From Methanolinea sp. (GTDB lineage Archaea; Halobacteriota; Methanomicrobia; Methanomicrobiales; Methanospirillaceae), in contig JADFCY010000001.1 of assembly GCA_018263335.1 (NCBI GenBank), positions 1-64,000 on the forward strand: a DNA stretch of 64,000 nt. The letters run 5' to 3'. Under the pieces are notes generated by a model, which searched no databases, was not told the origin of the DNA, and worked only from the letters and a program-made list of their open reading frames with translations. The position numbers were made by a program, and so were the translations under genes. Shown here piece after piece: positions 1 to 64,000 of this stretch. Positions within the stretch are counted from its first letter, which is position 1. Each line of letters begins with the position of its first letter.

Positions 1-287
1 AACAGGCCCATGTTGTGAGCGAAGCGGAACGGAGTGAAGCGGAGACGAACATTATGGGCCGTCCACCAATCCAGTGAACCGTTGGGGGGAGCCCACGCGG
101 CGAGGGGCGGAGCCCTGGTGAGCGTAACGAAATGAAAATGATGATTGCATGCGCGGTTTATAAGCTCGAAGGAAAATTCTCTCCGTGATGGTAAAGTAAA
201 ATGAGAAATATCTGAGCTCTAAGATACTTAAAATTCTTTTATATTTTTCGAAATGATTGCGATATAGAACCGGACACGAGTCGTACA
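1..287. other. Non-coding region with inverted and purine-rich direct repeats
   Basis: No convincing gene is visible here. GGCCCAT at 5-11 and ATGGGCC at 54-60 form a perfect inverted repeat. Between them lie two near-identical purine-rich copies, GAGCGAAGCGGA at 17-28 and GAGTGAAGCGGA at 32-43, and a related GAGCGTAACG sits near 120-129. The reading frame crossing this region on the minus strand has no family resemblance and no ribosome binding site. It could be a dispersed intergenic repeat or the end of a small RNA; the sequence does not decide. Confidence 0.4.
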
Positions 288-360
288 AGCCCCAGCCGTG
301 ATTTGAACACGGGACCTGCTGATTACAAGTCAGCCGCTCTGCCAGCTAAGCCACTGGGGC
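288..360 (-). tRNA. tRNA-Thr (anticodon UGU)
   Basis: Read on the minus strand, the segment folds into a cloverleaf. The acceptor stem is GCCCCAG/CTGGGGC, the anticodon stem is GCTGA/TCAGC, and the seven-base loop CTTGTAA has anticodon TGT, so it reads ACA threonine codons. The T arm contains GTTCAAATC. The discriminator base is U, and no CCA follows, so the 3' end would be added after transcription. No intron is present. A lone tRNA with no T-rich tract immediately downstream. Confidence 0.95.
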
Positions 361-506
361 GCCATATACTGTTGCAACCGGAATGTGAAAAAGATGGCGA
401 CGATGGATGAGTGCATCATCATTCGCATCCATCAGGTGAGAAACATCTTGATGGAAAAAGAGCAGGAAAGGATTTCCCTTGCGAGTACGATCACTTTGCC
501 AGGAAA

Positions 507-965
507 ATGTCCCGCACTGCCATCATTCTGTTGATGGCTATTCTGGTGGCCATGTCCCTGGTTACAGGATGCACCGACGTTCAACCAGGTTCCCCCTTGC
601 CGGAAGGCCAACAAGATCCCATTGTAGGCGTGTGGTCCTCCCAGGAACCCAATCGTGGCACCATCTACCGCTTCTGGGAGAACAGGACATTCGATGCCTG
701 GTCGCATTCCGTGGACACTCACCCAAAATACTTCTACCAGTATAAGGGGGAATGGAAGGTCCGCGGATCACATGAATACGTCACCGAGGGCCCCCATATC
801 GGCTATGGGGATGTGACTGCCCTGGCAATATGGCGTGATCTGACCGTGGTCTATGAACCAGCCTGCGATACCTTCTCGATTCCGGTATACCAGAACCAGG
901 TGTTCTCCCGGCTGTCGCATGATCCGGATGCTCCACTGGACTCTCCGTATTCCCTCACCGGCTAA
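507..965 (+). CDS. Secreted lipoprotein of unknown function
   Basis: Encodes about 152 residues. The chosen ATG gives an immediate signal sequence, a hydrophobic stretch (IILLMAILVAMSL) ending in the lipobox VTGC, so the mature protein is probably anchored to the membrane by a lipid on that cysteine. An upstream in-frame ATG at 411 would add 32 hydrophilic residues before the signal and is less likely. The mature part starts with a Pro/Gly/Ser-rich linker and continues with a short domain containing several Trp and Tyr residues (VGVWSSQE near the start), a pattern common in small methanogen lipoproteins. I do not recognise the family. It stands alone, convergent with the DUF504-hydrolase pair. 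Confidence 0.75.
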   Translation: MSRTAIILLMAILVAMSLVTGCTDVQPGSPLPEGQQDPIVGVWSSQEPNRGTIYRFWENRTFDAWSHSVDTHPKYFYQYKGEWKVRGSHEYVTEGPHIGYGDVTALAIWRDLTVVYEPACDTFSIPVYQNQVFSRLSHDPDAPLDSPYSLTG

Positions 966-999
966 AACCCTGCCCTTGCGAAAAGCATTAACGCTTTGC

Positions 1000-1263
1000 T
1001 CATCCCTTCCGGTTCTTCACACCCCGTTCCCACAACACTTGGCCCCGATAGAGGATCCGGGTGATGCGGTGGTACGGGATGGGAGATGCCTCGTGCTCCT
1101 CCCCTATCTCCATGTACTGGGAATCGAGGGCCAGTATCCTGCTCCCTCCGACGCAGGACTCGTTTCCCGGCGCACCCCTGTCGATGTAACAGACCTGGAC
1201 GTCGGAAAAGATGAACGCCGGGTCATGGAAGCACCGGAGCAGGATCTCGCGGCTCTTCCTCAA
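1000..1263 (-). CDS. DUF504 (UPF0248) family protein
   Basis: Encodes about 87 residues resembling the archaeal UPF0248/DUF504 family: near the N-terminus REILLRCFHDPAF, then YIDRGAPGNES, then PYHRITRI, and a final GQVLWERG, all in the order expected. The family is uncharacterised; in some archaea it is linked to RNA-processing genes. The start is inferred: a TTG at 1263-1261 overlaps the TGA stop of the upstream hydrolase (TTGA) and is preceded by GGGAGGAG at the right distance, which implies translational coupling. No ATG lies in a sensible place. Function is inferred by family only. Confidence 0.75.
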   Translation of the reverse strand: MRKSREILLRCFHDPAFIFSDVQVCYIDRGAPGNESCVGGSRILALDSQYMEIGEEHEASPIPYHRITRILYRGQVLWERGVKNRKG

Positions 1264-2993
1264 TGCTCCTCCCACCCGTGGATCACCATGCACGAAGGGT
1301 GCGTTCGGTCGTGGAAGACCTGGGTTGTCGCCACACGGATGTCTGCATAAGTGTCCTTCATTGGGTTGTTGCCGGAGTTGGTATTCCGGTCCCAGCAGGG
1401 GAAGTTGCTGCTCGTCACCTCGAGCCTGATGCAATGGCCTTTCCGGATCTGCGCCGCAGTGCTCCCGCCGTCGATGCGGAGATCATAGACGGTTCCAGGC
1501 GAGAGGAGGAGGGGGTGCTCCAGAGAGTCCCGGAACTTCGCACGGAGGATGCCGGACGTGAGGTTGATCGCCCTGCCTGACGGTGAGACGTCCACCAGCT
1601 TCACGCAGAAGTCCGTGTCCGGGACATCGGTCGCCGCAAAGAGCGTGACTGAGACCCTCCCCGTGATGCAGAAGGGAGTCTCCAGGGGGGGCGTGGTGTA
1701 CACGAGCACCTGGTTGATCGCCTCCACCACCCGCTGGTCGGCAGGCCCCATGGGGGTGACGCCGGGAATGCAGCACGACTGGCCGCCGAGGCTCGGGATC
1801 GGGTCCCTGGGGTTGTAGACGTAGACATCGGGTGGCTCGTCGCCCGGCAACTGGCGGGTGAGGGAGCCATCGCCCGAAAGGGAGTTCGCCCTTCCGCGGC
1901 TGTGGAGAAAGAATGTCACGGGCTCTGCCCTTGCCGGGGGCCAGGCGGCATCGTCCCTCCACGCATTCTCGCCAAGCATGAAATAGCGGACTCGCGGCTC
2001 TTCCATGATGCCGTTCCCGAGCCCCTTGAGCCAGTAGTCAAACCACCGCACCTGCAGGTCGTCGACGCAGCTGGCCGCGGCATCCCCGAGGTCACAGGTG
2101 CCGAGGACCCGGTTCCAGGGGTTATGGTACCAGGGGCCCATCACCAGTTTCTGGTTCTCTCTCGCCTTCTCTGAACCCGACTGTGTCCGGAGCCCCTCGT
2201 AAAGCCGGAGGTCCCCGTCCCGGAATATGTCGTACCACCCGCCGATATGCAGGGCAGGGATATTGATCCGGGAATAGACCCGCTCGATGCTCCACCGCTG
2301 CCAGTAGGCGTCGTATGAGGGATGGTCTATCCACTCGAAGAAGTACGGCGCGAGGTCGTGGGCCCTGAGAAGGGGAAATGACTCCATCGGGAGCCACTGC
2401 CACCAGTCGTGCATCGACTGGATCGACTTCCAGAGCGTGGCCTCATATCCCGAGAGCCCCTTCCGCCGGGCGGTTTCGGTTGCGAGGTACAGTGCCCAGG
2501 TCAGGTTGAAAGAGAGCGCAAAGGCCCCGCCGTTGTAAGCCCATCCCTCGTAAAGTTGTGGCGTGCAGAACGCGGGGCAGATGCAGGTGAGATGCGGTGG
2601 CCCAAGCGACGCAGCCATCAGCTGGGCAAGCCCACCGTACGAGAACCCGTACATCCCCACCTTTCCGGACGACCCGGGAAGCGCAGCCGCCCACTCCACG
2701 GAATCATACCCGTCCTCAGCCTCGTGGCGGAACGGGGAGAACTCGCCGCCGGAAGCCCATCGGCCGCGGATGTCCTGGGATACCACGATATAACCCTGGG
2801 CCGCGTACCACGATGGATGGGCGTAGGAGAACGTCTCGGCATGGGCCTTGTCGTAGGGCTGCCGGATCAGAATGACCGGCCATGGCCCGTCCCCGGTTGC
2901 CGGTCTGTATACGTCGGCGGCGAGCATCGTCCCGTCCCTCATCTCAGCCATGATGTCCCGTTCCAAAATCGAACCCGCAATCCTTTGCTCCAT
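1260..2993 (-). CDS. CocE/NonD family hydrolase (S15-type alpha/beta hydrolase)
   Basis: Encodes 577 residues. The N-terminal half is an alpha/beta hydrolase with the nucleophile elbow GFSYGG at about residues 105-110 and the strand-turn RQPYDK typical of X-Pro dipeptidyl peptidase/CocE enzymes; VMGPWYHNPW probably carries the catalytic His. The C-terminal half is the jelly-roll domain of the family and ends in the characteristic FHDRTHPS motif. Members hydrolyse esters or acyl-Xaa bonds; the substrate here cannot be named. The ATG at 2993 is preceded by GGGGAGGATTCTTG, a good ribosome binding site; the frame stays open to 3095 without another good start. No signal peptide, so cytoplasmic. 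It overlaps the downstream DUF504 gene by four bases. Confidence 0.9.
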   Translation of the reverse strand: MEQRIAGSILERDIMAEMRDGTMLAADVYRPATGDGPWPVILIRQPYDKAHAETFSYAHPSWYAAQGYIVVSQDIRGRWASGGEFSPFRHEAEDGYDSVEWAAALPGSSGKVGMYGFSYGGLAQLMAASLGPPHLTCICPAFCTPQLYEGWAYNGGAFALSFNLTWALYLATETARRKGLSGYEATLWKSIQSMHDWWQWLPMESFPLLRAHDLAPYFFEWIDHPSYDAYWQRWSIERVYSRINIPALHIGGWYDIFRDGDLRLYEGLRTQSGSEKARENQKLVMGPWYHNPWNRVLGTCDLGDAAASCVDDLQVRWFDYWLKGLGNGIMEEPRVRYFMLGENAWRDDAAWPPARAEPVTFFLHSRGRANSLSGDGSLTRQLPGDEPPDVYVYNPRDPIPSLGGQSCCIPGVTPMGPADQRVVEAINQVLVYTTPPLETPFCITGRVSVTLFAATDVPDTDFCVKLVDVSPSGRAINLTSGILRAKFRDSLEHPLLLSPGTVYDLRIDGGSTAAQIRKGHCIRLEVTSSNFPCWDRNTNSGNNPMKDTYADIRVATTQVFHDRTHPSCMVIHGWEEH

Positions 2994-3184
2994 CAAGAAT
3001 CCTCCCCTACCTGACAAGGGCTTTCTCACCTGATATGCCCTTCTCTGCCTCCTGCCCGGTTTTACGAAGGGGTATAACACCCACAATGCCCCCAAACACG
3101 GGGTAAAAGGCCTTCAGAAGGATGGACAAGGGCAAAGACGATCGTCAGGGAGTTTTATCGTCTGCGGGGGGATATTCCAGGATC

Positions 3185-3718
3185 ATGAGGTCGTCCTTTC
3201 CCCTCGCGGTCTCCATGGTCATCATCGCATTGCTCCTCGCCGGCTGTACTTCGCAGGTGGCAAAAACCCCACCTCCCATTCCCACCCCCGCAACACTCGC
3301 ACCAACAGCAGCCGGGGTCACCGCCACACCCGGCTACCCGGACATTTCCATCGAGGCCACTCCCGGCCGGTATAGCCCGCTCATGTCATCCACCGTCGGG
3401 ATTCATTTTTCGACAGGATACAACGCGTCTGTCCCGGTCGTCTACAACTGGACTACGGACTACGGACATTTCGTCTCGTGGAACGCTCCGGATTACAGGG
3501 TCGGAATTGAAGGCCGGAATATCGTCACTGAGCATCCTTCCGTCTACTGGTCGTACCCGCCGGAGGACATGGGGAAGGAGAAACCGCCCGTGACTATCCG
3601 ACTCGTGGTAGAGACAGAAAGACTGGCACACGGCGGCAGCGGTGGACGGGGAACGATCGCCTGGAAGGAGATCCATATCAGCTGGGAGGGGAACGATACG
3701 GCCGTAGCTGAAACCTGA
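3185..3718 (+). CDS. Secreted lipoprotein of unknown function
   Basis: Encodes about 177 residues. A signal sequence (AVSMVIIALLLAGC) ends in the lipobox LAGC, followed by a Pro/Thr/Ala-rich linker of about 30 residues and a globular domain with repeated Tyr/Trp and an NWTTDYGHF motif that is reminiscent of an immunoglobulin-like fold. AGGATC precedes the ATG at 3185. An earlier in-frame ATG at 3122 would put a 21-residue hydrophilic stretch in front of the signal and is not favoured. No family recognised. It lies divergent to the CocE-like hydrolase. Confidence 0.75.
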   Translation: MRSSFPLAVSMVIIALLLAGCTSQVAKTPPPIPTPATLAPTAAGVTATPGYPDISIEATPGRYSPLMSSTVGIHFSTGYNASVPVVYNWTTDYGHFVSWNAPDYRVGIEGRNIVTEHPSVYWSYPPEDMGKEKPPVTIRLVVETERLAHGGSGGRGTIAWKEIHISWEGNDTAVAET

Positions 3719-3766
3719 TGCCTCCTCCCAAAGGAATTAACCAGTCGGAAAGAGAAAAATTAAGCA

Positions 3767-4996
3767 ATGACGCACCTCTCGGTGGACATAGGCGGAAGGC
3801 CGGGGATCGACTGCCGGGGATTCTGCGAGTACTGCTATTTCAAGCACGTGAAGGAGACTGCCCCACTCGGGTGCCGCTATTGCCCACCGTACAAAAAAGG
3901 ATGCGACTACTGCAGCCGGAGCGTGCGGGAGTACTACCGGGGGTTCCGGGACCTCCGGGAGATCGCCGACGACGTCCTTGCCCGCCTCCAGGTCATCCCC
4001 GACGAGGTGAGCAGGGTCACCATCAGCGGTGGCGGGGACCCAAGCTGCTACCCGTGCTTCACCGACCTGGTCGAGCTCCTCTCCAGCATGGAGGCGCCCC
4101 TTCATATCGGGTACACGAGCGGAAAGGGCTTTGACGATCCTGGGATCGCAAGGTTCCTCGTCGACTCGGGCCTCTCCGAGGTCTCCTTCACCGTCTTCTC
4201 CGTCCGACCGGAACTGCGAAGGCAGTACATGCATGACCCTTCACCCTATGCCTCGCTTGCGGTACTCGATACGCTGTGCGGGGAGATCGATGTGTATGCC
4301 GCCTGCGTGGTCCTTCCAGGGATCAACGACGGTCCGATCCTCGAGGAGACATGCGAATGGCTCGAGGAGCGGGGTGCAAAGGGGATCATCCTGATGCGGT
4401 TTGCAAACCGGGCGGACCAGGGCCTGGTCCTCGGGAATGCACCGGTGCTTCCCGGGCAGAGAGTGCAGGAGGTCGAGGAGTTCCGGGACATGGTCAGCGA
4501 TCTCTCCAGGCAGTTCCGCATCAAGGTGAGCGGGACCCCGCTCTGGGACCCCGAGATCGGCTCCCCCTTTGCACTCGCCCGCGAGCCCGACCTCCTGAAG
4601 AAACTCCCGAAAATCGAGCGCAAGGCGAGCGTGATCACCAGCAGGATCGCCGCACCGTTCATCAGGGAGATCCTCTCTTCGCGAGGGAAGGGCGCAAGGG
4701 TGGTGCCGGTCGAGAAGGATATCGCCTGCCTGATCACCATCGGCGACCTCGGGACCCTCGATCCCGCCACCCTCGAAAGCCTGGTGATCATCCCGGGGAG
4801 GGCCTTTGTCTACGACCGCGAGGCGGAGGAGGTGCTCTCCCGCGATGGCATCTCCAGGACCGTGATGCGTGGGCCCGACACTCTCACCGCGGACGCCGAG
4901 ACCAGCATGGGGATGACGCGAAACGAGGTGCTCTCTATGGAGATGGACGCGTTCAGGGACCTCATCCTCCTGATCAACCGCTACGGCAGCGTCTGA
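3767..4996 (+). CDS. mmp10: Methanogenesis marker protein 10: radical SAM methyltransferase acting on McrA arginine
   Basis: Encodes 409 residues. The N-terminus has the family signature GIDCRGFCEYCYFK, whose CxxxCxxC cysteines bind the radical-SAM 4Fe-4S cluster, followed by a second cysteine set CRYCPPYKKGCDYC; the TISGGGDPS stretch fits the SAM-binding loop. Mmp10 orthologues install the C5-methyl group on a conserved arginine of methyl-coenzyme M reductase subunit McrA, a modification confined to methanogens and relatives. This is direct evidence that the host is methanogenic. The mcr operon is not in the window. The gene sits alone between a lipoprotein and the S15p cluster. The start ATG follows an A-rich stretch without a strong ribosome binding site. 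Confidence 0.92.
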   Translation: MTHLSVDIGGRPGIDCRGFCEYCYFKHVKETAPLGCRYCPPYKKGCDYCSRSVREYYRGFRDLREIADDVLARLQVIPDEVSRVTISGGGDPSCYPCFTDLVELLSSMEAPLHIGYTSGKGFDDPGIARFLVDSGLSEVSFTVFSVRPELRRQYMHDPSPYASLAVLDTLCGEIDVYAACVVLPGINDGPILEETCEWLEERGAKGIILMRFANRADQGLVLGNAPVLPGQRVQEVEEFRDMVSDLSRQFRIKVSGTPLWDPEIGSPFALAREPDLLKKLPKIERKASVITSRIAAPFIREILSSRGKGARVVPVEKDIACLITIGDLGTLDPATLESLVIIPGRAFVYDREAEEVLSRDGISRTVMRGPDTLTADAETSMGMTRNEVLSMEMDAFRDLILLINRYGSV

Positions 4997-5019
4997 GGCG
5001 CCCCTGCCGTCCGCGATAC

Positions 5020-5029
5020 CATTAATATT
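5020..5029 (+). promoter_or_regulatory. TATA box for the rps15 leader transcript
   Basis: CATTAATATT is the only A+T-rich box between mmp10 and rps15. A start about 25 bases downstream would fall at 5045-5052, exactly where the first leader hairpin begins. Confidence 0.5.
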
Positions 5030-5048
5030 CCACCACCCAAAGAGGATA

Positions 5049-5165
5049 CAGCACTTCTGGATAGTGCTGGCAGATGTAAGTCCGACGTGCGGCAACGCAC
5101 GGGCCGGGGTCGTTCCCAGGCCTATGGGATTACGGAGAGTCAGCGTGACTCTTTTCGGATTTACA
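5049..5165 (+). ncRNA. Structured RNA or 5' leader before ribosomal protein S15p
   Basis: The untranslated stretch folds into a compact set of helices seen directly in the sequence. Hairpin 1 pairs CAGCACT (5049-5055) with AGTGCTG (5063-5069). A 10-pair closing helix joins TGTAAGTCCG (5075-5084) to CGGATTTACA (5156-5165) with one G-U pair. Inside it are three hairpins: CGTGCG/CGCACG with a GCAA tetraloop (5086-5101), GGCCGGG/CCC-A-GGCC (5102-5122), and AGAGTCA/TGACTCT with a GCG triloop (5136-5152). The ribosome binding site at 5177-5183 lies just outside. It may be an autoregulatory leader or a processed independent RNA; I recognise no known class. Confidence 0.6.
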
Positions 5166-5191
5166 TTGCGTAATCGGAGGTGAATTGCACA

Positions 5192-5650
5192 ATGGCAAGA
5201 ATGCATGCACGACGCAGAGGGCACTCGGGATCTGTGCGGCCCTTCCGCAAGGAGGCCCCGTCCTGGGCGAATACCGATGTCGCGGCGATCGAGAAGATCA
5301 TCCTGGACCTGCGAAAGGAGGGGGTCTCCACCAGTAAGATCGGGATGATTCTCCGCGACCGCCACGGCGTCCCTGACGTCAAGCTGGTCACCGGGAAACG
5401 GATTGGCCAGATACTCAAAGAGAAGGGCATGGAGCCCGAGATCCCCGAGGACCTGCGGAACCTGATCAAAAAGGCCCTTGGGCTCAGGAAGCACCTGGGA
5501 GAGAACAAGAGCGACCTGCACAACAAGCGGCAGCTGCAGCTCACCGAGTCCAAGGTCCGCCGCCTCGTGAAGTACTACACCGGGAACGGCAGGCTCCCGA
5601 AGGACTGGAGCTACAAGCCGGAGAGCGCCGAGATCCTCCTCTCACGATAA
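5192..5650 (+). CDS. rps15: 30S ribosomal protein S15p (S13e/uS15)
   Basis: Encodes 152 residues, the usual archaeal length. The N-terminus MARMHARRRGHSGS and the C-terminal half with KHLGENKSDLHNKRQL are diagnostic of archaeal S15, including the long N-terminal extension absent in bacteria. It binds 16S rRNA in the small subunit platform. GGAGGTGA lies eight bases before the ATG at 5192; an upstream in-frame start is ignored because the strong site favours this one. It heads the cluster rps15, recJ-like, pcc1, rps3ae, an arrangement seen in many euryarchaea. The upstream leader is unusually structured, so ribosomal-protein feedback is plausible. Confidence 0.97.
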   Translation: MARMHARRRGHSGSVRPFRKEAPSWANTDVAAIEKIILDLRKEGVSTSKIGMILRDRHGVPDVKLVTGKRIGQILKEKGMEPEIPEDLRNLIKKALGLRKHLGENKSDLHNKRQLQLTESKVRRLVKYYTGNGRLPKDWSYKPESAEILLSR

Positions 5651-5655
5651 CTCCC

Positions 5656-6873
5656 ATGTCCCTTGACGAGGCCGCACACAGGCTCGCCGAACACCTCGGC
5701 AGGCAGGAGTTCGTGGAGGTGTACGCCCATCACGACGCGGACGGCATCGCAGCAGGCTCCATCCTCTGCATGGCCCTGCTCAGGAGAGGCATCCATTTCC
5801 GGCTGCGAATCCTGCCCCGGGTGAGCCCGGCCGCCTTTTCCCCGGAGACGCCGACGCTCCTCTGTGACTTCGGGTCGGGGATCGAGGACCTTCCGGGAAG
5901 CGTGATGGTGGTCGACCACCACATCCCCTACTTTGAGGGGGAGCTTCAGGTCAACCCCCGCCTTCATGGCATCGACGGTGACCGCGAGCTCTCCTCGGCT
6001 GGTGCTGCCTTCCTCGTCGCGCAGGGCCTTGGGGACAACCGCGACCTCGCAGGCCTCGTGATGCTCGGAATCCTCGGCGACGGGCAGGCCCTCTCGGGAG
6101 TGAACCTCTCCCTCTTCAACGATGCCGTTGCACAGGGGATCATCACGCCCGGCCAGGGGTTGCTCCTCCCGGGCCGGGACGAGCACGAGCGGCTGTATGC
6201 GGCCCTCAACCCCTACCTGCACCAGGTGAGCGGAGACGAGATGGCAGTCGCAGACCTCCTGGAGAGTGCCTCGTCAGGAGACGGAGTCTCCCTTGACAAA
6301 CTCATCTCGCTCCTTGTCCTCCGTCTCAGTCCCTTCGCACCGGAGGAGACGCTCGAACGCATTTACGGGGCCCGCTACGACCTGCAGCGCGAAGTGATTC
6401 CGGATGCCCATACCCTTGCTGCGGTAGTGGACGCCTGCGGAAAATCAGGGTACGGGGGGCTCGCATCCTCGCTCTGCCTCCGGTCAATGGTTGACCTTGA
6501 GGTGGCCTGGGACCTCTCGTTCCAGCACCGTGGACGGGTGATCCAGGCAGTCAGGGCGGCGTGTATTGGCGACGGGGCCCCGCAGTTCGTCGAGGTAGAC
6601 GACGTGCGGGTGGCAAGCGATGTCGCCGACGCCCTCTCCCTGGACTGCCTCCAGAAGGGTCCGGTGATGGTGGCCGCCCGGAATGACGAGCTCTGTCACC
6701 TCTCCGCACGATGCCCGAGAGGAATGGAGATGGACCTCGGCGAGGCTGTTCGCGAAGCAGCCATCCAGTGCGGCGGGTTTGGCGGTGGCCACCGGTTCAG
6801 GGCCGGGGCCACCATCCCGTGCGCACGCCTGGAGCAGTTCCGGGGCCTCATCGAGAGGGCGGTGGCCGCATGA
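5656..6873 (+). CDS. RecJ-like single-stranded-DNA-specific exonuclease / DHH phosphoesterase
   Basis: Encodes 405 residues. The DHH domain shows HHDADGIAAGSI near residue 24, the metal-binding VVDHH near residue 85 and GILGDG further on. The C-terminal DHHA1 domain has GGFGGGHRFRAGATIP. These are the motifs of archaeal RecJ homologues; some act with the replisome (GAN) and others in RNA decay, and the sequence does not separate these roles. It begins five bases after rps15 and ends overlapping pcc1, so it is co-transcribed with translation genes. Confidence 0.88.
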   Translation: MSLDEAAHRLAEHLGRQEFVEVYAHHDADGIAAGSILCMALLRRGIHFRLRILPRVSPAAFSPETPTLLCDFGSGIEDLPGSVMVVDHHIPYFEGELQVNPRLHGIDGDRELSSAGAAFLVAQGLGDNRDLAGLVMLGILGDGQALSGVNLSLFNDAVAQGIITPGQGLLLPGRDEHERLYAALNPYLHQVSGDEMAVADLLESASSGDGVSLDKLISLLVLRLSPFAPEETLERIYGARYDLQREVIPDAHTLAAVVDACGKSGYGGLASSLCLRSMVDLEVAWDLSFQHRGRVIQAVRAACIGDGAPQFVEVDDVRVASDVADALSLDCLQKGPVMVAARNDELCHLSARCPRGMEMDLGEAVREAAIQCGGFGGGHRFRAGATIPCARLEQFRGLIERAVAA

Positions 6874-7091
6874 TGGAGATCCGCGGCGAGATACGGACCA
6901 GGCACCAGAATGCCGCGTGCGTAGGCCCGGCTCTCTGCCCTGACAACCTCCAGAGCATGCGCACATATGCAAAGGGAGACCTCGTGATCACGACGATACA
7001 GGGGAACTCGCTGCGTTCGGTGATCGCTTCAGTGGACGACTACCTGATGAACCTGGCAGTCGCGGAGGAGATGTGTGGCTTTGGACAATGA
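6870..7091 (+). CDS. pcc1: KEOPS complex subunit Pcc1
   Basis: A small protein of about 73 residues matching archaeal Pcc1, with NLQSMRTYAKGDLVITTI and SVIASVDDYLMNLAVAEE in the expected order. Pcc1 is the dimerisation subunit of KEOPS, which makes the t6A modification at position 37 of tRNAs reading ANN codons. The first ATG (6870) overlaps the stop of the RecJ-like gene as ATGA; a second ATG follows directly, and either may be used. Its place between a RecJ-like gene and rps3ae is conserved in euryarchaea. Confidence 0.85.
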   Translation: MMEIRGEIRTRHQNAACVGPALCPDNLQSMRTYAKGDLVITTIQGNSLRSVIASVDDYLMNLAVAEEMCGFGQ

Positions 7092-7185
7092 TTGCACACC
7101 ACGTGGGTGAGTCGTAAGTGGAACGAAGAGGGATCGTGAGCACATCGGAGAACAACCGGTAAAATCCTAACAGAAAGGTGAATAC

Positions 7186-7779
7186 ATGGCAAAAAAGAAA
7201 CAGGCTGGACGGAGAGTAGAAGGCTGGAAAGCCAAGAGCTGGTACAAGGTGTACTCCCCCGAGGTCCTAGGAAAGACCTACATCGGGGACACCATTGCAA
7301 ACGACGCCGAGAACGTGGTGGGCAGGATCATGCAGACCACACTCGGTGAGATTATCAATGACTACGCACGGCAGAACGTGAAGATGAAGTTCCGGATCGC
7401 AGAGGTCGCCGGGGACTCGGCGTACACCGAGTTCCTCGGCCATGAGCTCTCACGGGATTACATGCGATCCATGATCAAGCGGCGCACCTCGCGGATCGAC
7501 TGCCACGTGCCGGTCATGACAAAGGACGGGAAGAAACTCGATCTCACGGTGACGTGCTTCACTCTCACCCGGGCAAACCTCTCCCAGGTACACGCTATCC
7601 GAAACCTCATCTCGACAATGGTCGGAAAGATCGGTACGGAGTCCGAGATGAATGGAATCATCAGTGGCATCGTGAGCGGCGAGATCTCGAGGGAAGTCTT
7701 CAAGGCAGTCAAGCCCCTCTTCCCGGTACGCCGGGTCGAGGTCATCAAGTCAAAAGTCGGCGTGGCCAAGGCGGTCTGA
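7186..7779 (+). CDS. rps3ae: 30S ribosomal protein S3Ae (eS1)
   Basis: Encodes 197 residues beginning MAKKKQAGRRVEGWKAKSW and including WYKVYSPEVLGKTYIGDT, the hallmark of archaeal S3Ae. It is a small-subunit protein near the mRNA exit channel. AAGGTGA precedes the ATG by six bases. About 95 non-coding bases separate it from pcc1, so it could have its own leader, though it continues the same conserved cluster. Downstream a GGGGGCC-TTT-CCCC hairpin without a long T-tract is a weak termination candidate. Confidence 0.97.
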   Translation: MAKKKQAGRRVEGWKAKSWYKVYSPEVLGKTYIGDTIANDAENVVGRIMQTTLGEIINDYARQNVKMKFRIAEVAGDSAYTEFLGHELSRDYMRSMIKRRTSRIDCHVPVMTKDGKKLDLTVTCFTLTRANLSQVHAIRNLISTMVGKIGTESEMNGIISGIVSGEISREVFKAVKPLFPVRRVEVIKSKVGVAKAV

Positions 7780-7892
7780 GGGGGCCTTTCCCCTTCAATC
7801 CAGGGCCACCCGCTTTTTCTGGCTCTTCTCGCCCCGCAGCAACGCGGGGAAACGGTCAAGCATAAGACAGGGAACAGACTACTCTTCTGGTA

Positions 7893-9128
7893 ATGACGGC
7901 GCACAAGATCCTTCTCCTCGTCCTCGACGGCATCTCGGACCGCCCGTGCCCGGAACTTGGGATGCGGACTCCTCTCCAGGCGGCACTCACCCCGGTGCTT
8001 GACCGGATGGCGAGTGACGGCATATGCGGAATCATGGACACCATCGGCCCTGGGATCCGTCCTGGCTCGGATACCTCGCACCTGAGCCTGCTCGGCTATG
8101 ACCCCTACAGGTACTATACGGGCAGGGGTCCGCTCGAGGCAGAGGGGAGCGGAATCCGCATGGAGGCCGGGATGATCGGCTTTCGCTGCAACTATGCCAC
8201 GCTTGACGGGGAGGGCAGGGTCACCGACCGCCGGGCAGGGAGGATCCACGGCACCGAGCCACTCTCCGCGGCCATCCAGGAGGGGGTGGACCTCTCATCA
8301 CTTGGCGTCGAGTTCCTTTTCCGGTCCGGGACCGGGCACCGCGCCGCGCTGGCATTCAGGGGGGAGGACCTTGGGGTCGCGGTCACGTCGAACGACCCAA
8401 AGAAGGACGGGGTGCCTCCGCTCCCGTTCTCTGCCCGGGACGGCACCGACGCTGACAGGAAGACTGCGCGGGCATTGCAGGAATTCGTCCGCCAGGCAGA
8501 AGAGATATTGAAGGACCACCCCCTCAACGCGACGCGGGTGGCGCAGGGTCTCTCCCCCGCGACCACCGTCCTCATCCGCGGCGCGGGGAGGATGGGGCAC
8601 TTTGAGCCATTCTCCTCACGGTACGGCCTCAAGGGGTGCGTCATCTCTGCAGCTGCCCTCATCGCAGGAATAGGGACCGCAGTCGGCCTTTCCAGGGTGG
8701 AGGTCCCGGAGATCACCGGGTCGGCAGACACCAACCTTGCCGGGAAGGTCCGGGCTGCCATCGATGCCTTGAGGACCGCGGACTTCGTGCTGGTAAACAT
8801 CAAGGGTGCCGACGAGGCAGGGCACGACGGGAAAGCCCGGGCGAAGATGATGTTCATTGAGCGGATCGATTCGGCCCTGGTACCGCTCATCGGCCTCGAG
8901 GACTGCATCGTTGCCATCTGCGCAGACCATTCCACGCCGTGCAGCGTCAAAGACCACAGCGCAGACCCCGTGCCCCTCCTCATCTGCGGCGAGGGAGTCA
9001 GGGTCGACCGCGTGACTCACTTCGACGAGGTCTCCTGCGCCGAGGGAGGCCTCCACCGGATCTCCGGTGGCTCGCTGATGCCAATCCTGCGGGACCTGAT
9101 CAACCGGTCCCCAAAATACGGAGCCTGA
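7893..9128 (+). CDS. apgM: 2,3-bisphosphoglycerate-independent phosphoglycerate mutase, archaeal type
   Basis: Encodes 411 residues of the alkaline-phosphatase superfamily. LLLVLDGISDRP at the N-terminus carries the first metal-binding Asp, GSDTSHLSLLGYDP supplies the catalytic serine region, and the C-terminal ADHSTPCSVKDHSADPVPLL has the paired metal ligands DHS and the family DHSADP motif. It interconverts 3- and 2-phosphoglycerate in glycolysis and gluconeogenesis, using two divalent metal ions. Length and motif order are typical of ApgM. The next gene starts seven bases later, suggesting co-transcription. Confidence 0.93.
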   Translation: MTAHKILLLVLDGISDRPCPELGMRTPLQAALTPVLDRMASDGICGIMDTIGPGIRPGSDTSHLSLLGYDPYRYYTGRGPLEAEGSGIRMEAGMIGFRCNYATLDGEGRVTDRRAGRIHGTEPLSAAIQEGVDLSSLGVEFLFRSGTGHRAALAFRGEDLGVAVTSNDPKKDGVPPLPFSARDGTDADRKTARALQEFVRQAEEILKDHPLNATRVAQGLSPATTVLIRGAGRMGHFEPFSSRYGLKGCVISAAALIAGIGTAVGLSRVEVPEITGSADTNLAGKVRAAIDALRTADFVLVNIKGADEAGHDGKARAKMMFIERIDSALVPLIGLEDCIVAICADHSTPCSVKDHSADPVPLLICGEGVRVDRVTHFDEVSCAEGGLHRISGGSLMPILRDLINRSPKYGA

Positions 9129-9134
9129 AGAGCC

Positions 9135-9998
9135 ATGCCTGCCATCACCCCCCCGCACGAAACCCTCGTCTCGAAGGTCTTTGAACTGCCCGAAGTACGG
9201 TGCATCGAGCCCGCGTTCGCAGACCTGCCGCACGACACCTTCACCGCATGGATGGAGGAACTTCCCGCCGACCAGGGACGGCTCCTCGTCGACGAGGACT
9301 CCGACCCGCTGGCAATGGCCTTCCACACCGGCCAGGGCTGGCTTGCCGGCTCCCTTCACCTTCGGGAACCGACGCTTGCGCTGATCGAGCACTTCGAGGA
9401 ACTCAACGGCGACATCTTCCAGGAGGACCGCGCTGTCTGGGAGGAGGCCGTCAGGGAGTATTACAGCCTCATTTTGATGGAGACGACCTCTCCAGCACTC
9501 GAAGACCTCAACCCCGCAAGGACCGGCCAGGTCCGTGACCTGATCTCGGAGTGCTGGGGGGAGCGGGCGGGAGTCTCCTGCCTCGACTGCGGGTGCGGTT
9601 CAGGTCTCGGGTCGCTCCTGCTGCGGGAGTGCGGGATGCGCCCGCTCTCCTACGACAACGATGCAAGCCTCCTCTCACTCGGCCTCTCCAGGGGCAGGCT
9701 TCTCCCCGGCGAGACCATGTGCATCGATGCGACATATGCAAGCCGGTACTGCAAGGGAGCAGAGGCTGGGCTCGGCCTCATGTTCGGCGAGATCAATGCG
9801 TTCAACGAGCAGGAATGGGAGATGATCACCGCCGAGCTCCTGGCGCTCACGAAGGACTGCCTTATCACGGTCGGAACCGAGCGGGAGGCGCGTCTTATCC
9901 GGTCCTGGGCGGAGGCCAGGAGGTTCCGGGCGGAAGTCCGGGAGAATGCCCGCGATCCCATCTATGACCGCTGGGTCTGCCTGATCGAGCGGGAATGA
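9135..9998 (+). CDS. Class I SAM-dependent methyltransferase-like protein of unknown role
   Basis: Encodes 287 residues. The C-terminal half has a glycine-rich nucleotide loop, CLDCGCGSGLGSLLL, followed by YDND at the end of the next strand, as in class I methyltransferases. The N-terminal 130 residues match no domain I recognise. No catalytic motif of a particular methyltransferase type (such as NPPY) is visible, so the substrate is unknown. It lies directly between apgM and a PH-like membrane protein and overlaps neither; spacing of six and one bases suggests an operon. Confidence 0.65.
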   Translation: MPAITPPHETLVSKVFELPEVRCIEPAFADLPHDTFTAWMEELPADQGRLLVDEDSDPLAMAFHTGQGWLAGSLHLREPTLALIEHFEELNGDIFQEDRAVWEEAVREYYSLILMETTSPALEDLNPARTGQVRDLISECWGERAGVSCLDCGCGSGLGSLLLRECGMRPLSYDNDASLLSLGLSRGRLLPGETMCIDATYASRYCKGAEAGLGLMFGEINAFNEQEWEMITAELLALTKDCLITVGTEREARLIRSWAEARRFRAEVRENARDPIYDRWVCLIERE

Positions 9999-9999
9999 G

Positions 10000-10491
10000 A
10001 TGGCAGATCGCTCCTCCTCCGTTTCGCGAAACTTCGAGCGCCTGCCCGAAGGGGAGCTCCTCTTTACCCCTTCCCCCCGACTCCGGGCATTCTTCCTTTT
10101 TCTTTTGATCCTCGTTGTCTGGATCGGCATCCTCCCCTGGTTCATCCTGGCCGCAGGAACCCTTCCCAGCCACCTGACACTCACTCTGGTACTCCCGCTC
10201 CTTGTCGTCATACTCGCGGTGCGATGGTACATCCCGAAGTACTGGGCGTCCATCAGGTTCCGGTTCACTGCGACTGAGATAGTCTGCGAGAAGGGCGCCT
10301 GGCGGGTGAAGAGACAGGTGGTCCCGTATTCAAGGATAATGGGCATCGAGATCAAATGCGGGCTGGTCTGCCGTTCCCTGGGGATCGCGAACGTGCACCT
10401 GGTGCTCGATGACGGCGGCATCATCAATCTTCCGGGAGTGGAGGACCCCGCAGAGATACGGGATATCCTGGATGAGAAAATCTCAGGATGA
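10000..10491 (+). CDS. PH-domain (bPH2/DUF304) membrane protein
   Basis: Encodes 163 residues. Two hydrophobic helices (about 29-50 and 58-76) are followed by a bacterial-type PH-like domain with the typical FRFTATEIVCEKGAWRVK and PYSRIMGIEI segments. Such proteins sit in the cytoplasmic membrane; their role is unclear. The ATG starts one base after the stop of the methyltransferase-like gene. Confidence 0.75.
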   Translation: MADRSSSVSRNFERLPEGELLFTPSPRLRAFFLFLLILVVWIGILPWFILAAGTLPSHLTLTLVLPLLVVILAVRWYIPKYWASIRFRFTATEIVCEKGAWRVKRQVVPYSRIMGIEIKCGLVCRSLGIANVHLVLDDGGIINLPGVEDPAEIRDILDEKISG

Positions 10492-10662
10492 AATGGCTTG
10501 ATCCGGGGGTATGCAGTCCCTGAATCAAAGAAATGAACAGGGGAGCAAATGCGGAGAATTAGAAGGAACAGGGTGAAATCGCTTCGATTACATATGTATC
10601 CCTTCCGGTTCGCGGTTTGCACAATTAAAAGAAATTGGAGAAGTCGTTCTCTCGGATCTTTT

Positions 10663-11100
10663 CTATCCAGGGAGATACACGTGCGGAATCCATGGCGTGT
10701 CGCAATAGTATCCATCGATGTATGCTACCGACATTGGGATCCGTATAGGCCCGACAGGATCGATGGGAATCCAGCATGCGTCAGGCTCTGAAGTACTCTT
10801 ATGAAGCCCCAGCCCAATGTTCCGGTGCAAGCTGTCAAGAGAGATCCCCATCGGCAACCGCGTCACATGCAGGTATGAGGTAAACTGCGTGGATGTCGCC
10901 TTCGTGTTTTTGACAATTGAAGGACCCCCGATAGGAATGGAGGTTGGAGAGGTGTCCCGGGGGCTGTCAAATGAAGGAAAAGAGAGTAGACTGCGTGAAT
11001 CTTGCAGGAATGATGGTGCGGGGATGGCCCCAGACACAGCAGGAACTGTTGCAAGACACAGAATGATACAAAGGGACACCAGCAGCCCATGACTTTTCAT
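10663..11100 (-). CDS. Small secreted protein of unknown function
   Basis: Encodes 145 residues with a clear N-terminal signal peptide (GLLVSLCIILCLATVPAVSGA) and probable cleavage after the alanine-rich end. The mature part is short, rich in Ser, Pro and Ile, without recognisable motifs. The start ATG has no strong ribosome binding site. It follows the terminator of the helicase operon on the same strand, so it probably has its own promoter. The signal peptide is the main reason to accept it as a gene. Confidence 0.55.
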   Translation of the reverse strand: MKSHGLLVSLCIILCLATVPAVSGAIPAPSFLQDSRSLLSFPSFDSPRDTSPTSIPIGGPSIVKNTKATSTQFTSYLHVTRLPMGISLDSLHRNIGLGLHKSTSEPDACWIPIDPVGPIRIPMSVAYIDGYYCDTPWIPHVYLPG

Positions 11101-11161
11101 CGTGATCGGTATGTAATCGTCCGATCAAAAGAAAAACTTTCGATGCCCTGAAAATGTACAC

Positions 11162-11190
11162 GAAAAAAATGCCCGGGGAATTCCGGGGTG
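11162..11190 (-). terminator. Hairpin plus T7 terminator of the helicase operon
   Basis: On the minus strand CCCGG and CCGGG pair around a short GGAATT-type loop (11172-11187) and are followed by seven consecutive T residues (complement of the A run at 11163-11169). It lies just after the last gene of the 15453-11198 operon. Confidence 0.6.
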
Positions 11191-11197
11191 AATGGGA

Positions 11198-11626
11198 TTA
11201 GTCGGAGAACGGATGCCTTTGGGCGATGGCATGGACGCCCAGGTACGAGACCACGACCAGGAACAATATGGTCGGCAACAGTGGAAATGACCCATTATTA
11301 TGTGTCAGCATCATGGTTGTGACCGATGAATCCAGGAGCAGCCATCCGTAATAACATGCTGCAGCCGCGGCAACATGCAGGGAATACTGTGGATATCTGA
11401 CAAGGGGACCTGCCAGCACTGCTGGGATCAACCATTTCGCAAAGAGATAAAGGCCTGCCGGCTGCCCGTCCAGTTTGAACCCGAGAACGCGGTCTTCCCA
11501 GTTGAGAATGAACACGAATAAAAAGATGAGGGTCGAGAAGGAGAGGCAGCCGATAAGGCAGTATTTGAGGAATCGATCGGGAACCCCGATGATCTTCTTA
11601 AGAACCATGACGAGCTCTTTTTTCAT
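11198..11626 (-). CDS. Small multi-pass membrane protein, unknown function
   Basis: Encodes 142 residues with about four hydrophobic helices: LIGCLSFSTLIFLFVFIL, LYLFAKWLIPAVLAGPLV, SLHVAAAAACYYGWLLL and TILFLVVVSYLGVHA. No family motif is recognised. It begins eight bases after the TPR lipoprotein gene and is the last member of the five-gene minus-strand operon. Confidence 0.65.
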   Translation of the reverse strand: MKKELVMVLKKIIGVPDRFLKYCLIGCLSFSTLIFLFVFILNWEDRVLGFKLDGQPAGLYLFAKWLIPAVLAGPLVRYPQYSLHVAAAAACYYGWLLLDSSVTTMMLTHNNGSFPLLPTILFLVVVSYLGVHAIAQRHPFSD

Positions 11627-11633
11627 TATTCAT

Positions 11634-12104
11634 TCATTGGGCCCCCAATCGTATCCTGTCCTGAATTGAGATCTCCTTCAAACCCGGAATCCCCTCGTTC
11701 CCGGGATCGAGCAAGAATGCTTTGTCGTAGCATGCGATCGCTTCGTCATACCTCCCGAGGTTGTGAAGCGAGACCCCCTTCGCCAGGTATGCGATTGAAC
11801 ATTCAGGGTCGATTGCGAGTGCCCTGTCATAATAATCGATAGCATCAGTGAACCGGCCTCCGTTCGCGTTGCATTGCACGCCTTGGATAAGGAATTCCTT
11901 TGCCTCGGGATAAGGGGTCTCGATCTCGTCCGGGTTTACCGCCATCGCGATAACCCGTGACCCTATCGTCATATTTAAAATTTCCGGTGCCGGGAGTCCC
12001 GGGCCTGTCCCCTGTGAACAGGCAGGCTGTGCGGTGTGCGCAAGGCAACCGCATGCCAATACAATGAGCACAATGGCGAGAACTGGCAGGATGATGCGCA
12101 ACAT
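11634..12104 (-). CDS. TPR-repeat lipoprotein
   Basis: Encodes 156 residues. A signal sequence ends in the lipobox LACGC, so the protein is likely lipid-anchored outside the cell. The second half holds tetratricopeptide repeats: GGRFTDAIDYYDRALAIDP, then AYLAKGVSLHNLGRYDEAI and CYDKAFLLDPG. TPRs mediate protein-protein contacts. It starts four bases after the helicase stop codon, an odd association of a surface protein with a nucleic-acid helicase operon. Confidence 0.8.
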   Translation of the reverse strand: MLRIILPVLAIVLIVLACGCLAHTAQPACSQGTGPGLPAPEILNMTIGSRVIAMAVNPDEIETPYPEAKEFLIQGVQCNANGGRFTDAIDYYDRALAIDPECSIAYLAKGVSLHNLGRYDEAIACYDKAFLLDPGNEGIPGLKEISIQDRIRLGAQ

Positions 12105-12108
12105 TTCC

Positions 12109-14151
12109 TTACTTCCTCCTCTTCTTCTCCTTCTCCTTCCTGGCTTCCATCTCGGCGCACTCGAGCTCCGCCACGATCTCCACCGGGTCCTCGATCTTCT
12201 TCATCAGTTTCTGGATCTCCCCGAGGCGCTCCACTCCGATGAAGTGCTCGGCCATGACCTTCGCAAGAGGGGTAAGCACAATCCTGTCCTCCTGCCGGGT
12301 CACCAGGTCCTTTTCGCGCAGGATATCGAGGACAGGCTCCATGGTCCCGACCATCGTTTCGTTGATCCGTTCCAGGTCGGAGATCTTCCCCTGGCAGACC
12401 ACGGCGTTTGCCACGTACTCCTCCGAGCTCTGCTCGAGGTCATGCTCGGGGGCGACCTCCTCCATCTCGCCCTTCAGGAGCTTCATTGCGATCTCCTCCT
12501 CGGTGGACCCGGACGATCGGGAGTAGGAGGCGCCTGGCTCGGCCAGCACCACCACCTTCCCGAGGTCGTGGAAGTCAGGGCGGCCCGCACGGCCGGCCAT
12601 CTGGTTGAACTCCTGGACCGAGAGCCATGAGATGCCCATCGCAAGGGAGTCGAAGATCACCTGCGACGCGGGGAAGTCGACCCCCGCACCAAGCGCCGCG
12701 GTGGTGATGACGGCCTTGATCTTGCCTGAGAGAAACTTCGCCTCGATCTCACGCCGCTCCTGGGAGGTGAGGCCCGCGTGGTAAGCGGCATAACCCGGCC
12801 CCAGGGCATCGGCGATGACGTGCGTCCGGGCCCTTGCGTGGGTGAATACGATCGTCTGGCCGTGGAAGCCTTTCGAGGATACCCGGGAGTACTCCTGGGT
12901 GCAGAGGCGCTTGATCGTCGGGATCTTCTGCTTGTGCTCGACGAAGATGAGGTACCGCTCGAGGGCGACGGGCCGGTCGTCGTACCGGACGAGCGTTGCC
13001 CCCAGTTTCTTTGCGAGCACCTTCGGGACCCCGATGGTGGCAGAGAGATACAGGAACTGGGCCTTGGGGGCAAGGTACTTCAGCCTTGCGACCAGGCCGT
13101 CCAGGCGGTGTCCCCGTTCCGGGTCCTCGAGCATCTGCACCTCGTCGATCACCACCGTCCCGATTGGCGGGAGCCGCTTCCCTGACCGGATGAAGTGGTC
13201 CACCCCCTCGTACGTCCCCACGACGATGGGAGCACGGATGTTCCGGTCGCCGACCGGGGCGTTCTCGGGCAGCCTGATCCTGGCCTGGCCTATCAGGACA
13301 CCCACTCCCGCGAGCTTCCCGTATCGCTCGTCGAAGCGCTGGTACTTCTGCACCGCGAGCGCTACCAGGGGGACGAGGAAGAGCGTATGGCCCCTCCCCT
13401 CAAGGTAATTCTTCATTCCCGCCATCTCGCCGATGAAAGTCTTGCCGCTTGCCGTGGCCGAGACGATCAGGAGATGCTTTCCATGGAGCAGCCCTGCGTC
13501 GACTGCCATCTGCTGTGCCGGCATCAGCGTCCCAACGCCGGCGGCGTCGATGAACGCCCGGGGGAGGGGAAGCTCGTCGAGGCACTGGGTCTTCTGCACC
13601 GGGTGGGCATCCAGGCGGTCGAAGAGCACCTGGGAGATCTTCACTTTCTCGGGCTGGACGCTCGCGAGGACCTTTTCCATGTCGCGGTAGTTCCGAAGGA
13701 GCTCCTCGAGGTGCCCAAGCGCCTGCTTGCCCACCCGGCCCATCGTCGCAAGTTCCCTCCGCAGCTCGCGACGGGCACAGTCGAAGCAGACCTGCTCCCC
13801 GGTCGTATAGCGTATCCCGTTCTTCCGGTTCAGGGGAGTGATGCGGTCTTCCATCAGGCAGATGCGGCAGACAGAGGTATGGGTGTAGGGGATCTGGAAG
13901 TCGTGCAGGAACCCCTCGAAGGCCTCGTCCTTCTGGGTGAGGTACACGGCCGCCTTCCGGAGAGACACCACCAGTTCCTTTGAGGGGGTGAGGCGGAACT
14001 GGTGCTTGCCTCCCCACCGCACCCGGTAGTGGCCGGGCCTGTAGCCTTTTGGAGTTGCGTCGATCTCCGCAATTCCCACCGCCCGCACGTGCAGGTTCTC
14101 AAGGAAGAGGATCTTGTAATTTCCCTTCTGGGGCTGGACGATGACGTTCAT
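12109..14151 (-). CDS. Ski2-like DEAD/DEAH-box helicase with N-terminal zinc motif
   Basis: Encodes 680 residues. The N-terminal 200 residues (DUF5814-like) contain CRIC and CFDC about 25 residues apart, a likely zinc site. The helicase core follows: SATASGKT (motif I, about residue 230), DEVQ (motif II), LSAT (motif III), and QMAGRAGRP (motif VI), an arrangement of the Ski2/Hel308 branch. It is probably an ATP-dependent helicase acting on RNA or DNA; the substrate is not visible. It overlaps the upstream regulator gene by four bases (ATGA). Confidence 0.88.
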   Translation of the reverse strand: MNVIVQPQKGNYKILFLENLHVRAVGIAEIDATPKGYRPGHYRVRWGGKHQFRLTPSKELVVSLRKAAVYLTQKDEAFEGFLHDFQIPYTHTSVCRICLMEDRITPLNRKNGIRYTTGEQVCFDCARRELRRELATMGRVGKQALGHLEELLRNYRDMEKVLASVQPEKVKISQVLFDRLDAHPVQKTQCLDELPLPRAFIDAAGVGTLMPAQQMAVDAGLLHGKHLLIVSATASGKTFIGEMAGMKNYLEGRGHTLFLVPLVALAVQKYQRFDERYGKLAGVGVLIGQARIRLPENAPVGDRNIRAPIVVGTYEGVDHFIRSGKRLPPIGTVVIDEVQMLEDPERGHRLDGLVARLKYLAPKAQFLYLSATIGVPKVLAKKLGATLVRYDDRPVALERYLIFVEHKQKIPTIKRLCTQEYSRVSSKGFHGQTIVFTHARARTHVIADALGPGYAAYHAGLTSQERREIEAKFLSGKIKAVITTAALGAGVDFPASQVIFDSLAMGISWLSVQEFNQMAGRAGRPDFHDLGKVVVLAEPGASYSRSSGSTEEEIAMKLLKGEMEEVAPEHDLEQSSEEYVANAVVCQGKISDLERINETMVGTMEPVLDILREKDLVTRQEDRIVLTPLAKVMAEHFIGVERLGEIQKLMKKIEDPVEIVAELECAEMEARKEKEKKRRK

Positions 14152-14957
14152 GGGGCGATCAGGTCATGGAGGACATACGAAAGCCCCACCCCTTCCAGCC
14201 GCTTCAGGAAATCGGTGAACTCCTCGTCCACGACAAGAATCGCGCAGTCGATGCCGTGAAACGCCGCTTCGATCACCCCTTCTCTTGCCCCGAAGAACAT
14301 GTCCGGCATCCTCCCCGCCTGCTGAAGGGCCACGTAGCCTTCGAGCCCGACGGCAGCGACCACGCCCACGCCATCAATGACTTCAAGGAGCCGGTCCCTC
14401 TTCACCTTCCGTGACCCTCCCTTCTGGATACGGGGGACCTTGCAGACATGGACCACCCCTTCGGTATGGTCTATCAGCCCTGAGAGCCGGGCGACCCCGA
14501 CGTCCTCCCCGGGTCTTGCATCCATCACCACCGTTCCCATGGCGTTCCGGGGCTCTTTCGAGGCATAGAGCCACCCGTGCTCCATGTAGAGGCCCACCTG
14601 GTCACCCTCGACGAGGTCCTCTGCGGCAATGGCCGTCCACGTCGAGACCTGCTGGATGATGTCCCTCCTGATGTGCCGGGCATACGCCTCGAGAGCCTCG
14701 GCGTGGTTGAGAATCCACTCGATACCGGTCCTCGTGACGCTGTACCTGCCGCGACCCTGTGCGGCCGCCATCTCCTCGTCCACCAGTTCCCTGATGTATT
14801 CGGAGACCGCCTGCGGGGTGACCCCGAGCTTGTCGGCGATCTCCTGCTGCCTCACCGCAGGCTGGTGCTCGGCGATCTCGACCAGGATCTGCAGGCGGGT
14901 CACTTCGCGCTTGCTTCGGAGAATCGACGACAGGGGGTCCTTACTGGCTTCGTTCAA
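14148..14957 (-). CDS. MarR-like winged-helix regulator (DUF7839-type)
   Basis: Encodes 269 residues. Residues 15-75 form a winged helix-turn-helix (VRQQEIADKLGVTPQAVSEYIREL). The remaining 190 residues have a conserved archaeal domain with GDQVGLYMEHGWLYA and a C-terminal alpha/beta segment (DCAILVVDEEF) that may bind a ligand. Its gene overlaps both neighbours, so it is translationally coupled to the helicase. Target genes are unknown. Confidence 0.75.
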   Translation of the reverse strand: MNEASKDPLSSILRSKREVTRLQILVEIAEHQPAVRQQEIADKLGVTPQAVSEYIRELVDEEMAAAQGRGRYSVTRTGIEWILNHAEALEAYARHIRRDIIQQVSTWTAIAAEDLVEGDQVGLYMEHGWLYASKEPRNAMGTVVMDARPGEDVGVARLSGLIDHTEGVVHVCKVPRIQKGGSRKVKRDRLLEVIDGVGVVAAVGLEGYVALQQAGRMPDMFFGAREGVIEAAFHGIDCAILVVDEEFTDFLKRLEGVGLSYVLHDLIAP

Positions 14958-15453
14958 GGAGAACCAGCCCCTGTCCCTTCACGTCGAGGTGGGGGATCCG
15001 TTTTGCCAGTCCCTTGATGAAGACAGGGTTGACCCCGAACTTCCGGGCGATGTCGTTGATGGAGGTATTCCCGGAACGCAGCTCCTCCTCGACATTCTCG
15101 GCCATGCACCTGAGGTGCTCGTCATTTGAGACGGCGATGAAGAGGAGATCGGAGAGGTCGCCGAAGTTGCACTGGAAGTTAGCCCTGAACTTATTGTAGG
15201 AGGCCCGGTACTCCTTGACCGGTTTCTGCCCGGGAACCGGCATCCTCCATTTCTCCTCGACAAGGCTCCCTTTTTTTAGCACCATGAGGCATTGCCCCAC
15301 GTCCCCCTCGGCCATCTGATCCAAGAGCTCCTCCTCGGTCATCCAGGACTTGTTCAACAGATCGTACACCTGCTTATAGGTCGCATTATGGAACGTGATA
15401 AGCAGAGGAACAAGATCGACTGGATCGTTGACTATCCTGATATGGCCGCTCAC
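14941..15453 (-). CDS. Winged-helix transcriptional regulator (ArsR/TrmB-like)
   Basis: Encodes 170 residues. The first 90 residues fit a winged helix (LLITFHNATYKQVYDLLNKSW, then EEELLDQM). A second helix-turn-helix-like segment, NTSINDIARKFGVNPVFIKGLAKR, lies near the C-terminus. It resembles the short archaeal regulators encoded next to DUF5814 helicases. It is the first gene of the operon running to 11198 and shares a 57-base intergenic region with the divergent hypF. Confidence 0.7.
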   Translation of the reverse strand: MSGHIRIVNDPVDLVPLLITFHNATYKQVYDLLNKSWMTEEELLDQMAEGDVGQCLMVLKKGSLVEEKWRMPVPGQKPVKEYRASYNKFRANFQCNFGDLSDLLFIAVSNDEHLRCMAENVEEELRSGNTSINDIARKFGVNPVFIKGLAKRIPHLDVKGQGLVLLERSQ

Positions 15454-15467
15454 TGGTAAAACCCTAG

Positions 15468-15495
15468 TATTATATGGCGTGATAAATCAATAAAT
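15468..15495. promoter_or_regulatory. Shared divergent promoter region of hypF and the helicase operon
   Basis: The 57-base spacer contains TATTATAT and AATCAATAAATC, the only A+T-rich boxes available for both directions. The TATTATAT box is about 35 bases before the hypF ATG at 15511, so hypF mRNA would have almost no leader. Direction of each box is inferred. Confidence 0.45.
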
Positions 15496-15510
15496 CTTTG
15501 TTTGAACGGC

Positions 15511-17742
15511 ATGCGCAGGAGCGGAAGGGTAAAAATCAGGGGAATTGTCCAGGGTGTCGGCTTCCGGCCATTCGTGTATGCCACTGCGATCGCGCTGGGT
15601 ATCAGGGGGTTTGTGAAAAACCGGGGCAGCGAGGTCGAGATCCAGGCCTCCGGTGACCGGTTCGAGGAGTTTCTGGCGCAAGTTTCCCGTGGTCCGCCAC
15701 TCTCCCGCATCGACCAGGTGGAGGTATTTCCCGAATCGGGGCCGTTCCCGGACGATTTCTCCATCCAGGCAAGCGAGAGCGGCACTCTCTCCGGCATGAT
15801 ACCGCCTGACATCGCGGTCTGCGAGGAGTGCCTTGGTGACATCCATGATCCCTCCGGAAGGTACTCTGGATACTGGGGTACTTCATGCGTGAACTGCGGT
15901 CCGCGGTACAGCATCATCCGCGACCTCCCCTACGACAGGGAGCGGACAACAATGGATGCATTCCCAATGTGCCCCGAATGCGGGCGGGAGTACCATGATC
16001 CGTCAAGCCGGCGTCATCACGCCCAGACCATTGCCTGCGCCTCATGCGGACCGCGGTTGAGGCTCCTTGACAGGGAAGGAAACGATATCTCTGCAGGAGA
16101 TGTCATCGCGGAGACCGCCCGTCTCCTCGATGCAGGATATATCGTGGCGATACGGGGGATCGGGGGGTTCCACCTCGCCTGCATAGAGAGTTCAGCAGCA
16201 AGACTGAAGCAGAGCCTCGGGAGATCCGAGCAGCCTTTTGCGGTGATGGTAAGGGCTGACGCTATCGACCGGATCGCGGTCCTTACCGCAGAGGATCGTT
16301 TGATACTCGAGAGCTGCCAGCGCCCCATCGTCGTCCTGGAGAAGAGAGATCCCGATGCCCACGCCGACATAAGCAGCCTCCATACCATCGGCTGCATGCT
16401 CCCCTATACCGGGCTGCACCACCTGCTCTTCTCCAGGCTCTCACACCCCCTCCTGATCATGACGAGTGCGAACATGCCCGGCTACCCCATGATCACGGAG
16501 ATAGATATCGCGATGGCCCGGATGCACGGGCACGTCGACTTCTTCCTGACACATGACCGCAAGATCGAGAACAGGTGCGACGACTCGGTGGTCAGGGACG
16601 GGTTCATCATCCGCCTCTCGCGGGGCATGGCACCCCGGAGAACGTCCATCGACCTGGGCGACTCGTGCATCCTGGCAGTGGGGCCTGAACTGAATGCGAA
16701 CGTGACAATCTACAGGGACGGGTTCTGCACCACCTCGCCCCACGTGGGAAACGTCAGGAATCCCCAGACCTATGCCTACCTCCAGGAGACGATAGAGAAC
16801 CTTGGCAGGTTGCTCGGGGCGGACTTTCGGTATATCGCACACGATGCGCACCCCCAGTTCCTTTCTACGCGGTACGCGAGGGAACTCGCAGAGCTGCACG
16901 GCGCGGAGCTCGTCCCGGTCCAGCACCACCAGGCGCACATTGCGGCGACCACGACTGCGCCCTGCATCGGCATCGCGATTGACGGTGTGGGGTATGGGGA
17001 GGATGGGACGATCTGGGGCGGAGAGGTCTTTGCGGGCTCCATCCCGCAGTACGAACGGGTCGGCCACCTGGAAGTGGTCCCCATGCCCGGGGGTGACCTT
17101 GCCACCCGCTTCCCTGAGAGGATGCTGTATGGAATCCTGCCCGGCCCTGCTGTTGCAGGACTCCTCGCGTCCAGGGGGTGGACCGATGTCGAGCTCTCGG
17201 TCCTTGATGCCCAGCTCACCCGCGGCATCAATATCGTCCCCACCTCGAGCACCGGGCGGGTGCTCGACGCTGCCGCCGCCCTGCTCGGGATATGCAGGGA
17301 GAGGACGTATGACGGGGAGCCGGCGATGAAACTCGAGTCCTTTGCCGCCGGAGGGAAGGTCCAGCCATGGGACCTCGAGTATGTCCGTATCGGGGGACGG
17401 AAAGTGCTCTCCACGAGGTCGCTCATGCGGAGGGCGATGGAAGAGATGGAGAGGGGAAAGGATCGGGACCAGAGGGAGATGAGATCCATTGCCGCATCGT
17501 TCCAGTTCAATCTTGCCCGGGGGATTGCGGGGATTGCAATCCACGCCGCGTTCGAGAAGGATATTCCCATCGTTGCGCTCTCCGGCGGCGTGGCCTACAA
17601 CAGGGCTATCCGCGAAGCGATCCGGAACCTCGTGACGGCGTCAGGACTGGAATTCCGCATGAATCCCGAGTATCCGCTCGGCGATGGCTGCATCTCGTAC
17701 GGCCAGTGCATCTTTGCAGGGCTGACCGCAAGAAGCAAATGA
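15511..17742 (+). CDS. hypF: Carbamoyltransferase HypF, [NiFe]-hydrogenase maturation
   Basis: Encodes about 743 residues in the standard HypF order: acylphosphatase domain with GIVQGVGFRPF, two zinc fingers (CEEC...CVNC and CPEC...CASC), a YrdC-like domain, and a Kae1-like domain with VQHHQAHIAA. HypF transfers a carbamoyl group from carbamoyl phosphate to HypE, the first step in making the cyanide ligands of the hydrogenase active site. The ATG at 15511 is chosen; a TTG nine bases upstream is possible. No other hyp gene is nearby. Confidence 0.95.
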   Translation: MRRSGRVKIRGIVQGVGFRPFVYATAIALGIRGFVKNRGSEVEIQASGDRFEEFLAQVSRGPPLSRIDQVEVFPESGPFPDDFSIQASESGTLSGMIPPDIAVCEECLGDIHDPSGRYSGYWGTSCVNCGPRYSIIRDLPYDRERTTMDAFPMCPECGREYHDPSSRRHHAQTIACASCGPRLRLLDREGNDISAGDVIAETARLLDAGYIVAIRGIGGFHLACIESSAARLKQSLGRSEQPFAVMVRADAIDRIAVLTAEDRLILESCQRPIVVLEKRDPDAHADISSLHTIGCMLPYTGLHHLLFSRLSHPLLIMTSANMPGYPMITEIDIAMARMHGHVDFFLTHDRKIENRCDDSVVRDGFIIRLSRGMAPRRTSIDLGDSCILAVGPELNANVTIYRDGFCTTSPHVGNVRNPQTYAYLQETIENLGRLLGADFRYIAHDAHPQFLSTRYARELAELHGAELVPVQHHQAHIAATTTAPCIGIAIDGVGYGEDGTIWGGEVFAGSIPQYERVGHLEVVPMPGGDLATRFPERMLYGILPGPAVAGLLASRGWTDVELSVLDAQLTRGINIVPTSSTGRVLDAAAALLGICRERTYDGEPAMKLESFAAGGKVQPWDLEYVRIGGRKVLSTRSLMRRAMEEMERGKDRDQREMRSIAASFQFNLARGIAGIAIHAAFEKDIPIVALSGGVAYNRAIREAIRNLVTASGLEFRMNPEYPLGDGCISYGQCIFAGLTARSK

Positions 17743-17744
17743 CC

Positions 17745-17760
17745 TTTTTTAGTCTTTTTT
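17745..17760 (+). terminator. Double T6 terminator after hypF
   Basis: Two runs of six T separated by AGTC follow the hypF stop codon directly, the usual archaeal termination signal. Confidence 0.6.
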
Positions 17761-17799
17761 GTTGAGAAAAATAGGGGCTGGAGATAGTATTTCAGACCC

Positions 17800-19137
17800 T
17801 CACATTATGGGGGTCAGGATGATGAGGGGCGGCGTCGTGGTCTTTCCGGCCTCGATCGTCACGGTCCTGACCTGGGTCTTGTATCCCTGTTTCATGAGTT
17901 TCAGTTCGTAATCGCCGGGGGAGAGCCCACTTATCGTGGCCGGGCTTGTCCCCCTTACCTGGTTATTCAGGTAAATCGTGACACCGCGTGGAACGGTGTT
18001 GATTGCGAGCGCCCCGGTCTGCCCTGTCGGGGTGGTCGCGGTTGTCACGACCGTGGTCGCCGTTGTCGTCGCGGTCGTTGTCGTGGTCGCCGTGGCAGTC
18101 GGCGTGGGTGAGACGCTCGTGCTCGGGGTTGGCGAAGCGGTCTGGGTCGGGGTAGTTCCCGGGACCCCTCTCTGGAGGATGACCAACGGGAGCTGGAGGT
18201 GGCTTCCTGACGCGATGTTCACGCTCGTTGTGTAGTCGGCGTATCCCGGCATGCTGATCTTGAGGGTGTGAGTGCCCGGGCTCAGCCGGTATCCCATCAG
18301 GGGGGTGACGCCGACCCCGGTTCCATCGATGGTTGCCGTTGCCTTGAGCGGGAACGAGAAGACGCTGATGTAGCCGGGGTCCGCGGGCGGCGCAGATGTG
18401 GCAGTGGTAGTGGTGGCGGTGGTCGCCGTTGTTGCCGTCGTGGCAGTGGTAGTGGTGGCGGTGGTCGCCGTTGTTGCCGTCGTGGCAGTTGTTGTGGTGG
18501 CGGTGGTCGCCGTTGTTGCCGTCGTGGCAGTTGTTGTGGTGGCAGTGGTCGCCGTTGTCGCCGTCGTAGCAGTTGTTGTGGTGGCAGTGGTCGCCGTGGT
18601 CGCCGTCGTGGCAGTTGTTGTGGTGGCGGTGGTCGCCGTTGTCGCCGTCGTTACCGTGGGTGGAGCGCCGATTATGATGGTCCCAGGAACAGTGGTGGCG
18701 GTCATCTTATTTCCACTCCCGTCCTGGAGTGTTTTGATGGTGATGTTCACCTCGGTCTGGCCTACGGCATCACCCCTGATACGGAGTGTGGCGAGCGTCA
18801 CATTCGTCTGTCCCGAGTTCACCTGGTATCCAAAAATTCGTATCCCCACTTCATCAGCCGGGGTGGTACTGAACCACGAAAAAGGATAACTGGGTGCCCA
18901 TGCCGGGAAGAGAACATCCATAATCTCGGCCTTCGAAGGCTCGGTCAATACTGCGTCGAGACTGTATCCCAGCAATCCATCCGGGAACTCATCCGCGACA
19001 ATCGGGAAATCACGGGTCTCCCCGATTGTCGGGATAGTGCCCCCTTCGGCGGTTATCGTGGTCGCCTGCACGGCTGAAAAGACTGCCCCTGCTAAAAGAA
19101 TGAGTGCAATCAATTTCATGGTCGAACGGTAAGTCAT
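17800..19137 (-). CDS. Secreted cohesin-like protein with Thr-rich linker and two PEGA domains
   Basis: Encodes about 445 residues. A signal peptide (LIALILLAGAVFSAVQA) is followed by a cohesin-like domain (about 25-150, with DGLLGYSLDAVL and GQTNVTLATLRIRG). Then comes a low-complexity linker of six perfect 14-residue units ATTATTATTATTTT, a PEGA domain (GYISVFSFPLKATATIDG), a second Thr/Pro-rich linker, and a final PEGA domain (GALAINTVPRGVTIYLN). The ATG at 19137 is preceded by AGGAGG. No membrane anchor is visible at the C-terminus. It lies 40 bases after the dockerin-bearing gene in the same operon. The cohesin assignment rests on pattern, not on a search. Confidence 0.75.
   Translation of the reverse strand: MTYRSTMKLIALILLAGAVFSAVQATTITAEGGTIPTIGETRDFPIVADEFPDGLLGYSLDAVLTEPSKAEIMDVLFPAWAPSYPFSWFSTTPADEVGIRIFGYQVNSGQTNVTLATLRIRGDAVGQTEVNITIKTLQDGSGNKMTATTVPGTIIIGAPPTVTTATTATTATTTTATTATTATTATTTTATTATTATTATTTTATTATTATTATTTTATTATTATTATTTTATTATTATTATTTTATSAPPADPGYISVFSFPLKATATIDGTGVGVTPLMGYRLSPGTHTLKISMPGYADYTTSVNIASGSHLQLPLVILQRGVPGTTPTQTASPTPSTSVSPTPTATATTTTTATTTATTVVTTATTPTGQTGALAINTVPRGVTIYLNNQVRGTSPATISGLSPGDYELKLMKQGYKTQVRTVTIEAGKTTTPPLIILTPIM
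18398..18649. repeat. Six tandem 42-bp repeats encoding a Thr/Ala linker
   Basis: Six adjacent 42-base units, each beginning GTGGCAG or GTAGCAG on the plus strand, differ at only a few third-codon positions. They encode six identical 14-residue units in the minus-strand protein. Synonymous differences with identical protein units point to selection on the linker or to repeat turnover. Confidence 0.9.
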
Positions 19138-19177
19138 TTTCTTCCTCCTCTCTTCATTCTGCTCTAAAAAATTTTTA

Positions 19178-22100
19178 TTACGGGACCTCCAGGAACAGCA
19201 GGACAAGGTCATCAAAGCCAAGCCACCCATTCCCGTTATAGTCAAAGAGAGCGATCGGCTGGCCCGGTTCGCTCATCCAGTTGTCGAATAGCAGGAAGAA
19301 CAGCACGACATCCACGAAATCAATATCGCCGCTTCCATTCAGGTCCCAGTAGACCCCATCGTGATAGGGGGCGGTAGGTGGTCCGTATATCGGCCAGTCT
19401 TCTGTTGGCGGGAACTGCTGAAGCAGGACAATCTCAACATCGGCAGGGGTTGATTGTGTCTGGATGTTGTCTTCCGTGTCTGCCTGCATCAGTTCGACCG
19501 TGACATTAATGGTCGTCGATCCAGGCACATAGCCTGTGGCATTGAATGTGGCAAGGGTCACATTGGTTGCCCCGGGTTTGATCGCATCAGGCACGTCCGC
19601 GACGCGGAGCCACACTGATGAGCCGGGCACTGTGCTGTTCCTGGTCCAAGTGGGATCAGCCCAAGACGGCGGGTTCATCTCGACGAACTGGGCTGCGGCG
19701 GGGTTTGCAAAGTATACCGTGATGTTGTAGATGCCGAGCCCCTGATCGAACTTCTCAGCCTCGAGCCTCACCTGGGTGGTTGAATTGGTCGGGATGAGGA
19801 ACGATGACGGGACGAAGTAGAGATTGGTGTAAAACACGTTTCCGGATACCTGGATGTACCTGGAGCGGGTTAGGGTATTCGTCCCATACTCGTTTCCGAC
19901 AGTGAGGGCGACCGTGAAGTTCCCTGAATTATTGTATGTATGGTTTACGGGCATCATGGTCGTGTTCTGGGTCCTGTCGAGAATCGTGCCATCCCCAAAG
20001 TCCCACTTCCACCACTCGGGGTAACCGGTGGACCAGTCAGTGAAGTTGACAAGGTCACCCTCTATGACATTGGTGTTATCTGCAGTGAAGTTGGCGACCG
20101 GTAACTCCCCCACGCGTACGAAATCGGTCTTCGACATGGTATCATTGCCGTACAGGTTGAACACAGTGAGGTTGACCGTATAGTTCCCCTTCGCCAGGAA
20201 CGTATGGTTCGCGTTCCTCTGGGCCGGGACCGTCGTATTGAACCATTCGACCGCTGTTGTGTTGTCAAAGCTCCAGTTCCACGCGGTGATATTGGGGATT
20301 CCAAACGAGAGATCTGTGAAGACCACGTTGAGCGGTACCACTCCGAACCTCGGGGTCGCATTCGTGAAGTTTGCGATCGGGACATCGCCTGCTTCGACAA
20401 GGAAGTATTTCGTCGTGCTGTTGAACCCGTACTCGTTGGTCACGTTCAGGCTCACGTTGTAGAGACCTGGGATATGATAAGTCCAGTTGGGATGCTGGTC
20501 GATGCTGAAGTTCCCGTCGCCGAAACTATAGTTCCATGAGAGCGGGGTATCGTTCGTCAGGTCGGTGAAGTTCACATCGAAGGGCACTTGACCCTGGCAG
20601 AATGCACATTCCACATCGGACACGTTCGCCGAGAAGTTTACGATCAGGGGCACACCCACGTCGATGTAGAATGGTTTGCTCGTGGAATTCGTCCCTTCGA
20701 GGTTGCTGACCGTCAGGTTCACGGTATAATTCCCAGTGGTATACGTGTGGTTGGGGTGCTGCAGGGTCGACGTGGTGTTGTCTCCAAAGAGCCACTCCCA
20801 TGCCGTTGGTTCGCCCGTCGAGAGATCGGTGAAGTTGACGAGAAGCGGGGGCAGTCCCTTGATCAGGGTGTAGTTTTCCACGCCGTTTGCCTCGGCGGTG
20901 AAGTTGGCAACCGGCGGAATGGATGCGATCCGTGCGACAAACGCGTCATAGACCATGTTGAAGTTCGGCTGCACTTCATTCTTCACCGGGAAGTCAGGCG
21001 ACATCGTGAACCCGGCCACAGTCGCATTCGCACCGTGCAGGGCAATTCCCATGGCGCGGTCTTCCAGTTTCCCGCCGAGGTACGTGGAGAACATGAGGGC
21101 AGTACCGTTCGGGTAGAACCGGGTGACGAAGGCGTCGTATGGCCAGCCGTTCAGGTTTCCGTAAATGGCATTCTTGGTCGGGTAATTCCATGAGTCAGTG
21201 AAACCCGTGATGAATATTGAACCGCTGCCGTCGACCGCGATTCCCGTGCCCTCATCGACCTGGCTTCCTCCGATATATGTGGAGAAGTTGAGCAGATTCC
21301 CGGCGGGCTCGAACTTGGTGAGGAATGCGTCCTGTGGACCGTAAATGAAGTTCTGGAATGCGTTCTTAATGGGGAACTCAAGGTTTGACGTCGTGAAGCC
21401 GGTCACATATATGTATCCGTTGTCATCTACTGCAATGCCATATCCTGCCTCGTTGTCACGGCCGCCGAGGTAGGTGGAAGATGACAGGCCGGTTACCCCA
21501 GATAAAAAGTGCGTGACGAATGCATCCTGGTCACCACGCAGGTTCGCCCTGTAGGGATTGGCGGTGGGAAAATTGGGAGATCGCGTCATGCCGGTAACAT
21601 AAATATCATCGTTGCTTCCCATTGCGATCCCATAGCCCCGATCCGCACCTGCTCCCCCGAGGAATGTGGAAAAGGCAATGGATGATAGGGTTCCGTCGAA
21701 CGAAATTCCAGTGACAAAGGCATCGATGGTCCCGTTGATGGTGGGGAACAGTGCCGATTGATTGGGGAAGTCCCAGGAGCCGGTGTACCCGGTCAGAACG
21801 GGTGAGTCAGTGCTGTCGAGCGCAATTGCCTGGCCGATATCGGTCATATTGCCGCCAAGATATGAAGAATACAATGCGCCGTTCCCCCAGGGATAGAGGA
21901 CCGTAATGAACGCATCCGCATCTGCGCACGGGTAACAATAACCCCCACCGCTCTTGTTGGTCTGGAATTCATTCAATACAGGAAAATTATGTGAAAGAGT
22001 GTACCCCGTCACATACGCATACCCTGAACTGTTGACCGCGATTCCATGCCCGCAGTCGTCATTGTATCCGCCAATATAGGTGGTATAATTGAGGACTGTC

Positions 22101-23017
22101 CCGGATGGCTCGAATTTCGTGACGAATACGTCCAGGTTCCCGGAGTTGAACTCCTGGAATGGCGCCGGCATATCAGCGGGAACCGGGAAGTCGTTCGACC
22201 TCGTGCCTCCTGTCACATACGCGCTGCCCAGTTCATCCACCGCAACCGCATAGGCCTTGTCCTCCCACTTGCCACCTAGGTATGTGGAGAAATCCAGGAA
22301 CGGGTCGATGATCAGGGCATACGCTGGGTCATATGGACCCACGCTGAACCCCACATCCGATTCGCCGAGTATCACGTAGTCACAATCAACGGGTACCTGC
22401 ATCCCATTGATGACCTGGTAACAGACGGGTGGTGCTTCCCGCAGGGTGCCCACTGCAGACTCGACCATAAGCGAACCATCCTCGCCTGTCGCCAGTCCCT
22501 CCTGGCCGGAGTACCGGATTACCACCCCTGAGGGATCGGCTCCGGGTGCAAGTGCAATGTCACGCTTGAGCGTTCCCTGGGTGCCGTAGTAGATGATGTC
22601 AACGCCGGGAAGAATGCCTGCATAGCGTACCTTTCCGAACGTGGGCACCGAGGTGACCCACTGATCAGGGTCGTTGCCGATGAGGAAGTTCGCGGTCCCC
22701 GTGAGCGGATCCTCTCCGGTCACCTCTGTCCCGGCACTCTGCCCTTCGACCGTGATCTCAATCACCGAGGCCGCCTGGTCTTCGGCTGCGGCCCGGACGC
22801 ATACGACTGCATCCCTGGTGAAATAGATGCTATGCCCTGCGGCGTTGGTATGGTAGAGCACCTCTGCAGGCCTCTGCCCCTGGTTCTCGATGAATACGAG
22901 CGGTATCCTGGAGACTTCCACCGTGACCGAATCCGCGGCACATGCCGGCAGCACGGTGAGCGCCAGGAGACCTGCCACAAGAATAAGAGTTGCGGTAAAT
23001 CCTGTCTTTGATCTCAT
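19178..23017 (-). CDS. Giant secreted protein: 7 SBBP blades, PKD domains, cohesin-like domain and dockerin
   Basis: Encodes 1279 residues. After a signal peptide (TLILVAGLLALTVLPACA) comes an N-terminal domain with FIENQGQRP (DUF7948-like). From about residue 242 seven copies of a (S)TYLGG...YVTG unit predict a seven-bladed SBBP beta-propeller. Four PKD-type domains follow (FGDGNFS, FGDGTIL, WNWSFDN). A cohesin-like domain with TNVTLATFNATG precedes a C-terminal dockerin with two calcium loops, DLNGSGDIDFVD and DYNGNGWLGFDD. Many NxT/NxS sequons suggest N-glycosylation. It is probably an extracellular structural or binding protein. An earlier ATG at 23059 would precede the signal. Confidence 0.85.
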   Translation of the reverse strand: MRSKTGFTATLILVAGLLALTVLPACAADSVTVEVSRIPLVFIENQGQRPAEVLYHTNAAGHSIYFTRDAVVCVRAAAEDQAASVIEITVEGQSAGTEVTGEDPLTGTANFLIGNDPDQWVTSVPTFGKVRYAGILPGVDIIYYGTQGTLKRDIALAPGADPSGVVIRYSGQEGLATGEDGSLMVESAVGTLREAPPVCYQVINGMQVPVDCDYVILGESDVGFSVGPYDPAYALIIDPFLDFSTYLGGKWEDKAYAVAVDELGSAYVTGGTRSNDFPVPADMPAPFQEFNSGNLDVFVTKFEPSGTVLNYTTYIGGYNDDCGHGIAVNSSGYAYVTGYTLSHNFPVLNEFQTNKSGGGYCYPCADADAFITVLYPWGNGALYSSYLGGNMTDIGQAIALDSTDSPVLTGYTGSWDFPNQSALFPTINGTIDAFVTGISFDGTLSSIAFSTFLGGAGADRGYGIAMGSNDDIYVTGMTRSPNFPTANPYRANLRGDQDAFVTHFLSGVTGLSSSTYLGGRDNEAGYGIAVDDNGYIYVTGFTTSNLEFPIKNAFQNFIYGPQDAFLTKFEPAGNLLNFSTYIGGSQVDEGTGIAVDGSGSIFITGFTDSWNYPTKNAIYGNLNGWPYDAFVTRFYPNGTALMFSTYLGGKLEDRAMGIALHGANATVAGFTMSPDFPVKNEVQPNFNMVYDAFVARIASIPPVANFTAEANGVENYTLIKGLPPLLVNFTDLSTGEPTAWEWLFGDNTTSTLQHPNHTYTTGNYTVNLTVSNLEGTNSTSKPFYIDVGVPLIVNFSANVSDVECAFCQGQVPFDVNFTDLTNDTPLSWNYSFGDGNFSIDQHPNWTYHIPGLYNVSLNVTNEYGFNSTTKYFLVEAGDVPIANFTNATPRFGVVPLNVVFTDLSFGIPNITAWNWSFDNTTAVEWFNTTVPAQRNANHTFLAKGNYTVNLTVFNLYGNDTMSKTDFVRVGELPVANFTADNTNVIEGDLVNFTDWSTGYPEWWKWDFGDGTILDRTQNTTMMPVNHTYNNSGNFTVALTVGNEYGTNTLTRSRYIQVSGNVFYTNLYFVPSSFLIPTNSTTQVRLEAEKFDQGLGIYNITVYFANPAAAQFVEMNPPSWADPTWTRNSTVPGSSVWLRVADVPDAIKPGATNVTLATFNATGYVPGSTTINVTVELMQADTEDNIQTQSTPADVEIVLLQQFPPTEDWPIYGPPTAPYHDGVYWDLNGSGDIDFVDVVLFFLLFDNWMSEPGQPIALFDYNGNGWLGFDDLVLLFLEVP

Positions 23018-23323
23018 GAGTTCCCACTCCCACCTTAACACCGGTTGCCTGCTGACCATGGGGGAGCCACAGAACCCTGCCTCGAGGATGCCACGCAGTA
23101 CTGGCTCAGGTACGCCATGATCCAGGATCTCATGCCCCGGTGAGAAACCTTAAGTTCTGATCAGATACTTATAAAAAAACCCTCTATTTGAATGGTTATA
23201 AATGTTTCCCTGAAATTTCGCATTTTCCCGGCCATTTTGGCAGGTACGGACGCTTGGTCCCGTATCACCCTCCCATTTCCTATCCGCACGCCTTATGTTT
23301 CTTTCCATCCAATCGTTACGGGT
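23018..23323. promoter_or_regulatory. Divergent promoter region between the dockerin protein and the next gene
   Basis: These 306 bases hold no gene. Two TATA-like boxes lie close together, ACTTATAAAAAA (23167-23178, readable on the minus strand as TTTTTTATAAGT) and GGTTATAAATG (23189-23199, plus strand). If used, the minus-strand mRNA has a leader of about 120 bases and the plus-strand mRNA one of about 100, longer than usual here. No obvious hairpin is seen. Confidence 0.45.
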
Positions 23324-23671
23324 ATGCCAAGGGAACTCTCCCAAAGGGATCTCTCGCTCCTCTCCAGGATGGTACCAGAATGTGGCGATCTCACCTGTGA
23401 AAGTTCAGGGCTCCCGTTCCGTTCCCTCCTCCCCCCTGTCTCAAACCATTTCTCTGCAGGTCCGGATGACTTTGGGGAGAGGATCGGCCGCCTGGACAGG
23501 GAAGACCTTGTATACCTTCTTGATCTCATCAGGGATGGATCAGAGAGCCTTGGATGCCTCCCCCCGGAAAATGCATCCGTTCTTATCGATATGATTGCCC
23601 GCCAGCTTGGCACCGGTGCTGCGGCAGAGGTGCTCGAGATCTACGAGTCAGGCCACGCATGCGATGACTGA
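23324..23671 (+). CDS. Conserved-looking small protein of unknown function
   Basis: Encodes about 115 residues starting MPRELSQRDLSLL. The central part LPFRSLLPPVSNHFS and the helical DFGERIGRLDREDLVYLLDLIRDG are amphipathic and have biased codon use like neighbouring genes. The frame is open from 23192, but the upstream part lies over the promoter and reads poorly. Soluble, no signal peptide, no known motif. Three cysteines are present (CGDLTC and a late HAC). Confidence 0.55.
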   Translation: MPRELSQRDLSLLSRMVPECGDLTCESSGLPFRSLLPPVSNHFSAGPDDFGERIGRLDREDLVYLLDLIRDGSESLGCLPPENASVLIDMIARQLGTGAAAEVLEIYESGHACDD

Positions 23672-23800
23672 TGGCCCCATGCGTGAGATGTCCCGGACGA
23701 AAAGGAGAGAGAGGGTATTTTAAGCCTCTTTTTAAAAAATTCCACGAAATATTTATTTTCAGGATGCACCCATGTATTCAGAAAAACCCTGAAGGGTGAA

Positions 23801-24307
23801 ATGACTATGTTGTGGGCAAATGCGATCATCGGGATCATCCAGCTTCTCATTGCCATCATACTGGCAGTGGTCGCACTCTACATCGGGTTCTCCGTCCTCT
23901 CGCGGATAACCAGGGGAATTGATGAGGAGAAAGAACTGGCAAAGGGGAACGTCGCGGTGGGAATCGTCATCGCCGCGGTGTTCTTTGCGATTGCGCTCGT
24001 CGTCCAGTCCGGGATCTCGGGGATCTCGGTCGGCATCTCCACGGCACTCTCGGTGGGCCTCTTCACTGCTGATGGGATCACCGCGATTGTCGTCGCATTC
24101 GTGCAGCTGATACTCGGTATCATCCTTGCAATCGGGGCGATCTACCTGGCCCTCTCGATCCTGGACAAGCTCACGAAAGGATTGCACGAGTTCGAGGAGA
24201 TCAAAAAAGGAAACGTTGCCGTGGCCCTCGAGATGGCAGGGGTCATCGTTGCAACCGCGGTGATCATCCAGTCAGGCGTAATCGGCATCACCACCGCGCT
24301 TCTCTGA
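23801..24307 (+). CDS. DUF350 (UPF0719) family membrane protein
   Basis: Encodes 168 residues as a tandem duplication. Each half has two membrane helices with a polar loop: ITRGIDEEKELAKGNVAVGI in the first and LTKGLHEFEEIKKGNVAVAL in the second, the DUF350 signature. The function of the family is not established; it often occurs with membrane-stress genes in bacteria. AAGGGTGAA precedes the ATG; a TATA-like AAATATTTATTTT (23747-23759) lies upstream. Confidence 0.85.
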   Translation: MTMLWANAIIGIIQLLIAIILAVVALYIGFSVLSRITRGIDEEKELAKGNVAVGIVIAAVFFAIALVVQSGISGISVGISTALSVGLFTADGITAIVVAFVQLILGIILAIGAIYLALSILDKLTKGLHEFEEIKKGNVAVALEMAGVIVATAVIIQSGVIGITTALL

Positions 24308-24311
24308 ACAA

Positions 24312-24325
24312 TTTCTCTTTTTTTT
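24312..24325 (+). terminator. T8 terminator after the DUF350 gene
   Basis: TTTCTC followed by eight T lies five bases after the stop codon. Confidence 0.55.
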
Positions 24326-24417
24326 ATCAGCATTCCCCCAAAAAACCCATCTCATGACGAGATCCCTGCCGTGCTTCTGATCAAAAACAAATTGCCCGAA
24401 TCACGGTGTTCATGGGG

Positions 24418-24432
24418 AAAAACAGAAAAAAA
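24418..24432 (-). terminator. T7/T5 terminator after lysS
   Basis: On the minus strand downstream of lysS, seven T then CTG then five T occur (complement of A runs at 24426-24432 and 24418-24422). Confidence 0.5.
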
Positions 24433-24459
24433 GGTGAATTGGGCCCCAGGATGAGCCCA

Positions 24460-25974
24460 TTACGGTTTTGGGATGTCCTTCTTTTCGCTCCCGGCTTCGG
24501 GTTTCATCTGGGGAAAGAGGATGACCTCCTTGATGGAGTTCTTGTTGGTGAGGAGCATCACAAGGCGGTCGATCCCAAACCCCACACCCCCGGTGGGGGG
24601 CATGCCGTACCCGAGCGCGTTGATGAAGTCATAGTCGAGCATCTGCGCCTCGAGGTCGCCAGCTCTCCTCTTCTCGTCCTGGCGCTCGAACCGGGCAAGC
24701 TGGTCCAGGGGATCGTTCAATTCGGAGAAGCCGTTTGCCACCTCCATCCCGCAGATGAAGAGCTCGAACCGCTCGGTGAACCCCTCGCGGGAGCGGTGCT
24801 TCTTTGCAAGCGGCGAGTTCTCGATGGGAAAGTCGTATATAAATGTCGGCTGCACGAGCTGTTCCTCGACCAGCGCTTCAAAGAGGAGGACAAGGAGCTC
24901 CCGGTGGTTCTCGGCCTCCTCGGAGCCCTCGATCCTCTTCTGGACTGCGATGCGGCGGAGGTCGTCGAGCGAGTAGCTCCAGATGTCGATCCCGGCAAGC
25001 TCCTTCACTGCCTCGTCCATGCTCATCTTCTTCCAGGGCGGGGAAAAATCGAGGAGGATATCCCCGTACGGGATCTCGCACTTCCCGTGGATCTCACGCA
25101 CGATGGAGCTTATCATCTCCTCCGCGAGCCTCATCATGTCGTGGTAGTCGCGGTAGGCCTCGTAGATCTCGACCATCGAGAACTCGGGGTTGTGGAGGGT
25201 ATCGATATCCTCGTTCCTGAAATTCCTGGCCAGTTCAAAGACTTTCTCAAAGCCACCCACCACCAGCCGCTTGAGGTAAAGTTCCGGGGCGATGCGCATG
25301 AAGAGCGTCTGCTGAAGGTAGTGGTGGAAGGTGGTGAACGGCCTTGCGTTTGCACCCCCGTATATTGGCTGAAGGATCGGCGTCTCGAACTCGAGGAACC
25401 CCCGGTCAGTCAGGTATTTCCTGATGAGCGAGATGATCCGGCTCCTCGTCCTGAAGGTCTCTCTCACATCGTCATTGACGATCAGGTCAACGTACCGCTG
25501 CCGGTACCGTTTCTCGATGTCTTTTAGGCCGTGGAACTTCTCGGGCAGGGGGCAAAGCGATTTTGTGAGGAGGATGATCTCGTCCACCCAGAGGGAGACT
25601 TCCCCGACCTTGGTCCGAAAGACATGTCCCCTGACCCCGACGATGTCCCCCCTCTCGGTGGTCCTCTGGAAGAAGTCGAACTTCTCTGCACCCAAGTCAT
25701 TTTTCCTTATGTAGAGCTGGATGCGGCCGCTCTCGTCCTGGAGGTCGGCAAAGATGGTCTTGCCGTGGTTCCTGACCGTATAAAGCCTGCCGGCGGTGCA
25801 CACCTGTTCTTCGGACTTCTCATGGCCGATATCCGCATACCTTCTCCTTATCGAGGCGATTGGTTCCCTCCCCTCGAATTCCGGCGGATAGAGGGGGACC
25901 CCGCCCGCCTGGAGCTCCCGGACCTTCTCCAGCCTCTGGGGGTCGAATGCGAGGTCGTTCTGCCTGTACTCCAT
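24460..25974 (-). CDS. lysS: Lysyl-tRNA synthetase, class II
   Basis: Encodes 504 residues. The N-terminal OB-fold anticodon-binding domain (GRLYTVRNHGKTIFADLQD) is followed by the class II core: motif 1 around FLEFETPILQPIYGGANARPF, motif 2 FRNEDIDTLHNPEFSMVE, and motif 3 GVGFGIDRLVMLL. It charges tRNA-Lys. Many archaea use an unrelated class I enzyme, so the class II form fits a bacterial origin known for some methanogens. AGGAGAG precedes the ATG. The C-terminal 10 residues (GSEKKDIPKP) extend slightly beyond the core. Confidence 0.96.
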   Translation of the reverse strand: MEYRQNDLAFDPQRLEKVRELQAGGVPLYPPEFEGREPIASIRRRYADIGHEKSEEQVCTAGRLYTVRNHGKTIFADLQDESGRIQLYIRKNDLGAEKFDFFQRTTERGDIVGVRGHVFRTKVGEVSLWVDEIILLTKSLCPLPEKFHGLKDIEKRYRQRYVDLIVNDDVRETFRTRSRIISLIRKYLTDRGFLEFETPILQPIYGGANARPFTTFHHYLQQTLFMRIAPELYLKRLVVGGFEKVFELARNFRNEDIDTLHNPEFSMVEIYEAYRDYHDMMRLAEEMISSIVREIHGKCEIPYGDILLDFSPPWKKMSMDEAVKELAGIDIWSYSLDDLRRIAVQKRIEGSEEAENHRELLVLLFEALVEEQLVQPTFIYDFPIENSPLAKKHRSREGFTERFELFICGMEVANGFSELNDPLDQLARFERQDEKRRAGDLEAQMLDYDFINALGYGMPPTGGVGFGIDRLVMLLTNKNSIKEVILFPQMKPEAGSEKKDIPKP

Positions 25975-26187
25975 TGTCTCTCCTGGTCATCCCTTCCATG
26001 CAGCCGGGCGTCTTCGCCTGTCTCTGGCGAATCCTGAGGGGAGACTCCCATTTCAAGACCACCGTGCAGGAGACGTTTCGCGGCCCGTTCCCTTAAGAAA
26101 TGGGACTAAAAGATATTAATGGTTCTACGTCATGGGATTGGGAAGAGGACTCACCCTTTTCCCGCCAGGGGGCCCGCAGTTCTGAAC

Positions 26188-26508
26188 TCACTCCCTGGAT
26201 CTCATTGTGATCTCGGAGATCGCCTCAAGGATTATCTCCTTTACCCCTTCACTCTCCCCTCTCAAAGCCCGCCTGAGGGGAACCAGAGCCTTTGGGTCGC
26301 CGAGTCGTCCGAGCGCCCACGCCGCCTTCTGCCGGACACGCCAGTCGGGATCCGAGAGGGCAGTGATGAGCGGATCGACTGCCGACACGTCGCCTTCACG
26401 GGCGAGCACCTCGATCGCCTTCCAGCGGTTCGAGGGGTCTTCATCGGCCAGCAGGATGATGAAGTGCTTCAGTCTCTCGCCGCCCGGGAGGGGGACTCTT
26501 CCATCCAT
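26188..26508 (-). CDS. Short HEAT-repeat protein
   Basis: Encodes 106 residues, almost all alpha-helical HEAT/PBS-lyase-like repeats: DEDPSNRWKAIEVLAREGD, DPDWRVRQKAAWALGRLGD and a third unit with VPLRRALRG. Such small repeat proteins act as binding scaffolds. A TATA-like ATATATTTTTTCCC on the minus strand lies about 30-40 bases upstream (26535-26548), in the gap to the divergent Mth938-like gene. Confidence 0.75.
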   Translation of the reverse strand: MDGRVPLPGGERLKHFIILLADEDPSNRWKAIEVLAREGDVSAVDPLITALSDPDWRVRQKAAWALGRLGDPKALVPLRRALRGESEGVKEIILEAISEITMRSRE

Positions 26509-26617
26509 GATTCAGCCTGGTGGTGTATAGGGAAAAAATATATGGGTGCCCTGCACCACAACCTCCACCAAAACCGAATAGAGAACGGGACGCAGACGCT
26601 GGACGAGACGGTGCGGT

Positions 26618-26965
26618 ATGAGAACGGGGTTTGGCTGGATCGAATACAGGGGAAAGGTCTACGAGCATGATGTCATCATCCATACGAACGGCAGAGTGGA
26701 GAAGAGGAGAAAGAAGCTCTCATCCCACCTGAAACGCGACTACGGTCACACACCCCTCACGGAGACGGAATGTGCATTCCTTACAGGTGAACGCCCCGGC
26801 GTGGTCTACATCGGGACCGGGCAGCATGGTGCGCTCCCGCTCACGGAGGGTGCGAGGAAGGTTCTCGGGGGTTACCCCACTATTATCGGCCCTACGCCGG
26901 ATATCATTGAAGATATGGAGCGCGAGGAGAGACCTTATGCTGCCATCCTGCATGTCACGTGCTGA
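26618..26965 (+). CDS. Mth938/NDUFAF3-like domain protein
   Basis: Encodes 115 residues. The pattern FGWIEYRGKVYEHDVII, GHTPLTETE and VVYIGTGQHGALPL is typical of the Mth938-like fold. Homologues include mitochondrial complex I assembly factor NDUFAF3; the function in archaea is unknown. Soluble, about full length for the family. Confidence 0.75.
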   Translation: MRTGFGWIEYRGKVYEHDVIIHTNGRVEKRRKKLSSHLKRDYGHTPLTETECAFLTGERPGVVYIGTGQHGALPLTEGARKVLGGYPTIIGPTPDIIEDMEREERPYAAILHVTC

Positions 26966-27092
26966 CGGGGCCATGCCACCCGGACTTCATGGGGCCAACA
27001 TTCTTCTCCCTTCTGCGAATGGGCATGTTCAAAATCAGGCGTCACCGCAGAACTAAATAACTACGCAACCCAGTCTCTGATGAGGTTTGAGA

Positions 27093-27656
27093 ATGAGAGT
27101 TGTGCTCCTCTCGGGGAGTCCGCGCCCCGAAGGCAACACCTTCCAGGTCGTCGAGGAGTGTGCAGGCGTAATCCGGGAGCAGGGGCTCGAGGCCGAGGTC
27201 ATCTCCCTTGCAGGGATGAAGATAGAGTCCTGCACCGCCTGCTCCCGCTGCGGCAAAGAGGGCAATTGTGTCCTCGGGGACGGCCTGGCCGAAATCATCG
27301 ACCGGATACGGGATGCCGAGGGGTTCATCGTGGCCTCTCCCGTCTATTTTGGGACTGCACGGGGCGACGTGATGGCGGCTCTGCAGAGGATAGGCATGGT
27401 CTCCAGGTCAACCGATCACTTCCTCTCCTGGAAAGTGGGGGGTCCGATTGCCGTCGCCCGGAGAGGTGGTCATACCACCGCCATACAGGAGATGCTGATG
27501 TTCTTCTTCATCAGCAACATGATCGTGCCGGGATCCACCTACTGGAACATGGTCTTCGGGCGCGATCCCGGAGAGGTCTGGAAAGACGTGGAAGGGATGA
27601 ACACCGTGCGGTTGTTCGCAGAGAACGTGGCGCGGCTCATAAAAAAGATCGCATGA
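27093..27656 (+). CDS. NADPH-dependent FMN reductase / iron-sulfur flavoprotein-like
   Basis: Encodes 187 residues of the flavodoxin-like fold. LLSGSPRPEGNTFQ is the FMN phosphate-binding loop, SCTACSRCGKEGNC is the compact cysteine motif of iron-sulfur flavoproteins, and ASPVYFGTARGDV contacts the flavin. It probably passes electrons between reduced carriers and a small acceptor. The ATG at 27093 is preferred to a TTG six bases upstream. It is followed 33 bases later by the ABC exporter genes, perhaps co-transcribed. Confidence 0.85.
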   Translation: MRVVLLSGSPRPEGNTFQVVEECAGVIREQGLEAEVISLAGMKIESCTACSRCGKEGNCVLGDGLAEIIDRIRDAEGFIVASPVYFGTARGDVMAALQRIGMVSRSTDHFLSWKVGGPIAVARRGGHTTAIQEMLMFFFISNMIVPGSTYWNMVFGRDPGEVWKDVEGMNTVRLFAENVARLIKKIA

Positions 27657-27689
27657 ATGGGAGCGTCCCTTGGGTTTTCCGGGTGAGGC

Positions 27690-28676
27690 ATGGCAGGAGA
27701 GATTATAAAGGTCTCCGGGCTCGTTCATCGCTACGGGGATTTCGAGGCCGTGAGGGGGATCAGTTTCACGGTTGAGGAGGGGGAGGTCTTCTCGTTTCTG
27801 GGCCCAAACGGGGCAGGAAAGAGCACCGCTATCAACGTGCTCACAACCCTCCTCCGCATCCAGCAAGGCTCTGCCCGCGTCGCAGGGTTCGATGTCGCAA
27901 CCGAGCCTGCGAGGGTGCGCGAGTCCATCGGCATCGTCTTTCAGGAGGTGACGCTCGACCGTGACATGACATGCCGGGAGATCCTGGAGTTCCATGGATG
28001 CCTCTACCGCATGCCTTACGGAGAGAGAAGGAAGAGGATCGAGGAACTCCTGGCAGTAGTCGAGCTTGATGCGAAGCGCGACACCCTCACCAAGCACCTT
28101 TCAGGCGGGATGAAACGGAGGCTTGAGATTGCACGCGGCCTGATGACAAGGCCGAAGGTGCTCTTTTTGGACGAGCCGACCATTGGCCTTGACCCCCAGA
28201 CGAGGAGGAGGATGTGGGACTATATCAAGGCGGTCAACGAGGAGGGGACCACGATATTCCTCACCACCCATTATATGGACGAGGCCGACCAGCTGAGTGA
28301 CCGCATCAGCATCATTGATCACGGGCAGATCATCGCCACCGGGAGGGGCTGGGACCTCAAGAACCGGCTCGCGGAGGATGTTATTTACCTCGAGACGACC
28401 GACAACGGGAGATCCCAGGAGATCGTCGGGGCAATGGAGGGGGTGACAGAGGTCAAAGAGAAGACGAACGGGTTTGTTGTGCTCGTCAACCAGGACGGCA
28501 CGCACCTCCTCCCGCGGATCATGGACGAGATCCGCGGACAGGGGATCCGCATAGTGACCGTCAACCTTAAAAAACCCTCGATGGATGACGTGTTCGTCCA
28601 CTTCACAGGCCGAAACCTGCGGGATGAGCGTGCAGAGCGCCCTTCCGCGGCAATTGCAAGGGCAGGCAGCCGGTGA
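27690..28676 (+). CDS. ABC transporter ATP-binding protein, DrrA type
   Basis: Encodes 328 residues. Walker A is GPNGAGKST, the Q-loop is VFQE, the signature is LSGGMKRR, Walker B is VLFLDEPTIGLDP and the H-loop is LTTHYMDE. The C-terminal 100 residues form the domain seen in daunorubicin-resistance DrrA-like proteins (KPSMDDVFVHFTG). It powers the permease encoded next. Substrate unknown; such pairs export drugs, lipids or polysaccharide precursors. Confidence 0.92.
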   Translation: MAGEIIKVSGLVHRYGDFEAVRGISFTVEEGEVFSFLGPNGAGKSTAINVLTTLLRIQQGSARVAGFDVATEPARVRESIGIVFQEVTLDRDMTCREILEFHGCLYRMPYGERRKRIEELLAVVELDAKRDTLTKHLSGGMKRRLEIARGLMTRPKVLFLDEPTIGLDPQTRRRMWDYIKAVNEEGTTIFLTTHYMDEADQLSDRISIIDHGQIIATGRGWDLKNRLAEDVIYLETTDNGRSQEIVGAMEGVTEVKEKTNGFVVLVNQDGTHLLPRIMDEIRGQGIRIVTVNLKKPSMDDVFVHFTGRNLRDERAERPSAAIARAGSR

Positions 28677-28680
28677 CCTG

Positions 28681-29517
28681 ATGCACTTTGGATTCCTGAC
28701 GATCTACTGGCGGGACATGATCCGGTTCGTCCGGTTCCGCACCCTCCTTGTCTCATCCCTTGTCCAGCCGGCCCTCTGGATGGCCTTCTTCGGGATCGCG
28801 ATGTCGGCGAGTTTCAACCGGCTCACCCCCGACGTGCCTCCCATCCCCGGAGTTCCCACGATCGGCTACCTCACGTTCATGGCTGCGGGCGTCATCGCCA
28901 TGACCACCCTCTTTACAAGTCTCTTTGGCGGGATGGTCCTCCTCTTTGACAAGAACTGGGGCCTTCTCCGGGAGGTCATGGCAAGCCCGCTCCCCCGAGA
29001 CCATGTCATCTTCGGGATCGCTCTCTCGGGGATGACCAAGTCCTTCATCCAGGCACTTATCATCATGGTCTTCGGGATGCTCCTTGGAGCCGAGTTCTTC
29101 AGGGGATACAGTGCGGGGGAAGTGGCAATCTCGGTGCTCGGCATCCTCCTGTTCGTCGGGATCTTCTCCCTTGGCTTCCTCTTCCTCTCTGCGGCGATCG
29201 CCATCTCGCTCGAGAGCCCGGAGGGGATGCAGGGTATCATGACGCTCATGACGATGCCCATCTTCTTTGCGAGCAACGCCCTCTATCCTGTGAATGCTTT
29301 TCCCCCCGTACTGCAGGCCGTGTCGGTCGGAAACCCTCTCACCCACCTGGTCAACGGGATACGCTACTTCGCGATCGGGGACCGTTACCAGGCAATCGGA
29401 GTCCTCTACACCATCACGCCTTCAGGACTCCTCTTCTCCCTCTCTGTCCTGGTGCTATTCGCCCTCGCGATGTTCGGGCTCGCATGGTGGAGGTTCCAGA
29501 GGGCGGTTGTGACCTGA
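28681..29517 (+). CDS. ABC-2 type transporter permease
   Basis: Encodes about 278 residues with six hydrophobic helices and the ABC-2 segment SNALYPVNAFPPVLQAVSVGNPLTHLVNGIRY, shared with DrrB and NodJ (shown here only as its parts: SNALYPVNAFPP and NPLTHLVNGIRY). The ATG at 28681 follows GGTGA and lies four bases after the ATPase stop. Together the two genes make a complete exporter. Confidence 0.9.
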   Translation: MHFGFLTIYWRDMIRFVRFRTLLVSSLVQPALWMAFFGIAMSASFNRLTPDVPPIPGVPTIGYLTFMAAGVIAMTTLFTSLFGGMVLLFDKNWGLLREVMASPLPRDHVIFGIALSGMTKSFIQALIIMVFGMLLGAEFFRGYSAGEVAISVLGILLFVGIFSLGFLFLSAAIAISLESPEGMQGIMTLMTMPIFFASNALYPVNAFPPVLQAVSVGNPLTHLVNGIRYFAIGDRYQAIGVLYTITPSGLLFSLSVLVLFALAMFGLAWWRFQRAVVT

Positions 29518-29518
29518 C

Positions 29519-31663
29519 TCACTTTTCCGTTTCTCCCTCAATTGCCGGTGGGGGAACATGGTACAGCGGCAGGGCAGAGAACCTGGCGGCAAACTCCTCG
29601 AGATGCCACATGTCTGCGGCGGCCATCTCCCGTATGAGAGGGGAAGGGAGGGCCGGCCCGAACTTCCAGGTCTCGGGAGCGGGCATCGGTAAGAGGTCTG
29701 CCATTTCACTGACAGAAAGACCCTGGAGGTGCCGGAGCACGGAAAGGACCCGGTCGGCTGCTCCCTCCTTTACAATACCTGGAAAAAAGAGCGAGAGGTC
29801 GTCGTACCTGACCCGGTTCTTTTCACCAAGCACCCTTCCTGCCATCGCGGCAAGGAGGGAGTTGTCTGCCCGCGAGAGGAAAGTGAGCGCGATTGCGTCC
29901 ATCTTTCGCGCTCCCTGCACCTCCCACACATGGATCCCTCTCGCGTGCAGGCGGGGGAGGCTCGATATGACGCCCATAAGAGCCTCCTCCTGGTCCGGGA
30001 GGATGGGGAGGAGTGTCCTCCCACGCGCAAGAATCCTCTGCACTGCCTGACATATCACCGGTGAGGACCCGGCCTGCCCCCCGGTCCAGAAGGCCTTTCT
30101 CCCCGCTGTGTCCCCCGGGACCACCACGACGATGTTGTGCGCCTCGTCGCTCTTTATCAGGGTCCAGTCCTTGCCGCCGAGAGAGAAACTTCCCTCTCCC
30201 CGGCTCGCAACAAACCGGGCGTCGAGCCTCCCCACGAGGTCGCCATCCGGGGTCACTGCCCGGTACTCGCCTCCGCCCCTGATCACAGAGTACAGGTCCT
30301 TCCAGTTCGATCGCCCGTAGAGCGCCTCCATCTGCGGGCCGGGCATGAACATCTCCCCGTCGCGGACCAGGAACTTTTCCTGCTCGAGATGCCCCACAAG
30401 GAGATCGAGTGCGCTCTCCGGGAGAGGCCGCATGCTGGGCAGGGATCCAAGATACGAACGGAGCCTCGACCGGGTGGTCCGCCTGTGCCTGACCGTCTCG
30501 AGGAAGACCTGCTGCGCCATGACATTGTATGGCCTCCTGGTGGGGATCAGCGGTTCCACCCGCTTCCTGCTGGCGCTCTCGATGACTGCGGTGCAGAGGA
30601 GGAAGTCCCATGCATCCGTGAGGACGAAGGACATGTAGGGCGACTTTCCTCTCCGGCCGCTCCTTCCCATCCGCTGGAGGAAGGAAGAGACTGATGCAGG
30701 TGACCCAAGCTGCACCACCACGTCGAGGTCACCGATATCGATCCCGAGCTCGAGCGTGCTCGTGCAGATGATGCAGGCACTCCCCTCGCCTGCCATGGAC
30801 TCCTCCGCATTACGGCGCATCTCGGCGGAGAGCGAGGAATGATGCACGAAGAGGTGTGCCACCCGCCCCCTGAGGGCACGGACCACCTGCTCTGCCTCGG
30901 CACGGCTGTTCACGAAGACAAGGGCCTTTCTGCCGGCAACAATCCGTGCAATCGCTGCCATCCTCCTTCTCTCGTCCCCCTCGATATAAAACGAGAACCG
31001 CTTCTCCCTCGGTGGCACTGCCACGCGGACGAGTTCCTGCGCATTCCCTTCACCCGAGAACCAGGCAAGGACCTCCTCGGGGTTGCCGACAGTCGCCGAG
31101 AGCCCGATCCGCTGGACATGGCGGCCTGCAATCCTGTCCAGGCGGTCGAGGAGCACCCGGAGGTGGACTCCCCGCTCAGACTCGACAAACGCGTGGAGCT
31201 CGTCCACGATGACGAACCTTGCGTGGCGCAGATCCCTTGACCCGATGCCCTCGCCCATCAGCACCTCGAGCGATTCGGGCGTGATCATCAGGATATGCGG
31301 GGGTTCCCCATCCTCCCAGGTGCGGTCGCCCCGGGGAACGTCACCGTGCCACATCCTCACCTCGAGCCCGGTGGGAATGGCAAACGACCGGAAACGGTCC
31401 TCCTGGTCGTTGATCAGGGCTTTGAGCGGGGAAATATACAGGCAGGCCACGCCAGGGCTCCCCTCTTTGAGGATACGGTCGATGACAGGAATGAGTGCGG
31501 CCTCGGTCTTGCCCCCCGCGGTGGGAGCGATCACCATCACGTCCTTTCCCCCGCTCACCTCGCGGTAGGTAAGGGACTGGACCTCCCGGAGATCAGACCA
31601 TCCCAGCCGGTGGACAAGTACCTCCTGCAGCGACTCCTGCAGGGAAGAGAATATCCCGGTCAC
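29519..31663 (-). CDS. Lhr-like DEAD/DEAH-box helicase
   Basis: Encodes 714 residues. APTAGGKTEA (motif I), DELHAF (motif II), GLSATVG (motif III), STLELGIDIGDLD (motif V) and FLQRMGRSGRRG (motif VI) match the Lhr family of superfamily 2. The C-terminal region contains the winged-helix and Lhr-core segments. It is shorter than bacterial Lhr and closer to archaeal short Lhr-type enzymes implicated in DNA repair. It converges on the ABC permease gene with a one-base gap. Confidence 0.88.
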   Translation of the reverse strand: MTGIFSSLQESLQEVLVHRLGWSDLREVQSLTYREVSGGKDVMVIAPTAGGKTEAALIPVIDRILKEGSPGVACLYISPLKALINDQEDRFRSFAIPTGLEVRMWHGDVPRGDRTWEDGEPPHILMITPESLEVLMGEGIGSRDLRHARFVIVDELHAFVESERGVHLRVLLDRLDRIAGRHVQRIGLSATVGNPEEVLAWFSGEGNAQELVRVAVPPREKRFSFYIEGDERRRMAAIARIVAGRKALVFVNSRAEAEQVVRALRGRVAHLFVHHSSLSAEMRRNAEESMAGEGSACIICTSTLELGIDIGDLDVVVQLGSPASVSSFLQRMGRSGRRGKSPYMSFVLTDAWDFLLCTAVIESASRKRVEPLIPTRRPYNVMAQQVFLETVRHRRTTRSRLRSYLGSLPSMRPLPESALDLLVGHLEQEKFLVRDGEMFMPGPQMEALYGRSNWKDLYSVIRGGGEYRAVTPDGDLVGRLDARFVASRGEGSFSLGGKDWTLIKSDEAHNIVVVVPGDTAGRKAFWTGGQAGSSPVICQAVQRILARGRTLLPILPDQEEALMGVISSLPRLHARGIHVWEVQGARKMDAIALTFLSRADNSLLAAMAGRVLGEKNRVRYDDLSLFFPGIVKEGAADRVLSVLRHLQGLSVSEMADLLPMPAPETWKFGPALPSPLIREMAAADMWHLEEFAARFSALPLYHVPPPAIEGETEK

Positions 31664-31727
31664 GCGTGTTCATCCAGGTGTTTTGTGCTGTACCCGGTTA
31701 TCTGTTGTGCTGGACGGAAAAGAAACG

Positions 31728-31738
31728 CATAAATACCG
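31728..31738 (+). promoter_or_regulatory. TATA box for the symporter operon
   Basis: GCATAAATACC is a good archaeal TATA box. A start about 25 bases downstream (near 31757) leaves a leader of about 160 bases before the first gene at 31916. Confidence 0.5.
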
Positions 31739-31776
31739 GTTATCCTCCACATTGATCAGGTAAACCCCGATGGATC

Positions 31777-31875
31777 ACACGCCTGCCGCACCACTGGAAT
31801 TCGTTCATCACGACGCTGGCGTGTTTTTTTTCTCCTTCCTCTTTAGGTAGGGGACCAGCCGTTCTGCCGGTCCCC
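31777..31875 (+). promoter_or_regulatory. Attenuator-like leader with two hairpins
   Basis: ACACGCC (31777-31783) pairs perfectly with GGCGTGT (31818-31824), and the hairpin is followed at once by eight T (31824-31831), resembling a terminator. A second perfect seven-pair hairpin, GGGGACC (31850-31856) with GGTCCCC (31869-31875), lies between it and the ribosome binding site of the first gene. The arrangement suggests conditional termination, but no ligand-binding domain is recognised. Confidence 0.5.
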
Positions 31876-31915
31876 ATGTAGCGGATTATCCTCGAGTTTA
31901 CCGGAGGTTTCTCTC

Positions 31916-32026
31916 ATGCTCGGAATTCCTGACCCACAAATCTGGATCGCGTACCTGCTCTGCATAGCGCTTGCGATTGCCTGCATCATATACGGCTTCC
32001 TCAACTGGAACAGGGGAGGCGCATGA
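31916..32026 (+). CDS. Short membrane peptide, symporter accessory subunit
   Basis: Encodes 36 residues, MLGIPDPQIWIAYLLCIAL at the N-terminus followed by one membrane helix and the polar end NWNRGGA. CGGAGGT precedes the ATG by seven bases. The stop codon is three bases before the symporter ATG. Similar tiny one-helix proteins are encoded before sodium/solute symporters in other archaea and bacteria, so a role as accessory subunit is inferred. Confidence 0.7.
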   Translation: MLGIPDPQIWIAYLLCIALAIACIIYGFLNWNRGGA

Positions 32027-32029
32027 ACA

Positions 32030-33595
32030 ATGGCCGCAAGCCTCTTCTGGATCGTCCTGGTCACTGCCGTGTACCTTGTGATGATCCTCTGCCTCGGCTA
32101 CCTCGGCTACAAGAAGACGAAAGCTGCGGAGGATTATCTGGTTGCAGGCCGGAATGCCCATCCCGTCGTCATCGCCCTCTCCTACGGGGCCACGTTTATC
32201 AGCACATCGGCCATCGTCGGGTTCGGCGGGCAGGCTGCAAACCTCGGGATGGGTTTGATCTGGCTTACCGTCTTCAACATCGGTGTCGGTGTGCTCCTCG
32301 CGTTCGTCATCTTCGGCAAGAAGACCCGGGAGATCGGCTCTCGCCTGAAGGCCATCACCTTCCCTGACCTGATGGGAAAGATCTACTCCTCGCAGTTCAT
32401 GCAGGTGGTCTCGGGTCTCGTCATCATTGTCGGCATGCCGCTCTACACCGCCGCGGTGCTCATCGGGGGGGCACAGTTCATAAAGGAGACGCTCGGCATA
32501 TCCTATGCCGCATCCCTCATCGGTTTTGCCGTCATTGTCGCCATCTACGTCATATTCGGCGGGCTGATCGCGGTCATGTACACGGACGCCGTTCAGGGAG
32601 CAATCATGCTGATCGGGATGACATTCCTGCTGATCTTCACCTATGTTATCCTTGGCGGGGTCACTGCCGCACATACCGCCCTCACGAACATGGCTGACAT
32701 GGTCCCGGCCAAACTCGCGGAACAGGGAATGAACGGCTGGACAGTCATGCCTGACCTTGGCTCCCCCATCTGGTTCACCCTCGTCACCACTCTCGTCCTC
32801 GGCGTGGGTATCGGCGTCCTGGCCCAGCCCCAGCTCGTGGTGCGGTTCATGACGGCAAAGGACGGCCGTTCCCTCAACAGGGCGATCCTGGTGGGAGGGC
32901 CGTTCATCCTGATGATGACGGGGGTTGCATTCACGGTCGGTGCACTCACCAACGTCTACTTCAACCAGACGAAAGGGACCATTGCGGTTGTCGCTGCGGG
33001 TGGAAACGTGGACTCGATCATACCCCTCTTCATCAACCTCGCGACTCCCGACTGGTTCACAGTCCTCTTCATGGTGACGCTGCTCGCCGCGGCGATGTCC
33101 ACGCTCTCCTCACTCTTCCACGCGATGGGAACGGCGCTGATATGCGACGTCTGGGGACGGGGAAGGGAGTGCGCCCTCTCGCTCAAGGCAAACCAGATCG
33201 GGGTGCTCGCCATGATCGTCGCAAGCGTGATCGTCGCCTTCCTGATGCCGGGCAGCATCATCGCGATTGCAACCGCGATGTTCATGGGTCTCTGCGCGTC
33301 GGCATTCCTCCCGGTCTTCGCTGTCGCCGTCTATTGCAGGAAGCCTGACACCCTTGCCGCGAAAGTGAGCCTGGTGGTCGGAGCGGCAGTCTGGTTCATC
33401 TGGGCACTCTTCGTAAACTCCCGGTACGCGGCGGTATTCGGGCTCTCGAATGCCGTACTCGGAAAGACAGGTGTTCTTCCCTATCCCTGGAGCGCAATCG
33501 ACCCCCTCATCATTGCGCTCCCCCTCTCGGGGCTGGCAATACTCCTCCTCCAGGCCAGGGCAGGGAGGCTTCGGGCCGAGAGCGCCCCGGTATAA
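32030..33595 (+). CDS. Sodium:solute symporter (SSS family)
   Basis: Encodes 521 residues with about 13 hydrophobic helices. The N-terminus AEDYLVAGRNAHPVVIALSYGATFIS and the segment YTDAVQGAIML are SSS hallmarks (cited as parts: EDYLVAGRNAHP and YTDAVQGA). It would import an organic solute with sodium across the cytoplasmic membrane; the substrate could be an amino acid, carboxylate or osmolyte and cannot be decided. It is translated right after the accessory peptide gene. Confidence 0.92.
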   Translation: MAASLFWIVLVTAVYLVMILCLGYLGYKKTKAAEDYLVAGRNAHPVVIALSYGATFISTSAIVGFGGQAANLGMGLIWLTVFNIGVGVLLAFVIFGKKTREIGSRLKAITFPDLMGKIYSSQFMQVVSGLVIIVGMPLYTAAVLIGGAQFIKETLGISYAASLIGFAVIVAIYVIFGGLIAVMYTDAVQGAIMLIGMTFLLIFTYVILGGVTAAHTALTNMADMVPAKLAEQGMNGWTVMPDLGSPIWFTLVTTLVLGVGIGVLAQPQLVVRFMTAKDGRSLNRAILVGGPFILMMTGVAFTVGALTNVYFNQTKGTIAVVAAGGNVDSIIPLFINLATPDWFTVLFMVTLLAAAMSTLSSLFHAMGTALICDVWGRGRECALSLKANQIGVLAMIVASVIVAFLMPGSIIAIATAMFMGLCASAFLPVFAVAVYCRKPDTLAAKVSLVVGAAVWFIWALFVNSRYAAVFGLSNAVLGKTGVLPYPWSAIDPLIIALPLSGLAILLLQARAGRLRAESAPV

Positions 33596-33599
33596 CCCA

Positions 33600-33671
33600 T
33601 TTTTTCGCCTGTTTGGTGGCGGTGCCTTTTGTGAAGTGCACAGGGGGCTAAAAAGGCCTGCCCCTTTTTTT
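33600..33671. terminator. T6 run and bidirectional AAAAAGG/CCTTTTT hairpin
   Basis: Six T follow the symporter gene at 33600-33605. AAAAAGG (33650-33656) pairs with CCTTTTT (33663-33669) and is flanked by T7 in one direction and A5 in the other, so it can stop transcription from both converging genes. Confidence 0.6.
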
Positions 33672-33738
33672 CAATGCCCCGTTGAAGGGGAGTGCCAGAA
33701 AAAAGACCTGGGGACCGGCAGTGATGCAGGAGAACGGA

Positions 33739-34389
33739 CTACCCTTCATCCACCACCGGCATCTTCCAGCGGTACACAAGGTATCCCGCGATGAGTGCTC
33801 CAATGACTGCACCTGCGACAATGATGCCATGAAGGGGGTGTGTGACGATGAGTTCCCAGATAAACTCCGAGCCGAGCGCGATCAGGAAGCACCCGCCGAA
33901 TGCTCCGATGGTGATGGCCATGAGTACCGCTCTTTTGGACATTCCGAGCAGGTGGCCGACAAGGGAGCCCCCGATGCCGCCGGACCCCTGGAGGGGAAAC
34001 ATCACGAAGAGGACCAGGCCTGAGAAGTAGAACCTCTTCAGATACGGCCGGCGGGCCAGGAAAGCCTGGCCATGATCCATGAACCGGCGTATCCAGGCGC
34101 CGAGGAGAGGGGTGTGGAACGCGAGTTCGAAGTTCAGTGCCATGAAGATCGCGGCAAGGACGTCAAGGAGTGCGATTGAAGTGCCAATCAGCCACCATGG
34201 GAACCCGAGCGCGATGCCAAGGGGGATGATCGATTCCTTGCCTGCCGGCGGAATCACGTAGGCAAGCATGAGCCCGCCAAGGAGGAGGACCCTCGCCTGC
34301 GGGAGAAATAGGGAACATAAGGCGAGGTAGAGGACTCCAATGATAAAGGGGAGGAGAAACCGGGTCACTGCACGAAGGGTAGGGTGCAT
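33739..34389 (-). CDS. Putative small multidrug export family membrane protein (COG2426-like)
   Basis: Encodes 216 residues with six or so membrane helices. YVIPPAGKESIIPLGIALG and FPLQGSGGIGGSLVGHLLGM match the small multidrug export family; the latter Gly-rich helix break is characteristic. The family name is historical and transport has not been shown for archaeal members. It converges with the symporter gene across a shared terminator. Confidence 0.75.
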   Translation of the reverse strand: MHPTLRAVTRFLLPFIIGVLYLALCSLFLPQARVLLLGGLMLAYVIPPAGKESIIPLGIALGFPWWLIGTSIALLDVLAAIFMALNFELAFHTPLLGAWIRRFMDHGQAFLARRPYLKRFYFSGLVLFVMFPLQGSGGIGGSLVGHLLGMSKRAVLMAITIGAFGGCFLIALGSEFIWELIVTHPLHGIIVAGAVIGALIAGYLVYRWKMPVVDEG

Positions 34390-34569
34390 GGTGGATTCTG
34401 CCGTGGGGATTCCAAAGGTACATCTTCCCGTTTCAACATCAAGATGTGCATATCAGGAGCCGCGCGCTCCATGACGATCCTGCGGGAATGCCGGGTCTCA
34501 TTTGCGGTCAGATTCAACCGCATCGTCCATCCACCAGAGAGAGGCCTCCCTCGCCCCACCCAATAATCT
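34390..34569. other. Intergenic region without a clear gene
   Basis: About 180 bases. Frames are open on both strands, but none has a good start, a recognisable motif or neighbour-like codon use. The minus frame (34365-34601) overlaps the C-terminal end of the next gene. Confidence 0.4.
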
Positions 34570-35094
34570 TCACGATACGGCCCGCACCTTCCGCACTTCA
34601 TTGTACAGCATCACAACCGAGAGGCTGATCAGGTTCAGGGTGGTCGCAGCATACCAGAAATACGATCCGAGAGGAGAGAGCAGCGCAATCCAGCCGGACC
34701 AGAGCATGAGGCAGATGATCACAAAAGAGAGCATGGTGTCAAGGGCAAGGAACACAAGGGGCATATGGACATAGGCACCTATCTGGGCGATGGTGCAGTA
34801 CTCGAACGGGGCCGGCCGACCGGCCAGGTCAAGGGCCGCTCGTCCTGCATTCATGGCAAGGTCGGTCCCTGCCCAGATGACCACCACCCACCCGAAGGCT
34901 GCGAGGACCCCGTGGTGCGGGAAGGTCATCACCTGGATCGCGACCATCCCAAAGAGGAGCTTGAATATGCAGAACGGGATACCGATGGTCAGCGAGAGAA
35001 AGAGCGGGCGCTGGAAGAACTTCGTCAGCCAATCCGTATCTTGCGCCGACTCCTGGATGGTACGTTCACTCTTCTCATTCCTGGCGGCCATCAT
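34570..35094 (-). CDS. Four-helix membrane protein of unknown function
   Basis: Encodes 174 residues: a charged N-terminus (about 25 residues), then four hydrophobic helices (LFLSLTIGIPFCIFKLLFG, VLAAFGWVVVIWAGTDLAM, MPLVFLALDTMLSFVIICL and SYFWYAATTLNLISL). The polar segment NAGRAALDLAGRPAPFEYC between helices 2 and 3 may be functional. The first two codons are both ATG; the second (35091) may be used. No family is recognised. Confidence 0.65.
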   Translation of the reverse strand: MMAARNEKSERTIQESAQDTDWLTKFFQRPLFLSLTIGIPFCIFKLLFGMVAIQVMTFPHHGVLAAFGWVVVIWAGTDLAMNAGRAALDLAGRPAPFEYCTIAQIGAYVHMPLVFLALDTMLSFVIICLMLWSGWIALLSPLGSYFWYAATTLNLISLSVVMLYNEVRKVRAVS

Positions 35095-35184
35095 GACTCT
35101 CTCCTCTGGATATTTTGGCCTGAATGGATGGTGGTTGCCGGAGTCAGATATACCCTGCAGGGGAGGGGGGTTGGGTGCGTCACG

Positions 35185-36462
35185 TCATGGAAGCCCTCTT
35201 TTTTTTGCAACCCCTGCAATGCTTCGCGCTGCCAGCACTCCCGAAGCACAGGCAAACTGGAGGTTGTAGCCCCCGGTATCCCCGTCGATATCCAGGACTT
35301 CCCCGGCAAAATAGAGGCCGCGATGGAGCCGTGACTCCATCGTCTTTGGATTGACCTCGTCGAGGTCGACGCCACCCCGTGTGACCATTGCGCGGTCGAA
35401 CCCTGAAAGCGCCTCGACTTCGAACGGATGCGAGCTTACCCGCAGCGCGATGGCGTTCCTCGCATCCTTCCCAAGATGTGCACAGGTCGCACCGCCTGCA
35501 ACTCCTGCCAGATCAAGGAGCCCCTTCGAAAGCCGATCGGGGAGGCCGAGCCCCCTCAGCACTTTTGCAACCTGCACCCTGCCTCCCCCAACGAGGGCCG
35601 CATGCACGGCCTTTGCCGCCTCCTCCGCCTCCCGGGAGGGAGCAAACGATACCATGATCCGGTCCCCGGGACGAATGTACCGGGAGATATCGAGGACCCC
35701 CGGCCCAGAGAGGCCGTGATGCGTGAAGATGAGGTCTCCTTTGTTCCTGCAGATATGCTTCTCCTGTCGCATCACCGTGATGTGGAGACCCTCGAATGAC
35801 ATCCCTGCCAGGTCAGGATACGGGAACTCCTTCACCCGCACCGCGGAGAGGGCAGGGCCGATCTCGGTGATGCGGTGGCCGAGTGAGGCAGCGAGGGTAT
35901 ATCCATCACCGGAGGAGCCGGTCGCAGGGTAGGTCGCCCCGCCGGTTGCAATGACAAAGTGGGGGCTGAAGTACGCCGTCCTCTTCGTCTTCACCTCAAA
36001 TCCGCCGCGACTCACTGCCACGCCAAGGACCGGCTCGTTGCAGTGGATGTCCACTCCGCTGCAGGCACACTCCCTGAGGAGGACGGCGAGCACGTCGCCT
36101 GCTCTCCTGGTCGAAGGAAAGACCTTCCCCCCAGGCTCCGTGACCATCTCAAGACCCCGGGCATGAAAGAACCTGACCAGGTCATGGTTGGAGAACTGCA
36201 TGAGTGCAGGCTTTGCGAACCTGCCGTGCGCCCCGTAATGGGTGAGAAACAGAGAGATCTCCCCGTCGTGGGTAATGTTGCACTGCCCCGTACCCGAGAC
36301 GAGGAGTTTTTTCCCGCAGGAAGGCATCTTTTCGAGTACCAGGACCGAATTCCCTGCCTTTGACCCGCAGAGAGCGCAGAAGAGCCCTGAAGGGCCGCCC
36401 CCTGCCACTACGATGTCGTACTCCTCCAATTCTCCCTCCATCTGCATCCCGGCACAAGTCAT
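35185..36462 (-). CDS. HI0933/YhiN-type FAD-dependent oxidoreductase
   Basis: Encodes 425 residues. The N-terminal dinucleotide loop VAGGGPSGLFCAL is followed by KLLVSGTGQCNIT, the HI0933 family motif. GGATYPATGSSGDGY and the C-terminal GLYFAGEVLDIDGDTGGYN lie at expected positions. The family binds FAD; biochemical role is mostly unknown, with one branch in bacillithiol or tRNA-related redox chemistry not clearly applicable here. AGGTGAG precedes the ATG at 36462. Confidence 0.88.
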   Translation of the reverse strand: MTCAGMQMEGELEEYDIVVAGGGPSGLFCALCGSKAGNSVLVLEKMPSCGKKLLVSGTGQCNITHDGEISLFLTHYGAHGRFAKPALMQFSNHDLVRFFHARGLEMVTEPGGKVFPSTRRAGDVLAVLLRECACSGVDIHCNEPVLGVAVSRGGFEVKTKRTAYFSPHFVIATGGATYPATGSSGDGYTLAASLGHRITEIGPALSAVRVKEFPYPDLAGMSFEGLHITVMRQEKHICRNKGDLIFTHHGLSGPGVLDISRYIRPGDRIMVSFAPSREAEEAAKAVHAALVGGGRVQVAKVLRGLGLPDRLSKGLLDLAGVAGGATCAHLGKDARNAIALRVSSHPFEVEALSGFDRAMVTRGGVDLDEVNPKTMESRLHRGLYFAGEVLDIDGDTGGYNLQFACASGVLAARSIAGVAKKRGLP

Positions 36463-36612
36463 TATGGACTCACCTGATATGGCCGCATTAAGGGTCTGTT
36501 TTGTAACCGCGGGTCCTGATACGTAACGATCCGCCCGGGTGACCGTAATAGTTATCCTCCCGGGCTGCTCACTTCAGAGATTATTCCTGCAGCTCTTTCT
36601 GCTGCATGGGGT

Positions 36613-36855
36613 ATGGTTTGCATGAAGTCGGCTGAATTTCCACTCTCCTCCCCTTTCAAACCTGATAAAAGCCTGGTCAGCATGTCTCATATACTGTTCA
36701 CCGTGACCATGCTGGCCGTTGGTGGGGCGATCCTTATCGGCGGCTATTTCTCCGGGTCGGTCGAAATCCTCGCATCATGCGCGGAGATCCTCATTCTGAT
36801 CGCGGGCTGGTACATCTTCTGGGTGGGACGATATTTCCAGACCATCTTTTTCTGA
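36613..36855 (+). CDS. Small two-helix membrane protein
   Basis: Encodes up to 80 residues with a polar N-terminus and two predicted membrane helices (LFTVTMLAVGGAILIGGYF and EILASCAEILILIAGWYIF). A later in-frame ATG at 36622 is possible. No family is recognised and no good ribosome binding site is seen; the two clean helices and codon use support it. Confidence 0.5.
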   Translation: MVCMKSAEFPLSSPFKPDKSLVSMSHILFTVTMLAVGGAILIGGYFSGSVEILASCAEILILIAGWYIFWVGRYFQTIFF

Positions 36856-36968
36856 ACTCAAGGACGACGAGGTGACCTGGAAGAGGGGCGTCTGGTTCAG
36901 GATGACCGGGATCGTCCCTTAAGACCGCATCATCAACATCGATATCTTCCAGGGCCCGCTGATGCGGC

Positions 36969-37235
36969 ATGTTGGGTTTTTCACACATCAAACTCCAGAC
37001 TGCAGGCTACTCGGCACAGGCAAGGGCCGAGATCACGCGGGAGGGAATCGTTGCAGCCGAGGACCTCAGGGAGACCATCAGGTCGCTCATCCGGGAGTCA
37101 AGAAAAGTATCGGGACCTTCGGATGCCACAGGGACACAGACCGTTCCGCGTCCCGCGGTGCATGGTGACGGGGCGGTCCTTGAAGAAGTCAGGGAGATCA
37201 GGCGGCTGCTCGAGAGGATTGCGAAGAAATATTGA
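36969..37235 (+). CDS. Small soluble protein of unknown function
   Basis: Encodes 88 residues, rich in charged amino acids. The N-terminal part (AGYSAQARAEITREGIVA) and the C-terminal helix EVREIRRLLERIAKKY look like a short helical protein, the latter similar in style to SHOCT-type or coiled-coil tails. No recognised function. Convergent with ubiX, 13 bases apart. Confidence 0.5.
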   Translation: MLGFSHIKLQTAGYSAQARAEITREGIVAAEDLRETIRSLIRESRKVSGPSDATGTQTVPRPAVHGDGAVLEEVREIRRLLERIAKKY

Positions 37236-37248
37236 GGATGGTGCCTCT

Positions 37249-37833
37249 TCAGGGCCGGCCTCCCCCTTCACCTTCCCGCCATCTCCGGTACAGGTGGTGC
37301 TTGATCGAGAGGACGTCCAGCACCTTCCCCACGAGGTGGTCTGCGAGGCCCTGGATGTCCCGGGGACGGTGGTAGAAGCCCGGGGATGCGGGGAGGATGA
37401 CGGCCCCTGCCTCTGCAACGGTGAGCATGTTCTTTAAGTGAATGGGAGAGAGGGGTGTCTCCCGGGGGACAAGGACAAGGGGGCGGTGTTCCTTGAGGGC
37501 GCAGTCTGCCGCACGGAGGAGGAGGTTGTCGGCAAAACCGCAGGCGACCCCGGCCAGCGTCTTCATGCTGCAGGGGATCACCACCATTCCCGCGTGTGAG
37601 AATCCCCCGGATGCGAGGGGGGAAGTGAAGTCGTAGCTGTCATGAACCCTCGTGGCAAGCGCAGTAACCTCGTCGGGGCTCATGTCGGTCTCGATCTCGA
37701 TCATCTTTGCGGCAATATCAGTCATGATGAGATCCGTCTCCAGGCCCAAGCCCCGGGCAGCCTCAAGCAGCCGGATCCCATACATAATGCCGCTTGCGCC
37801 GGAGAGCCCCACGATTATCCGGTTTTTTACCAT
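37249..37833 (-). CDS. ubiX: Flavin prenyltransferase UbiX
   Basis: Encodes 194 residues. IIVGLSGASGIMYGIRLLEA holds the FMN-binding GASG loop, IPCSMKTLAGVACGFADNLL and RPLVLVPRETPLSPIHLKNM are conserved family segments (cited in part: IPCSMKTLAGVACG, VPRETPLSPIHLKNM). It attaches a dimethylallyl group to FMN, giving the prenylated cofactor of UbiD-type decarboxylases. In methanogens this supports decarboxylation steps of aromatic or polyprenyl metabolism. No ubiD is in the window. Confidence 0.94.
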   Translation of the reverse strand: MVKNRIIVGLSGASGIMYGIRLLEAARGLGLETDLIMTDIAAKMIEIETDMSPDEVTALATRVHDSYDFTSPLASGGFSHAGMVVIPCSMKTLAGVACGFADNLLLRAADCALKEHRPLVLVPRETPLSPIHLKNMLTVAEAGAVILPASPGFYHRPRDIQGLADHLVGKVLDVLSIKHHLYRRWREGEGGGRP

Positions 37834-37886
37834 CGGGTACAGTGGTGATCCGGCGTGCCTTAATATGGTTGCGATGGAGGGTTCTG

Positions 37887-37895
37887 AAAAAAAAA
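37887..37895 (-). terminator. T9 terminator after the thioredoxin gene
   Basis: Nine consecutive A on the plus strand give T9 on the minus strand, about 50 bases after the thioredoxin stop and before ubiX. Confidence 0.55.
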
Positions 37896-37947
37896 GATCC
37901 GGTGGCCTGATGGGACGCTCCCCATGAGACGGACGGGTCCCGCTCCC

Positions 37948-38367
37948 TCACGCAGGGAGGCCGAATGTCCTGCTGATGCGTGATTTTATCGATTCCTTCG
38001 GGTATGCGCCGATGATCCGGTCCGCAAGCTGCCCTCCCCTGAAGAGGAGGATCGTGGGGATGGCAGAGATCCCAAACTGCGCCGCGATCCTGGGGTTGTG
38101 ATCGGTGTTGCACTTCCCGAAGGTGACCTGCCCGGCCATCTCTCGGCAGAGGGTGTCGATGATTGGCCCGACCGTCCTGCAGGGCCCGCACCACTCTGCC
38201 CAGAAGTCGACGACGAGCCTTGGGTGCTGGGAGAGCAGCATCCGGAAGTTCGTCTCTTCCACGAGGAGGACCTTTGCCTGCGGCGGCGGTTCACGCGGGG
38301 CGTGGAGCTTCTCCTCGAGCTCCCTCAGTTTCCTCTCTCGGATGCGCTGGAGTTCCTCGTCTTCCAT
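37948..38367 (-). CDS. Thioredoxin with a basic N-terminal extension
   Basis: Encodes 139 residues. The thioredoxin fold spans roughly residues 35-138: VVDFWAEWCGPCR contains the active site CGPC and ISAIPTILLFRGG the cis-Pro loop. The first 30 residues (DEELQRIRERKLRELEEKL) form a charged helix not present in ordinary thioredoxins and similar to the start of archaeal PDCD5-like proteins; its role is unknown. It reduces protein disulfides in the cytoplasm, probably with the reductase at 51596. Confidence 0.92.
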   Translation of the reverse strand: MEDEELQRIRERKLRELEEKLHAPREPPPQAKVLLVEETNFRMLLSQHPRLVVDFWAEWCGPCRTVGPIIDTLCREMAGQVTFGKCNTDHNPRIAAQFGISAIPTILLFRGGQLADRIIGAYPKESIKSRISRTFGLPA

Positions 38368-38487
38368 GCTGAATCGTTATGGCAGCGGGAACACATAATC
38401 ACTCCCCAGGACCTCTTCGCCGGAATACAGGGAAGGGGCAAACTATATCACCGCAGATTGTCAATTATCATTCCGCAAATTCTCTGG

Positions 38488-38562
38488 AGCGAGGTGGGGT
38501 AGTCAGGATATCCCGACGGGCTCATAACCCGTAGATCGATGGTTCAAATCCATCCCTCGCTA
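38488..38562 (+). tRNA. Initiator tRNA-Met (anticodon CAU)
   Basis: Cloverleaf with acceptor AGCGAGG/CCTCGCT, loop CTCATAA with anticodon CAT and T arm GGTTCAAATCC. The A1-U72 pair and the three G-C pairs GGG/CCC at the base of the anticodon stem mark the archaeal initiator rather than elongator. No intron, no encoded CCA. CAATTATCATT lies about 25 bases upstream as a weak TATA element. Confidence 0.95.
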
Positions 38563-38917
38563 TCTTCCCATTCTTTCCTTCGTCATCCCCCTGACCCCAA
38601 GGTTCAGAATCATTCCCAAGAAAAAAGGTACAGTGTCATTTTTCCCATCACCCTTGCTCACAGGTGACAACGGGGAATTTTGGGAAAACCCACTCCGAAT
38701 AATCGTCGTGGAAAAGGTGAAGGGTGTCGGTCTGAGAGCCAGGCGCGATTCCCCCTGCCGCCCCCGACGGGGAGGCCCCGCGGCGGTCCCACTGGTTCTC
38801 TTCTTTGAGAGGCAAAATGCGTGTGAGATGGGGTAGCTCGGATCTTTGGTGGGGATGAGATCTTAGCCGATCTTGTGACACGACCAGAAAATTAGGAATC
38901 GTCCGGTGTACTTGTGC
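38563..38917. other. 355-base gap with a nested hairpin, candidate small RNA
   Basis: No gene with family features is found. GAGAGCCAG (38734-38742) pairs with CTGGTTCTC (38792-38800), enclosing CCGCC (38758-38762) with GGCGG (38782-38786) and an inner C-rich/G-rich stem. Further downstream CGTGT and ACACG near 38820 and 38878 may pair. The strand is undetermined. A frame at 38633-38836 exists but has no ribosome binding site and crosses the hairpin. Confidence 0.4.
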
Positions 38918-40339
38918 TCACGATCCAAATGACTCGAGCCGTGTCTGGTAGGTCCCGTCAAGGAAGTCGACCGCCGGAGGGCTGCTCTCTTCGCCGGGAA
39001 TGTCAACCGGGTAACAGCCGGTCAGGCACCCAGTGCACAGGTTGGATCGATCGATACCGATGGCCTCCACAAGCGCGTCTATGGAGATGTGATGAAGAGT
39101 GGTCGCGGTGATCCTCTTACGCACCTCTTCCTCGCCCTTGTCACTTGCGATCAGCTCCTCCCTCGTTGGCATGTCAACCCCGAGGTAGCATGGTGCCTTG
39201 ATCGCAGGAGATCCTATACGCACGTGGATCTCCCGTGCCCCGGCATCCCGCATGATCCCGATTATCCGCCGCGACGTGGTCCCCCTGACGATGCTGTCGT
39301 CCACCAGGACCACTGACCTGTCGTCCAGGTGTTCCCGGATGGGATTGAGCTTGATGCGGACCGCCATCTCCCGCTCCTTCTGGGTTGCCATGATGAAGGT
39401 CCTGCCCATGTACCGGTTCTTCAGCAGGCTCTCGACAAACGGGGTGCCTGATCGGGCCGAGTACCCGATGGCATAGGCAGTGCCGGAATCCGGCACAGGG
39501 CAGACGGAATCCGCCTCCACCGGGTCCTCTTCAAAGAGCTTCTGGCCGATCTTGAGGCGGACGTCATACACGAGCGCCCCGTCGAGGACTGCATCGGCAC
39601 GGGCAAAATAGATGTATTCAAAGATGCAGTGCGCTTTTTTCCGGGAAACGGCGATCTGCATGCTGCGCAGCCCCTGGTCGTCGATGCAGATCAGCTCGCC
39701 CGGGACGACATCGCGGAGGAACGTCCCTGCAAGCGCATCGATTGCCACGCTCTCGGAGGCAAGGACGAGTGCCTGCCCTGCTCTTCCAATGCACATGGGC
39801 TTTATGCCGAGCGGGTCCCGAAAGCCATAGAGGACCCCGTCGATCATCATCACCACGGAGTAGGAGCCCTTCAGCACACGCATGCAGCGATGCACCGCGT
39901 CCTCGATGCTCCCCGAGTTGCTCATCTCGTCGGTGAAGACCTTTGCGATCAGTTCTGTGTCAGTGGTGGAGCAGAAGATCTGGCCACGGCACTCGTACTC
40001 GTCTCTTAATTCCCTGCTGTTGACAAGGTTTCCGTTGTGGGCGATCGAGATGATATGGTCGCGGTAGACAAAATTGAACGGCTGGGCATTTTCCGGGCGG
40101 TTTGCGCCGGTGGTGGGGTACCGTACGTGGCCTATTCCCACGTTTCCTTCAAGGCTCTCGAGGACGGCAGAATCGAACACCTCGGCAACCAGGCCCTGGC
40201 CCTTGTGCTTGTGCAGTCTGGTGCCGTCATAGGTAGAGATCCCCGCGCTCTCCTGGCCCCTGTGCTGGAGGGCATAGAGCGCATAATAAATAGAGAAGGA
40301 GACACCGCCAGCATCCCTGATGCCAACGATTCCGCACAT
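38918..40339 (-). CDS. purF: Amidophosphoribosyltransferase
   Basis: Encodes 473 residues. MCGIVGI exposes Cys2, the N-terminal nucleophile that frees ammonia from glutamine. VVLVDDSIVRGTTSRRI is the PRPP-binding loop. Near the C-terminus CTGCLTGCYP and an earlier cysteine are consistent with the 4Fe-4S cluster of the Bacillus-type enzyme. It makes phosphoribosylamine, the first committed step of purine synthesis. It starts nine bases after the L37e gene, and purM lies 2.2 kb away. Confidence 0.96.
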   Translation of the reverse strand: MCGIVGIRDAGGVSFSIYYALYALQHRGQESAGISTYDGTRLHKHKGQGLVAEVFDSAVLESLEGNVGIGHVRYPTTGANRPENAQPFNFVYRDHIISIAHNGNLVNSRELRDEYECRGQIFCSTTDTELIAKVFTDEMSNSGSIEDAVHRCMRVLKGSYSVVMMIDGVLYGFRDPLGIKPMCIGRAGQALVLASESVAIDALAGTFLRDVVPGELICIDDQGLRSMQIAVSRKKAHCIFEYIYFARADAVLDGALVYDVRLKIGQKLFEEDPVEADSVCPVPDSGTAYAIGYSARSGTPFVESLLKNRYMGRTFIMATQKEREMAVRIKLNPIREHLDDRSVVLVDDSIVRGTTSRRIIGIMRDAGAREIHVRIGSPAIKAPCYLGVDMPTREELIASDKGEEEVRKRITATTLHHISIDALVEAIGIDRSNLCTGCLTGCYPVDIPGEESSPPAVDFLDGTYQTRLESFGS

Positions 40340-40348
40340 GGGTGGCCT

Positions 40349-40531
40349 TTAATGGGTCGGGACCTTCGGCCTTTTCATCGTCCACTTGTACCCGCGGATC
40401 TTCGTGCTCTTCCCGAATCCGCAGGAAGAGCAGGTCTTGTGCCGCAGGTGATATGAGACGCGCCCGCACCTGCGGCAGGCTATGTGCGTCTTGTGATTCC
40501 TTTTTCCCATCGACGGAGTTCCTTTTGACAT
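40349..40531 (-). CDS. rpl37e: 50S ribosomal protein L37e (eL37)
   Basis: Encodes 60 residues with a C2-C2 zinc ribbon: CRRC and CSSC separated by about 14 residues, framed by [16 protein letters not shown] and basic tails. It binds 23S rRNA. AAGGTGA precedes the ATG. Operon order LSm, L37e, purF on the minus strand; LSm-L37e pairs are widely conserved in archaea. Confidence 0.96.
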
Positions 40532-40574
40532 GGTTCACCTTTTTCTTATAGGATTGATATTCCCCTGTATCCTT

Positions 40575-40823
<249 letters not shown>

Positions 40824-41004
40824 TCACTTTGGGGTAATATATGTGCGGTCCGCCTCTACTTAAATGTAGTGTCATATTCAGACGTGTTTTCTGCCGCCGA
40901 TGACAGAGGTGAAACCCGCACGGGGAGGGAGACAGAGGATGAATCCCTGCGTTGCGCGATGGATCTGTTTTTTTTGTCTCTGGCATCCATATCGATCTGA
41001 CGAA

Positions 41005-41502
41005 ATGTCGCGAATCATCCCGAGGAAACGGCACACCATACGGAGGTCCCAGGCCCAGGAGCTGCTTGCCGGGCTCCGCGAAGAGATTGGAGACGCTGCA
41101 GAGATATTTTCCGGGGAGCGGATGGAGGTCCTCGAGACTGATGCCGGGATCTCGCTGTACCTGGTAGACAGGAAGCCTATGCTGATGCATCTTGGGGGAA
41201 TTATCTTTCCTACCCTGCGGGGCCTCCTCGAGCACCCCATCCCTTCCCGCAGAGTGGTGGTGGATTCCGGCGCAGTCCCGTTCGTGATCAAGGGTGCCGA
41301 CGTGATGCGCCCGGGGATCACGTCGATTACGGATGATGTCCGTTCGGGAAGGCCCGTCCAGGTGGTAGAGGAACGGCACGGAAAACCGATTGCCATCGGT
41401 ATCGCACTCTTCGATGCGGGCGAGATGAGGAAGAAGACGACGGGAAAGGTCATCAAGACCCACTATTACGTGGGAGATGCCCTCTGGTCCCTCGAGATCT
41501 GA
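41005..41502 (+). CDS. Archaeal PUA-domain RNA-binding protein (MCT-1-like)
   Basis: Encodes about 165 residues. The N-terminal half (KRHTIRRSQAQELLAGLREE) is a pre-PUA/DUF1947-like domain; the PUA domain follows with RRVVVDSGAVPFVIKGADVMRPGI (cited in parts: VVVDSGAVPFVIKGADVM, RPGI). Homologues of eukaryotic MCT-1/Tma20 help in tRNA or ribosome handling. The ATG at 41005 best fits the family; the frame is open to 40900. It is divergent to the LSm gene. Confidence 0.82.
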   Translation: MSRIIPRKRHTIRRSQAQELLAGLREEIGDAAEIFSGERMEVLETDAGISLYLVDRKPMLMHLGGIIFPTLRGLLEHPIPSRRVVVDSGAVPFVIKGADVMRPGITSITDDVRSGRPVQVVEERHGKPIAIGIALFDAGEMRKKTTGKVIKTHYYVGDALWSLEI

Positions 41503-41594
41503 AATCGGCAGTCCCGACTCATCTGCCGCACAATGGAGACTCGATCGGGAAAAAAAGGCTGCATGGAGGGGAAATATCCCGTTTTACATAGATA

Positions 41595-41606
41595 CTATTA
41601 AATAAA
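41595..41606 (+). promoter_or_regulatory. TATA box of sepF
   Basis: CTATTAAATAAA is centred 26 bases before the ATG at 41627, so transcription would start on or next to that ATG (leaderless mRNA). Confidence 0.55.
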
Positions 41607-41626
41607 TGACAATAGACAAATTTCCT

Positions 41627-41998
41627 ATGGTTAAATTCCTGGACACCCTTCTTGGAAAGAGCACCCCCTCCTCCGAAGATGATTACATGGACCTTGACCT
41701 CGAGGCATTCGAGGAGGCCGAGTCAGGTGCACCGGCACTGTTCGTAAAAATTGCCAGTGTCGGTGACATCAAGGACAGCCCGCGCGTCAAGGACGAGATC
41801 TATAACGGCAACATCGTGATCGTCGATATCGCGAAGCTGAAGGCCGACAAGGTCATGTACGAGCGGGTGCTCAAGGACCTAAAAGAAGTCGCAAAAGATG
41901 TCAATGGCGACATAATCGGGCTTGGAGACCAGCGGTACGTGGTGATCACCCCGAACTCCGTCAAGATCTCCAGGGATAAGATTGGCGGGGTCAGCTGA
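41627..41998 (+). CDS. sepF: Archaeal SepF-like cell division protein
   Basis: Encodes 123 residues. It begins MVKFLDTLLGK, the membrane-binding amphipathic helix of SepF, followed after an acidic linker by the SepF core domain (FVKIASVGDIKDSPRVKDEI in parts: VKIASVGDI, NGNIVIVDIAKL, DVNGDIIGLGDQRYVVITP). SepF tethers FtsZ to the membrane at the division site in archaea lacking FtsA. An ATG 21 bases upstream would add seven residues; the TATA spacing supports a leaderless start at 41627. Confidence 0.88.
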   Translation: MVKFLDTLLGKSTPSSEDDYMDLDLEAFEEAESGAPALFVKIASVGDIKDSPRVKDEIYNGNIVIVDIAKLKADKVMYERVLKDLKEVAKDVNGDIIGLGDQRYVVITPNSVKISRDKIGGVS

Positions 41999-42001
41999 AG
42001 A

Positions 42002-42547
42002 GTGCGACAGGTGGTCCCTGGTCCCTGCCCGGCATGCGGAACAGAGATAGAATACCTTTACCAGACAGAAAATATCCCCTATTTTTTTGAGATCCTTCTC
42101 ATTTCTGCTCTGTGCCCCGAATGCGGGTACCGCCTCGCGGATACCCAGCTCCTGAAGAATGCGGAGCCATCGCGGTGGGAGCTGTCCATCGAGTCACCCG
42201 AAGACCTCAATATCCGGGTGGTCCGGAGCATGAACGGGATCATCAGCATCCCTGAACTCGGCGTGCAGGTCGACCCTGGGCCGGCCTGTGAGGGCTTTAT
42301 CTCGAATGTGGAAGGGGTCCTGAACCGGATCAACCGGGTCGTCGAGAGCGTGATCGGCTGGACGGACGACGCGGAAGAACTAAAGAATGCAACAACCCTC
42401 CGGGAAAAGATAGCGGACGTGAAAGAAGGAAAGCTTGGCGTCACCCTCAGGATAGACGACCCGACCGGCAATTCGGCGATCCTGGGAGACAGGGCCAGGA
42501 TCTATCCCATCATCGCAGTCGAGTCCGGCCACGACGAGCCCGGGTGA
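42002..42547 (+). CDS. ZPR1-type zinc finger protein
   Basis: Encodes 181 residues starting with GTG. CPACGTEIEYLYQTENIPYFFEI and the pair CPEC (about 35 residues later) form the ZPR1 zinc finger; the rest is the beta-rich ZPR1 domain (SPEDLNIRVVRS, DPGPACEGFISNVEGVL). Eukaryotic ZPR1 assists folding of elongation factor 1A; archaeal roles are unknown. It starts three bases after sepF and is probably co-transcribed. Confidence 0.85.
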   Translation: MRQVVPGPCPACGTEIEYLYQTENIPYFFEILLISALCPECGYRLADTQLLKNAEPSRWELSIESPEDLNIRVVRSMNGIISIPELGVQVDPGPACEGFISNVEGVLNRINRVVESVIGWTDDAEELKNATTLREKIADVKEGKLGVTLRIDDPTGNSAILGDRARIYPIIAVESGHDEPG

Positions 42548-42552
42548 CGCAG

Positions 42553-43548
42553 TCAGCGGATCTCTTCTCCCGAAAGGCGTATTCCCGGACAGGCAGTCAC
42601 GTGTCCCACGACGCGGCTCCCTTCAACCCTCCCGAGTACCGGGCCCTGGGCACCCTCCGGGACGATGCACGCAAAGCCCATCCCCATGTTGAAGGTCCGG
42701 TACATCTCGTCAGTCTCCACCCCGCCGTGGTCCTGGATCCAGGAGAAGATCTCCTGGGGCGGCAGGGGGTCAGTAAACTCGAACCCGTAACCGGTCAGCC
42801 TCGAGAAGTTCAGGAGCCCTCCCCCAGTGACGTGGCACATCCCGTGCACCTCAGTCTCTCCCGTGATGGTGAGTACCTCGTGGTATATCCTGGTGGGGAC
42901 AAGGAGTTCCCTCCCGATGGTGGTTCCCGATGGGAGCGTCTCTTCCCAGGCATCATTGCTCTCCACCACCCGGCGGGCAAGGGAGAGTCCGTTGCTGTGG
43001 ATACCTGACGAAGGGAGGCCCACCACCAGGTCACCCGGGCGTATCTTCTCACCGGTGATCACCCTCTCCTTACTCTGGACACCAAGACATGTCCCGGCAA
43101 GGTCAAGGCCGTTGACGAGCCCCTTGAGTGTGGCTGTCTCCCCGCCGACGATATTCACGTTTGCCTGCCGCGCCCCCTCGTTCAAGCCCCTCCCAATCTG
43201 TGCCATCTGCTCAACCGAGAGGCGATCGGTGGCGATATAGTCGACGAATGCCACCGGCTCCATGTTCATCACGTAGAGATCGTTTACGTTCATGGCCATG
43301 CAGTCGATTCCCACCGTTGACCAGTCCTGCAGCCGGTCTGCGACCAGCATCTTGGTCCCGACCCCATCCACCGTGAGAGCGAGCGCCAGGTCCCCGAAGT
43401 CTATCAGCCCTGCAAAATGGCCTACCCTCCCCATCATGGGATAGGCACCCTTTCGCCGGAACGAGAGGTTCTGCACGAGGGCTGAAATGGCGCGGGCCTC
43501 AAGACCGATATCTACCCCCGCCTCCCGGTAGGTGTGGGGGCTACTCAT
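42553..43548 (-). CDS. purM: Phosphoribosylformylglycinamidine cyclo-ligase (AIR synthetase)
   Basis: Encodes 331 residues. GVGTKMLVADRLQDWSTVGIDCMAMNVND and GGETATLKGLVNG (first cited in parts: DGVGTKML, GIDCMAMNVNDLYVMN) are the ATP-binding and catalytic features. CHVTGGGLLNFSRL is the second conserved glycine-rich segment. It closes the imidazole ring in purine synthesis. AGAGGAGG precedes the ATG at 43548, and the gene overlaps the aspartokinase end by eight bases, so the two are translationally coupled. Confidence 0.95.
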   Translation of the reverse strand: MSSPHTYREAGVDIGLEARAISALVQNLSFRRKGAYPMMGRVGHFAGLIDFGDLALALTVDGVGTKMLVADRLQDWSTVGIDCMAMNVNDLYVMNMEPVAFVDYIATDRLSVEQMAQIGRGLNEGARQANVNIVGGETATLKGLVNGLDLAGTCLGVQSKERVITGEKIRPGDLVVGLPSSGIHSNGLSLARRVVESNDAWEETLPSGTTIGRELLVPTRIYHEVLTITGETEVHGMCHVTGGGLLNFSRLTGYGFEFTDPLPPQEIFSWIQDHGGVETDEMYRTFNMGMGFACIVPEGAQGPVLGRVEGSRVVGHVTACPGIRLSGEEIR

Positions 43549-44941
43549 CGTCCTCCTCTGAAAGGTGGAATTCGTCATGCAGGATGCGCACGGCCCTGGG
43601 TCCGTCCTCCTGCCTGACCACAAACGAGATGTTGACTTCTGAAGAGCCCTGGGAGATCATCATCACGTTGATCCCGCCGTTGCCAAGTGCGGTGAATATC
43701 CTTCCGCCGGTCCCCTTCGCTCCTGCCATTCCCGAACCCACCACCGCAACAGCGCACACGTCGCGGTTGGTGGTCACCTGCCTGACCATCCCCTGCCGCA
43801 CAAGGGCCGAGAGGGCCTCCCTGGCAGTCTCCTCCTGGCTCTCCTCCACGACGAGCGTGATGTTGGCCTCCGATGAGCCCTGGGAGATCATCATCACGTT
43901 CACGTCCCTGTCGGCGAGCTGGCTGAATATTGCCTTTGCCACTCCGGGCCTCCCAATCATCTGGGCTCCGCAGATGTTGACCATCGCCACCTTCTCGATG
44001 TAGGTGAGGGCCTTGACCACCCGCGTATCCCTCCTCTCTCCCCTGACGATGGTGGTCCCCGGATGATCCGGGTTGAACGTGTTCTTCACCCGCACGATGA
44101 TATTCTTGTTCATCGCCGGTTCAATGGACCTCGGGTGCATCACCTTTGCCCCGAAGTAGGAGAGTTCCATCACCTCGAGATACGAGATCGAGGGGATGAC
44201 CCGTGCATCGGGGATCAGCCTTGGGTCCGAGGTCATGATGCCGTCTACATCGGTCCAGATGAGGATCTCGTCGGCGTCGAGGGCCGCGCCGATGATTGCC
44301 GCGGAGTAGTCCGAGCCGGAACGCCCCAGGGTGGTGACCACCCCTTTGTCAGTGCACCCCATGAATCCCATGATGACCGGGACCGAGTCCGCAAGGAGCG
44401 GGAGCACCCTCTTTTGTATCTTTTCTTCGCTCTGTGGGAGCGCCATTGCCTCGCCATGATTCGGGGTGGTGACGATCCCTGCCTCGCACCCGTCCAGGGT
44501 CTCCGAAGGGATCCCCCGCTGACGGAACGCGGCGGAGACGACAAGGCTGTTGAGTCTCTCGCCGAAGGTGATGATGTAGTCACGGGAGCGGGGGGTCAGT
44601 TCCCTCAGGTTATGGACCGCATTGAGGATGTTCTCGAGGTTGCAGAGCTGCTCCTCGACGAGAATGCCCACCTCGTCCGCGTAATCCTCGGCCGACTCCA
44701 GGAGAACCTTCCCGTGCCTGATACGCAGGGAGTTGATGAACGGTTCGATCCCGCTGGAATCGGTGTTGTTGGCCAGTTCCGTGGCCATGGTGATCAGCTG
44801 GTCGGTTACGCCACGCTGGGCCGAGACCACCACTGCGACCTCATTTCCTGCGCTATGGCAGGATTCTACAATGTCGACCACGCGGGAGACACTTGCCCCG
44901 TCTGCCACGGAAGTGCCCCCAAATTTCATCAAAAACCTCAT
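43541..44941 (-). CDS. lysC: Aspartate kinase
   Basis: Encodes 466 residues. KFGGTSVADGASV near the N-terminus and the ATP-binding GRSGSDYSAAIIGAALDADE segment (part: LGRSGSDYSAAIIG) identify the kinase. The C-terminus has two ACT domains; each contains VMMISQGSSE, at about residues 355 and 430, where lysine or threonine feedback may act. It phosphorylates aspartate at the entry to lysine, threonine and methionine synthesis. Confidence 0.95.
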   Translation of the reverse strand: MRFLMKFGGTSVADGASVSRVVDIVESCHSAGNEVAVVVSAQRGVTDQLITMATELANNTDSSGIEPFINSLRIRHGKVLLESAEDYADEVGILVEEQLCNLENILNAVHNLRELTPRSRDYIITFGERLNSLVVSAAFRQRGIPSETLDGCEAGIVTTPNHGEAMALPQSEEKIQKRVLPLLADSVPVIMGFMGCTDKGVVTTLGRSGSDYSAAIIGAALDADEILIWTDVDGIMTSDPRLIPDARVIPSISYLEVMELSYFGAKVMHPRSIEPAMNKNIIVRVKNTFNPDHPGTTIVRGERRDTRVVKALTYIEKVAMVNICGAQMIGRPGVAKAIFSQLADRDVNVMMISQGSSEANITLVVEESQEETAREALSALVRQGMVRQVTTNRDVCAVAVVGSGMAGAKGTGGRIFTALGNGGINVMMISQGSSEVNISFVVRQEDGPRAVRILHDEFHLSEEDDE

Positions 44942-44967
44942 TTAGGCTCACGCTGTCCTTTCCAAGC

Positions 44968-44990
44968 TATTTATGTACGTATATGACCCA
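44968..44990 (+). promoter_or_regulatory. TATA-like region of tfrAB
   Basis: CTATTTATGTACGTATATG contains two A+T-rich boxes. TATTTATG is centred about 31 bases before the preferred tfrA ATG at 45003, allowing a very short leader. Confidence 0.4.
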
Positions 44991-45002
44991 CCTTATAATA
45001 AG

Positions 45003-46628
45003 ATGCGGTCAGCTGAAGTATTGGACTGCCATGTCCTGGTGATCGGGAGTGGCGGGGCCGGGGTCCGGGCTGCCATCGAGGCCTCCGGATACGGGGAGAC
45101 TATTCTCGTCTCAAAGACCCTTACCGGGAAAGGCGGGTGCACCACCATGGCAGAGGGGGGCTACAACGCCGTGCTCAGGGAGCAGGACTCCTGCGAGATC
45201 CACTTCGAGGACACGATGAAGGGTGGCGCATACCTGAACGATCCCGACCTCGTGCGAATACTCGTTGACGAGGCCCCGATGAGGATTGGAGACCTGCTCC
45301 ACTGGGGGGCAGTCTTTGACGTGACCGACTGCTGCGAGGTTGCGCAGAGACCGTTCGGGGGGCAGAGGTTTCCCCGCACCTGTTATGCCGGAGACCGCAC
45401 CGGCCACGAGATGATGGCAACGCTCGTAGAGCGACTCGCGGGTGCAGAGGTCAAGGTAATGAACGAGGTGACCGCGCTTGACCTCCTGAAGGATGGGGAT
45501 CGGGTGATAGGGGCCGTCGGGCTCGACGAGAAGAGCGAGCTTATGGCCATCCGTGCCGACAGCACTGTCCTTGCAACGGGAGGAGGGACAAGGATATACG
45601 ACATCTCCACGAACTCCTCCAGCGGGACAGGGGACGGGTTTGCGATCGGGTACCGTGCAGGGGCAGAGCTGATCGACATGGAGATGGTCCAGTTTCACCC
45701 GACCGGTGCCGTGTACCCCTACGATGCAAGGGGCCGGCTGATTACCGAGGCGGTGAGGGGGGAAGGCGGCATCCTCAGGAACAGCCTTGGCGAGCGCTTC
45801 ATGAGCCGATATGACCCCGAGAGGATGGAACTCTCCACCCGAGACGTGGTGTCCCGGGCGATTGCTACCGAGATCCTTGAAGGCCGCTGCACCGCACACG
45901 GCGGGGTCTTCCTCGACGTCACGCACCTGCCGCGGCAGCAGATCGAGGAGAAGCTCCCCGTCATGCTCGAGCAGTTCCTGAAGTTCGGCGTGGATATCAG
46001 GGAAGAGCCGATGGAGGTCGCACCCACCGCCCACCACATGATGGGGGGCCTTCGCATCACCCCTAACTGCGAGACGACGGTTATTGGTCTCTTCGCATGC
46101 GGAGAGGTGGCCGGCGGGGTCCATGGTGCAAACCGCCTGGGAGGAAATGCCCTCGCCGACACCCAGGTGTTTGGGAAACGGGCCGGCGAGACTGCAGGAA
46201 AGGCGAAAAAGAAGAGCGGCCGTATCGATCAGAAGGCGTTGGATGCACAGGAGACAAGGCTCTCTGCCTTCTTCGAAGGGGAGGTCCAGCCATCAACCGT
46301 CGCCCGATCCCTCCGGACCGCGATGTGGGAGGGGGCAGGGATATTCAGGACTGCAAAGGAACTCGAGAAGACACTAGGGGTGATCACTCACCTCTCCTCA
46401 CTACGCGTAAAGGCTTTTGGACAGTCCAACCTCGCGGAGTGCTGCATCCTGCAGAACATGCTCACCACTGCCTCACTGGTGGTGAAGGGGGCGCTGATCA
46501 GGAAAGAGTCGCGGGGTGCCCATGTCAGGAAAGACGTGACTCAGACGTGGGACCCCCAGACCTCACCCTACGGGCACAGCTACCAGTCGCTCACGCGGAC
46601 GGGGATAGAGACGGTGGTGAGGGCATGA
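45003..46628 (+). CDS. tfrA: Thiol:fumarate reductase (CoM/CoB) subunit A
   Basis: Encodes about 541 residues. VLVIGSGGAGVRAAIEA is the FAD-binding loop; TTMAEGGYNAVL, VQFHPTGAV, VRGEGGILRN and AHHMMGGLRI are motifs of the succinate dehydrogenase/fumarate reductase flavoprotein family. In methanogens TfrA and TfrB reduce fumarate with coenzymes M and B, giving succinate and the CoM-CoB heterodisulfide, a route to 2-oxoglutarate and biosynthesis. An ATG at 44973 would add ten residues. The stop overlaps the tfrB start (ATGA). Confidence 0.93.
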   Translation: MRSAEVLDCHVLVIGSGGAGVRAAIEASGYGETILVSKTLTGKGGCTTMAEGGYNAVLREQDSCEIHFEDTMKGGAYLNDPDLVRILVDEAPMRIGDLLHWGAVFDVTDCCEVAQRPFGGQRFPRTCYAGDRTGHEMMATLVERLAGAEVKVMNEVTALDLLKDGDRVIGAVGLDEKSELMAIRADSTVLATGGGTRIYDISTNSSSGTGDGFAIGYRAGAELIDMEMVQFHPTGAVYPYDARGRLITEAVRGEGGILRNSLGERFMSRYDPERMELSTRDVVSRAIATEILEGRCTAHGGVFLDVTHLPRQQIEEKLPVMLEQFLKFGVDIREEPMEVAPTAHHMMGGLRITPNCETTVIGLFACGEVAGGVHGANRLGGNALADTQVFGKRAGETAGKAKKKSGRIDQKALDAQETRLSAFFEGEVQPSTVARSLRTAMWEGAGIFRTAKELEKTLGVITHLSSLRVKAFGQSNLAECCILQNMLTTASLVVKGALIRKESRGAHVRKDVTQTWDPQTSPYGHSYQSLTRTGIETVVRA

Positions 46629-48088
46629 AGAAGATGAACGTGCGGGTCCAGAGGTTTGACCCAGGTCAGGATGAAAAACCACATTTCCAGACATATCTTG
46701 TCGAGGTCAACGAAGGAGCACGCGTCCTCCATGTCCTCCATGCCATCCATGACGAGGTTGATCCCACACTCTCTTACCGGTGGTGCTGCGGTTCCGGGCA
46801 GTGCGGAAGCTGTGCCGTCCGGGTCAACGGGGAGCCGGTGCTCGCCTGCATGGAAGAGGCAAGGGACGCGATGACCATCGAGCCGCTGAAACTCCCGGTG
46901 AAAAAGGATCTCGTCGTCGACCTCGAGCCTGCGCTTGACGCTCTTTCCCACCTCGAGCCCACCGATTCGGCGGCGATGCCGACCAGGGATGAGGTCGAAC
47001 TCATCAAGCCGCTTCGAAGCTGTATCGGATGCCTCGCATGCGTCTCTGTCTGCCCTGCAATGGACGTGACCTCTTTTGCCGGGCCGACGGCGATGCGCCA
47101 GGACCTCCGGCTTGCACTCGACCCCAGGGATACAAAGGACAGGGTGTCGGATGCGGTCTCAAAAGGCCTCTTCACCTGCACCTCCTGCCAGGCCTGCTGG
47201 AAAGTCTGCCCAAAGGACATCCAGATCCCCGGCAAGGCGATCGAGAAGCTGCGGTCCCTTGCACACAAGAAGGGGCTGACACTCCCCCGTCACCAGGAAG
47301 TGGCAAAGCTGGTGAGGGAGACCGGCCGGAGCGTCTCCCGCACCGAGCCCACCTTCATGGAACAGGTCGGGGAGGTGATCGAACCGTACGGCCCGGTGAA
47401 GGCCACGGTGGGGTTCTTCGTCGGGTGCATGTACAACCAGCGGCTGCCACAGACCGCGCTTGACGCAATAGAGGTGCTTCGCCGAAACGGCATCCGCGTC
47501 ATCATCCCGAAGGAGCAGGTCTGCTGCGGGTCGCCGCTGATCAGGACGGGCCAGTGGGACTTTATCGATACCCTGAAGAGGCGGAACATCGACGCGTTCG
47601 CCTTCCGGAATATCGACACCGTGCTCACGATGTGCGCCGGGTGCGGGTCCACCCTCAAGCACGACTACAGGACTCCCTTCCGGGTGATAGACATCAACGA
47701 GCTCCTCACCAGATACGGGATCGAGCCCCCGGCGAGGCTGCCTCTCAGGGCCACCTACCATGACCCATGCCACCTGCTCCGTGGACAGGGAATACGCGAC
47801 CAGCCCCGGGAGCTGATCACACAGGTGGTGGACCTTGTAGAGATGCCCTCCGTCTGCTGCGGGTCAGGCGGGGGAGTGAGATCGGGAGTTCCCGAGGAAG
47901 CCGCGGCGCTCGCAGAGAAGCGGAGGGAAGAGATAGAGAAGACCGGGGCGGATATTGTCATCAGCTCCTGCCCCTTCTGCGAGTTCCATATCATGGAGCA
48001 TACCGACAGGCCGGTGAAGAACGTGACCACCCTTCTCCTCGAAGGCTACCGGGAGAAGGACAGGAAGAAAGCCAAAAAAGCGGTGTGA
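46625..48088 (+). CDS. tfrB: Thiol:fumarate reductase (CoM/CoB) subunit B
   Basis: Encodes 487 residues. The N-terminal plant-type ferredoxin domain has YRWCCGSGQCGSCAVRV and a fourth cysteine for a 2Fe-2S cluster. Then two 4Fe-4S clusters: CIGCLACVSVCPAMD and CTSCQACWKVCPKD. The C-terminal half has two CCG domains (CCGSPLIRTGQWD, CAGCGSTLKHD, CCGSGGGVRSG), like HdrD, for heterodisulfide chemistry. The frame is open far upstream, but the ATG overlapping the tfrA stop is the obvious start. Confidence 0.93.
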   Translation: MKKMNVRVQRFDPGQDEKPHFQTYLVEVNEGARVLHVLHAIHDEVDPTLSYRWCCGSGQCGSCAVRVNGEPVLACMEEARDAMTIEPLKLPVKKDLVVDLEPALDALSHLEPTDSAAMPTRDEVELIKPLRSCIGCLACVSVCPAMDVTSFAGPTAMRQDLRLALDPRDTKDRVSDAVSKGLFTCTSCQACWKVCPKDIQIPGKAIEKLRSLAHKKGLTLPRHQEVAKLVRETGRSVSRTEPTFMEQVGEVIEPYGPVKATVGFFVGCMYNQRLPQTALDAIEVLRRNGIRVIIPKEQVCCGSPLIRTGQWDFIDTLKRRNIDAFAFRNIDTVLTMCAGCGSTLKHDYRTPFRVIDINELLTRYGIEPPARLPLRATYHDPCHLLRGQGIRDQPRELITQVVDLVEMPSVCCGSGGGVRSGVPEEAAALAEKRREEIEKTGADIVISSCPFCEFHIMEHTDRPVKNVTTLLLEGYREKDRKKAKKAV

Positions 48089-48185
48089 CTCCCCGTTCAC
48101 CTTCTTTTTCGATACTCTCATCTTCGTTTTTCCCCATCGGAACCGCACCTTCACAAGATTCATCGTCACGGAGCAGTCATACTGC

Positions 48186-48419
48186 ATGACGACCATGACT
48201 AACCCCTGGCTCCCCTATCACATACCCCCATTGAGGGCGTACATCCTTGCACCAGGCGTCGTGCAGATCGAAGGAACGGTCTATAACCTTCCCCTGCGGT
48301 CTGTCGAGCACGGCCGCCCTCTGCCGGTAAAGCCCGAATTTATCGTGCCGGTCAAGGAGAACAGCGAGAAGGCGGCGCGGGCGGCGATGGAGGGGCTCTA
48401 CCGGATCGTGTTTGACTAG
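48186..48419 (+). CDS. Small protein of unknown function
   Basis: Encodes 77 residues, with Pro-rich NPWLPYHIPPLRAYILAPGV and a C-terminal helix ENSEKAARAAMEGLYRIV. No signal peptide, no motif recognised. A second ATG at 48195 is possible. Convergent with the Nre gene. Confidence 0.5.
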   Translation: MTTMTNPWLPYHIPPLRAYILAPGVVQIEGTVYNLPLRSVEHGRPLPVKPEFIVPVKENSEKAARAAMEGLYRIVFD

Positions 48420-48498
48420 AAGAGAAGGGGCCCTTTGTCTACCCTTGGCAGGACTACGCAGGGGACCCTGGGGGACGGTATTCACCTCTCTTCTTCGA

Positions 48499-49662
48499 TT
48501 AAAAAAAGGCGTCCAGGGTGGTCTGCCTTGCCCGGAACTGCGACTTCAGGACAGTGCTCTCGGTAACAAACCGCTCCATCGGGAAGGTCATTCGCATCGA
48601 TACATCTGCGAGAGCCGAGGGGAGGTCTTCGAATTCCCGAAACGGCTGGAGCATCGCATGCCTCACGTTCTCCCTGACATTGAAGACCCCCATGGGGATA
48701 TACCCCTTCCTTGCCTCCCGCAGGACGATCGCTCCTGCCTGCACCCCCTCCCTCTCGAGTCCCTCAAGCACTGCCATTTTACAGGAGTAATAGCATCCCC
48801 CCACGCAGGAGTACCCCTTCTTCCCCCTGAACTCCTCGTGATCTGAGAAGAGCAGCTCCTCGTCGCCCCTTATATGGAGGAAGGCTTCCATCCATTCGTA
48901 CTGCCAGGGTGTAGGAAGGAGGATGACCGCGTAGTGGTTGTTGAGGCTTGAGAACTCGTGCACCCTCACAGTATCGATCAGGCGGTTCTGTCTGACCCGG
49001 GAGAGGAACCGGTCGGCGAGAGTCGTATCGCAGGCGGTGATCGACCACCGGGTGGGGACCATCCTCCTCTTGCCTCCCGTGCCGAGCGCTCCCACGGACA
49101 GGGCTTTCTGGATGCTGCTGAAGGGGACACCCTCCCTGTGGAGTGCAAGGATCGCGTCCGATGCAGGCAGATCTGAATCGTAGTAGCACCGCTCAAGGTG
49201 AGGCTCGAACCGGCTGCTCTCGGCCTCGAATTCGACCAGGTGGGCGCTCGGGCCAAACGGGGTGTGCTCTTCTGAGAGAGAGGTCCCAGCCGGGGTCTCC
49301 GAGAATGTTGCCTGGCTCTCGACTGATCCCGCTGAGAGGGCAATCTCCTGCAGCCTGCAGGCATCAGGGTCCTCGACACGGGTGACATCGCAGACACGCT
49401 TTCCCCTCACCAGGTCGAGGCGGCACGAGAGGATCTCCTCCTGCGACCAGCCCGCCGGTATCCACGCCTCGGGGGTGTCCATGATCCCGCACTCCTCGCG
49501 GATCGGGGCGATCAGAGGGCCTGCATAGACCTTCGGGTAGTTCCAGCTCCCGACAAAGACCGAGGGGGGTGTGCTCCCCTCCATAGTCCTGTCAAGGATG
49601 CGGGACGAGCCAAGCCTCGAGGAGGTGATGGCCTTGAGGTACGCGCCTTTCCCGATGGCCAT
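48499..49662 (-). CDS. nreA: Nre family DNA repair protein with PCNA-interacting C-terminus
   Basis: Encodes 387 residues of the archaeal Nre family (DUF650/DUF651-like): SSRLGSSRILDRTMEGSTPPSVFVG at the start (parts: LGSSRILDRTMEGS, PSVFVGSWNYPKVY), SVGALGTGGKRRMVPTRWSIT in the middle and SCVGGCYYSCKMAVLE later. The last residues QTTLDAFF form a PIP box for PCNA binding. NreA functions in repair of DNA damage in haloarchaea. The N-terminal zinc finger found in some members is absent here. Confidence 0.85.
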   Translation of the reverse strand: MAIGKGAYLKAITSSRLGSSRILDRTMEGSTPPSVFVGSWNYPKVYAGPLIAPIREECGIMDTPEAWIPAGWSQEEILSCRLDLVRGKRVCDVTRVEDPDACRLQEIALSAGSVESQATFSETPAGTSLSEEHTPFGPSAHLVEFEAESSRFEPHLERCYYDSDLPASDAILALHREGVPFSSIQKALSVGALGTGGKRRMVPTRWSITACDTTLADRFLSRVRQNRLIDTVRVHEFSSLNNHYAVILLPTPWQYEWMEAFLHIRGDEELLFSDHEEFRGKKGYSCVGGCYYSCKMAVLEGLEREGVQAGAIVLREARKGYIPMGVFNVRENVRHAMLQPFREFEDLPSALADVSMRMTFPMERFVTESTVLKSQFRARQTTLDAFF

Positions 49663-49725
49663 GTTCGAAGAATACTCCAGGTTTATCCAGATAAACCTGC
49701 ACGGTGCGGGGAGAAAGTGATTCCG

Positions 49726-50277
49726 CTATACTCCCATCAGGGTGAGAAGTATGCAGATACAGACCGGGATGGTAAGGTTGTCATCGACTGGGGAGATGAG
49801 TTCCACCACCCCGGCAGCGATCGAGGCTGCGGTTGCCGGGAACGGGGGGAGGAGAAACAGGAGCACGAGGACGTTGACGAGCACCCCGCCCGCCGACCCC
49901 TCCACGGATTTCCCGTTCATGATGCGGTGGTGTCCCCACCGCAATCCCACGAGAGTTGCTGCCCCGTCAAGGACCGCGAGCGAGAGTATTGCAGGGACTG
50001 AAAACGCAGTGTCGAAGAAGAGGACGCAGAAGAGGGCGCTTGCGGTGAAGTAGAAGGCTCCTTTCCCGGGGTATTCGCCGTCGCGCTCAAGGGTTCGTAT
50101 GAGAAGGGAGACAATCGGGATGCGGTATCCCCGCAGCACCCCTTCGGCGAGGATGAACCCGACAAATATCGAGGCCGAAAGAAGGAGAACCATCAGGTCT
50201 TTTGGGAGAAGGTACGCCAGTGCGGCGATCCCGATTCCAAAGAGCATGTGGACGATCTTCCTGGAGGGCTCGTGCAT
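49726..50277 (-). CDS. Polyprenol/dolichol kinase-like membrane protein
   Basis: Encodes about 183 residues with seven or so membrane helices. SRKIVHMLFGIG near the start and GAFYFTASALFCVLFFD, DGAATLVGLRWGHHRI, and GKSVEGSAGG are the conserved steps of the SEC59/DGK-like CTP-dependent lipid kinase family. It may phosphorylate a polyprenol used for glycosylation. The ATG at 50277 is chosen because it fits the family start; the frame is open to 50427. Confidence 0.78.
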   Translation of the reverse strand: MHEPSRKIVHMLFGIGIAALAYLLPKDLMVLLLSASIFVGFILAEGVLRGYRIPIVSLLIRTLERDGEYPGKGAFYFTASALFCVLFFDTAFSVPAILSLAVLDGAATLVGLRWGHHRIMNGKSVEGSAGGVLVNVLVLLFLLPPFPATAASIAAGVVELISPVDDNLTIPVCICILLTLMGV

Positions 50278-50347
50278 GCCCAGAGTATGGGCATCCCGGA
50301 CAATTAACTGGTCGGATTGCAATCCTTCATCCCGGGTGGAGAGATTG

Positions 50348-51589
50348 ATGAGCAAAAGGGGCTCAATACTACATGCTATGACTGGGGCGGGCGACCTTTT
50401 GTTCAGGGGAGATGAGGATCTGGTCACCGAATCCCTTTCGGTTTATGGCATTCCGGTCACTCGCACCACCGGGGAGTTCTGGACCTCGAGGCAGCGGCAG
50501 GGATCATCCCTCCACGAGGTCTCCTACCGCGGCTGCTTCAAGCCGCAGCTCCCCGCCTACTTCATCAACCTCCTGACAGAGCCCGGCGACCTGGTATACG
50601 ACCCATTCAGCGGCAGGGGGACCACCGTCATCGAGGCAGGCCTGCTTGGCAGGGCGGTTGCGGCAAACGATGCAAACCCCCTCTGTCGCCTCCTCACCCG
50701 CCCCCGCTTCTTCCTGCCTGATCCTGCAATGGTGAAGGCAAGGCTCGATTCGATACCCATTGAGAATGGAGCGGTTGCTGAGATGGACCTCTCCATGTTC
50801 TTTGACCCCCGGACAGAAGCAGAGATTGTCTCTCTTCGGGATTACCTGCTCGGTAAAGAGAGGGACGGGGATCTCGACCACCTCGACGAATGGATACGCA
50901 TGGTCGCGACAAACAGGCTGACGGGCCACTCGAGCGGCTTCTTCTCTGTCTACACGCTTCCGCCAAACCAGGCAGTCTCACCCACCCGGCAGGAACGGAT
51001 CAACAGGAAGAGGAACCAGGTTCCACCGTACCGCGATACGCGGGCCCTGATCCTGAAAAAGACCCACTCTCTCCTGAAGGATGTGCCAAAAATCCAGCAG
51101 GATCTCCTGCGGAAGGCCGGGGAGACCGCGCTCTTTTTCTCGGGTGATTCGCGCCGGACGCCCGGAATCGGTGACGGGACCGTGAATCTCACCGTCACCT
51201 CTCCCCCGTTCCTCGACGTGGTCCAGTACTCGTCCGACAACTGGCTCCGGTGCTGGTTCAATTGGATAGACCCCGTTGCGGTCGAAAAGCGCCTCACCGT
51301 CACCCGCTCGCTTCCTGAATGGAAGAGAGTGATGCAGCAGACGCTGTACGAGCTCTTCCGCGTCACGAGGACAGGGGGTCACGTCGCCTTCGAGGTTGGC
51401 GAGGTGAGGAGAGGCACCGTCAGACTCGACGAGATGGTGGTACCGCTCGGGGTACGCGCCGGGTTCTCGTGCGCGGGGATACTCGTGAACCTGCAGGACT
51501 TTACCAAGACATCTCACATATGGGGAATCGGGAATAATGCCCACGGGACCAACACCAACAGGATCGTGGTCTTCAAAAAAGAGGAGTGA
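50348..51589 (+). CDS. Orphan DNA methyltransferase (N4-cytosine/N6-adenine type)
   Basis: Encodes about 413 residues. DPFSGRGTTVIEAGLLGR is the SAM-binding motif and TSPPFLDV is the catalytic (S/T/N/D)PP(Y/F) motif, in the permuted order of beta-class enzymes, with FSG before SPPF. It would methylate an exocyclic amino group in DNA. No restriction enzyme is next to it, so a regulatory or orphan role is likely. GGTGGAGAG precedes the ATG at 50348; the ATG at 50378 is an alternative. Confidence 0.82.
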   Translation: MSKRGSILHAMTGAGDLLFRGDEDLVTESLSVYGIPVTRTTGEFWTSRQRQGSSLHEVSYRGCFKPQLPAYFINLLTEPGDLVYDPFSGRGTTVIEAGLLGRAVAANDANPLCRLLTRPRFFLPDPAMVKARLDSIPIENGAVAEMDLSMFFDPRTEAEIVSLRDYLLGKERDGDLDHLDEWIRMVATNRLTGHSSGFFSVYTLPPNQAVSPTRQERINRKRNQVPPYRDTRALILKKTHSLLKDVPKIQQDLLRKAGETALFFSGDSRRTPGIGDGTVNLTVTSPPFLDVVQYSSDNWLRCWFNWIDPVAVEKRLTVTRSLPEWKRVMQQTLYELFRVTRTGGHVAFEVGEVRRGTVRLDEMVVPLGVRAGFSCAGILVNLQDFTKTSHIWGIGNNAHGTNTNRIVVFKKEE

Positions 51590-51595
51590 GAGGGT

Positions 51596-52750
51596 TCACT
51601 CCGATCTCGCCACGTAATCGTAAGCCTCGAGTGCTGCCTTTGCCCCCTCTCCTGCAGCAGTAATGATCTGCTTTGTCCTGATGTTCGTCACGTCCCCGGC
51701 CGCAAAGACCCCGGGAACGCTCGTGTGGCAGTTGATGTCGATCTCGATCTCCTTCTGGTCGTTGAGGCGCAGGAACCCCTCGAGGAAATCGGTGTTCGGG
51801 ATCCATCCCACCTCGGCGAAGACCCCGTCGAGGGAGATAGTCGTCTCCTTGCCGGACTCGCGGTCCTTTATCGTGATGCCGTTGAGCATGGCGTTTCCGT
51901 GCAGGGCTGCGACCGAGTGGTGGAGGTAGGTGTGGATGTTTTCCTGCCGTTCGTACTGCGCGACGTAGGCCTCGTCTGCCTTTATCGTGCTCCTGACGAT
52001 GAGGTGGACCTCCCGTGCAATCTTGCTCATCTCGATTGCGGTCTGGAGGGCGGAGTTGCCTCCGCCGACGACGGCGACCACCTTGTCCCTGAAGAGTGGT
52101 CCGTCGCAGGTTGAGCAGACCGAGAGGCCGCGGCCCAGGTAACGCTCCTCTCCTTCCACCCCCAGTTTGCGTGGACGTTTCCCCTGGGCGAGGATGACGG
52201 TCTTTGTGAAATAGGTGGCCCCGGTTTCAGTATCGACCACAAAGAGCTCCCCCTCCTTCCCAAGGGACTTGACCCGGTCAAGCTCGAGGTGTATGTGTTC
52301 TCCCCTGACCTGTTCCTCGAACTTGTGCATCAGGTCTTCCCCCGTGACCATGCGGTACCCCATGTAGTTCTCGATCGCCCAGCTCTCAAGGGCCTGCCCC
52401 CCGATGTTCTCGGAGAGGATGACTGTCTTGAGCATCTTCCTTGAGCAGTAGACCCCTGCCGTGAGGCCTGCAGGCCCCGCCCCGACTATGAGGACGTCGT
52501 AGATGTCTCCCTCCCTGGCAGTCCCGAACAGCTGGTTCAAGCGCTGGGCATCAAATCCCACGATGATCTCGTCGTCGACAGTCGTGACCGGAACCCCGTA
52601 CTGGCCGGAGAGCTCCACCATCTTTTTTGCCTCCTCCCGGTCGGTCCCTACGTCAATTGCCATGTAATCGACGCCATGTTTCTCGAGAAACGCCTTCACC
52701 ATGCGGCAGTAAGGGCAGTTCTGGGTGTAATAGACGGTGACCCTGGGCAT
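51596..52750 (-). CDS. Glutaredoxin-thioredoxin reductase fusion
   Basis: Encodes 384 residues. The first 80 residues are a glutaredoxin-like domain with active site NCPYC and VPVTTVDDE as cis-Pro region. The rest is a thioredoxin reductase: FAD loop VGAGPAGLTAG, active site CSTCDG, NAD(P)-loop VVGGGNSALQTA, and ASGDV-type motif VFAAGDV. It probably moves electrons from NAD(P)H or F420-derived donors via FAD to CSTC and on to the fused CPYC domain. Fusion is unusual compared with stand-alone archaeal reductases. Confidence 0.92.
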   Translation of the reverse strand: MPRVTVYYTQNCPYCRMVKAFLEKHGVDYMAIDVGTDREEAKKMVELSGQYGVPVTTVDDEIIVGFDAQRLNQLFGTAREGDIYDVLIVGAGPAGLTAGVYCSRKMLKTVILSENIGGQALESWAIENYMGYRMVTGEDLMHKFEEQVRGEHIHLELDRVKSLGKEGELFVVDTETGATYFTKTVILAQGKRPRKLGVEGEERYLGRGLSVCSTCDGPLFRDKVVAVVGGGNSALQTAIEMSKIAREVHLIVRSTIKADEAYVAQYERQENIHTYLHHSVAALHGNAMLNGITIKDRESGKETTISLDGVFAEVGWIPNTDFLEGFLRLNDQKEIEIDINCHTSVPGVFAAGDVTNIRTKQIITAAGEGAKAALEAYDYVARSE

Positions 52751-52893
52751 GATGGGGGGTTAGCAGGGGATGAGTAATAAACGTGGTGGAGCCGGAGGAA
52801 AGAGCTGATGCCTGTCACGTGAACGAGGCCCCCGGATCGAACACCAGGTGAAACAGGGAGTGACAGGATATTCCTGCATGGGGAAAACTTGGG

Positions 52894-52900
52894 AAAAAAA
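52894..52900 (-). terminator. T7 terminator after the lipoprotein gene
   Basis: Seven T on the minus strand lie 11 bases after the stop codon. Confidence 0.5.
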
Positions 52901-52911
52901 GGTTCAGTGGC

Positions 52912-53400
52912 TCAGTACTGGGGATTGATCGGCTGGAACGGCATGTCCTTGTCAAAGACCCTGTAGGTCACGCCGTTGGCGATGGTCACGTACACGATCA
53001 CCCTGTCCGTGCCGGTCGTGCCGGAGAGCAGGATCTCTGATCCCATCTGGGGGCTCTCTACCGCCTGCTGCTCGACTTTCCCATCCGACCGGATGACCTC
53101 GGCAGTCATGGACTGCGTGAATGCCAGCCCCTGGCCTCCTTCATAGGTCACCGTGATTGAGGGATCGGTGGCAATGGTGTTCTTCACCACCTGCACTGTC
53201 ACCGCGTAGGTGGGTGGCATGACGTCTGTTGGCTCGGGAACGAGGGAGACTGCGGGTGTCAGCGGGAAAGCGGGAGTGAATGTTGCCTGCGGCGTGGTGG
53301 GGACAGGCGTTTGAGAGGAGAACGGCGCATTTCCCGTGCATCCGGCTGAGATGAGAAGCAGACAGGCGATGATGGGAAGAGACAGATACGAGGTCTTCAT
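52912..53400 (-). CDS. Secreted lipoprotein of unknown function
   Basis: Encodes about 162 residues. A signal sequence ending ISAGC gives a lipid-anchored protein, followed by a Thr/Pro linker and a beta-rich domain (YAVTVQVVKNTIATDPSITVTYEGG in parts: VQVVKNTIATDPS, ITVTYEGG). Methanomicrobiales often encode several similar proteins of unknown role. The ATG at 53400 starts MKTSYLSLP; the frame extends 18 bases further. Confidence 0.72.
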   Translation of the reverse strand: MKTSYLSLPIIACLLLISAGCTGNAPFSSQTPVPTTPQATFTPAFPLTPAVSLVPEPTDVMPPTYAVTVQVVKNTIATDPSITVTYEGGQGLAFTQSMTAEVIRSDGKVEQQAVESPQMGSEILLSGTTGTDRVIVYVTIANGVTYRVFDKDMPFQPINPQY

Positions 53401-53507
53401 AGTGAACATCTCTCTCACGGGTCTATATCAACATATGAGATATCCCCCGGGCCCGCGACTTGAGGCCTCTGTCTCTTATGCAGACCGGAGGAGGAAAAAG
53501 TGGTTGT

Positions 53508-54008
53508 TTATTCAATCGTCCGGAACACCTTCCGGACGGCCATGCAGATCGGGCATTTCTCTGGGGCTGTCCCGAGGAAGACGTTTCCGCAGACGGGGCA
53601 GAGGTATACCGTGCGGTTGGACATGTCCTGGCCGTGGCTCAGGTTGTTGAGTGCCTCCTTGTAGAGCGTTGCGTGCACCTCCTCGGCCTTCATCGCGTAG
53701 GTGAAGACAAGCCCGATGTCGCTCTTCTTCTCTGACTCGGCCTCCTTCACAAACTCCGGATACATCTCCTTGAACTCATGGGTCTCTCCAGTAACGGACT
53801 CAGCGAGGTTCTCTTTTGTGGCGTGGATCTTTCCCATCGCCTTGAGGAGTTTCTTTGCGTGGATCGCTTCTGCCTCGGATGCCGCCCTGAAGAGGCGGGC
53901 AATGTTCTTGTACCCTTCAGATTCTGCCTGGTCTGCAAACGCGGCATATTTACGGTTGGCCTGCGATTCTCCCGCGAAGGCCTCCATCGCATTCTCCATG
54001 GTTGCCAT
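53508..54008 (-). CDS. rbr: Rubrerythrin
   Basis: Encodes about 166 residues. The di-iron four-helix bundle has MEAFAGESQANRKY and SEAEAIHAKKLLKA with further Glu ligands in KAEEVHATLYKEAL. The C-terminal rubredoxin domain is CPVCGNVFLG...CPICMA. It reduces hydrogen peroxide with electrons from rubredoxin. A TTTTATG box (54032-54040 region) is about 26 bases before the ATG at 54008, so a leaderless mRNA is likely. Typical length. Confidence 0.94.
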   Translation of the reverse strand: MATMENAMEAFAGESQANRKYAAFADQAESEGYKNIARLFRAASEAEAIHAKKLLKAMGKIHATKENLAESVTGETHEFKEMYPEFVKEAESEKKSDIGLVFTYAMKAEEVHATLYKEALNNLSHGQDMSNRTVYLCPVCGNVFLGTAPEKCPICMAVRKVFRTIE

Positions 54009-54214
54009 GGTGGTATGTTTGAGAGAGGGTCCCATAAAAGTAGGTATTCTTCCCGGCCGGGAGCAGGAGATTTTCCAGGCCGCTCCCCCGGGGTATTTCC
54101 ATCTCCCGGGTTTGGGGCTGCAACCTCTGATTGTTCCGCCCGGCGCCCAGGTCTCAGGGTATGAATGCATGCCATTTTTGTGGTTCCCCCGCACACGCTT
54201 CCCCTGCGATCCAG

Positions 54215-54883
54215 ATGAAACGGATGAGGGAACTCGACAGGTGCGACAGGCCCCGAGAGAAGATCGCGAACAAGGGGGCCTGCTCCCTCTCGGACCAGGA
54301 GCTGATTGCCGCCATCATCGGCAATGGCACGCAGGGCCGTGATGTCTTCCAGGTGGCAAGGGAGATTGCCAGGCTCTTTCGGGAAAGTGCGGATACAATC
54401 ACCTACGATGACCTGACCGCCATACGCGGTGTCGGGGAAGGGAAGGCATCCCAGATCCTCGCGTCCCTGGAACTCGCCCGGCGATACCTCAAAAAAGAGG
54501 ATGAGGTCCGGGTAAAGGTCCAGTCCCCCGAAGATATCCTGCCTCTCGTCGCCGGCCTGAACGGACAGCGCCAGGAGCACTTCATCTGCATCACCTTGAA
54601 CGGGGCACACGAGGTGATCGCAACCCGGACCATCACTGTAGGCCTTTTGAACCACAGCCTCGTCCATCCCCGGGAGGTGTTTGCAGACGCCATCACGGAC
54701 CGGGCCGCCGCGGTGATCTGCGTCCACAACCACCCATCAGGGACGCTCGAACCAAGTTCGCAGGACCTGGCCATCACGCGCCAGCTGAAGGACGCCGGCG
54801 ACCTCCTCGGTATCAGGCTTCTCGATCATCTCATTGTCGCCCGGACAGGATATTTGAGCCTGAAGGAGCGGGGAGATCTCTGA
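54215..54883 (+). CDS. radC: RadC/MPN-type JAMM-domain protein
   Basis: Encodes about 222 residues. A helix-hairpin-helix region (RGVGEGKASQILASLELARR) precedes the MPN domain with the zinc-binding HNHPSGTLEPSSQD. The bacterial family was named for DNA repair, but its function is disputed. The ATG at 54215 gives MKRMRELDRCDRPREK, close to the family start; a second at 54224 is possible. It is divergent from the rubrerythrin gene. Confidence 0.88.
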   Translation: MKRMRELDRCDRPREKIANKGACSLSDQELIAAIIGNGTQGRDVFQVAREIARLFRESADTITYDDLTAIRGVGEGKASQILASLELARRYLKKEDEVRVKVQSPEDILPLVAGLNGQRQEHFICITLNGAHEVIATRTITVGLLNHSLVHPREVFADAITDRAAAVICVHNHPSGTLEPSSQDLAITRQLKDAGDLLGIRLLDHLIVARTGYLSLKERGDL

Positions 54884-55486
54884 TCAGCTGCTTCCTTCCA
54901 CAAGAAGCCGCCCCATCTCGTACCCCTTCCGGTATGCCGACTCCAGGAGGTCCGGTCTTGTGGCGAGGTCCTGGATGGTGTCCATGTCGGGGATCAGGAG
55001 ATCATCCCAGTATTCCACGTCGATAATGGAGAAGAACGCCTTCATTGTCATCTTCGCCCCGTCAAAGACATTCGGGACCTTCATCCCTGAGATCCCAAGG
55101 TAGAGCCCCCGGCGGTGGGCACGCCGGCTCTCTGGGACCAGGGATCGTTTCCGTATGTATTTTGCCATGAAAAAGACCTGGAACCGGTCCATGAAGGACT
55201 TCAACGCCCCTGGGATCCCCATCGTCATGACCGGGGTCGCAACGATCAGGCTGTCAAGTTCACGGAATTTCTCATAGATGGCGATCATGCCATCTTTCAT
55301 GGCACAGGTCTCGTGCTCCCTGCAGTAAAATATCTCCCGGCAGGAGCGGAACGTGAGGTTTGCCACCTCGATCTTCTCCACTTCGCACCCGGCGTCAGAA
55401 GCCCCCCTGAGGGCCGCATCAAGGAGTCTGGCGGTATTTCCGTGGAGGAGAGGGCTTCCAAGAAGCCCTATGATGCGAAATCCCAT
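54884..55486 (-). CDS. Flavodoxin-fold FMN reductase with altered cysteine motif
   Basis: Encodes 200 residues. The FMN loop LLGSPLLHGNTARL is normal, but the iron-sulfur position has CREIFYCREHETC, a spacing unlike the canonical CxxCxxCx4-7C. SLIVATPVMTMGIPGALKSF is the second flavin motif. A TATA-like AGATATAT (about 55510-55517) is 28 bases before the ATG at 55486, so mRNA is probably leaderless. It is convergent with radC, one base apart. Confidence 0.82.
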   Translation of the reverse strand: MGFRIIGLLGSPLLHGNTARLLDAALRGASDAGCEVEKIEVANLTFRSCREIFYCREHETCAMKDGMIAIYEKFRELDSLIVATPVMTMGIPGALKSFMDRFQVFFMAKYIRKRSLVPESRRAHRRGLYLGISGMKVPNVFDGAKMTMKAFFSIIDVEYWDDLLIPDMDTIQDLATRPDLLESAYRKGYEMGRLLVEGSS

Positions 55487-55608
55487 ACATGAGAGTGGCA
55501 GCACCCCGCCATATATCTTCGGTTGCCGCTCCTTGCGTAGTATATGACAATTTCCTTTTATCCGTGCGTATTACCCCAAATATGCCACTAAATGGGGAAG
55601 AACAAAAG

Positions 55609-55619
55609 CCATAAATAAT
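55609..55619 (+). promoter_or_regulatory. TATA box for the zinc-ribbon gene
   Basis: CCATAAATAAT is centred 29 bases before the GTG at 55643. Confidence 0.45.
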
Positions 55620-55642
55620 CTCTGCAACCATATACCGAGTTG

Positions 55643-55876
55643 GTGATTGACCTGACAGAGAAGGCTAAGGCCGGGCAGAAAGTGGGCCCGGGCAAATATG
55701 TCTGTATTGACTGCGGACGAGAGATGCAGCTCGATGCCGTTGAGCAGGATCTCCGAAAGTGCCCGCAGTGCGCCTGTGAAGAGTATCAGTGTTTCCCGAT
55801 GACCCACATCCGGCCGGATATCAAGACCGCTGAAGATGTGATACACCCGCCAAAACGCGGAAAGAGCAACCAGTAA
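55643..55876 (+). CDS. Zinc-ribbon protein, rubredoxin-like pattern
   Basis: Encodes 77 residues starting at GTG (or TTG at 55640). KYVCIDCGREMQLD and KCPQCACEEY give two CxxC pairs 20 or so residues apart; a fifth and sixth cysteine follow (CEEYQC). It could bind zinc or iron. The first member of a tight plus-strand series of redox genes. Function not established. Confidence 0.7.
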   Translation: MIDLTEKAKAGQKVGPGKYVCIDCGREMQLDAVEQDLRKCPQCACEEYQCFPMTHIRPDIKTAEDVIHPPKRGKSNQ

Positions 55877-55891
55877 TTTTCATTTTTTTTT
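55877..55891 (+). terminator. T9 terminator after the zinc-ribbon gene
   Basis: Nine T follow TTTTCA just after the stop codon. Confidence 0.55.
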
Positions 55892-55988
55892 CTTCGCAGC
55901 AAGTGCGTGTCCCAGTGCATCGCCCTGTGAACATGACTGGTTCCCGGCCAGGACGTATCCCGGGATTTATTGATAGGAGAGTAAGAAG

Positions 55989-56114
55989 ATGGTGAATGTG
56001 TCAAAGGAAGGACAGGAATACGAGTGTGAGATCTGCGGAAACGTCGTCGTGGTCAAGGTTGTCGGCGGGGGAGAACTCGTCTGCTGCGGCCAGCCCATGA
56101 AGCTCAGGAAGTGA
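55989..56114 (+). CDS. dsr: Desulforedoxin-like small iron protein
   Basis: Encodes 41 residues. CEICGN and LVCCGQPM give the desulforedoxin pattern CxxC...CC, which holds one Fe(Cys)4 centre. Such domains are electron donors or part of desulfoferrodoxin superoxide reductase; here only the small domain is present, without the superoxide reductase core. GGAGAG precedes the ATG. It starts the run to the CMD-like and peroxiredoxin genes. Confidence 0.85.
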
Positions 56115-56121
56115 TGCGGCT

Positions 56122-56466
56122 ATGGCAAAGGATACAAAAGATCTCGAGCGGATGATCGGCAAGGTCCCGAAGTTCTTCAAGGAACTTGCTGAGAGGGACC
56201 CCATGATGTACGAGATGGTGATGAAGCTCGAGGGGCACATCTGGGACGACGGGGCTCTCACCCGGAAGACAAAAAAGCTCATTGCAATCGCCATCGCCGC
56301 ATCGCTGCGCGACCAGCATGCCACAAGGGCGCAGCTTGCGGGTGCCGCACACCTGGGGATCAAAAAGGCGGAGGTCGAAGAAGCACTGCGAGTTGCGTTC
56401 CTTCTTGCGGGGATGCCCGCCTATGTGTACGGAAAGGCACAGCTCGACGAAGTGATGAAGGAGTGA
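56122..56466 (+). CDS. CMD/AhpD-like protein without catalytic cysteines
   Basis: Encodes 114 residues with the all-helical carboxymuconolactone decarboxylase-like fold (LTRKTKKLIAIAIAASLRDQHATRAQLAGAAHLGI in parts: LTRKTKKLIAIAIAA, DQHATRAQLAGAAHLGI). In AhpD-type proteins the second part contains ExxCxxC...H; here there is no cysteine in the whole protein. It therefore cannot do the usual peroxidase chemistry. It lies between desulforedoxin and peroxiredoxin genes, seven bases from each. Confidence 0.82.
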   Translation: MAKDTKDLERMIGKVPKFFKELAERDPMMYEMVMKLEGHIWDDGALTRKTKKLIAIAIAASLRDQHATRAQLAGAAHLGIKKAEVEEALRVAFLLAGMPAYVYGKAQLDEVMKE

Positions 56467-56472
56467 ATTGAA

Positions 56473-57114
56473 ATGTGCGGCGAATTCAACACAATGCCCA
56501 TCCTCGGCGAGCCGGCCCCTGATTTCGAGGCCCTCACCACCCATGGGATGGTAAAGCTCTCCGACTTCAAGGGGAAGTGGCTCGTCCTCTTCTCGCATCC
56601 CGCAGACTTCACCCCGGTGTGCACCACCGAGTTCATTGCATTCTCCAAAATTGCCGAGGACCTGAAGTCCCTGAACGTCCAGCTGATGGGGCTTTCCATC
56701 GATTCGGTCCACTCCCACCTGGCATGGATCAGGAACGTGAAGGAGAAGATGGGAGTCGACATCCCGTTCCCCATCATCGCCGACCTTGATATGAAGGTGG
56801 CAAAGAAGTACGGGATGATCCACCCCGGCCAGAGCAGCACCGCTGCTATCCGGGCTGTCTTCTTCATCGACGACAAGGGCATACTCCGGGCGATGATCTA
56901 TTACCCGCTGACCGCAGGGCGGTTCATGCCCGAGATTGTCCGCCTCATCAAGTCACTGCAGACCACCGACAAGTACGGGGTCGCCACCCCCGCAAACTGG
57001 CAGCCCGGTGAAAAGGTAGTGGTCCCTGCGCCAAAGAACAAGGAGGAGATGGACCGGCGTCTTTCAGAGGGGTACGAGTGCAAGGACTGGTACCTCTGCT
57101 TCAAGAGTATCTGA
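56473..57114 (+). CDS. Peroxiredoxin (Prx6 family, archaeal type)
   Basis: Encodes 213 residues. The peroxidatic cysteine is in HPADFTPVCTTE near residue 50; the C-terminal arm ends ECKDWYLCFK with two more cysteines, as in the decameric archaeal enzyme. It reduces hydrogen and alkyl peroxides. Full length. Follows the CMD-like gene by six bases in a redox operon. Confidence 0.93.
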   Translation: MCGEFNTMPILGEPAPDFEALTTHGMVKLSDFKGKWLVLFSHPADFTPVCTTEFIAFSKIAEDLKSLNVQLMGLSIDSVHSHLAWIRNVKEKMGVDIPFPIIADLDMKVAKKYGMIHPGQSSTAAIRAVFFIDDKGILRAMIYYPLTAGRFMPEIVRLIKSLQTTDKYGVATPANWQPGEKVVVPAPKNKEEMDRRLSEGYECKDWYLCFKSI

Positions 57115-57192
57115 ACCCTCTCCCCTCCATTTCTCTGGTCTTTTTCCCCCGATTCACATCATTTTTCATCTCCAGCGTCAACAGAGTCTCTG

Positions 57193-57807
57193 ATGGAGAT
57201 CAAAGTCCTTGCGTTTGCCGGAAGCCCACGGAGGGGCGGGAACTCCGAGACACTGCTCGACTGGGTCCTGGCTGCCATGGGAGAAGCGGAGGGGGTGGTC
57301 ATCGAGAAGATTCCCTTGACAGAGGCCAACGTGAACCCCTGCAGGGGGTGCAATGCCTGCGAGACCCTCAACAGGTGCGTGCAGCGCGACGGGATGGACG
57401 TCCTGCATGACAAGATAATCGAGGCAGACTGTATCATCCTTGCCGCACCCATCTTCTGCATGGGTATCTGTGCCCAGGCCAAGGCCCTGATTGACCGGTT
57501 CCAGGTCTTTCGGTCCAGGAAATACGTGCTCAAGCTCCCGGTGGTCCCACCGGAGAGGAAAGGGAAGAGGCTCGGGATATTCCTCTCCACCGCCGGGCAG
57601 AACTGGGACCATGTCTTTGACGGGGCGGTCCCGAGCGTCAAGTGCTTCTTCCACGTCATCGATGTGAGGGATGCGGACATCCATTACCTGATGGTGAATA
57701 ATGTCGATGAGAAAGGGGCGATTCTCGCGCATCCCACCGCAAAGGCGGATGCCGCACGAATTGGAAAGGAGGTTCTCGCCGAGCTGAAGAAGAGACTTGG
57801 CGGGTGA
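57193..57807 (+). CDS. Iron-sulfur flavoprotein (Isf-like) 1
   Basis: Encodes 204 residues. FAGSPRRGGNSETLLD binds FMN and CRGCNACETLNRC is the compact 4Fe-4S motif of methanogen Isf. ALIDRFQVF is the third family segment. Isf accepts ferredoxin electrons and reduces oxygen or peroxide. It heads a pair of related genes three bases apart. Confidence 0.88.
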   Translation: MEIKVLAFAGSPRRGGNSETLLDWVLAAMGEAEGVVIEKIPLTEANVNPCRGCNACETLNRCVQRDGMDVLHDKIIEADCIILAAPIFCMGICAQAKALIDRFQVFRSRKYVLKLPVVPPERKGKRLGIFLSTAGQNWDHVFDGAVPSVKCFFHVIDVRDADIHYLMVNNVDEKGAILAHPTAKADAARIGKEVLAELKKRLGG

Positions 57808-57810
57808 GCC

Positions 57811-58422
57811 ATGCCGGTCAGCGTCCTCGGCCTGTCCGGAAGCCCCCACAGGCACGGGAATACCGAGACCCTCCTCGACGCCTTCCTGGAGGGGGCTAAT
57901 TCCGCGGGCGGACAGGTCGAGAAGGTCGTCCTGAAGGACCTTGACTACAACCCCTGCAGGGGGTGCAATGCCTGCCACAAGACCGGGGAGTGTATCGTGA
58001 AAGACGATGCCATCCCCCTCTTCAACCGGATCCTTTCAGCCGACTGCCTTGCGGTCGCCTCCCCCATCTACAGCATGGGGATCACCGCGGAACTGAAAGG
58101 GCTGATCGACCGGGCGCAGTTCATCTGGGCAAGGAAGTTCATCCTGAAGAACCTGTATTTTCCGAACGAGCACATACAGCGCCACAAGGGCATCTTCATC
58201 TCCACCGCAGGGCTCTCCTGGGACAACGTCTTTGATGCCGCCTTCCCGGCCATCACCGCGTTCTTCAACACTTTGGGCTTCGAGTACTACGACAATATCA
58301 TCGCAAACGACATGGACAGGTACGGAGGGATCCGGGGGCACCCGACGGCGCTTGCCAGGGCACGGGAGAAAGGAACGCAGGTTGTTCTGTTGCTTGAAAA
58401 GATGAAGGAAGAGGCGCCCTGA
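57811..58422 (+). CDS. Iron-sulfur flavoprotein (Isf-like) 2
   Basis: Encodes 203 residues with the same plan as its neighbour: LSGSPHRHGNTETLLD, CRGCNACHKTGEC, and LIDRAQFIWARKF. The two share the spacing of all motifs, so they arose by tandem duplication. Substrates may differ. Confidence 0.88.
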   Translation: MPVSVLGLSGSPHRHGNTETLLDAFLEGANSAGGQVEKVVLKDLDYNPCRGCNACHKTGECIVKDDAIPLFNRILSADCLAVASPIYSMGITAELKGLIDRAQFIWARKFILKNLYFPNEHIQRHKGIFISTAGLSWDNVFDAAFPAITAFFNTLGFEYYDNIIANDMDRYGGIRGHPTALARAREKGTQVVLLLEKMKEEAP

Positions 58423-58450
58423 CCAGCCAGAGATCCGTCCCTCTCATCCC

Positions 58451-58458
58451 TTTTTTTT
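58451..58458 (+). terminator. T8 terminator after the Isf pair
   Basis: Eight T follow CCC about 28 bases after the stop codon. Confidence 0.5.
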
Positions 58459-58608
58459 AAAACCCGGCCTTTGGTTCCGTTCCCTTCTCCCGGATGTGCA
58501 ATGAAAGCCTGTGCCTCGCGGGTGATATGTGCAGGGGGGAAGAGCCATTCCCTGGAAAAAGCGGTGAGTGGATTCCACACGAAGGTACTTGACTCGTTTC
58601 AAGCCTGA

Positions 58609-59766
58609 TCAGGGAGAAATGACAGGAATTTCGACCTGGTTCTCACTGCAGAACCCCTTTACCCTCTCCCTGACCCTCTCCACCATGCTGCCTGTGACGA
58701 TGATGAGGCTGTGCTCGCCCAGGAGCGCCTTCAGGATGCACTTGTCGATGACCCCATAGGTGAAATCGAGGGGGATCTTCTCATCTGCAGCCCGCTGTTT
58801 TGCACGGGTCCCCATCGCCCCGATGGGAATACCAGGATGTGCGGCGCACCATCCAGAAATGTCCGTATCGCCCGGCGAGTCGATGTCAAAGAGGGTGATG
58901 CTGCCCGGCTGCGTGTAGCAGGGTTTGTTCCTGAACGCCCGGTCGATGACGTTGAGCATGTCAAGGACCGTCCGAGGCCTGCGCTCCGGGAGCCGGAACC
59001 CGCGCCTCTCCAGTTCGAGGTAGAGCTCGAGAAGAGTCGGCATGGAGAGGCGTGCCTTCCTGACGAGTTCCGGGTTGCCGAACGCCACGTCCGGGACATC
59101 CTCCTGGAGGATCTTTCCGTTCAGGAGCAGGATTGCACGGTCGGCCCACGGGTAGGCAAGCTCGATGTCGTGTGTCGAGATGATCACCGTCTTGCCCTCC
59201 TGGTTCAGCTCGTCGAGGAGCTCCATGATCTCCTCCGAGCCCGAGGGATCGAGGCCACTCGTCGGCTCGTCAAAGACGAGCACCTCCGGGTCCATGGCAA
59301 GCACGCCTGCGATGGCAACCCGCTTCTTCTCGCCTCCTGAGAGCTGGTGAGGCGGGCGGCGCCCGAAACCTGTAAGGCCCACCCGGGCAAGGGCGCCCTC
59401 CACCGCCTCCTTCACCTTCTCGTCGGTATATCCAAGGTTGGTAGGGCCGAATGCCACGTCCTGGTATACAGTCGGGGAGATGATCTGCCGGTCAGGGTTC
59501 TGGAGCACAAACCCCACGCGCTTTCGGAGAACCCGGAGGGACCCCCTGTCGTAGGAGATGGGCGAGTTGTCGAAGAGAATGGTCCCCAAGTCCGGCCTTA
59601 TCATCCCGTTGAACATCAGGAGAAGCGTCGACTTGCCCGCGCCGTTTGGGCCTACCAGTGCAATCTTCTCGCCCCTCCGGACATGGAAGCTGATCCCGCG
59701 TATCGCCTCCAGTCCCCGGGGATAGCGGTACCGGATGTCCCTCGCTTCAAGGATGATTCGGCTCAT
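58609..59766 (-). CDS. cbiO: Cobalt ECF importer ATPase CbiO with C-terminal extension
   Basis: Encodes 385 residues. Walker A GPNGAGKST, signature LSGGEKKR, Walker B LVFDEPTSGLDP, and the H-loop STHD identify the ATPase. Residues from about 275 on form an extra 110-residue domain (GVIDKCILKALLGEHSLII) not needed in the usual CbiO. Last gene of cbiMNQO. The extension could sense a ligand; no motif is recognised. Confidence 0.9.
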   Translation of the reverse strand: MSRIILEARDIRYRYPRGLEAIRGISFHVRRGEKIALVGPNGAGKSTLLLMFNGMIRPDLGTILFDNSPISYDRGSLRVLRKRVGFVLQNPDRQIISPTVYQDVAFGPTNLGYTDEKVKEAVEGALARVGLTGFGRRPPHQLSGGEKKRVAIAGVLAMDPEVLVFDEPTSGLDPSGSEEIMELLDELNQEGKTVIISTHDIELAYPWADRAILLLNGKILQEDVPDVAFGNPELVRKARLSMPTLLELYLELERRGFRLPERRPRTVLDMLNVIDRAFRNKPCYTQPGSITLFDIDSPGDTDISGWCAAHPGIPIGAMGTRAKQRAADEKIPLDFTYGVIDKCILKALLGEHSLIIVTGSMVERVRERVKGFCSENQVEIPVISP

Positions 59767-59776
59767 ATTGCAGCTC

Positions 59777-60565
59777 CTAGAACAGCCTTATCTGGGATGT
59801 GGCTCCCACGACCGCTGCAGAGACGGCGAGGAATGAGACGACTGCGGCAATGGAAGGAAGGGAGAGGGACCTCTCCTCTCCCAGCACCGCAAACTTCCCC
59901 TCGTAGCAGCGGGCCTCCATTGCCCGTGTCAGGTCTTCGCCTGCCTCCCAGCTGGCGATGAAGACCGAACCTGCAAGGGTGGCAAACGAGCGGATCGATT
60001 CACGGAACGAGCTGTACCCAAGGCGCATCAGCTGCGCCTGGTAGACCTGCACCATCTGGTCCATGATGAGGAAGATGGATCGGTAGATGATCATGGCAAG
60101 GTCAAGCACCTCCTCGGGCATGCGGGCACGCCTCATCACCAGGAAGAGGTCGGTCATGGGGGTGGTGAACGCGATGAAGAGAAGTGCGGATGTTCCCCCA
60201 ATGACCCGGGAGAAGATGAAAATCCCCTGGTTTATGCTCGCCTGTGTGACCGAGAGCGAGAACCACGGGAGGGGCTGCCAGCTCCAGAAGGTCCCCTCGC
60301 CGCCTGCAAGCAGGACGATTGCACCCACGCCGAGACCCGCGAAGAAGAGAGGCCCAAAGAAGGCCTTTCCGTACGTCGCGGGATCGATTCGTGCGAGGAC
60401 AAGAAGGGTCGCAGTAAGCACCAGCGCGATGAAGAGGGGGGCCACAAAACTTGCCGAGAGGAGACAGAGGATGACTGCTCCCAGCCCCGCGGTAAGTTTC
60501 GTTCCTGTATTGACTTCCCTCAACCGGTTATGCTGCGCGATATCCTCAAGGAGCTCTTCGTACAT
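59777..60565 (-). CDS. cbiQ: Cobalt ECF importer transmembrane subunit CbiQ
   Basis: Encodes 262 residues with about six helices. The coupling helix signatures ARRMRLGYSSFRESIRS-like (LMRLGYSSFRESIRS) and MEARCYEG (the A-R-G coupling motif variant) match CbiQ. It couples ATP use to the substrate-binding CbiM. A 27-base gap separates it from cbiN. Confidence 0.9.
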   Translation of the reverse strand: MYEELLEDIAQHNRLREVNTGTKLTAGLGAVILCLLSASFVAPLFIALVLTATLLVLARIDPATYGKAFFGPLFFAGLGVGAIVLLAGGEGTFWSWQPLPWFSLSVTQASINQGIFIFSRVIGGTSALLFIAFTTPMTDLFLVMRRARMPEEVLDLAMIIYRSIFLIMDQMVQVYQAQLMRLGYSSFRESIRSFATLAGSVFIASWEAGEDLTRAMEARCYEGKFAVLGEERSLSLPSIAAVVSFLAVSAAVVGATSQIRLF

Positions 60566-60592
60566 GGAGGACCGTACATGGTACTTGGCTCT

Positions 60593-60901
60593 TCAGGTGC
60601 TTCTATTCTTTTGGCCCCTCCAGTACCCAAACACCCATCCCACAATGATTCCTCCCACCGCGGCCTGGAGCGCAAACAGCGCGGACTCGATCTCCCCGCT
60701 CGGTGGCTCCCACTGCGGGACAAGGGGCTGGAAATCCTCCTCGGAGATCCCTGCGAGTTCGGCAACCCGGGAAGCCCCCAGCGTATCCGAGCCTGCATAC
60801 TCTGCATCATCCATGAGCGAACTGGTATAGAGAAAGATGCCGCAGAAGCAGAGGATTGCCACCACCGCGATCACCTCGAGGCGGTACTTTCGCCACATCA
60901 C
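60593..60901 (-). CDS. cbiN: Cobalt ECF importer auxiliary protein CbiN
   Basis: Encodes 102 residues with two helices (LEVIAVVAILCFCGIFLY and FALQAAVGGIIVGWVFGYW) and the extracytoplasmic loop containing ADEYAGSD-like DDAEYAGSD. CbiN helps load cobalt on CbiM. The start overlaps the end of cbiM by four bases. Confidence 0.9.
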   Translation of the reverse strand: MMWRKYRLEVIAVVAILCFCGIFLYTSSLMDDAEYAGSDTLGASRVAELAGISEEDFQPLVPQWEPPSGEIESALFALQAAVGGIIVGWVFGYWRGQKNRST

Positions 60902-61590
60902 GCATCACCTGCTGCCGCCCTGATCTTCACTTCGGGAAATACCTTTAAGCGCACCAGGATCTCGGGCTTGAGCTGGACAATATACTTGAAGACCAGCGCG
61001 AGCACGACCCCTTCAACGATCGCGAGCGGCACCTGCGTAATGGCAAAGATCCCCAGGAAGAGGATAAACGAGCTCACAACGCCGCCCACCTCGGCAGGGT
61101 ACGCGAGGGCAAGCTCAAGGGAAGTCACGATGTACGTGCAGAGGTCTGCGATCGCACAGACGAGGAAGACCGTAAAGAACATGTTCACCCTCGTGTCGCG
61201 GAGGGCGCGGTAGATCGCCCACCCCGCAAGCGGCCCGACGACCCCCATCGAGATGATATTTGCCCCAAGGACCGAGAGGCCTCCATGTGCGAGGAAGAGA
61301 CTCTGGAAGAGGAGGACGATTGCGCAGATGACCGACGTGACCCATGGCCCGAAGCAGACCGACGAGAGCCCTGTCCCTGTCGGATGAGAGCAGCTCCCCG
61401 TGACAGAGGGGAGCTTCAGGGAGGAGAGGATGAAGATGAAGCCTCCAGTTACCCCGAGAAGGGGGAGGGCCTCCCTGTCTGCGGCGAGGATCTTCTTCAA
61501 CTGGAAAATGCCGAACGCAAGGCACGGGAGCGCGAGCACCCACCAGAATAGCGCCCATTCAGGTGGGAGAAAACCTTCCATGATGTGCAT
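60898..61590 (-). CDS. cbiM: Cobalt ECF importer substrate-binding subunit CbiM
   Basis: Encodes 230 residues. The N-terminus MHIMEGFLP includes the metal-binding His2, and SCSHPTGTGLS carries more ligands; six to seven helices follow. It binds Co(II) (a nickel form cannot be fully excluded, but CbiN supports cobalt). Cobalt feeds the corrinoids of methanogenesis. The first ATG of the family type is at 61590; the frame extends to 61611. Confidence 0.92.
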   Translation of the reverse strand: MHIMEGFLPPEWALFWWVLALPCLAFGIFQLKKILAADREALPLLGVTGGFIFILSSLKLPSVTGSCSHPTGTGLSSVCFGPWVTSVICAIVLLFQSLFLAHGGLSVLGANIISMGVVGPLAGWAIYRALRDTRVNMFFTVFLVCAIADLCTYIVTSLELALAYPAEVGGVVSSFILFLGIFAITQVPLAIVEGVVLALVFKYIVQLKPEILVRLKVFPEVKIRAAAGDA

Positions 61591-61609
61591 AATCCGATCA
61601 CCACTACAC

Positions 61610-61628
61610 AAATTTATTTGACTTATAG
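61610..61628 (-). promoter_or_regulatory. TATA region of cbiMNQO
   Basis: On the minus strand CTATAAGT and CAAATAAATTT lie 20-38 bases before the cbiM ATG, so the mRNA has little or no leader. Confidence 0.45.
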
Positions 61629-61631
61629 CAA

Positions 61632-61646
61632 ATTAATCTGATTAAT
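61632..61646. promoter_or_regulatory. Perfect 15-bp palindrome, candidate operator of cbiMNQO
   Basis: ATTAATCTGATTAAT is two perfect seven-base half-sites around one central base. It lies just upstream of the cbiM TATA region, where activators or repressors of archaeal promoters bind. No regulator gene is next to it. Confidence 0.5.
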
Positions 61647-61697
61647 ATTTATGCCTTCTCTTTTCACGGCAGGGAAACAAGAGAGAAAAAGGGATCC

Positions 61698-62351
61698 TTA
61701 AAATATCGCAGGGGAGAAAGAGGCAAGAAGGATCCCAAACGCCGCTATGATGAGGACCGCAAAGACCGCGGGGTTCCACGCGAGCACCTTCTTCCCGTCG
61801 AGCACGCTCACCGGGAGCATGTTGAAGGCGGCAATCATCGCGTTGACCTGGAGCCCCACCATCCCGATCAGCCCGAGGAGGTTCCTTGAGAGAAACGACA
61901 TGGAGATCATCCCCGATACAAACAGGATGAGCGCAAACGGGATGCAGAGGAGGAGGTTGACCGCAGGACCCGCCGCGGAGATCTTTCCGTTCTGCTCCCT
62001 GCTGATATACCCGCCGTAGATCACCGTGGCACCCGGTGCAGCAAAGACGATCCCCACGAGCGCCGCCATTGCCACTGCAACGAGGAGCATCAGGTTGTCC
62101 TTCCGGAACTCCGCCCAGAACCCGTACTTCATGGCCGTGAACTTGTGCGCCATCTCGTGGAGAATGAACCCGATCCCCACGGTGAGCATTGATACCAGGA
62201 GGTATGTCACGAAGAGTTCAACGGTGACCCCGCCCCTGATGAAGATCAGGGAGAACGCGATGGAGATGGCGAGCCACGCGATCAGCAGGTCGGACCGTTC
62301 CCTGCGGGTGATTCGTTCAAGCATGGTCGGTGTACTTTTTGGTATTCCCAC
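61698..62351 (-). CDS. Site-2 protease family metallopeptidase (M50)
   Basis: Encodes 217 residues with six or so helices. FILHEMAHKF is the HExxH zinc motif inside a membrane helix, and NMLPVSVLDGKKVL is the third-ligand NxxPxxxxDG-type motif. S2P proteases cut membrane proteins within the bilayer. It starts with GTG after GGTGAT; an internal ATG at 62324 is the alternative. Confidence 0.88.
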   Translation of the reverse strand: MGIPKSTPTMLERITRRERSDLLIAWLAISIAFSLIFIRGGVTVELFVTYLLVSMLTVGIGFILHEMAHKFTAMKYGFWAEFRKDNLMLLVAVAMAALVGIVFAAPGATVIYGGYISREQNGKISAAGPAVNLLLCIPFALILFVSGMISMSFLSRNLLGLIGMVGLQVNAMIAAFNMLPVSVLDGKKVLAWNPAVFAVLIIAAFGILLASFSPAIF

Positions 62352-62385
62352 GCCTTATCACCTTTGGATGAGGCCATGCCACCAC

Positions 62386-62394
62386 CTTTAAATC
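62386..62394 (+). promoter_or_regulatory. TATA box of the chorismate mutase gene
   Basis: CTTTAAATC is centred about 30 bases before the ATG at 62420, consistent with a leaderless or nearly leaderless mRNA. Confidence 0.5.
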
Positions 62395-62419
62395 CCTTCA
62401 CTCCCTGAAGGTAGAATGT

Positions 62420-62704
62420 ATGCCCATTGAAGCACTCAGGGCCGAGATCAACAGGATTGACGAGCAGATCATCGATCTCATCGCGAAGAGGCAGCACCTG
62501 GCAGCACGCATGGCACAGGTGAAGATGAACGAGGGACTGCCCGTCCACGACGCGAAGAGGACCCAGGAGGTGCTGGACGGGGCTTTCAACTACGCAGTGG
62601 AGAAGAATATCAACCCGGTCTCTGTCAGGAACATCTTTGCCCTCCTCATCGAGATGAGCGAGGAGAAGCAGCGGGAGTGCCAGGGGGACGGGAACCTCCC
62701 CTGA
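62420..62704 (+). CDS. aroQ: Chorismate mutase (AroQ type)
   Basis: Encodes 94 residues. LRAEINRIDEQIIDLIAKRQ is the first helix with the active-site Arg (part: RAEINRIDEQIIDLIAKR), and the second helix AARMAQVKMNEG adds Lys and Arg of the all-helical AroQ fold. It converts chorismate to prephenate for phenylalanine and tyrosine. Standalone, as in most archaea. Confidence 0.93.
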   Translation: MPIEALRAEINRIDEQIIDLIAKRQHLAARMAQVKMNEGLPVHDAKRTQEVLDGAFNYAVEKNINPVSVRNIFALLIEMSEEKQRECQGDGNLP

Positions 62705-62710
62705 ACCGAA

Positions 62711-63892
62711 TCAGGCGATCTCCAGGATCAGGATCAATCCAAGGAGTATCATCACCCCGCCCATCGCAATCCTGACAAGAGGCCGTTTCTCCTCGCGGAG
62801 TCTCTCCAGCTGCTCGGGGGCAACCCCGAACGCAATCACTGCCAGGATCAGCACAAGGGGGAGGATAAAGAAGACGTTGTAGAGGAGGAGATAGGGGAGC
62901 CCCTCGTTCAGGGTCATCCTGTTGGAGAGGAGGGAGAGGATGGCAAGGTAGATCCCACCGGTGCAGGGGAGCTCAAACATTCCCACCAGCACCCCCAGCA
63001 CAAACGCCCCGGGAACCGACCCCTTCTTCACCCACGCGTCGATAATCCCCCGCGTCGATTCGGGGATAGAGAGGTGGGGCGTCCTTCTCTTCACGAGCGC
63101 CTCACCAATGCTTATCGCTCCCGCAAGGATCGCAATCACCGCTGCTGCCATCGAGATGGACCGGGACATGCCGGATGACTGGACGACCGCAATGAGGCCA
63201 AGACCCGAGAGGAAGTAGAAGCAGAACACAGCCAGAATGAAGGTTGCCCCAACTGTCAGCACCCTTTTCCGGGTGTCAAGGACGATAAGGGAGAGAATGA
63301 GGAATATGAGGACCGCGAATGCGCATGGATTGATCCCGTCAACCAGCGCCGCGCCGACGACCAGCGGTATGGTAAGCGCCTCTTTGGTCCCGGCGACTCC
63401 CGGAGCGGGAATCGTCGGACGCACCTCCTCCCCTACCGTGGTGAACCGGATGGCATCGCCCAGGTTCCGCGTAATCTCTCCATAGCCAGAGAGGACGTAA
63501 GGGCCAATGAAGAGCGAAGGAACAGGGAGGAATTCCCGCCCATACTCCTGCTTGAACTCCTGGAAGAGGACCCTGGCCTCATCACTCTCCCGGATGTCAT
63601 GGAACCGGAAGACGACCCCGGGATAAAGAGGGGCGATCTCCTGGATATAGGGAACAGTCTTCTGGCATTCGCTGCAGTAGGTGTTGTAGAAGAAATGGAC
63701 TACCGGCTTTCCACCCTCGTAAAGGAGGGTGGAGGGATGCGGATATGCTCCCCCGTCTTCTCCCTCTGGACCAGGGAATGGAGTATCAGCCCAGGCCTGC
63801 ATGGCGAAAAGAGAGATGAGTATGAGGAATGCCAGCAGCCTGGCGGTGTGTGATGTTCCTCTCTTTTGCACTTCCGGCTTCGTTGAGCACAT
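62711..63892 (-). CDS. Thioredoxin-CcdA/DsbD-like fusion membrane protein
   Basis: Encodes about 393 residues. A signal peptide (ARLLAFLILISLFAMQAWA) is followed by a thioredoxin-like domain with NTYCSECQKT and then six to seven helices with two conserved cysteines in DGINPCAF and FELPCTGG, the DsbD-gamma/CcdA redox pair. It moves reducing power across the membrane to a periplasm-like side. The chosen ATG is five bases downstream of the argB stop; a GTG at 63907 is the alternative. Confidence 0.85.
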   Translation of the reverse strand: MCSTKPEVQKRGTSHTARLLAFLILISLFAMQAWADTPFPGPEGEDGGAYPHPSTLLYEGGKPVVHFFYNTYCSECQKTVPYIQEIAPLYPGVVFRFHDIRESDEARVLFQEFKQEYGREFLPVPSLFIGPYVLSGYGEITRNLGDAIRFTTVGEEVRPTIPAPGVAGTKEALTIPLVVGAALVDGINPCAFAVLIFLILSLIVLDTRKRVLTVGATFILAVFCFYFLSGLGLIAVVQSSGMSRSISMAAAVIAILAGAISIGEALVKRRTPHLSIPESTRGIIDAWVKKGSVPGAFVLGVLVGMFELPCTGGIYLAILSLLSNRMTLNEGLPYLLLYNVFFILPLVLILAVIAFGVAPEQLERLREEKRPLVRIAMGGVMILLGLILILEIA

Positions 63893-63896
63893 CTCC

Positions 63897-64000
63897 CTAA
63901 CGGGCACAGATCATGGTCCCCACGCCCTCGTCCGTGAACATCTCGAGGAGGAGGTTGTGGGCGATATTGCCGTTCACGACGTGCCCGAATGAGACCCCGC
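63897..64000 (-). CDS. argB: Acetylglutamate kinase, C-terminal fragment (runs off the window)
   Basis: The last 33 residues of a minus-strand gene: [19 protein letters not shown] matches the C-terminus of ArgB. The N-terminal part lies beyond base 64000. ArgB phosphorylates N-acetylglutamate in arginine synthesis. The stop is five bases from the next gene's ATG. Confidence 0.75.

Follow-up and report, generated by a model that had tools for sequence, protein, structure and literature searches.

The locus analysed here raises the question of whether two neighbouring genes of a Methanolinea genome, both encoding secreted proteins with a cohesin-like domain and one of them a C-terminal dockerin as well, specify partners that dock on one another at the cell surface rather than in a cellulosome. 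Both genes are on the - strand of the window, by which we mean the whole 64,000-nucleotide stretch of DNA that was analysed, as are all of their features described below. Open reading frames, start codons and signal peptides confirmed the positions that a preliminary description had assigned to the two genes. Gene 1 (19178..23017) encodes a protein of 1279 aa. Its best start is at 23017, with a signal peptide beginning MRSKTGF; a longer version starting at 23059 is less likely because the extra residues precede a clear signal peptide. Gene 2 (17800..19137) encodes a protein of 445 aa and lies downstream, separated from the gene 1 stop codon by a gap of 40 bp, and its ATG at 19137 is preceded by a GAGGAGG ribosome-binding site. 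The signal peptide of gene 1 comprises aa 1-28 (22934..23017), in which the most hydrophobic 19-residue stretch is at aa 9-28, and that of gene 2 comprises aa 1-24 (19066..19137), with a hydrophobic stretch at aa 5-28. Since the C-terminus of gene 1 is 93% identical in Methanoregulaceae archaeon PtaB.Bin056, the nearest relative among named genomes, and since 19 of the 20 family genomes tested have the two genes side by side with strand and order unchanged, we conclude that neither is a chance open reading frame. The gene past gene 2, which runs towards it, reads by inspection like hypF. Scans for bacterial-type promoters and terminators scored little above shuffled sequence, archaeal promoters being outside the reach of these scans.

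Domain searches bore out the beta-propeller and PKD domains of the preliminary description, which had missed DUF7948 and PEGA. In gene 1 the signal peptide is followed by DUF7948 (aa 42-239, 22301..22894; Pfam E 2.4e-55), an SBBP beta-propeller region with five repeats (aa ~240-712, 20882..22300, outer limits approximate; Pfam E 3.5e-30), four PKD domains (aa ~715-1055, 19853..20875, limits approximate; Pfam PKD_4 and PKD in four stretches, E 1.9e-47), a first cohesin domain (cohesin 1; aa 1061-1206, 19400..19837) and the dockerin (aa 1210-1279, 19181..19390). In gene 2 the cohesin domain (cohesin 2; aa 25-157, 18667..19065) directly follows the signal peptide. It is carried on a long Thr/Ala linker, encoded by a tandem array of six 42-bp copies (18398..18651; 95% matches by TRF), and beyond the linker a Thr-rich spacer separates two PEGA domains (aa ~255-316 and 375-435, 17833..18375, limits of the first approximate; Pfam E 1.1e-27 in two stretches). 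PEGA takes its name from proteins on the cell surface of Methanosarcina and of other prokaryotes (PMC2447325). Inspection for hydrophobic stretches found no C-terminal membrane helix in the gene 2 protein. The type of repeat in the gene 2 linker differs among relatives.

The preliminary description had proposed a cohesin-like domain in each protein and had named the lack of a predicted cohesin fold as the finding that would speak against it. The Pfam Cohesin profile (PF00963) remained below threshold on both domains and had zero matches in the host genome, although it matched 9 of 40 cohesin 2 homologues (best 1.4e-5). Because searching the solved structures by sequence with our cohesin profiles returned spurious weak matches only and were therefore uninformative, fold comparison was needed. 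AlphaFold models, for which the inputs were sequences from the window and from retrieved loci only, reached a pLDDT of 96.4 for cohesin 2, which is all-beta, and of 93.4 for cohesin 1 modelled together with the dockerin. When these models were compared with the PDB by Foldseek, cohesin 2 matched 6KGF (E 4e-10) and the non-cellulosomal cohesin of A. fulgidus, 2XDH (1.5e-9), which had the highest identity in the cohesin 2 list at 19%. The cohesin 1-dockerin model likewise matched 6KGF (1.4e-9) and 2XDH (1.4e-8). The best matches were all cohesins, namely the top 39 for cohesin 2 and the top 40 for cohesin 1. In a profile-profile comparison the two domains were homologous to one another (hhalign E 1.9e-37). 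The predicted cohesin fold is thus supported for both domains, and the original proposal stands. In a tree with few columns and some long branches, cohesin 1 and cohesin 2 intermix by lineage, which rules out that the two represent two ancient families.

Two calcium loops had also been noted at the C-terminus of gene 1, and motif matching located them as DLNGSGDIDFVD (aa 1225-1236, 19310..19345) and DYNGNGWLGFDD (aa 1259-1270, 19208..19243). Among 52 relatives, most of the calcium ligand positions of both loops are invariant or nearly so, with invariant D, N, G and D columns in the first loop and D, N and D columns in the second. Position 9 of the second loop is Gly in the window dockerin and Asp in nearly all relatives. 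Judged from these residues, both loops would be expected to bind calcium. The cohesin 1-dockerin model contains helices at 174-183 and 208-216, giving two loop-helix repeats as in type I dockerins. Pfam Dockerin_1 (PF00404) was absent from the window copy at E values up to 1 and was matched by 13 of 14 close homologues and by 43 of 52 wider relatives of the gene 1 C-terminus (best 1.2e-7). Our dockerin profile aligned with the dockerin-bearing chains 5LXV and 2YIK, and its best PDB matches by E-value were generic EF-hand proteins. Any duplicated calcium loop would be expected to give such matches, which are not decisive alone. Identification as a dockerin is favoured because the domain is C-terminal in a secreted protein and lies beside both a cohesin domain and a cohesin gene.

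A precedent for this arrangement is the non-cellulosomal cohesin and dockerin of A. fulgidus ORF2376 and ORF2375, which, according to two later papers that cite the work, were reported in 1999 under a title calling them an enigmatic vestige and were subsequently characterized by strong binding and a crystal structure (cited in PMC9705933, PMC9012536). One of these papers places the dockerin at aa 432-506 of ORF2375 and the cohesin at aa 29-162 of ORF2376 and describes their binding as strong and specific (PMC9705933). As in the window, the genes are adjacently numbered, the protein with the C-terminal dockerin comes first and the second has its cohesin just past the signal peptide, at nearly the same place as aa 25-157 of gene 2. 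The window cohesin models match the A. fulgidus structure 2XDH, with a sequence identity of just 15-19%. Unlike the A. fulgidus pair, as far as it is known, the window pair carries DUF7948, SBBP and PKD modules as passengers and PEGA on the partner. The window pair therefore joins the A. fulgidus-type family, and its kind is already known, whereas these passenger modules were not described in the literature examined. The suggestion that such an assembly is little described did not hold, as the A. fulgidus pair dates from 1999, archaeal non-cellulosomal cohesins and dockerins were surveyed in 2009 (cited in PMC9012536), and large sets from ANME archaea have been published (PMC5244752, PMC9012536).

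We consider it likely that the two genes encode a non-cellulosomal cohesin-dockerin pair of the ORF2375/ORF2376 type, in which the dockerin docks on the neighbouring surface cohesin and thereby displays its passenger. Both proteins would be exported by way of their signal peptides. The gene 1 dockerin would fold around two ions, presumably calcium, and plug into the N-terminal cohesin of gene 2, which probably serves as a cell-surface receptor, given its position on an extended Thr/Ala stalk that bears PEGA domains. The DUF7948, propeller and PKD array would then be displayed as a passenger, probably for adhesion or contact with a matrix. The cohesin of gene 1 may act as a further socket of much the same kind and accept the dockerin of another protein, so that short chains could form. 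We infer docking and surface retention from the A. fulgidus precedent and from the anchor-like partner cohesins of other loci, 14 in haloarchaea and one on contig 22 of the same genome. The Gly at position 9 of the second calcium loop, the sub-threshold Pfam Cohesin scores and the 19 of 55 related loci that have no cohesin gene as the next gene downstream count against this reading. Anchorage of the gene 2 protein itself would, by analogy, depend on PEGA, and its retention is the weakest step of the mechanism because the PEGA end lacks a helix. Taken together, a surface assembly is a plausible reading of the pair.

In the host genome, which was examined by targeted searches only, cohesin-like domains (six) and dockerin-like domains (three) are encoded at three places. 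One of these, on contig 22 (L153:3281-12760), is a second cohesin-dockerin cassette of three proteins. The first, of 1068 aa, has a calcineurin-like phosphoesterase, PKD, a cohesin and a dockerin, and another, of 1718 aa, has a molybdopterin-binding-like domain, a cohesin, PKD and a dockerin. Last in the cassette is a cohesin protein of 269 aa that carries a hydrophobic helix at its C-terminus, and the presence of this membrane-anchored cohesin in a sister cassette favours surface docking. Contig 16 encodes a cohesin-PEGA-PKD protein that has no dockerin. The preliminary description had stated that the assembly includes no glycoside hydrolase and no catalytic module. The first part was upheld for the window pair and, in Pfam searches, for each of the three dockerin proteins identified in the genome. 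The second is true of the window pair but not of the system as a whole, given the phosphoesterase of the contig 22 cassette and the subtilase or PhoX modules carried by related loci.

The order of the two genes recurs widely. In 36 of 55 archaeal loci the next gene downstream of the cohesin-dockerin gene is a cohesin gene, against 0 of 52 with one immediately upstream, these being the loci with enough flanking DNA; they were collected with dockerin patterns and do not form an unbiased sample, so only the contrast between upstream and downstream is used. The other 19 of the 55 have no cohesin gene directly downstream. Several loci (L116, L128 and L130) have a single cohesin gene preceded by two or three dockerin-only genes. 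Relatives in a scan of GTDB genomes came from Methanolinea, other Methanoregulaceae, ANME-2, Methanophagales, Archaeoglobaceae, Methanoperedenaceae, haloarchaea and Thermoproteaceae. With single-domain matches counted, the cohesin-dockerin profile matched 91 of 296 sampled genomes of the phylum, from 49 of 115 genera, so that a cohesin or dockerin is matched in about one genome in three of this sample. The A. fulgidus arrangement is thus an ordered two-gene cassette that has been kept in many archaea.

Several other explanations use the same modules. That the pair is a cellulosome, or the remnant of one, used for polysaccharide breakdown has next to no probability in our judgement. The module families are the same, and the cohesin fold and double calcium-loop dockerin resemble those of the type I clostridial cellulosome. 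However, the multi-cohesin scaffoldin and the dockerin-bearing glycoside hydrolase of that system were not found by the targeted searches of the host genome, in which each of the six cohesins is on a separate protein and all three dockerin proteins are without a glycoside hydrolase domain. The domains might also be structural only, with no docking at all: the cohesin folds would be spacers of an Ig-like kind, and the double calcium loop would cap the C-terminus and be stabilised by calcium. The poor Pfam scores of both kinds of domain would be consistent with this idea, as would the generic EF-hand proteins that head the dockerin matches in the PDB. We nevertheless regard it as quite improbable, since the A. 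fulgidus pair, for which binding was demonstrated experimentally, has the same gene layout, and since dockerin-only genes occur upstream of cohesin genes.

The remaining alternatives concern the identity of the dockerin's partner. With cohesins and dockerins at three places in the genome, the gene 1 dockerin could bind the cohesins of contig 22 or contig 16 while the local cohesin receives the dockerins encoded elsewhere, yet the adjacency and order of the local pair are strongly conserved and we think such a network across loci unlikely, if slightly less so than a purely structural role. A somewhat better but still minor chance attaches to a head-to-tail polymer, in which the main partner of the dockerin is cohesin 1 on a further copy of the gene 1 protein and the gene 2 cohesin only caps or anchors the chain; this would be compatible with the docking pair that we favour. 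Cohesin and dockerin occur in tandem at 64 places in the retrieved loci. In ANME and Archaeoglobaceae loci, cohesin 1 and its local cohesin 2 share 59-75% identity, so that both should accept a single dockerin; in the tree, they also cluster by lineage. In A. fulgidus, a 2011 study reportedly found that the single dockerin was bound by both cohesins of the organism. The two window cohesins are just 25% identical and their partners may differ; a shared dockerin partner is therefore more plausible in ANME and Archaeoglobaceae than in the window. Moreover, polymerisation would compete with docking onto the neighbouring cohesin. Dockerin distances correlated with those of cohesin 1 (Spearman 0.78) and of cohesin 2 (0.54-0.64), but these values do not identify the partner because cohesin 1 and the dockerin share a gene and the comparison was made without a background tree.

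ANME genomes contain large cohesin and dockerin sets for which adhesion or partner contact has been proposed (PMC5244752, PMC9012536), and cohesins and dockerins are also present in syntrophic sulfate reducers (PMC10553843). The ANME-1 and ANME-2 domains are of the same family, and the two-gene layout is also seen in ANME-2 (L075) and Methanophagales (L092) loci. In contrast to the six single cohesins of our host, copies number in the tens in ANME archaea, which also possess scaffoldin-like proteins containing as many as five cohesins (PMC9012536). Haloarchaeal cassettes (L095, L096, L107 and others) have the same order, with the cohesin protein directly downstream. Unlike gene 2, 14 haloarchaeal partner cohesins end in a C-terminal hydrophobic helix, and one haloarchaeal passenger is a PhoX phosphatase. 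A literature search that reached few subscription journals found no paper on the haloarchaeal cases and no published statement of the gene-order rule. Tentatively, and with more doubt than confidence, we suggest that tandem cohesin-dockerin C-termini with a downstream cohesin anchor constitute a surface assembly that is general in archaea and needs no scaffoldin: each passenger would link to the next by its own cohesin, and the chain would terminate at the anchor. Its users would be methanogens, ANME, Archaeoglobaceae, haloarchaea and some Thermoproteota, with the window pair as its PEGA version. Because the cassette is kept so widely, the role of non-cellulosomal cohesin-dockerin contacts at the surface can be tested with short recombinant domains, both in methanogens and in tractable haloarchaea.

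Several individual loci are of interest in their own right. A Haloarcula cohesin-dockerin protein (L095:3901-6597) carries the PhoX alkaline phosphatase, and the next gene encodes a cohesin with a C-terminal hydrophobic helix. In a Methanoperedenaceae protein (L079:1267-6615), four Pfam S-layer stretches precede a C-terminal cohesin-dockerin tandem, an arrangement that would place the docking system in the S-layer itself. Elsewhere in the window, an S15-Methanomicrobia ribosomal protein leader (Rfam RF03137) at 5050-5133 fits an origin in the Methanomicrobia. Finally, contigs of Candidatus Bipolaricaulota and another bacterial contig (L113:5137-6552, L123 and L125) encode small cohesin-dockerin-cohesin-dockerin proteins, and these single chains are possibly a self-linking unit.
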